Of a stretch of 21,950 nt of DNA, positions 1 to 21,950 are shown piece after piece. Position 1 is the first letter of the stretch; each line of letters opens with the position of its first letter. Under the pieces are notes generated by a model. It was not told the DNA's origin. It did not search any database and saw only the letters and a list, made by a program, of their open reading frames with translations. The position numbers were made by a program, and so were the translations under genes. This stretch comes from a virus. Location: positions 1 through 21,950 of IMG/VR virus record IMGVR_UViG_3300031227_003783; one strand, given 5' to 3'.

Positions 1-3
1 CAT

Positions 4-40
4 AGGCGTTATTCTCGCATAGGCGAGGGTGGCGCCTTTT
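4..40 (+). terminator. terminator-like nested hairpin upstream of the first gene
   Basis: An outer stem AGGCG (4-8) with CGCCT (33-37) encloses an inner stem CTCGC (14-18) with GCGAG (23-27), and four T residues follow at 37-40. A competing stem AGGCG (21-25) with CGCCT (33-37) is also possible. The arrangement suggests a weak intrinsic terminator closing whatever lies to the left, just before the SD of the sigma-like gene. The window begins inside its context, so this is tentative. Confidence 0.35.
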
Positions 41-53
41 CGATTGGAGGCAC

Positions 54-260
54 ATGGACGCGATAGATAACCGGATCGACATGGAGCGTGCGCTAGACAC
101 TCTGACACGAAAGCAGCGGCGGGCTCTTATCCTGTGCATCATCGAGGGCTATACCCAGGTCGAGGCGGCAGGCATAATGGGCGTGAGTCAACAGACAGTG
201 CAAGACCACTTGCGGGCTGCTATAGGGAAAGCGCGTGCATATTGTGACGGCACACTGTAA
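54..260 (+). CDS. sigma-70 region 4-like HTH protein, possible late-gene regulator
   Basis: This 68-residue protein is almost entirely a sigma-70 region 4 type helix-turn-helix. It has the order L-T-x-K-Q-R-R-A (about residues 17-24), then G-Y-T-Q-V-E-A-A-x-I-M-G-V-S-Q-Q-T-V-Q (about 32-50) and a recognition-helix tail rich in Arg and Lys. Regions 1 to 3 of a sigma factor are missing, so it is not a full sigma factor. Small region-4-only proteins just before terminase genes are common in phages and are thought to regulate late transcription by contacting DNA or RNA polymerase. The ATG is preceded by GGAGG with a short spacer. The fold call is firm; the regulatory role is inferred from position. 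Confidence 0.8.
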   Translation: MDAIDNRIDMERALDTLTRKQRRALILCIIEGYTQVEAAGIMGVSQQTVQDHLRAAIGKARAYCDGTL

Positions 261-298
261 AGCGGGCCTTTTTTGCGTATAAAGGGATAGGAGACACT

Positions 299-502
299 AT
301 GCGTTGCTATTGCATGATATGTGGACGCTCGCTACATGGAACCGATTGGTGTTGCCATACTTGCGCAAAAACGCACGGGCTAGACGCACCTTTTAGGTTA
401 TGGCCTGATTGGGCAAAGATGCTAAAGCGGGAAGAGCAAAACGAGCGCCGCTATCAACGAGAATGGGGCGGACTGATAGTGCCTCTTGAGGAACGTGACT
501 AA
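299..502 (+). CDS. small Cys-rich zinc-ribbon-like protein
   Basis: This 67-residue protein has two Cys pairs in its first 22 residues: C-M-I-C at 5-8 and, after a ten-residue linker, C-H-T-C at 19-22, plus Cys3 and Cys18. The pattern resembles a small zinc ribbon that could bind one zinc ion. The rest is charged and rich in Trp, Glu and Arg, with no membrane segment. The ATG follows AGGAGA at a good distance. It ends exactly where the structured non-coding region begins: its TAA is inside the first base pairs of the 501-565 element. I do not recognise the family; nucleic-acid or protein binding is only a guess from the zinc ribbon. Confidence 0.7.
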   Translation: MRCYCMICGRSLHGTDWCCHTCAKTHGLDAPFRLWPDWAKMLKREEQNERRYQREWGGLIVPLEERD

Positions 503-565
503 CGCGGCTGGCTTTGTCAACGACAAGCAGTCAAGGTGGGTGGGTGGTAAGAGCCGCGTTTGTCG
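501..565 (+). ncRNA. candidate structured RNA element with G-rich core
   Basis: A perfect 9-bp stem, AACGCGGCT (501-509) with AGCCGCGTT (552-560), encloses a hairpin GC-T-TTGTC (511-518) with GACAAGC (522-528). It also encloses GGTGGGTGGGTGG (535-547), four G runs separated by single T residues that could form a two-layer G-quadruplex. TTGTCG (560-565), at the end of the outer stem, can instead pair with CGACAA (521-526), giving a competing pseudoknot. An AGGAGG follows at 569-574 but no sizeable ORF starts there. It may be an independent RNA, a regulatory element, or the 5' domain of the 574-721 RNA. The family is unknown. Confidence 0.4.
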
Positions 566-573
566 TATAGGAG

Positions 574-721
574 GATTCTGGGCTTTTTTGGGGCGCGCCG
601 TCTAACCAAAAGAGAGCGCAGACAGCGAACGTACTTCGGGGCAAGCTAACCCAATGAAGTTTAGTAGCTAAAAGAGGCTTGGTACCAAGGGGAACCGACG
701 CCCCTAAAAAAGCCCAGAATC
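574..721 (+). ncRNA. candidate novel structured RNA closed by a 22-bp stem
   Basis: Positions 574-595 pair with 699-721 through 22 base pairs, with only T705 unpaired. The interior has several further stems: GTCT/AGAC (600-603/620-623), CGAA/TTCG (626-629/635-638), AGCTA/TAGCT (644-648/665-669) and the palindrome CTTGGTACCAAG (678-689). GGGGC (638-642) could also compete for GCCCC (700-704). No ORF fills the region. The stem ends two bases before the tRNA, so RNase P cleavage at the tRNA 5' end would also define the 3' end of this RNA. I do not recognise it as tmRNA, SRP RNA, 6S, RNase P RNA, a group I intron or a known self-cleaving ribozyme. A DNA-level role for the inverted repeat, such as recombination or packaging, is an alternative. 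Confidence 0.5.
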
Positions 722-723
722 GT

Positions 724-796
724 GCTGGCGTAGCTCAGTTGGTAGAGCGGCTGTTTTGTACTCAGCATGTCAGGGGTTCGACTCCTCTCGCTAGCT
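724..796 (+). tRNA. tRNA-Thr (anticodon UGU)
   Basis: A full cloverleaf is visible. The acceptor stem is GCTGGCG (724-730) with CGCTAGC (789-795), containing one G-T pair. The D arm is GCTC/GAGC (733-736/745-748). The anticodon arm is 750-754/762-766 with loop TTTGTAC and anticodon TGT at 757-759. The variable loop has five bases (767-771). The T arm is AGGGG/CCTCT (772-776/784-788) with loop TTCGACT. The discriminator is T796 and CCA is not encoded. The last anticodon-stem pair (754/762) is a T-T mismatch. It reads the Thr codon ACA, which is frequent in the surrounding genes, so a role in supporting late translation is plausible. Confidence 0.93.
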
Positions 797-800
797 CTGA

Positions 801-850
801 GTTGAAAGCAAATGGCTATCCTTTTCAACAAATCGAGGGGAATTGAAAAG
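801..850 (+). promoter_or_regulatory. two mutually exclusive hairpins before the 853 start
   Basis: GTTGAAAG (801-808) can pair with TTTTCAAC (822-829), while CTTTTCAA (821-828) can instead pair perfectly with TTGAAAAG (843-850). Both cannot form together. The second hairpin puts the only SD-like sequence, GAGGGG (835-840), in its loop and ends two bases before the TTG start. This resembles a simple translational switch, possibly coupled to tRNA processing upstream. The stems are AT-rich and only 8 bp long, so the arrangement may be fortuitous. Confidence 0.3.
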
Positions 851-852
851 AC

Positions 853-1101
853 TTGTCACGATCATACAAGCACGCGCCGATATTCGGTATCCTACGTCGT
901 GACTCCGAGAAACAAGACAAGCGCCTGGCGAATCGTCGGCTGAGGCGTATAGCCAGACAGTCAGTGAGCAGGGGGAAAGAGGCGCCGCTGTTGCGCGAGG
1001 TGTCGAACATATACGACTTTGCCAAGGACGGTAGGCGGTGGATGATGCGCCCGATGGTAACGCGAAGGGGTGGTTGGGAACGTCGCATGATGCGAAAGTA
1101 G
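853..1101 (+). CDS. small basic protein of the M-S-R-S-Y-K type, unknown function
   Basis: This 82-residue, strongly basic protein is rich in Arg and Lys. Its opening, S-R-S-Y-K-H-A-P, resembles a widespread group of short phage and bacterial proteins of unknown function that start M-S-R-S-Y-K, and this supports the TTG at 853 as the true start. The SD-like GAGGGG ends about 12 bases upstream, which is long, and a hairpin could shorten the effective distance. The charge suggests nucleic-acid binding, but no motif proves it. An antisense frame over the same stretch (825-1325) looks like a shadow. Confidence 0.65.
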   Translation: MSRSYKHAPIFGILRRDSEKQDKRLANRRLRRIARQSVSRGKEAPLLREVSNIYDFAKDGRRWMMRPMVTRRGGWERRMMRK

Positions 1102-1108
1102 GGGGGCA

Positions 1109-1561
1109 ATGATAGATCGTCGTGGATTCTTGCGGGGGATTCTAGGAATAGGCGCTGGCGCTGTTGTGGCGACGGCAGTTCCAAGGGTTGTGGCTGAAGA
1201 GACGTGGCATATTGACCCCGATAGCCCGTTTGTGCCGCATCCTGAGAGTGCTCGCCAACTAGGGACAGGGACAGAGATGCGACGGATTGAGCAGTGCTAC
1301 TCGCCAGAGGGGGTAGAGGCCGCAAGCAAGATAGCAGAGCAGATCAAGGCTGTATTCTCTGTGCTCGATCCCATTGGCGGTTGGCCGGAAGGGGCCGACG
1401 ACTGGACGGAAGAAGAGTGCGACGACTACTATGACGAGCACTCGCCGCTCAATATCAAGCCGCCGCCTCTGACTAAGGAGCAATTTGACAAGCGCCTAGA
1501 TGAGAGGCAAGAGACAAGCGACCGCGTTATGGAGTGGCTGGCAGAGGGGGGCAATGTATAA
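1109..1561 (+). CDS. Tat-signal protein of unknown function
   Basis: This 150-residue protein begins M-I-D-R-R-G-F-L-R-G, a good match to the twin-arginine consensus (S/T-R-R-x-F-L-K). A hydrophobic stretch rich in Gly and Ala follows (about residues 11-25), then V-V-A-E, a plausible signal peptidase site. It should be exported folded through the Tat system. The mature part is acidic, contains D-D-W and D-D-Y-Y clusters and shows no catalytic motif I can name. The ATG sits after a G-rich SD 7 bases beyond the previous stop. Exported phage proteins can act in superinfection exclusion or host envelope changes; that role is speculation. Its stop overlaps the start of a 34-codon gene. Confidence 0.7.
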   Translation: MIDRRGFLRGILGIGAGAVVATAVPRVVAEETWHIDPDSPFVPHPESARQLGTGTEMRRIEQCYSPEGVEAASKIAEQIKAVFSVLDPIGGWPEGADDWTEEECDDYYDEHSPLNIKPPPLTKEQFDKRLDERQETSDRVMEWLAEGGNV

Positions 1562-1658
1562 GGGCGTGGTAACACTCGACAGAGAGGAGAGCGACTTGAT
1601 AGGCTTGCCCGTATACAAGATAACAGGGCTGCATGAGGTTTCCGGGGACCTTACATGA
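1554..1658 (+). CDS. 34-residue small protein, coupled to its neighbours
   Basis: An ATG at 1554 opens a 34-codon frame that starts M-Y-K-G-V-V-T-L-D and ends with TGA at 1656-1658. It is preceded by a strong purine-rich SD (AGAGGGGGG), overlaps the 3' end of the Tat gene in a different frame, and its stop overlaps the next ATG as ATGA. Without it, 93 bases would be empty in a region where genes otherwise overlap. The product is soluble and unrecognised. The call rests on SD, spacing and coupling, not homology. Confidence 0.5.
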   Translation: MYKGVVTLDREESDLIGLPVYKITGLHEVSGDLT

Positions 1659-1858
1659 CCGACATTCGCAGCATCGACGACTTGACGCCAGACGCGCTCA
1701 CGATAGAGGTCGTGAGCTATGACGGCACTAGGCGAATCATAACATCCAAGCATCAATTGCCGTCCCTGGTATGTCGCTATGGCTTGCCGTGGGACAACTT
1801 TGGCATAAGCGCCAAGCGAGTTAGGGAGCGAATAGCGGAGCTGGAGCGCAATGGATAG
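1655..1858 (+). CDS. small hypothetical protein
   Basis: This 67-residue soluble protein starts in an ATGA overlap with the preceding small gene and ends overlapping the ATG at 1851. An acidic N-terminal part predicted to form beta strands (I-E-V-V-S-Y-D-G-T-R-R) is followed by a basic helix-like C-terminus (K-R-V-R-E-R-I-A-E-L-E-R). I do not recognise the family. Tight coupling on both sides suggests co-translation with the terminase genes. Confidence 0.6.
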   Translation: MTDIRSIDDLTPDALTIEVVSYDGTRRIITSKHQLPSLVCRYGLPWDNFGISAKRVRERIAELERNG

Positions 1859-2102
1859 CGCCACGTTTCTAGCTACGTTTCCTGCCATTCAGTCGGCGAT
1901 CAAGATATACGGCGATGAACAGGGGATGCGTGTTCAGCTAGAGATACCAGAGAGCGAGATGGTAGAGGCGTGCAAGATGCTGGCGTGGCGAGGCGTGGTA
2001 CTGAGAATCACAATGGAGCCGGAAAGCGCAAAGGATGACCGTAGAACTATTGGCAGGCAATCGGCAAAAAAGCGAGTCGTCACGGGCGATACAAGCCTGT
2101 AA
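1851..2102 (+). CDS. small hypothetical protein overlapping terminase small subunit
   Basis: This 83-residue protein starts by overlapping the previous stop and shares its last 68 bases with the putative small terminase gene in another frame. The first 55 residues look like an ordinary mixed alpha-beta domain (M-R-V-Q-L-E-I-P-E-S-E-M-V-E-A-C). The C-terminal part inside the overlap is basic and low in structure, which fits extension into a frame already constrained by the next gene. Function unknown. Confidence 0.55.
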   Translation: MDSATFLATFPAIQSAIKIYGDEQGMRVQLEIPESEMVEACKMLAWRGVVLRITMEPESAKDDRRTIGRQSAKKRVVTGDTSL

Positions 2103-2652
2103 CGACTATTTGCGCATGGGGCCAAGCAGATCGGTTGCCAAGCTACATCGGCAGTACCAAAAAAGTGCCGAGAATGTCAATCCTACGGGGTCTATGCCCA
2201 CCTTGCATCGATGGTCTCAACGATACGGGTGGACTACTCGCGCAGAGGATCATGACGCCAAGCTGGAGACAGAGAAGAACGAACGCGCGGACATGATCAT
2301 GGGGACTGGTTTAGCGTTGACGCATGAGCGAGTTGACAAACTCAAGAGCCTGGGCGAATTGCTTTGGGAACAGATGCACGAGGTCGGAGAATCCGGCACG
2401 TTGCACAACATTTGGATTCCAGACGTGAAGCAGATTGGCGGCGGCGAATATGCGGAGCGCGTGGACATTGAGAAGTTCAATGGCGCCATTATTCAGCAGT
2501 ATCGCGACACGCTAGACGACATTGCCAAAGAGACAGGCGGCAGGCCCAATAAGCATGAGCTTACCGGCAAGGACGGCGGGTCTATTGCTGTTGAGCAGTG
2601 GAAAGCCGCTGCCGAAAAGCAGCTAGCCGCCGCCGAAGATATGGAAGAATGA
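2035..2652 (+). CDS. terS: putative terminase small subunit
   Basis: This 205-residue protein lies directly before the large terminase, with one base between stop and start. Residues about 20-75 carry a helix-turn-helix-like stretch followed by R-W-S-Q-R-Y-G-W-T-T-R-A-E-D-H-D-A, a pattern typical of the DNA-binding end of phage small terminase subunits. A long helical middle (about 80-135) would serve oligomerisation, and the tail is Ala/Glu-rich. Its role would be to recognise the packaging site and regulate the motor ATPase. The SD before ATG 2035 is weak (AAAGG next to the start), so translation may be coupled to the overlapping upstream gene. The assignment rests on motif and position. 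Confidence 0.7.
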   Translation: MTVELLAGNRQKSESSRAIQACNDYLRMGPSRSVAKLHRQYQKSAENVNPTGSMPTLHRWSQRYGWTTRAEDHDAKLETEKNERADMIMGTGLALTHERVDKLKSLGELLWEQMHEVGESGTLHNIWIPDVKQIGGGEYAERVDIEKFNGAIIQQYRDTLDDIAKETGGRPNKHELTGKDGGSIAVEQWKAAAEKQLAAAEDMEE

Positions 2653-2653
2653 T

Positions 2654-4090
2654 GTGCGTCCAAGAACCACAAAGACACTTTTCGCACTAAGGCACGTAGA
2701 CATTGCGCTGGCGTCTCAAGTTGATGACGCGCGTTACGAGCGGTTTCAGCTACACTTTCTCGATAACATGTCGCGATTCGGCATAGACGTAAAATCACGC
2801 CAGATAGCATGGTCATTCACGGCGGCCCTCGACGCGGTCATAGACGGCATATTGACACCCAACACGCCGCACCTGTTCGTCTCGATCAACCTGGACGAAG
2901 CCCGCGAGAAGATCCGTTATGCACGCAACATTATTGAGGCCATACGGCCAGACATGCGACCGTCGCTGGTTCGGGATAGCCAGACAGAGCTAGAGTTTGC
3001 CAACGGGTCAAGGCTCATATCACACCCATGCAGACCGGCTAGAGGCAAGGCGAGGGCCAGAGTCTACCTAGACGAGATGGCCCACTACCAGCGCAACCTA
3101 GACAAAGAGATATACAGGGCGGCGCTGCCCAGCACAACCAAGGGCGACGGCTATCTCAGGATAGGATCATCACCGCTGGGCGCAAGCGGTTTATTCTGGG
3201 AGATAGCGACCGAATCACTGAGGCCATACCCCGGCTATGCGGCGCACCGGATCATTACGCCCTGGTGGGCGGTGTACGGGCTATGCTCGAACGTAGACCA
3301 AGCTAGGCGCGTCGCGCCAGAGATGAGCACAGAAGAGCGCGTTAGGACGTTTGGCACAACGGCGCTTGTTGAAATATTCGAGAACATGTTTATCGAGGAC
3401 TTTCAGCAAGAGTACGAGTGCGCATGGCTAGACGAATCAACTTCGTGGATAAGCTGGGCAGTCATTCAGAAGAACCAGCTATCGCCGCCTCAGTATTGGC
3501 GGGCAAAGAACACCGGCGAGATAGCAGGCGTCGCAAACCAGATAGCGGCGGCCATCAAGAGCGGATCAATCGAGCAGCACCTAGTAGGCGGCGTGGATAT
3601 TGGCCGCACACATGATAAGACAGAGATTATGCTACTAGGGCAATCGACGACTGAGCAGATGCCTATACGCCTTATGGCCACGCTGGACAATACGCCGTTC
3701 GACGCGCAAGAGTCGGCAATCCGTCAACTGATAAACGCCTTGCCCATAACGCGGATGCTGATCGACCAGAACGGTATAGGTATGCAGCTCGCCGAGAATC
3801 TGGCGAGAACGGGCATAGCCAAGGGCGTTACATTCACCAACAAGAGCAAAGAGGACTGGGCTAGAGAGGCGCGCATCCAGGCTGAAAGAGGGCTCACGCC
3901 TCTGCCGGTTGACCGCGATCTAGCATACCAGATCCACAGCATCAAGAAGATTGTAACGCCGTCAAAGAATAACGTATTTGACACAGAGCGCAACGATGAA
4001 CATCACGCCGACAAGTTTTGGGCGTGGGCGCTCGCACTCTGGGCCAATCGCGAATCAGGCAGGCCAGCCGTTATGATCGGATTTATATAG
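2654..4090 (+). CDS. terL: terminase large subunit (packaging ATPase and nuclease)
   Basis: This 478-residue protein drives DNA into the prohead and cuts concatemers. A degenerate Walker A, S-R-Q-I-A-W-S, is at about residues 48-54, of the R-Q-I-G-x-S type seen in Terminase_6 and Mu gp28-like enzymes. Walker B with the catalytic Glu is V-Y-L-D-E-M-A (D140, E141). The RNase H-like nuclease follows with three acidic positions: D315 in G-G-V-D-I-G-R, D371 in L-I-D-Q-N-G-I-G and D453 in H-H-A-D-K-F-W-A. The start is GTG 2654, preceded by GGAAG at a suitable distance; the ATG codons just upstream lead to an early stop. Length is normal for the family. Confidence 0.95.
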   Translation: MRPRTTKTLFALRHVDIALASQVDDARYERFQLHFLDNMSRFGIDVKSRQIAWSFTAALDAVIDGILTPNTPHLFVSINLDEAREKIRYARNIIEAIRPDMRPSLVRDSQTELEFANGSRLISHPCRPARGKARARVYLDEMAHYQRNLDKEIYRAALPSTTKGDGYLRIGSSPLGASGLFWEIATESLRPYPGYAAHRIITPWWAVYGLCSNVDQARRVAPEMSTEERVRTFGTTALVEIFENMFIEDFQQEYECAWLDESTSWISWAVIQKNQLSPPQYWRAKNTGEIAGVANQIAAAIKSGSIEQHLVGGVDIGRTHDKTEIMLLGQSTTEQMPIRLMATLDNTPFDAQESAIRQLINALPITRMLIDQNGIGMQLAENLARTGIAKGVTFTNKSKEDWAREARIQAERGLTPLPVDRDLAYQIHSIKKIVTPSKNNVFDTERNDEHHADKFWAWALALWANRESGRPAVMIGFI

Positions 4091-4099
4091 AGGGCGTGT

Positions 4100-5638
4100 A
4101 TGCCAAAGTCTAACATTCTAGGGGTTGTGCTGCGGTACGTTGCAGAGGCGCGCGCCTACGCGATCTGTGAGGTACGGGATAGCTTGTCGGGAATTATGAC
4201 CGACGCCAGCCGTGACCCGTCGTGGCAATTGGCCGAGATGCTAGACGTTAACCAAGAGCTACGCCTGGCTATGACAAGCGTCTGGGTATATAGCTCAATC
4301 GACCTGGTATCGAACAGGGCGGCTGGCGTGCCGTTTACGGTGCAAACCGTAGACGACGGCAAGTGGAAAGTGCCCGATCCTATCCACCCATTCCAGGCAC
4401 TGCTAGAGTCGCCCAACTCGCAGGCCAGCCAATCGCTGATGCGTCGCCAGATTCTATACTGGCACAGACTGCTAGGCAACGCCTATGTCGCTATCACAAC
4501 GGAGGGGCCAGGGTACGGTGAGCCGCAAGAGCTGATCGTGTTGCCAGCCACGGCCGTCAAGCCCATCCCGGTGCCGCGCGAAAGCACATTAACAGGCCAG
4601 CCGATAAACGATTATGAGCTAACGATCAACGGGCAAAAGTGCCGGTGGCCAGGCGAGAACATGGTACACTTTCGCACGCCTAACCCGTTCGACTTTTGGC
4701 AAGGCTTGTCACCACTGGTAGCGGCTAGGCTAACATTGCAGCAGGACTATGCACAGCAAAAGTGGATGGCCGATTGGTTCGGCAAAGAGAACGCCATACC
4801 CACGGCAATCATCAGCCTGCCGCCCGAAATATCGCCCGCCGACTTTGAGCAAGCCAAGAACTCTATCCGCCGAGAGTTCGGCGAGAACAAGCGGTCTGCC
4901 ATCATTCGCGGTGGCGATATGTCTGTGCAGACTATCACGCAGACGCTAGAGCAAATGGAAATGCTCAAAAGCCGTGAGTTCAATCGAGATAGCATTGATC
5001 GTATCTATGGCACATCGGGGATGTTCGAGCCGGTATCATCTGGTGAGGCTCAGAACGCGCGCGAGATTGGATTCACGCGCAACGTGATTCAGCCGCTAGT
5101 TGACTATATCGCAGAGCAATGGACGCTCAGTGTGGGGCCGTACTATGGCGACGATTGGCGCGTACATGCTGAGAATGTCATCCCGCAAGACAGGGCATTG
5201 GCAGTCGCAGAGTACAACAGCTATAGCCAAGATCGAACCATCGACGAAAACCGCGCCGTGTTGGGGCTTGACCCGTGGGAGCCAACGCCAGAACAGACGC
5301 TCTTGCTTGACCTTGGCGCAGAGCCTAGCAAAGTGCCGGTGAGACTAATAGGGCAAGTGGACGCGCAGAGCGATCCGGGCAGCCTGCCAGGGCAGCAATC
5401 GCCAGAGCAAGCAACGGACGACATGGCGGGCAAGGCCATCGCCCTGGGCGTAGAGACGGAACTGCAACGCTGGCGCAAGGTGGCGCTGCGAGCATTCCGC
5501 AACGACGAACAGCGAGACTTTGACACCGAGATTATACCGCTAGGCATACAAGAGGGCATTCGCTCAATGCTGTTGCGCGCCTCCACAGAGGAGGAGGTGA
5601 AGGCGGCCTTTGTGCCACCCTTTTGTCAGAGCAGTTAG
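4100..5638 (+). CDS. portal protein (HK97-type)
   Basis: This 512-residue protein would form the dodecameric ring at the capsid vertex through which DNA passes. It has the features of the phage_portal family: an N-terminal helix, V-W-V-Y-S-S-I-D-L-V-S-N-R-A-A (about 60-75), H-P-F-Q-A-L-L-E-S-P-N (about 95-105), L-G-N-A-Y-V-A-I (about 128-135) and M-V-H-F-R-T-P-N-P-F-D. The C-terminal part after about 400 is acidic and variable. It sits 9 bases after terminase with GAGGG before the ATG, and overlaps the next gene by 29 bases. Its 3' end contains the SD of that gene. Confidence 0.93.
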   Translation: MPKSNILGVVLRYVAEARAYAICEVRDSLSGIMTDASRDPSWQLAEMLDVNQELRLAMTSVWVYSSIDLVSNRAAGVPFTVQTVDDGKWKVPDPIHPFQALLESPNSQASQSLMRRQILYWHRLLGNAYVAITTEGPGYGEPQELIVLPATAVKPIPVPRESTLTGQPINDYELTINGQKCRWPGENMVHFRTPNPFDFWQGLSPLVAARLTLQQDYAQQKWMADWFGKENAIPTAIISLPPEISPADFEQAKNSIRREFGENKRSAIIRGGDMSVQTITQTLEQMEMLKSREFNRDSIDRIYGTSGMFEPVSSGEAQNAREIGFTRNVIQPLVDYIAEQWTLSVGPYYGDDWRVHAENVIPQDRALAVAEYNSYSQDRTIDENRAVLGLDPWEPTPEQTLLLDLGAEPSKVPVRLIGQVDAQSDPGSLPGQQSPEQATDDMAGKAIALGVETELQRWRKVALRAFRNDEQRDFDTEIIPLGIQEGIRSMLLRASTEEEVKAAFVPPFCQSS

Positions 5639-7157
5639 GGAAACAGCGAGCGGATTGAGTGACCCGAACGGAGACGCCAAAGACACGGGCGAGCTGAGGC
5701 TATTCCGAGCAACGCGCCTCAGCTTGAGGCAACAGCTAGAGCGTATCATGGATAAGCTAGGAGATCCGCCTGACATGTCGAAGCTAGACGCGGCGTTCTG
5801 GTCCGCAGAGGATAAAGAGTTGATTCGTGTTATCGAGCCGATACTAGAGCGCATGGCGCTAGAAGCCGCCGAAGAGATGCTAACGTCTGTGCCGATGGGC
5901 GTTGACTGGGGCCTGATTGCAGACGACGCCGCGCAATGGGCGCGTGCATACTCAGCCGCTCTTGTCAGGGGCGTTGACGGCACAACTCGCGGCTATGTCG
6001 GGCGCAAAGTTGCCGAGTACATCGAGACTCCCGGAGCAACCATTGGCGATTTGGAAAAGAGCCTGACGCCGATGTTCGGCCAGTCGAGAGCGCAAAGCAT
6101 CGCAGTCACAGAGACGACGCGAGCCTTTGCCAGAGGCCAGGATTTGACCGCTAGGCAATTGCGAGCGCAGGGTCTAACGCTAGAGCCAGTCTGGCATACG
6201 AACAGAGACGAGCTTGTGTGCCCGGTTTGTGGGCCAAACGATGACAAGCCGAAGAGCGCAGGCTGGACGGTTGATGAGATACCAGCTCACGTAAATTGCA
6301 TTCTACCTGGAAACAAAGTTATAACCCCCGGCGGCGTTGTTGCGGCAGCAAAGTCGTTCTATGTCGGCCGGGCGATTGAAGTGAGACTTGCAAACGGGCG
6401 CATCCTTACCGTTACCGAGAATCATCCGATATTGACGGAGCGAGGATGGATTGCGGCTCAATTCCTGACAGAACGAGACAAGGTATTGTACAGCGCCGCG
6501 CCCGAGGGGATAGCGGCGGCTATCGACCCAGATAATGACCACATGCCAGCCATGATCGAGCAGGTATACAGTACGCTCAAAGAATCGTTTGGCATGGTGG
6601 CCGCAAGAATGCCAGCCGCCGCCAAAGACCTCCACAGCGACGGAGCTAATGTCAAGGGCGACATCGACATTGTATATTCCAACAGCCTTTTGCTGAATGA
6701 CACTGAACCCCATAGCGCGCATGTCGATAGCCAACACGTTTTCGGTCGGGGAAGTATGGCTACAGGATCGTTCTTTTCCGAGCGCACGTCTATGTTTTTC
6801 GCTGGTCGAGACAGTGCGGCCTCTGGTGGCGGCGTGGGCGTTATCGAGCATCCTAGTCCTATCGTCGGCGCTCGCGTTGGCCCAACGAATGTACATACTG
6901 TCGGACACGTTGCGGGGCTTGATATTGGCCGCTATGAGTCGTCGGCGGAAAGTCCAGCGATTGACACCCGCCTCGCGAGCCAGTTTCTGTTCCGGTTTGC
7001 CAGCCACGTAACGCCTGAGCAGATCGTCAAGATTAGGTATTTCGATTTTGCGGGACATGTTTATGACCTCCAGTGTGATTTGTATTCATTATACATCGCA
7101 TCAGGGGTGGTTGTCAAGAATTGTCGTTGCTGGGAGACTCACCAATGGCAGGCATAG
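5610..7157 (+). CDS. MuF-type minor head morphogenesis protein interrupted by an intein
   Basis: The 515-residue precursor has three parts: N-extein 1-229, intein 230-504 and an 11-residue C-extein. Spliced length is 240. The exteins match the Mu gpF / SPP1 gp7 family: R-A-Q-S-I-A-V-T-E-T-T-R-A near 160, W-H-T-N-R-D-E-L-V-C-P-V-C near 200, and the family's H-x-N-C-R-C-W motif, which is rebuilt only by splicing (H-V-N before the intein, C-R-C-W after it). Such proteins assist capsid assembly or DNA delivery next to the portal. The start is TTG 5610, supported by GAGGAGGTG about 11 bases upstream inside the portal gene and by a stop at 5598 in this frame. A later ATG near 5748 is possible but would lose conserved-looking residues. 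Confidence 0.88.
   Translation: MCHPFVRAVRETASGLSDPNGDAKDTGELRLFRATRLSLRQQLERIMDKLGDPPDMSKLDAAFWSAEDKELIRVIEPILERMALEAAEEMLTSVPMGVDWGLIADDAAQWARAYSAALVRGVDGTTRGYVGRKVAEYIETPGATIGDLEKSLTPMFGQSRAQSIAVTETTRAFARGQDLTARQLRAQGLTLEPVWHTNRDELVCPVCGPNDDKPKSAGWTVDEIPAHVNCILPGNKVITPGGVVAAAKSFYVGRAIEVRLANGRILTVTENHPILTERGWIAAQFLTERDKVLYSAAPEGIAAAIDPDNDHMPAMIEQVYSTLKESFGMVAARMPAAAKDLHSDGANVKGDIDIVYSNSLLLNDTEPHSAHVDSQHVFGRGSMATGSFFSERTSMFFAGRDSAASGGGVGVIEHPSPIVGARVGPTNVHTVGHVAGLDIGRYESSAESPAIDTRLASQFLFRFASHVTPEQIVKIRYFDFAGHVYDLQCDLYSLYIASGVVVKNCRCWETHQWQA
6303..7058 (-). CDS. antisense homing endonuclease nested in the intein (Vsr/DUF559-like)
   Basis: This 251-residue protein is encoded wholly on the opposite strand of the intein. 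Residues 10-50 form a helix-turn-helix of the type L-L-x-R-Y-x-A-G-K, L-A-R-E-A-G-V-N-R, F-R-R-R-L. A linker with T-S-E-K-H-R-R-A-L (85-93) resembles DNA-binding linkers of homing endonucleases. A Vsr/DUF559/EDxHD-like nuclease core follows: Glu106, Q-Q-K at 122-124, I-Y-N-V-D (Asp132), V-A-V-E-V-F-G-G-G-W-H (Glu143, His150), Arg162 and L-L-D-H-G-W-H-V-V-I-I-W-V. ATG at 7058 has GGAGG 8 bases upstream and a consensus promoter further upstream. Its TAG is the complement of the CTA codon of intein residue 3. It would cut intein-free alleles at the insertion site. The family placement is from memory of the motifs, not a search. Confidence 0.88.
   Translation of the reverse strand: MSRKIEIPNLDDLLRRYVAGKPEQKLAREAGVNRWTFRRRLIAANIKPRNVSDSMYIRWANASADDRTRMLDNAHAATRGRTVSTSEKHRRALGKERSCSHTSPTENVLAIDMRAMGFSVIQQKAVGIYNVDVALDISSVAVEVFGGGWHSCGHHAKRFFERTVYLLDHGWHVVIIWVDSRRYPLGRGAVQYLVSFCQELSRNPSSLRQYRMILGNGKDAPVCKSHFNRPADIERLCCRNNAAGGYNFVSR
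7067..7071 (-). promoter_or_regulatory. Shine-Dalgarno site of the antisense nuclease
   Basis: The minus strand reads GGAGG here, followed by TCATAAAC and then ATG, an 8-base spacer. On the sense strand the same bases are part of the Asp-Leu-Gln codons of intein block F (G-H-V-Y-D-L-Q). The site shows that translation of the antisense frame is purposeful and decides the start at 7058. Confidence 0.85.
7088..7117 (-). promoter_or_regulatory. consensus sigma-70 promoter for the antisense nuclease
   Basis: Read on the minus strand, TTGACA (7117-7112) is followed by an 18-base spacer and TATAAT (7093-7088). Both hexamers match the sigma-70 consensus fully. Transcription would start near 7081, giving a leader of about 23 bases that contains GGAGG and then the ATG at 7058. 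The whole promoter lies inside the C-terminal codons of the intein (S-L-Y-I-A-S-G-V-V-V-K). It gives the nuclease expression independent of the late operon, and possibly antisense transcription against it. Confidence 0.85.
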
Positions 7158-7624
7158 TCATTGAGATCAAGGGCATCAAATCAGCACAGCGCGCGCTAGG
7201 CACAATTGCGGGCGGCGCATATCTAAAGGGCGTATTCCGTGCGGGCGCGGTTATGATGCACCACGACATAGCACGTTATCCAGAGAGCACCGCCGCCAAC
7301 CTGCCCAAATCATGGAGTAGCGACGGGCCGAACAGTTGGTACCAGCGAGGCTATGGCCCGAAGTGGGTGCGCAAAGACGGCTCTGTCGGCGGGCGCAAAA
7401 CATCGCAGACACTAGGCAGATCATGGACTACATCGAGCGGCAAGACATGGGCGGCTGTGGGCACTAGGGCCAGCTATGCGCGGTACGTGCAGGGCGCCGA
7501 TACTCAAGCGCGATTCCACAAGGCGCGGGGCTGGCGCACAGATCGGCAGACGCTAGACAAAGTGAGCGAGCGCGTTATCAAGATGATTGACACCGTGATA
7601 GGACGCATATGGAATACGCCATAG
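7145..7624 (+). CDS. HK97 gp10-like / virion morphogenesis protein
   Basis: This 159-residue protein begins M-A-G-I-V-I-E-I-K-G. The ATG at 7145 is preferred over an in-frame TTG at 7121 because GGGAG precedes it at 9 bases and the TTG would overlap the C-extein codons. The middle and end carry T-S-Q-T-L-G-R-S-W-T, V-G-T-R-A-S-Y-A-R-Y-V-Q-G and F-H-K-A-R-G-W, patterns seen in phage gp10-like or virion-morphogenesis proteins that act at the head-tail connection. It overlaps the MuF stop by 13 bases. The exact position in the particle is uncertain. Confidence 0.7.
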   Translation: MAGIVIEIKGIKSAQRALGTIAGGAYLKGVFRAGAVMMHHDIARYPESTAANLPKSWSSDGPNSWYQRGYGPKWVRKDGSVGGRKTSQTLGRSWTTSSGKTWAAVGTRASYARYVQGADTQARFHKARGWRTDRQTLDKVSERVIKMIDTVIGRIWNTP

Positions 7625-7632
7625 AGGTGAAC

Positions 7633-8328
7633 ATGGACACAAACGAAACACAGCAAGAAGATCAGGGCGCGCCGGAACCTATCGCGCCAGAGCTATGCGT
7701 CAAGGCGCTGGGCGGCAAGCGGCTGGGCGTCTATCTGATGCTGTTTGGAGACAATCGGCATAAAGACCTGGAAGGGACGTGGTTCACGCTAGAGACAAAG
7801 GCCGTTGATTCAGTCTACAAGGCCATCGGCGCTATGCCAGCACTATACCATCACGGCTATGACGCTGGGCTAGGCGCGGCGGTGATCGGCAAGACGGACG
7901 TTATGGAGCGCGACAGTGTGGGCTGGTGGATCGAGACTAGCCTAGACATCAAAGGCGCCCTTGTGCAAGGCGACGGCGATGATGATTGGTTGCAAGAACA
8001 GCTATCAAAAGCTGAGCAATACGAGGCGTGGATTGCCGACCTGGTACGTACTGGCACGCTACGCGCCTCAAGTGGTGCTATTCCAGGCGGCGCGCGATTC
8101 GCCTCTGACGGCGAGATTCTGGAATGGCCGGTATACGAGAGCACTTATACAGTGACGCCCGCTGAGTGGCGCATGATCGACCGCCCAGCGACAGAAATAC
8201 GAACGGCGTATAGAGCCCTCGGGTTGCAGTTGCCAGAGCAACAAGGCGCGGAGGACGCGCAGCAAAAGGTGATTGAGCAACGATTGGGCAAGCTACGACT
8301 ATTGCGCATCCGCGCAGAACTACTGTAG
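7633..8328 (+). CDS. prohead (capsid maturation) protease
   Basis: This protein has 231 residues from the ATG at 7633, which has AGAGGTG just upstream; an ATG at 7609 would add eight residues. Residues 69-75 (P-A-L-Y-H-H-G) supply the catalytic His of the herpesvirus-type prohead protease fold. A-S-S-G-A-I-P at 145-151 supplies the Ser, and W-P-V-Y-E-S-T-Y-T-V-T-P follows as in the family. The C-terminal 35 residues are helical and polar, perhaps scaffold-like. It lies directly before the major capsid gene, as expected for an enzyme that trims the capsid delta domain. The serine protease assignment is from motif and context. Confidence 0.82.
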   Translation: MDTNETQQEDQGAPEPIAPELCVKALGGKRLGVYLMLFGDNRHKDLEGTWFTLETKAVDSVYKAIGAMPALYHHGYDAGLGAAVIGKTDVMERDSVGWWIETSLDIKGALVQGDGDDDWLQEQLSKAEQYEAWIADLVRTGTLRASSGAIPGGARFASDGEILEWPVYESTYTVTPAEWRMIDRPATEIRTAYRALGLQLPEQQGAEDAQQKVIEQRLGKLRLLRIRAELL

Positions 8329-8336
8329 GAGACACA

Positions 8337-9689
8337 ATGAATCTGAAAGAGAAACTGGCGCTGGCATTGGCCAACGCTGAGAAAGCCTACGAAGAGGGCA
8401 ACATCGAAGAGGGCGACCAGTTCGCCGCCGAAGCTGAGACATACACAAAGGCGCTCGCTGGCCTTGAGAGAGTCGCCGGTATGCAACCTGCGCCTCCAGT
8501 GAAAAAGTTCGACGTGCCTATTCCCGAACAGACGGGCGACCAGTTTGAGACGAAAGACACAGGCGCCGACGCCTTGCGAGAGGCCGTCAATGCCCTGCGT
8601 TTTAGTGGCGACCTGGACGGCACGACTGCGACGGTGCTCAAAGAGCTGTACGGCAAGGACTATCGTCAGCAGGCGTATGAAGAGCAGCGCGCCTTTACGC
8701 GCTATATGCGTTATGGCAAGACAACGCCAGGCTATGGCCATCAAACGTGGGGGCCATCCACAGTTAGCGACATGCTGCGCAACGGATTCTCTGTCAAAGA
8801 GATCAAGTCTACGATGGTCGAGGGCAACGACGTTCTGGGTGGCTATGCTGTGCCTTCACAGTACGGCTCTCAGATCATCATGCGTCTTCCAGGCTTGACC
8901 GCTGTGCGTGGTGGCGGCGCTTTGGTCATTCAGACCGTCTCTAAGTCTATGGACTTCTTGAAGATCACCGGCGGCGGCGACCAGTATCGCTCGGCGATGC
9001 GCGGCCTCTGGGGTGGCGAGACAGAAGACTCAACTGAGGACAACTTTGAGGTCGGGCTTGAGACAGTGCCCGTCGATCTGTATACCTACAAGGTGCCCTG
9101 GTCTGTGTCCTTGCTAGAGGACGCCCAGAACCTGGCGCAAGTGTTTGTCGATCTTGTGGCAACCACGATGGCTATGGACGAAGACGTGGCTTTCATTACC
9201 GGCGACGGCGCCAACAAGCCGCGCGGTATCCTGCCTGGATCGACCAACGCCGACAGCTTGTCCGAGGTTAATACGGGCCATGCGGACAACTTGACCATGT
9301 CGGGGCTCAAGAGCCTGCGGCGCGGCGTAGCGTCTCAGTATCGCGGGCAAAATGGTAGCTGGATCGGCAACTCTGACACCGGCGGCGACATTGAGGTGCT
9401 GCTTGACGGCATCAGCCGACCCTACTTTGAGTACGTCGAGGTTGGCGAGCCGTTTATGAAGAGCATCTGGCGAGAGTCAGAGAGTATGCCCGACGTGAGC
9501 GCGGGCACGTATCCGCTGATCTATGGCAACCTGTCGGGGTACTGGATTGTAGAACGTACCGGCCTGGCCATTCAGCGATACAACGACTCGAATACCGGCA
9601 TCAATAAGGTCGAGTTCCAGATCCGCCGCCGCGTCGGTGGCCGAGTGATGGAGCCCTGGAAGCTCGCCGTACAGAAGACTTCGGCATAG
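8337..9689 (+). CDS. major capsid protein (HK97 fold)
   Basis: This 450-residue protein starts with a coiled-coil-like, Ala/Glu-rich segment (about 1-50) and a linker, together about 110 residues, typical of the HK97 delta domain removed by the protease. The capsid core follows with G-N-D-V-L-G-G-Y-A-V-P (about 163-173), A-M-D-E-D-V-A-F-I-T-G-D-G (about 280-292) and P-R-G-I-L. The gene follows the protease by 8 bases with AGGAG before the ATG. Codons lean to CTG, ATC and GAC more than in neighbours, which fits very high expression. Confidence 0.93.
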   Translation: MNLKEKLALALANAEKAYEEGNIEEGDQFAAEAETYTKALAGLERVAGMQPAPPVKKFDVPIPEQTGDQFETKDTGADALREAVNALRFSGDLDGTTATVLKELYGKDYRQQAYEEQRAFTRYMRYGKTTPGYGHQTWGPSTVSDMLRNGFSVKEIKSTMVEGNDVLGGYAVPSQYGSQIIMRLPGLTAVRGGGALVIQTVSKSMDFLKITGGGDQYRSAMRGLWGGETEDSTEDNFEVGLETVPVDLYTYKVPWSVSLLEDAQNLAQVFVDLVATTMAMDEDVAFITGDGANKPRGILPGSTNADSLSEVNTGHADNLTMSGLKSLRRGVASQYRGQNGSWIGNSDTGGDIEVLLDGISRPYFEYVEVGEPFMKSIWRESESMPDVSAGTYPLIYGNLSGYWIVERTGLAIQRYNDSNTGINKVEFQIRRRVGGRVMEPWKLAVQKTSA

Positions 9690-9701
9690 GAGATAATTGA
9701 A

Positions 9702-10157
9702 ATGACACAGCTTTTCGGTCGGAAACATAAGGTCGTACTAGGGCAGACCTCTCCAGAGGACGCCCTGTCCGCCGCGGATTATCCGGCAAGTGGCAGCTTC
9801 GTAGATGTATCGGCCTATGAATACGCTTATTGCTTTGTGCATATGGGCGCTATTAACGGGGGTGATACTCCGTCTTTGACCGTCAAGGCCGCAGACTCTA
9901 TCAGCGGAACGCTTGACGTGATTGACGCCACTTATTGCACCAAAGAAGTAGCGGCAGATGATGATGACGAGTGTGTGCTGTTCACCGTCGAGGTGCGCAA
10001 GCTCGCTCTTGACCATCACTTCTTGTCATGCGTGGTTGCTGACGTGACTAACGGCAGCTATGGCGAGATTATCTGGTTCCTGCAAGCAAACTCGCAGCCA
10101 GTGACACAGACAACGACGGTGCTGCCAACAGCATCGAACCTGGTTTACGCAGGCTAG
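9702..10157 (+). CDS. probable head decoration or accessory structural protein
   Basis: This 151-residue, beta-rich, acidic protein follows the capsid gene by 12 bases with AGGAG before its ATG. It shares the capsid gene's biased codon choice. Sequence features include Y-E-Y-A-Y-C-F-V-H and an Asp-rich turn (D-D-D-D-E-C). Position right after the capsid and before a terminator-like hairpin suggests a protein made in amounts similar to the capsid, such as a decoration or head-fibre-base protein. I do not recognise a specific family. Confidence 0.6.
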   Translation: MTQLFGRKHKVVLGQTSPEDALSAADYPASGSFVDVSAYEYAYCFVHMGAINGGDTPSLTVKAADSISGTLDVIDATYCTKEVAADDDDECVLFTVEVRKLALDHHFLSCVVADVTNGSYGEIIWFLQANSQPVTQTTTVLPTASNLVYAG

Positions 10158-10162
10158 AACGA

Positions 10163-10186
10163 ATAAGGGGGCTTTCGCCCCCTTAT
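10163..10186 (+). terminator. GC-rich hairpin after the capsid block
   Basis: ATAAGGGGGC (10163-10172) pairs perfectly with GCCCCCTTAT (10177-10186) around the loop TTTC. No T run follows; instead an SD (AAGGAGA) for the next gene is 1-2 bases away. It could be a weak terminator, a 3' end stabiliser for the capsid message, or an RNA processing signal separating the capsid block from the lipoprotein gene. Confidence 0.6.
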
Positions 10187-10197
10187 AAGGAGACAAC

Positions 10198-10932
10198 ATG
10201 AAGAAACGAATTGGCCTGCTTGTCACAGTCGCGCTAATCCTGGCGATGATTGCGGCTTGTGCTGGCCCTGTAGCAAACGAAGAGGTGCCACTGCCCGTCT
10301 CTGACGCGGCGGTATATCTCACAAACGGCGGCGACAAACAGGTCATCGCTAGTGGTGGCGAGGTGGAAGTGCAATCGGGCGGCACGCTAGACGTGCAGTC
10401 GGGCGCGACCGTTACTATGGCCGCTGCCCCAGTCTTTACTGGCGGGTTCAACGTGAACGGCGGATTGAGCGACTTTGGTAGCGGGTCGTATGTGACCGCT
10501 GATGGCGACAATGACGTGGGCGTTGCTGGCGACCTAGAGGTCAAAGGGGTATTCATCAACACGGGCAAGCTGGGCGCTGCGGTTCAGTCTGTGGCGGCTG
10601 AAGGCGCCGCGGGCGACACGGTGACGGTTACCGTCCAGTTCAACGACGCGGCCAGCACAGCTATAGCGACGGTGGCAACGGTCATCGCATATATGTCTGA
10701 CAACGCGGACGGCTCCACGCTCATGAGTTCTGCTCACGATGGCGGCGTGGCCATCTTGACGGACGGCTTGCTGATCGAGATTACAGCCGACAAGGTGTTT
10801 TATATCACCAGCGAAGCGGACGGTGATGTGGACATGGTGTTTACTGAGTCTGGGTCAAAGACGGCCTACCTGGTCATTGTACTTCCAGATGGGTCACTGT
10901 CCATCAGCGATGTTATCACGCACACCGCATAA
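10198..10932 (+). CDS. secreted lipoprotein with beta-helix-like repeats
   Basis: This 244-residue protein starts M-K-K-R, then a hydrophobic run (5-18) and the lipobox I-A-A-C at 18-21, so Cys21 should be lipidated after signal peptidase II cleavage. Residue 22 is Ala, without the Asp that retains lipoproteins at the inner membrane in Gram-negatives. Residues about 50-80 have short beta-helix-like repeats (S-G-G-E-V-E-V-Q, S-G-G-T-L-D-V-Q, S-G-A-T-V-T-M). The last 115 residues form a beta-rich domain ending L-V-I-V-L-P-D-G-S-L. Hairpins lie on both sides of the gene. It may be a moron-type surface protein, for instance one blocking superinfection, or a modified fibre-like protein. The location is well supported; the function is not. 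Confidence 0.78.
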   Translation: MKKRIGLLVTVALILAMIAACAGPVANEEVPLPVSDAAVYLTNGGDKQVIASGGEVEVQSGGTLDVQSGATVTMAAAPVFTGGFNVNGGLSDFGSGSYVTADGDNDVGVAGDLEVKGVFINTGKLGAAVQSVAAEGAAGDTVTVTVQFNDAASTAIATVATVIAYMSDNADGSTLMSSAHDGGVAILTDGLLIEITADKVFYITSEADGDVDMVFTESGSKTAYLVIVLPDGSLSISDVITHTA

Positions 10933-10938
10933 ACCGAC

Positions 10939-10962
10939 GTGGGGGGGGATTGCCCCCCCCAC
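10939..10962 (+). terminator. GC-rich hairpin after the lipoprotein gene
   Basis: GTGGGGGGGG (10939-10948) pairs perfectly with CCCCCCCCAC (10953-10962) around ATTG, starting 7 bases after the lipoprotein stop. It lacks a T run. The next SD (AGGAG) begins 9 bases later. With the hairpin at 10163-10186 it brackets the lipoprotein gene. Confidence 0.6.
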
Positions 10963-10980
10963 ACTCGAACAGGAGTGATT

Positions 10981-11217
10981 ATGCCATACCGCATAGAGCC
11001 ATCAAACCCGCCCAAGCCAGTACCGCCCAGCTCGCCTACAACGGTGCGTGTATTGGTGCGATTGCGCTATAACGGACCAGGGCACAAGACACTAGGCGTG
11101 TGCAACCGTGGCCAGATTATCGAGGTTGCCAGTGCCGAGTACGCACAAACCCTAGTCGATGATGGCCTTGTGACCAGGCAGCTAGTACAGAGACGGCGGA
11201 AGAGCAAGAATGGCTGA
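10981..11217 (+). CDS. small protein of the connector region
   Basis: This protein has 78 residues. The ATG at 10981 is chosen because AGGAG lies 5 bases upstream; an earlier in-frame GTG (10939) falls inside the hairpin. The N-terminus is Pro-rich (N-P-P-K-P-V-P-P-S-S-P). A small beta-rich segment follows (V-R-V-L-V-R-L-R-Y and G-Q-I-I-E-V), then A-Q-T-L-V-D-D-G-L-V, a pattern seen in short phage proteins near head-tail genes. The end is basic. It overlaps the next gene by 8 bases. The function is unknown, but the position suggests head-tail joining. Confidence 0.6.
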   Translation: MPYRIEPSNPPKPVPPSSPTTVRVLVRLRYNGPGHKTLGVCNRGQIIEVASAEYAQTLVDDGLVTRQLVQRRRKSKNG

Positions 11218-12067
11218 GACATATGGCGTATACGTGAGCTATGAAGACATAAAACAGTATTCGGGCGTCGATGCCGCCGCCGACGACACGCTCCTTGGGC
11301 GGCTATGTCGCCAGGCTAGTGCAAGATGGGACGCGGGCACGTTGCGCACATGTTACCCAGTCATCGAAACAAAGACTATTGATTATCAAGATCCGTGGGA
11401 GCTAAACTTACGCCACGACCTGCTCGAGCTGACGACGTTTCTGAATGGCGATCGCGCATCGACCGAGCTGGTCGAGGGCACCGACATTCGCCTGCAACAA
11501 TTCAGCGGGCCGCCTTACAACGGCGTAGAGATACTGGCCGATAGCGGCTCGGTATTCCAGTACAACGACACCTACCAAGGCGCTCTATCAGTGACGGGCG
11601 TTTGGGGCTGGCATAACAACTGGGCGGACGCATGGCAGGATAGCGCCGACACGGTGGTAGACGCCCCTCTTTCGTCATCAGCAACGTCGCTCACCGTAAC
11701 TGACGCAGACGGCACAGGCATTTGGGGCGATACGCCGCGATTCAAGGCGCATACACTGATCAAGATCGAAAGCGAATATCTTTTTATCACAGTCAAAAAC
11801 ACGACAACAAACGTATTGACGGTTCGTCGAGGGGTAAACGGGTCAACCGCTGCCGCTCACGATGCGTCAACCGCGATCTACATATACCAGCCGCCGGACG
11901 GCGTTGTGCAGGGCGTCACGCGCTGGGCCAGCTACCTATACGCACAAAAAGACGCGAGCGTCTTTGACACAACAACTATCCCTGAGTCTGGCGTTATCAT
12001 CACGCCCCAGGGCATACCCAAAGATGTGATGATGGCTATGAAGAACTATCGGCGGTGGTACATATGA
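11210..12067 (+). CDS. head-tail connector (gp6-like adaptor) with inserted beta domain
   Basis: This 285-residue protein starts with a helical segment typical of gp6-like adaptors (V-S-Y-E-D-I-K-Q-Y-S-G-V, D-D-T-L-L-G-R-L-C-R-Q-A). A middle beta-rich portion follows. It includes S-S-A-T-S-L-T-V-T-D-A-D-G and I-K-I-E-S-E-Y-L-F-I-T, then V-R-R-G-V-N-G-S-T-A-A-A-H (about 160-225), a module that recurs in phage structural proteins. The C-terminal helices contain R-W-A-S-Y-L-Y-A-Q. Adaptors of this class bind below the portal and gate DNA. The stop overlaps the next ATG as ATGA. Role inferred from motif pattern and order. Confidence 0.68.
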   Translation: MAETYGVYVSYEDIKQYSGVDAAADDTLLGRLCRQASARWDAGTLRTCYPVIETKTIDYQDPWELNLRHDLLELTTFLNGDRASTELVEGTDIRLQQFSGPPYNGVEILADSGSVFQYNDTYQGALSVTGVWGWHNNWADAWQDSADTVVDAPLSSSATSLTVTDADGTGIWGDTPRFKAHTLIKIESEYLFITVKNTTTNVLTVRRGVNGSTAAAHDASTAIYIYQPPDGVVQGVTRWASYLYAQKDASVFDTTTIPESGVIITPQGIPKDVMMAMKNYRRWYI

Positions 12068-12486
12068 GCATGACCGCAATCAAGGCGGCAATCACGGCGA
12101 TCAACGCGGGCATTACTGGAATAGTGCGCGCCTACGATGATCCGCCTAGCAAGATCAACACCGCCGATATGCCTCTGGTCTACATGCAACTGGGGCCGTT
12201 CGACATGAGATACAACGCGGCGGATAGCTCGCGCATGGACTACCACTGGCAACTGATCATCGTGGGCGATCCGGTGAGCCAGAACATCGACCAAGCCTAT
12301 CGCATCGCCAAGCTAGAGCCGTTTGTGGAGCGATTTAGAGACGCATACGCGGCGGCTATCACACTCAGCGGCACCGCCGATCACTCGATGCTCATAGGCG
12401 GCGAGCTAGGCATACTGTTCGACCATGCGGTGCTCATATTCAACCTAGACGTGACCTCGAAAGAGGCCGTGACTGTAGCGGGGTAA
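12064..12486 (+). CDS. probable tail completion / tail terminator protein
   Basis: This 140-residue protein begins at an ATGA overlap with the connector gene; an upstream in-frame ATG at 12055 would add three residues. The sequence alternates a helical start (T-A-I-K-A-A-I-T-A-I-N) with strands (Y-H-W-Q-L-I-I-V-G-D, H-A-V-L-I-F-N-L-D-V) and a helix containing P-F-V-E-R-F-R-D-A. That layout and its place between connector and tail tube are typical of tail terminator proteins. The family assignment is by context and shape only. Confidence 0.6.
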   Translation: MSMTAIKAAITAINAGITGIVRAYDDPPSKINTADMPLVYMQLGPFDMRYNAADSSRMDYHWQLIIVGDPVSQNIDQAYRIAKLEPFVERFRDAYAAAITLSGTADHSMLIGGELGILFDHAVLIFNLDVTSKEAVTVAG

Positions 12487-12489
12487 ACC

Positions 12490-12702
12490 ATGAGAATCAC
12501 ATTGGTTAGAAAGCTAAATACGATGTTCGGGCCGATTGCAGTGGGGGCGGTGCTCTGTGTGCTTGACGCATACGGGGCAAAGTTGGTAGCGAATGGGTAT
12601 GCAGAGGGGGAGCATGTCGAAACAGGGGAAGAACTGGCCGAGGATTCTGGTAGCAATTCCGATGGAGAGGACGGCGACGCCGACACACGAGATTTTCTAT
12701 AG
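12490..12702 (+). CDS. small acidic-tailed hypothetical protein
   Basis: This 70-residue protein follows the previous stop by 3 bases. Residues 1-40 form a compact segment ending A-K-L-V-A-N-G-Y-A-E, a pattern shared by small phage structural-cluster proteins. Residues 41-66 are highly acidic and low complexity. The acidic part is encoded in the stretch overlapping the glycosyltransferase gene (about 90-110 bases), so it may be shaped by that frame. Function unknown. Confidence 0.5.
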   Translation: MRITLVRKLNTMFGPIAVGAVLCVLDAYGAKLVANGYAEGEHVETGEELAEDSGSNSDGEDGDADTRDFL

Positions 12703-13870
12703 CTTTATGCACCTTGCGCAGAGTGGCATGAATCTCATACCGCTGGAATATACGCGCTGCGACATGAGTCACAACTTCGCGGCGGCGCGCATGATGGTTA
12801 TCAACGAGATGCTAGAGCGCCAGGGCAAGCCGGACGAAACATTCACGCATCTGCTATCGTTGGACATTGACCATACACACCCGCCGGACATTGTGCATAG
12901 AATGGCGCAGGATCTAAGGGAGCGCCCCGAGATAGAGGTACTGTCGGGAATGAACGTCCGGCGTTGCGAGCCGTTCGAGCCATGCGCATACATTCAGGAC
13001 GCAGACGGACACTATCAGCAATTGGCAGAGTGGGACGAGGGCATTATGCAGGTAGACCGAGTGGGCGCGGCTAGTCTGTGCATTGCTGCTACAGTTTTTG
13101 AGCGGTTGCGGTCCGAGTATCCGTGGTTTCGATATGAGTACGGAACCGCAGAGGGCGCTCCTGACACCTGGCAGGCGATGAGCAAGAGAACGTATCCGGG
13201 GCCTGACATTTACTGGTCCAAGCTCTGCGAGAAGCATAATATCCCGATTTACGTTGATACGCGGATCACATCGCCACACTTGCGCATTGAGTGGTCAACG
13301 CTTGATACATGGAAACAGTATCAGCAATCGGACAAGTTCCGCTGGGACTATGCGATTTACGAGACGCGCTTGGAAATGTTACAAGAGTATGTGCCCGAGA
13401 TATTCGAGGACGGAAGAGATACGCTCTATATCGGTGCCAACAAGCAGCGCGCACACTATGCGACAGAAATGGGCGCACCTGCTATACGGGACTTGCTAGA
13501 GATAGAGCCGGAAAACTGCGCGCACTATTTGGAAATGGGCATCTTTGATTCTGTGATACAGGGCGACGTGCGCGACTTTGACGGCGATACATATGATACG
13601 ATCTTTTGGTGGCACGGGCCAGAGCATATCAACCCGGACGAACTAGCGCCGACGTTGGCCAACCTAGAGGATCACCTAAACCCAGGCGGCATTATCGTGC
13701 TAGGCGCGCCGTGGGGCGCGACGCCCTATGAGGCCGCAGGGGTTGAGCGACACTATGGCAACCACGTACCAGAGCTATACAAGCAGCTTGGCTATGAATG
13801 CGTGGCAGGAGGTGCGATAAACACATTCAAGTCGGCGCTGATCGCATGGAAACGAAAAGATAAGACGTAG
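12614..13870 (+). CDS. glycosyltransferase-methyltransferase fusion enzyme
   Basis: This protein has 418 residues from the ATG at 12614; an in-frame ATG at 12593 would add seven. Residues 10-225 look like a GT-A glycosyltransferase: R-I-L-V-A-I-P at the start of the nucleotide fold, H-N-F-A-A-A-R near 53, the D-x-D motif L-D-I-D at 83-86, and G-P-D-I-Y-W-S-K-L (196-204). P-I-Y-V-D-T-R-I-T-S-P-H follows, the usual closing His. Residues about 265-415 look like a class I methyltransferase: T-L-Y-I-G-A-N-K near 270, an acidic E-I-E-P near 296, G-D-V-R-D-F near 317, and L-N-P-G-G-I-I-V-L-G (355-364). It could decorate a virion protein or host glycan. It sits between tail completion and tail tube genes. 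Confidence 0.78.
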   Translation: MSKQGKNWPRILVAIPMERTATPTHEIFYSFMHLAQSGMNLIPLEYTRCDMSHNFAAARMMVINEMLERQGKPDETFTHLLSLDIDHTHPPDIVHRMAQDLRERPEIEVLSGMNVRRCEPFEPCAYIQDADGHYQQLAEWDEGIMQVDRVGAASLCIAATVFERLRSEYPWFRYEYGTAEGAPDTWQAMSKRTYPGPDIYWSKLCEKHNIPIYVDTRITSPHLRIEWSTLDTWKQYQQSDKFRWDYAIYETRLEMLQEYVPEIFEDGRDTLYIGANKQRAHYATEMGAPAIRDLLEIEPENCAHYLEMGIFDSVIQGDVRDFDGDTYDTIFWWHGPEHINPDELAPTLANLEDHLNPGGIIVLGAPWGATPYEAAGVERHYGNHVPELYKQLGYECVAGGAINTFKSALIAWKRKDKT

Positions 13871-13884
13871 ACAAGGAGATAGAA

Positions 13885-14877
13885 ATGCCAGGTATTCGCA
13901 CACTTCGCAAGATTCAGATGGGCAAAGAAACCACAGCCGGAACCGCTGTAGCGGCCACGGTGATTTATCGTGGGCAAGGACTACTCAATGATGATCGGGT
14001 TATCACGCCAGTGGAAGAGGACATCGGCCAGATGGTCGACTATCCGCGCGCTTACATCCCCAAGCTAGATGCGTCAGTCGTGTTTGACAGTTCGCCGGCG
14101 ACATTCGAGCAGCTTGGCTATTGGCTGGCCGCTGGCATCGAGGGTGTAGCAGGTTCACAAGACGGGTCAGGCAGCGGCTATATCTACCAGCACGATCTAG
14201 CCAACTCGGCGGCGCAAACGCCCTACTATTGGACAATCGAGGGCGGCGACAACCAGCGCGAAGATGAAATGGAATACTCTTTCGTCGAATCGTTCACAAT
14301 GAACGGGGCGGCTGATGAGGCTGTGATGGTCTCGGGCACATGGCGCGGGCGCCAAGCCACCGACGCTGCGTTTACCACGGGACTCACACCGGAGACGGTC
14401 GAAGAGATTTTGCAGAACAAGGGCAAGCTCTACATCGACGCCGCAGGCGGCACCATTGGTACCACACAAAAGACGGCGACATGGCTGGGCTGGACGCTCA
14501 ACGTCGTGACTGGATTCCAAGGCATCCCTGCCGGCGATGGCAACTTGTACTTTTCATCGACCAAGCAGGTCAAGCCGGAGGTCACGGGCGAGCTAATCCT
14601 AGAGCACGACGCAACCGGAGAGGCAGAGATCACCGCCGCACGCGCCAAGACGGGCCGCCTCATTCGTATGCAGTGGGAAGGCTCGGCGTTTACAACTGCC
14701 GGTACGACCTACACGTACAAGACGCTTCAGATCAATATGGCCGTCCAGTATACCGACGTGCCGACTATGGGCGAGGACGAAGGTAACGATACAATCACGC
14801 TGCCTTTCCGCATCGTAGATAGCGACTCGACACAGCTACAGTTTATCAACGTGCCCGCACTTACGGCGCTCGTATAA
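13885..14877 (+). CDS. major tail tube protein
   Basis: This 330-residue protein has AAGGAG before its ATG. The opening T-L-R-K-I-Q-M-G-K-E-T-T-A-G-T-A is typical of long-tailed phage tail tube proteins of the phage_tube type. The remainder is beta-rich with many Thr and Gly residues (W-T-I-E-G-G-D-N, G-T-W-R-G-R-Q-A-T-D). It lies before two chaperone-like genes and the tape measure, the standard order. No sheath gene lies next to it, in favour of a flexible non-contractile tail. Confidence 0.82.
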   Translation: MPGIRTLRKIQMGKETTAGTAVAATVIYRGQGLLNDDRVITPVEEDIGQMVDYPRAYIPKLDASVVFDSSPATFEQLGYWLAAGIEGVAGSQDGSGSGYIYQHDLANSAAQTPYYWTIEGGDNQREDEMEYSFVESFTMNGAADEAVMVSGTWRGRQATDAAFTTGLTPETVEEILQNKGKLYIDAAGGTIGTTQKTATWLGWTLNVVTGFQGIPAGDGNLYFSSTKQVKPEVTGELILEHDATGEAEITAARAKTGRLIRMQWEGSAFTTAGTTYTYKTLQINMAVQYTDVPTMGEDEGNDTITLPFRIVDSDSTQLQFINVPALTALV

Positions 14878-14892
14878 CCGACAGGGGGAGAT

Positions 14893-15279
14893 ATGAAAGG
14901 ATTCAAGACAGAGCCAATCCGTATCGCAGACGAAGAGACTGGCGAATGGATAGCCATCAAGAGCAAGTTCTCTCGTGGCGACACCGACTGGATTCGTGAC
15001 CAGTATATCGCGCTAGACATTTCAGAAAAAGACGACGGCGAGAGCAAGGGCGCTGCTCGCATCAAGACGCTGGGCCATGCAACGCTGTTGTTGCAACGCG
15101 CGATTGTGGACTGGCACCTGCTCGCTGAGGACGGGGTAACATCCGTGCCCTTTGACAAGAAGCTGATCGACGAATTGCCAGAGGATTCGTCGCTGGTAGA
15201 CCGTGTCCTTGAAAAGATCGCCGACCTAAACCCTACGCGCTTGACAAAGAATACTACAAAAGGAGAGGCCGAAAGCTAA
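14893..15279 (+). CDS. tail assembly chaperone, upstream part (gpG-like)
   Basis: This 128-residue protein lies between tail tube and tape measure, where tail assembly chaperones are encoded. The N-terminal strands (I-R-I-A-D-E-E-T-G-E-W-I-A-I-K-S) are followed by helices (R-I-K-T-L-G-H-A-T-L-L-L-Q-R-A-I-V-D-W). The end is L-N-P-T-R-L-T-K-N. These proteins coat the tape measure during tail assembly and are not part of the virion. The ATG follows GGGGGAG. A fusion with the next frame by -1 frameshifting is possible. Confidence 0.65.
   Translation: MKGFKTEPIRIADEETGEWIAIKSKFSRGDTDWIRDQYIALDISEKDDGESKGAARIKTLGHATLLLQRAIVDWHLLAEDGVTSVPFDKKLIDELPEDSSLVDRVLEKIADLNPTRLTKNTTKGEAES
15213..15279 (+). 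other. possible -1 frameshift window between the chaperone frames
   Basis: The second chaperone frame is -1 relative to the first and stays open upstream from 15213 to its own ATG at 15294, so the two overlap by 67 bases. The region includes ACA AAA GGA (15256-15264), where P-site AAA can re-pair in -1, followed by an internal SD-like AGGAGAGG. No classic X-XXY-YYZ heptamer is present, which lowers confidence. Confidence 0.25.
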
Positions 15280-15293
15280 GAACGGGCTATGAA

Positions 15294-15485
15294 ATGTTTT
15301 ACAAGCGCAAACGGCAATCGCCACCTCAGAGCGACTATGGCCCAGCGATTGGGCTAATGGAGCGATTCGGTTGGTCATGGTCTGAGGCGGCGGACTTTTA
15401 CCAGAACGCGCCAGTTGAGATGTACGACGAGATGCTTATCCGGCACGAAAAGCAGAACCTAGCGAGGGCTAATGGCGACGGGTAG
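15294..15485 (+). CDS. tail assembly chaperone, downstream part (gpT-like)
   Basis: This 63-codon frame has F-G-W-S-W-S-E-A-A-D-F-Y-Q-N-A-P, like the short second chaperone segment (gpT) of many siphoviruses, which often includes a Trp-rich helix and an M-Y-D-E-M-like end. Its ATG at 15294 has only a weak GGG upstream, so it may be expressed mainly by frameshifting from the preceding gene. The frame upstream reads through L-D-K-E-Y-Y-K-R-R-G-R-K. It overlaps the tape measure start by 14 bases. Confidence 0.6.
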   Translation: MFYKRKRQSPPQSDYGPAIGLMERFGWSWSEAADFYQNAPVEMYDEMLIRHEKQNLARANGDG

Positions 15486-18400
15486 AGAAAAAGCACTCGA
15501 CCTGATCATGCGGTTCAAGGATCAGGCGAGCGCACAAATTGAGACCATCAACGATAGCCTAGACGAAACGGCGGAAAGCGCCGAACGTGCGCAGTCGCCT
15601 ATGAGCGGCTTGGGCATGGTCCTCAAGGCGGCGGCGGCCTCTGCTATCTTATGGAAGGCCGCCGGGATTGCTAAAGAGCTGGTCATGGTTGGCGCGCAAG
15701 CTCAACGCACAGCCGCCACCTTTGACACGTTGATCGGCGGTGACGCAACAGACGCTCTCAAAGACTTGAGAGCCGCAACGCGCGGCACCGTGTCTGACAT
15801 GGAGCTGATGGCGGCAACGTCTCAGCTACTTGTCATGGGCATTGCTGAAACGAAAACAGAAGCTGTCGAAATGACCGAAGTCGCGTCTCAATTGGCAATG
15901 GCTATGGGGCGCGATGTGACCACGGCTATGAACGATTGGGCCATGATGATGGCCAACCAGTCTATCCCTAGATTAGACACATTTGGTATCTCAAGCGGCA
16001 AGGTCCGAGTGCGTATCATCGAATTGATGGAGGCGACAAAGGGCCTGACGCGCGAGCAGGCATTCTCGCAGGCCGTTATGGAAGAGGCCGCAGGCGCACT
16101 AGAGAGAGTTGGCGCGCAGGGCGAGGACACGTTAGGCACGCTTGACCGGCTCAAGTCTAGTCTCGATAATCTCAAGACTTCTTTTTCCCAGACACTGGTG
16201 GAAGGACTAGATACAGACGGAACACTAGGCTGGGTCACCAATACAATAAATGGGCTGACCACACTGATGGGCGAGTTGCGACAAGGCCGCCCTGTGTTAG
16301 CCGCGTTTTCCGAAGAGCTACAGAGACAGCGCGAGGCGGGAGAGCTAACGTGGTGGCAGCTCGAAAAACTCAAGGCAGAGGTCACAACGCTGTCGCGCCA
16401 ATTCGAGAATGGCAAGATAAGCGCAACCGAGCTAAACACTGCCCTGCGGGAACTCGACGAAAGCGCATTCGCCGCCGCAAGCGGTCAAGACGCGCTCGCC
16501 GCAAGCATCTCTACGACAGCCGAGACTATGCGCGTCGAGATGGAATCAAGCGGTGCTATGGTTCAGGCCATGGTCGATACTTCGTCTAAGGGGTATCGCG
16601 CCTTGCGACTTGACGTAGAAAACAGCCTGGGCGGAATCTCAGACATTATACGCAACACATCTCGCATGAATACCGACTTTGTTGCTACGGGTCTGGCCGA
16701 AATGGCGGGGGTAGTATCAGATCACCTACAGAATCTTGAGAGCTTGTACCAAGAACACTACGACAGCGAGCTAGACGCTCAATTCCAATTCGAGCTAGAT
16801 CGTATCGAGGCGCAGTCAGAATATCAAGCCGAATCTCAGGCGCTAATCGACGCGGGGCGCATAGAGGAGGCCCAATTACTCGCGACCAAATACGAGCAAG
16901 AAGTGGCGCAATCCGACGCTGCGTATTCTCAGCAACAGGGCATGTTAGACCTCAATTTGACCAAGCAGCGCATCCAGCAACAGCGGGCATACATCCAAAG
17001 TCTAGCCGATCAAAAAGACGACATGATCCGGTCGGGCATGTTGCTAATCGACGAATACAATCAGAGGCACGACATCACAGTCACGGGCGAAGAGCTGATT
17101 ACCCAGATGGAGTTGGCTGGCGCAAGTCAGAGGCTAATGAACGAAGTTAGCTATGGCATGAAAAAGGCCGAGATTGACCGCCAGATTGCGGAAGGGTCCA
17201 TTACCTCTACCGCAGGCATGATCAATGCCATTAATGCTATGTTCGCAGAACAGGAAGGCGACGCATCCGCGCACTTGTCCGCGCTAAATAACGAATACAA
17301 GACTCAGATGAACGCACTCAAAGAACAAATGGCGGGCGCAGGCGCCGCCGCCTTTACCGGCCTCGGCGAATCAATGGCCATCGGCGCTAAAGGTGCTAGT
17401 GAATCAGCGACGCGGGCGCTGGCCGACGTTGCGCGCGATATTGACACGGCTATCGAGGCCATGATCAATAGCGTTGGCAATCTAGCCGAGTTTGCCTTGC
17501 CCCCTGGCTGGCGCCGTGGATTCGCCAAGTTGGGCAAGGTATTCCGCGAGGGCGTCAAGCAGGTGTACTCATGGCTAGACGGTGACGCCAAGAGCAAGCT
17601 AGAATCAATCAAGAAGTATCTCCAGCCGTTGCGAGATTTGTTTGACATGCTCAATATGGACCTTGCCAACGTGGCGCCAGCGAAAGGCGCGTTTGCTGAC
17701 AATCTCGACCGCTATCTGAATCAGCTAAAAGGCACAACGGGCAGGCTGTTCGACTGGATAGCCGAAATCAGCGACGAAGCAAAAGAGGCGCTACCAGAGG
17801 CCGCCGAGATTGCCGGTGCTATCTCGGGTTTGTTCCAATTGATCGGCGTCGATCTATCCAAATCCGTACCTGCTATGGGCAACTATGCCCAGCGGGTCGA
17901 TTTGTATATCGGTCAACTAAAGGGCACGACGGGGCGCCTCTTTGATTGGATGATGGACATTGGCGACGAAGCGCGTCTTGCGTTACCAGAGGCCGCGGCC
18001 CTAGCGCAATCCGTCAAAGATTTGTTTGTTCTTATCGGGACTGATCTGTCCAAAGTCGTGCCCGAGCCTGGCGCCTTTGCCTTGCGGGTCGATCTTTATC
18101 TGGCTCAGTTGCAAGGAACATCAGGGCGCATATTCGACTGGATGCAAGCCATCCCTCGCAACGTGCGCAAATCTGTCGCCAAGGCCGCCGAGTTGGCAAA
18201 GTCGGTCAAGGATTTGTTCAGCCTCATTGGCCCAGACCTGGCCAAGATCGTACCAGCCGAGGGTGCTTTTGCGGTTCGCTTGGAGCGTTACATCTTGCAA
18301 CTAAAGGGCGTCTCGGGCAGGCTGTTCAATTGGATGCAAGAGATAGACGAAGAAACGCGCGCCGACGTAGAGGCCGCTGGCGAAACCGCTGGGCACATCA

Positions 18401-19206
18401 AGGAGCTTTTCGACCTGCTAGGACCAGACCTGTCCGAGTTGGTGCCTGATCTGTCGGGCCTCTTTGCCGGACGCATAACAAAGTACATCGCACAACTCAA
18501 GATGTTGGCCGTTGAATTGGCCAAGATGATAGACGGGCTTGATGATGAGATAAAAGAGATGTTGCCAGAGGCGGGTGTTTTGGCGGGGCATATTAGCAGC
18601 CTCTTCAAAATGCTGGGCGTTGACCTAACCAAAGTCGTGCCACCTGTCGGCGGGGCTATCGCGTTCGCCAACAAGACAAAGCAATACATGCTGGCGCTCG
18701 AAATGGCGCTAGTTGGCAGCAAGGGCAATGAGGGCGTGATGGACATCATCGGCAGAATGCAGGAACGGTGGGGCGACGCAATCGAGGCGGCTAAAGGCAC
18801 GCTTGAGAACATCGCGGCTATGTGGGAAAGCATCGGCTCCGTGGCGTCTCAAATCAGCTCTATCGTTGACGCGGGCGGCATTGACGTGCAATCCGCACAG
18901 GCGATTATGGCCATGATTGCCGAGCTTACAATTGCACATCCGGGCTCAACGGCTACCACTGTCTCGGACATTGCGGGCGCTGGTCCTATCAATGATCCGC
19001 GCGAGCAGACATTCGCCAACGCCATGCAGATGCTGGCCAGCAGCGTGCCGCCTCTGACAGATGCGATTATGTCGTTTGTAAACGACGGCATCAGAATCAC
19101 GCTATCTGTTGACGTGAACGGTCAAGACGCTGGCGATCTATCGGCGCGAGTCGCCGCCCATGAGCGATCATCTATTGACATGCACGTCGCGGCACAAGGG
19201 ATATAA
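15472..19206 (+). CDS. tape measure protein
   Basis: This 1244-residue protein is the largest in the window. It has a long helical N-terminus (A-L-D-L-I-M-R-F-K-D-Q-A-S-A-Q-I) and a hydrophobic segment near 45-70. A TMP core with S-K-G-Y-R-A-L and Met-rich helices follows, then coiled-coil regions (about 420-560) and a C-terminal half with tandem 64-residue repeats (about 752-1075). At about 1.5 angstroms per residue the tail would be roughly 185 nm, if the usual proportionality holds. It sets tail length and leaves the tail ahead of DNA. The start ATG at 15472 overlaps the previous stop. Confidence 0.93.
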   Translation: MATGREKALDLIMRFKDQASAQIETINDSLDETAESAERAQSPMSGLGMVLKAAAASAILWKAAGIAKELVMVGAQAQRTAATFDTLIGGDATDALKDLRAATRGTVSDMELMAATSQLLVMGIAETKTEAVEMTEVASQLAMAMGRDVTTAMNDWAMMMANQSIPRLDTFGISSGKVRVRIIELMEATKGLTREQAFSQAVMEEAAGALERVGAQGEDTLGTLDRLKSSLDNLKTSFSQTLVEGLDTDGTLGWVTNTINGLTTLMGELRQGRPVLAAFSEELQRQREAGELTWWQLEKLKAEVTTLSRQFENGKISATELNTALRELDESAFAAASGQDALAASISTTAETMRVEMESSGAMVQAMVDTSSKGYRALRLDVENSLGGISDIIRNTSRMNTDFVATGLAEMAGVVSDHLQNLESLYQEHYDSELDAQFQFELDRIEAQSEYQAESQALIDAGRIEEAQLLATKYEQEVAQSDAAYSQQQGMLDLNLTKQRIQQQRAYIQSLADQKDDMIRSGMLLIDEYNQRHDITVTGEELITQMELAGASQRLMNEVSYGMKKAEIDRQIAEGSITSTAGMINAINAMFAEQEGDASAHLSALNNEYKTQMNALKEQMAGAGAAAFTGLGESMAIGAKGASESATRALADVARDIDTAIEAMINSVGNLAEFALPPGWRRGFAKLGKVFREGVKQVYSWLDGDAKSKLESIKKYLQPLRDLFDMLNMDLANVAPAKGAFADNLDRYLNQLKGTTGRLFDWIAEISDEAKEALPEAAEIAGAISGLFQLIGVDLSKSVPAMGNYAQRVDLYIGQLKGTTGRLFDWMMDIGDEARLALPEAAALAQSVKDLFVLIGTDLSKVVPEPGAFALRVDLYLAQLQGTSGRIFDWMQAIPRNVRKSVAKAAELAKSVKDLFSLIGPDLAKIVPAEGAFAVRLERYILQLKGVSGRLFNWMQEIDEETRADVEAAGETAGHIKELFDLLGPDLSELVPDLSGLFAGRITKYIAQLKMLAVELAKMIDGLDDEIKEMLPEAGVLAGHISSLFKMLGVDLTKVVPPVGGAIAFANKTKQYMLALEMALVGSKGNEGVMDIIGRMQERWGDAIEAAKGTLENIAAMWESIGSVASQISSIVDAGGIDVQSAQAIMAMIAELTIAHPGSTATTVSDIAGAGPINDPREQTFANAMQMLASSVPPLTDAIMSFVNDGIRITLSVDVNGQDAGDLSARVAAHERSSIDMHVAAQGI
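17725..18690 (+). repeat. tandem 64-codon repeats in the tape measure gene
   Basis: Units start at 17725, 17917, 18109, 18301 and 18496: three steps of 192 bases and one of 195. Each unit reads L-K-G-T-T-G-R-L-F-D-W, a helix with P-E-A-A-x-x-A, then x-L-F-x-L-I-G-x-D-L-S-K-x-V-P, and ends Y-x-x-Q. A partial unit precedes the first (from about 17620). The DNA copies are diverged at synonymous sites, so these are old duplications, not recent expansion. They probably lengthen the tail in fixed steps of about 10 nm. Confidence 0.85.
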
Positions 19207-20507
19207 TGGCTAACTCATACTACTACACAGACGGGGACGGGAATAGCCACACGCTCTACATCGCAGGCACCAGCACGACAGTGGCCGCTATTCGTGATAC
19301 TGAGCGTGGAGACGATAACCCTATCCCAAAGCACACACTGGAGCGCACGGGCAACCCAGACGCGACGGTCTATCGGTTTACGACCTTTCAGCCTCGCGAG
19401 TATTCGGCTCAGTTCCTATTGTATACCAGTTCGTCGGCCAACTTGGAAACAGCGGTCGGCAATTGGAATCAGTGGCACAATCCCATGCTGGGGGAGGGCG
19501 AGCTAAAGCGCATCACGGCGGGCGGGAATACGAGGGTGCTAGACTGCATTCCTGACATACCATCATGGGCAAAAGATGGGCCATTTAACAGGTTCGTGAC
19601 GCAGATATACCGCGCGGCTAACCCCTGGTGGCGCTCCGAGTCACAGACAACAGCAGATGACGCATTCGGGGCCGCTATCACTGTGGCGAACTCTGGATTT
19701 GAGGTGGGCGGTACGGGCGGCGACTTTAACGGCGGGGCAGAACTTGACGACGGAACCAGCGACGACTTTACGAGCTGGACAGAGACAAACGACGACGGCG
19801 CGGGCAACAAAACGGAGGCCACCGCCACGGTGCAGGCGGGATCTGCTGCTGCAAAGCTAACATGGACCAACGGGCTTGCTCAGGTGGCACAGGCCATTGT
19901 ATCAATCCCTGCCGAAATCTGGCACCTATCATTTTATAGCCAGGGCGACGCGAGCGTGGCCGGAAGATTCAGGGTATATGACAATACAAACGCCGCTAAT
20001 ATCGTGGCGACCAAAGAGACGGGCGTAACCGCTGCGGCCTACGCCGAGGTTACTGAGGACTTTACGATACCAACTGCTTGCGTAGAGACAGAGCTGCGCT
20101 TTCTAAACCCGTCTAGTGCAGGCGTTGGATACTTTGACGTTGTGACCATCACGCGCACAACCGTACAGATCGCAGTCGCCAACGCCGGGACTATTCCGAC
20201 GTGGCCGGTTATCACAATCACGGGCGTTGTAGATACACCAAAGTTCACGAATGAGGACGGCGATTATATCTCGACAGACGCCGTATCAGTCAATGCAGAT
20301 GATACAATCGTTATTGACCATCGCCCAGGCCATCAGGGGATATTCTCATACGTCCATGGCGTGGGTACGGGCACACCAGAGGCGCGCACCGATGGCTCCA
20401 CATTCTTTACGCTGCCTGTTGGCACAAGCTACGTCGCATGTACCAGAGACTCTGGTGGTGCCGATATTGAGATAGCCTGGTACAGCTACTTTGGGAGTTT
20501 GTCATAA
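19206..20507 (+). CDS. distal tail protein (Dit-like) with carbohydrate-binding-like insert
   Basis: This 433-residue protein starts in a TAATG overlap after the tape measure, where Dit is expected. The N-terminal 145 residues have the Dit-like pattern (F-T-T-F-Q-P-R-E-Y-S-A-Q-F-L-L-Y). From about 158 to 315 there is an inserted beta-rich region opening N-S-G-F-E-V-G-G and including F-T-S-W-T-E-T and G-S-A-A-A-K-L-T-W. It ends Y-F-D-V-V-T-I-T-R, the form of a CBM4/9-type jelly roll. The last 115 residues return to a tail-protein pattern (T-I-P-T-W-P-V-I-T-I-T-G). Evolved Dits with such inserts bind host glycans. Confidence 0.75.
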   Translation: MANSYYYTDGDGNSHTLYIAGTSTTVAAIRDTERGDDNPIPKHTLERTGNPDATVYRFTTFQPREYSAQFLLYTSSSANLETAVGNWNQWHNPMLGEGELKRITAGGNTRVLDCIPDIPSWAKDGPFNRFVTQIYRAANPWWRSESQTTADDAFGAAITVANSGFEVGGTGGDFNGGAELDDGTSDDFTSWTETNDDGAGNKTEATATVQAGSAAAKLTWTNGLAQVAQAIVSIPAEIWHLSFYSQGDASVAGRFRVYDNTNAANIVATKETGVTAAAYAEVTEDFTIPTACVETELRFLNPSSAGVGYFDVVTITRTTVQIAVANAGTIPTWPVITITGVVDTPKFTNEDGDYISTDAVSVNADDTIVIDHRPGHQGIFSYVHGVGTGTPEARTDGSTFFTLPVGTSYVACTRDSGGADIEIAWYSYFGSLS

Positions 20508-21950
20508 TGGCGTTGACGTTTCCGCCAGGGCACACCTGGGAAGACTATAAGATAGAGCTGCTGGACAAAGGCCGTGCCGTCATTGACGACATAGCCGACG
20601 CCAGGCGGCCACGCTTTCAGCATCAAATCTATGGCAAGGGCAACTTCTCTTTTGAGCTGGCGCTAGACTCGCTACACGCGACACAGATAACGGCGGGCGA
20701 GGTGCAGTACGTCCGCGTCACGCGGGGCACAGAACACGTCTTTGATGGGCGTATTGAGAAAAAGGGCCGCAAGTTCAATCAGGACACAAAGTATATCGAG
20801 GTATGGGAAATATCAGGCGTCGCTCTGGGCATGATCTTGGATGATCGTGGCGGCGTGCCTATTACGGGCGATTCACTCAAGAGCGGCTCCTTGCCTGTTG
20901 ATGATGCTTTCAAGTGGATTGTCGAGCGCACGCTAGGAGCAACGGCACCAGCAAGCCCAGACGCCAATAGTCGCGTTATGGATGGCGTCGCTGTAGCCGC
21001 CGACAAAAGCGAGTCAGGCACAAGCATCGAGCTCGACGCTACAGGCTATAGCGTTCATCAGCTATTAGAGAGTCACGGCGCCGAGAACGACGTGGACTTT
21101 GACCTCTACTTTTCAGGCACCACCCCATATGGCATAACATATCAGACATGGAGCCCTAGGCGCGGGCTTGACAAATCAAGAGGCAACGGCGCACGGCGAG
21201 AGGTCATATTCGATACTGAGGGCGAGAACGTCATGGATGCGAGTGTGTACTTTGACGGCTATGGTCAGAGAAGCACGCTCATTGACCGCACATTTACATC
21301 AGAATCAACCAATACGACGGCAGTCACAAACCAGCTATATCGCGAGCGGATCTCTGCCAGCGGTGACGCCGCTACGCTGGCTACACAGCAAGCCGGAACG
21401 GACATCAAAGAGGGCTATACCTTTACATTTCGTGAGACGCTGGGCCTACAATGGCGCACACACTTTGAGCTAGGCGACCTGGTAACATTCTCTAGCGACT
21501 ATTTGGATATAACAGAAACTGACCAGCTAGTATCGGGCATTGAGGTACAGATTGACGAAGACGGGCTAGAGACGATTAAGGTCACGCTGGGCGACGCAGA
21601 GCCCGACATGCTCAGCACCATCAACAGCGCGGGGCAAAGTGGGACAAAAGACTCGCTAGATTATCCGACCTATACCATCTGGGGCTTGCGCGACGATGCT
21701 GGTGTACTAGGCGTCGCCGCCACAGATAACACAATGGTCATCGAGGGCGGCACCGGCATCACCGTGACCAAGGACACAGAAGCATTCGGCGCGATTACCT
21801 ACGATTCGATGCTGATTGATTCTGTCTGGACACGTACCAGCGGATCGTCACCCGAGGTTGTCTCGCCAGCCACATTCGCCGATTATGTGAGAGTTACCCG
21901 CCTTGAGATAGCTAGTGCCGCCGACTATATCGACATATCGGGAAGCCTAT
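20507..21950 (+). CDS. tail-associated (Tal-like) baseplate hub protein, partial
   Basis: This frame opens at ATG 20507, overlapping the Dit stop, and stays open to the window end (481 codons seen, 3' end missing). It begins M-A-L-T-F-P-P-G-H-T-W-E-D-Y. It has the beta-rich start of tail hub proteins (V-R-V-T-R-G-T-E-H-V-F-D-G-R-I), then F-E-L-G-D-L-V-T-F-S and G-I-E-V-Q-I-D-E-D-G near 350, typical of Tal and ReqiPepy6 gp37-like proteins. After about 390 it passes into a fibre-like section (T-M-V-I-E-G-G-T-G-I-T-V-T). It would cap the tail and begin host contact. GGGAG upstream serves as SD. Confidence 0.78.
   Translation, partial: MALTFPPGHTWEDYKIELLDKGRAVIDDIADARRPRFQHQIYGKGNFSFELALDSLHATQITAGEVQYVRVTRGTEHVFDGRIEKKGRKFNQDTKYIEVWEISGVALGMILDDRGGVPITGDSLKSGSLPVDDAFKWIVERTLGATAPASPDANSRVMDGVAVAADKSESGTSIELDATGYSVHQLLESHGAENDVDFDLYFSGTTPYGITYQTWSPRRGLDKSRGNGARREVIFDTEGENVMDASVYFDGYGQRSTLIDRTFTSESTNTTAVTNQLYRERISASGDAATLATQQAGTDIKEGYTFTFRETLGLQWRTHFELGDLVTFSSDYLDITETDQLVSGIEVQIDEDGLETIKVTLGDAEPDMLSTINSAGQSGTKDSLDYPTYTIWGLRDDAGVLGVAATDNTMVIEGGTGITVTKDTEAFGAITYDSMLIDSVWTRTSGSSPEVVSPATFADYVRVTRLEIASAADYIDISGSL

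Follow-up and report, generated by a model that had tools for sequence, protein, structure and literature searches.

A phage intein with a putative homing endonuclease encoded on its antisense strand

A minor head protein gene in a virus record of 21,950 bases, which was analyzed over its whole length and is called the window below, is interrupted by an intein whose opposite strand carries an open reading frame (ORF) for a nuclease-like protein of 251 residues. We consider it very likely that the element is a mobile intein whose splicing and homing functions are coded on the two strands of one DNA segment. With somewhat less assurance, we regard such "antisense inteins" as probably forming a distinct and widespread class of mobile elements, in which nearly all the bases between the splicing blocks are coded twice, the C-terminal block doubles as antisense promoter, ribosome site and start, and the nuclease would be produced early and independently of the late host protein.

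Two proteins in the same DNA

The window carries a head-gene module, in which the ORFs listed first below are accompanied by additional ones with sizes typical of head and tail genes. The intein and its surroundings are organized as follows:

4100-5638: portal ORF
5610-7157, plus strand: ORF of a MuF-type minor head protein, interrupted by the intein
7121-7624: small ORF
5610-6296, plus strand: N-extein, MuF-type or SPP1 gp7-like minor head (head morphogenesis) protein, based on the ORF and on PHROG head-morphogenesis matches; the position of the start codon is uncertain
6297-7121, plus strand: intein of 275 residues, Cys1 to Asn275 (PF14890, TIGR01445, TIGR01443; AlphaFold2 and Foldseek)
6414-6437, plus strand: intein block B, TENHPILT, including His43, which is invariant in 135 inteins
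7053-7073, plus strand: intein block F, GHVYDLQ, with the Shine-Dalgarno site and start codon on its antisense strand
7089-7124, plus strand: intein block G, LYIASGVVVKN, and Cys+1, the antisense of which holds the promoter
7122-7157, plus strand: C-extein, CRCWETHQWQA, and stop

The initial annotation, which was based on the sequence alone, described an intein at 6297-7121 with splicing blocks and no endonuclease motif. These coordinates proved right, and the Pfam and NCBIfam searches agree with that description: Intein_splicing (PF14890) was matched in the sense frame at 3.9e-6 and no nuclease family was detected in this frame with either database, which distinguishes the element from the canonical large inteins. 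Cys1, the TxxH histidine of block B (His43), Asn275 and Cys+1 are all present in the window intein and are conserved in the family, while the penultimate residue is Lys, not His, and is occupied by Ser, His, Lys or Arg in relatives. In the AlphaFold2 model of the sense frame, the splicing halves were predicted with pLDDT values of 90-98 and residues 131-232 with values below 50. The best Foldseek match of this model is the splicing domain of the Mtu RecA intein (probability 1.00), which identifies a Hint fold; as modeled, the sense frame is a RecA-like intein fold with a disordered middle.

The following features were found on the opposite strand:

6303-7058, minus strand, stop codon included: putative antisense homing endonuclease gene, 251 residues
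6930-7031, minus strand: helix-turn-helix (HTH) part, residues 10-43, with matches to Pfam HTH_7, HTH_38 and HTH_58 in relatives and predicted helices at 10-18, 23-30 and 34-43
6453-6749, minus strand: Vsr/EDxHD-like nuclease core, residues 104-202 (MTES_1575, DUF559, 3R3P, 3HRL, Vsr)
6741-6743, minus strand: codon of Glu106, a near-invariant candidate active-site residue
6663-6671, minus strand: codons of Asn130-Val-Asp132
6630-6632, minus strand: codon of Glu143

The codons of the antisense ORF are exactly complementary to those of the intein, in perfect register. As first annotated, and now confirmed exactly, the antisense ATG is the complement of CAT, the codon of block F His254, and the antisense stop TAG is the complement of CTA, intein codon 3.

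The HTH part and the Vsr/DUF559-like core proposed in the initial annotation were both recovered by profile searches, fold prediction and Foldseek. The MTES_1575 restriction endonuclease family was matched by 14 of 21 antisense relatives, and HTH families were matched as well. The top PDB match of the antisense profile, at 2.9e-7, is 3R3P, a "mobile intron protein" corresponding to the catalytic domain of I-Bth0305I, the next matches being HTH proteins and one protein resembling an endonuclease. The AlphaFold2 model of the antisense protein, built from 46 sequences, has a pLDDT of 89, with values above 90 across most of residues 1-220, and combines a helical HTH part with an alpha/beta nuclease core. 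Its top PDB matches in Foldseek are 3R3P, 1VSR and 1CW0, with probabilities of 1.00 and modest E-values of about 4e-3, probably because the target structures have no HTH part, and both Foldseek and the profile identify a Vsr-type nuclease fold. Residues E106, D132 and E143, candidates for part of the E-D-x-H-D motif, are conserved in the antisense protein, and in the alignment with 3R3P an Ala stands opposite D132. In our reading, the antisense protein has an HTH part and a Vsr/EDxHD-like endonuclease domain and is a putative homing endonuclease.

Selection on the two reading frames differs along the element

In the register observed, the first position of a sense codon is the wobble position of the antisense codon, and the third sense position is the first antisense position. 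The pattern of differences over the codon positions was first seen in ungapped pairs and was tested on 46 independent pairs of related inteins. In the middle of the intein, the differences at sense positions 1, 2 and 3 amounted to 4047, 2070 and 3063, respectively (p=1.7e-31), and position 1 exceeded position 3 in 44 of the 46 pairs. The corresponding numbers were 213, 144 and 352 in block A, 604, 311 and 790 in the surroundings of block B, 175, 115 and 363 in blocks F-G and 200, 151 and 452 in the exteins. Since the changes in the middle sit on the antisense wobble position and those at the ends on the sense wobble position, it is the antisense protein which is selected in the middle of the element and the splicing protein at its ends.

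At the level of individual residues, the antisense protein shows invariant Asn130 and Asp132 and 99% conservation of Glu143 in 135 inteins. The wobble bases of these codons are nearly free, and when they change, a Val in the sense frame is exchanged with Ile, or a Leu with Phe. Conversely, sense Cys1, His43 and Asn275 are near-invariant in these inteins and the antisense residues opposite them vary. The two frames are apparently constrained together in a short stretch, sense residues ~80-130 (6534-6686), which is confidently folded in the AlphaFold2 model of the sense frame; sense Asp115, in a DFHGDG motif, is conserved there opposite the nuclease active site, and its codon also fixes an antisense wobble base.

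These data bear on whether the sense intein might be the only coding frame, the antisense ORF and its homologues being nothing but a mirror of sense conservation. The second codon position is indeed common to both frames in this register, and long antisense ORFs in the same register are frequent in high-GC genes, but a mirror image does not account for middle substitutions falling on the antisense wobble position, for an identity in the intein middle of 0.58 in the antisense frame versus 0.45 in the sense frame, or for the presence of only two antisense stop codons where 1078 are expected from the codon usage of the exteins. In addition, independent database families are matched by the antisense protein, and its confidently predicted fold stands opposite a disordered sense middle. 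This explanation was rejected on the basis of codon positions, stop avoidance and synonymous reshuffling (see below), the codon-position test being sufficient in itself to refute it, and we give it practically no credence. The initial annotation had made its reading depend on sense-synonymous variation not freely breaking the antisense frame; the codon positions and the scarcity of stops indicate that such free breakage does not occur.

The converse explanation takes the antisense nuclease as the only genuine product and the sense "intein" as a non-splicing open frame, tolerated as a loop of the head protein. It would fit the disordered and freely evolving sense middle, and an out-of-frame HNH insert of this kind without an intein is known in ShiLan (PMC11855218). 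Blocks A-B and F-G are nevertheless under selection in the sense frame, with the near-invariant Cys1, His43 and Asn275, a Hint fold is predicted, and the inserts of relatives are located exactly at the empty-site junctions of head genes (see below), so that we regard this explanation as very improbable.

Expression signals within the C-terminal splicing block

The last codons of the intein hold, in the antisense direction, the following expression signals:

7112-7117, minus strand: -35 box TTGACA of the antisense promoter
7088-7093, minus strand: -10 box TATAAT of the antisense promoter, after an 18-nt spacer
7066-7071, minus strand: Shine-Dalgarno site GGAGGT, 7 nt ahead of the antisense ATG

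The sigma-70 promoter, TTGACA-18 bp-TATAAT (7117-7088), matches the consensus at 12 of 12 positions and is followed by GGAGGT and then by the ATG. These signals exceed the synonymous expectation throughout the family. When the codons were reshuffled synonymously according to the codon usage of each phage, the promoter score was higher than in the reshuffled sequences in 122 of 135 inteins (p=6.5e-22). Perfect 12/12 promoters were observed in 18 cases, the window and 17 others, versus 0.18 expected, and no promoters of at least 11/12 were detected among 1555 antisense extein windows. The antisense Shine-Dalgarno energy was -7.48 kcal/mol versus -3.01 kcal/mol expected, and it was stronger than expected in 98 of 106 cases (p=6e-18). 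The Leu codon of block F is CTC in 82 of 97 inteins, versus 18 expected. About one-fifth of the family does not have the block F His that provides the start and must start nearby; in these copies, an alternative start with a Shine-Dalgarno site is often located a few codons away. In a small control set of 14 canonical bacterial inteins, neither an antisense promoter nor a Shine-Dalgarno signal was found, and the antisense stops numbered 95 versus 89 expected. The possibility that the promoter and the Shine-Dalgarno site are by-products of the amino acids of blocks F and G was rejected on the basis of the reshuffling, the 1555 extein windows and the 14 canonical inteins. Judging from these signals, host RNA polymerase could transcribe the nuclease gene independently of the late head gene, and possibly earlier.

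Distribution, mobility and known systems

In a tblastn search of 50,697 phage records, the antisense protein matched 119 records at E<=0.1 and 120 at E<=10. In all the matched records inspected, apart from the false hit L021, the match lies antisense inside a gene of the opposite strand, mostly annotated as head morphogenesis, minor capsid, MuF or hypothetical. These phages have Gordonia, Salmonella, Escherichia, Pantoea, Pseudomonas, Vibrio, Aggregatibacter, Idiomarina, Mycobacterium, Rhodococcus and Helicobacter as hosts. Many further loci were obtained by scanning IMG/VR, and a profile scan of genome contigs yielded no loci with alignment A2 and two with alignment A4. Two candidates were rejected as false relatives: L021, which is a kinase-like ORF, and L196, which has only the HTH.

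After the removal of identical sequences, 150 distinct loci were retained, and in 149 of them the nuclease gene is antisense, in register, inside an open ORF with intein blocks, a proportion which leaves room for distant free-standing relatives, since the loci were collected by similarity to the antisense protein. Both N- and C-terminal intein blocks were identified in 138 loci, several others running off the contig, and the sole exception among the 150 is a weak HTH-only match. The homologues with conserved Asp132 and Glu143 on which the initial annotation had also made its reading depend are present in about 150 distinct loci, and its interpretation is largely supported. Features that go beyond it are the promoter and Shine-Dalgarno site on the antisense strand, the large number of family members, the host genes other than MuF and the empty sites.

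When 369 genomes from the class of Aggregatibacter were searched with the profile for free-standing homologues, the only full-length copy found was that of the Aggregatibacter prophage itself; the remaining matches were restricted to generic DUF559/Vsr-like domains, such as a DUF559 stretch in an HsdS-like ORF, or to HTH repeats. Another ORF (L203; G048 C224, 670-2397) contains six tandem HTH repeats resembling the HTH part of the nuclease, without any match to the nuclease core. A relative with 47% identity (L261) lies antisense in a minor head gene of plasmid III of Candidatus Promineifilum breve (Chloroflexota), a phage-like plasmid of 40.8 kb, the head-gene order of which resembles that of the window; this relative hints at what the host of the window might be.

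Empty sites and horizontal transfer are observed in relatives. When the flanks of the element in the Gordonia phage Fosterous are joined, they match Geodirt, Rofo, Galadriel and others as a single piece of 900 nt with 97-98% identity. Fosterous and Angelicage share one antisense intein; in Sedona, whose exteins are 95% identical to theirs, this junction is occupied by an unrelated antisense intein, and inserts of equal length (825 nt) are present there in Nordenberg, Lennon and Sitar. The inteins of the Escherichia phage Snoke and the Salmonella phage SGPC are 95.6% identical, versus just 66-79% in the case of the exteins. Empty sites occur in many Kagunavirus relatives, and two closely related Kagunavirus head genes, those of fEg-Eco06 (L019) and Snoke (L006), carry different antisense inteins at different sites. 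For the family, precise in-frame insertions absent from close relatives are documented in Gordonia and Guernseyvirinae phages, where the joined flanks give single-piece matches.

The host genes also vary. In Virus Rctr197k (L017, 619-2025), the antisense intein is located in a dCMP deaminase, and the label "putative head morphogenesis protein" of this record is apparently due to the intein; PHROG 15127, "head protein", likewise matches the intein region in unrelated hosts. In L102 (715-4119), the intein directly follows a uracil-DNA-glycosylase-like part and the protein continues into a family A DNA polymerase, and in L055 and L138 the intein lies in portal-containing ORFs. Some copies are altered. 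The intein of the Rhodococcus phage REQ3 (L018, 2381-3004), which has about 225 residues, Ala instead of Cys1 and an antisense nuclease without the HTH part, appears to be decaying or non-canonical. The nuclease matches of L114, L149 and L150 are split over two ORFs, as by a stop or a frameshift, L149 having one antisense stop, and these broken copies may result from decay after homing.

The empty sites, the transfer and the variety of host genes form the pattern to be expected of an active homing element. The nuclease might still have its main role elsewhere, in phage exclusion or in antisense control of the head gene, with homing as a by-product: the antisense transcript would overlap the late gene, and free-standing phage homing endonucleases can cause marker exclusion. 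The nuclease gene is however confined to an element which occupies conserved sites, and close relatives have empty alleles there, a signature of homing, and its occurrence in several different host genes also argues against such a role, which we consider unlikely.

In the preferred reading, that of a mobile intein coded on two strands, the sense strand would be translated inside the late head protein, and blocks A-B and F-G would form a Hint splicing domain, expected to cut itself out and to ligate the exteins; a large part of the intervening DNA (sense residues ~131-232) would yield only a disordered linker. The antisense promoter, Shine-Dalgarno site and start in the C-terminal splicing block would drive the synthesis of the 251-residue endonuclease, which would cut intein-less copies of the host gene in mixed infections, and repair from the intein-bearing copy would install the element. 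With its separate promoter, the nuclease could be produced early and in an amount set independently of the host gene, which is a late structural one.

The canonical mobile inteins, such as PI-PfuI and Mtu RecA with their in-frame LAGLIDADG or HNH nucleases, share with this element the Hint domain, the insertion at conserved motifs and an endonuclease between blocks B and F, but their endonuclease is in frame and is translated and released with the intein, whereas here it is encoded by a gene of its own on the antisense strand, equipped with a promoter and a ribosome site. The EDxHD endonucleases, including I-Bth0305I, the best profile match, share the nuclease fold and belong to a family tied to introns and split inteins; a 2009 study by Dassa and colleagues reportedly linked EDxHD (Vsr-like) homing endonucleases to split inteins. 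The genes of these enzymes are located in an intron or between the halves of a split gene and are not known to lie antisense within a continuous intein.

Nuclear rDNA group I introns provide examples of homing endonuclease genes on the strand opposite to a self-splicing host element, as in the case of I-DsqI (PMC9548176). The host element in those systems, however, is a ribozyme, the endonuclease gene lies in a peripheral segment, the interrupted gene is non-coding, the enzyme is of the His-Cys family, the systems are eukaryotic and no bases are doubly protein-coding. ShiLan, a phage DNA methylase insert which is open in the host frame and hides an endonuclease in another frame (PMC11855218), differs in that the enzyme is an HNH nuclease, splicing motifs and a detectable ribosome site are absent, and the word "antisense" does not occur in the paper; the window element is antisense and Vsr-like and has splicing blocks. 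No intein with an antisense endonuclease was found in searches of 5.39 million open papers; an earlier description may be contained in bioRxiv 2025.01.02.630785 (cited in PMC11855218), a preprint on actinobacteriophage inteins whose title includes "non-canonical architecture" and whose dataset probably includes the Gordonia phages described here.

The homing enzyme of an intein would not need to belong to the intein protein, so that a textbook element gains a further architecture. In this family, nearly complete protein coding on two strands occurs naturally and has diverged repeatedly, with a clear evolutionary readout of which strand is selected in which part, and with regulatory signals packed into the codons of a splicing block. 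Many public "head morphogenesis" genes, in Jerseyvirus, Gordonia and Pseudomonas phages, hide an unannotated nuclease gene, and these findings suggest that other apparent mini-inteins are worth checking for antisense endonucleases. The proposed mechanism is testable in cultured phages, in which flanks with 97-98% identity occur with and without the element and, if it is true, the arrangement would free the nuclease from the dosage and timing imposed by the late structural gene that contains it.
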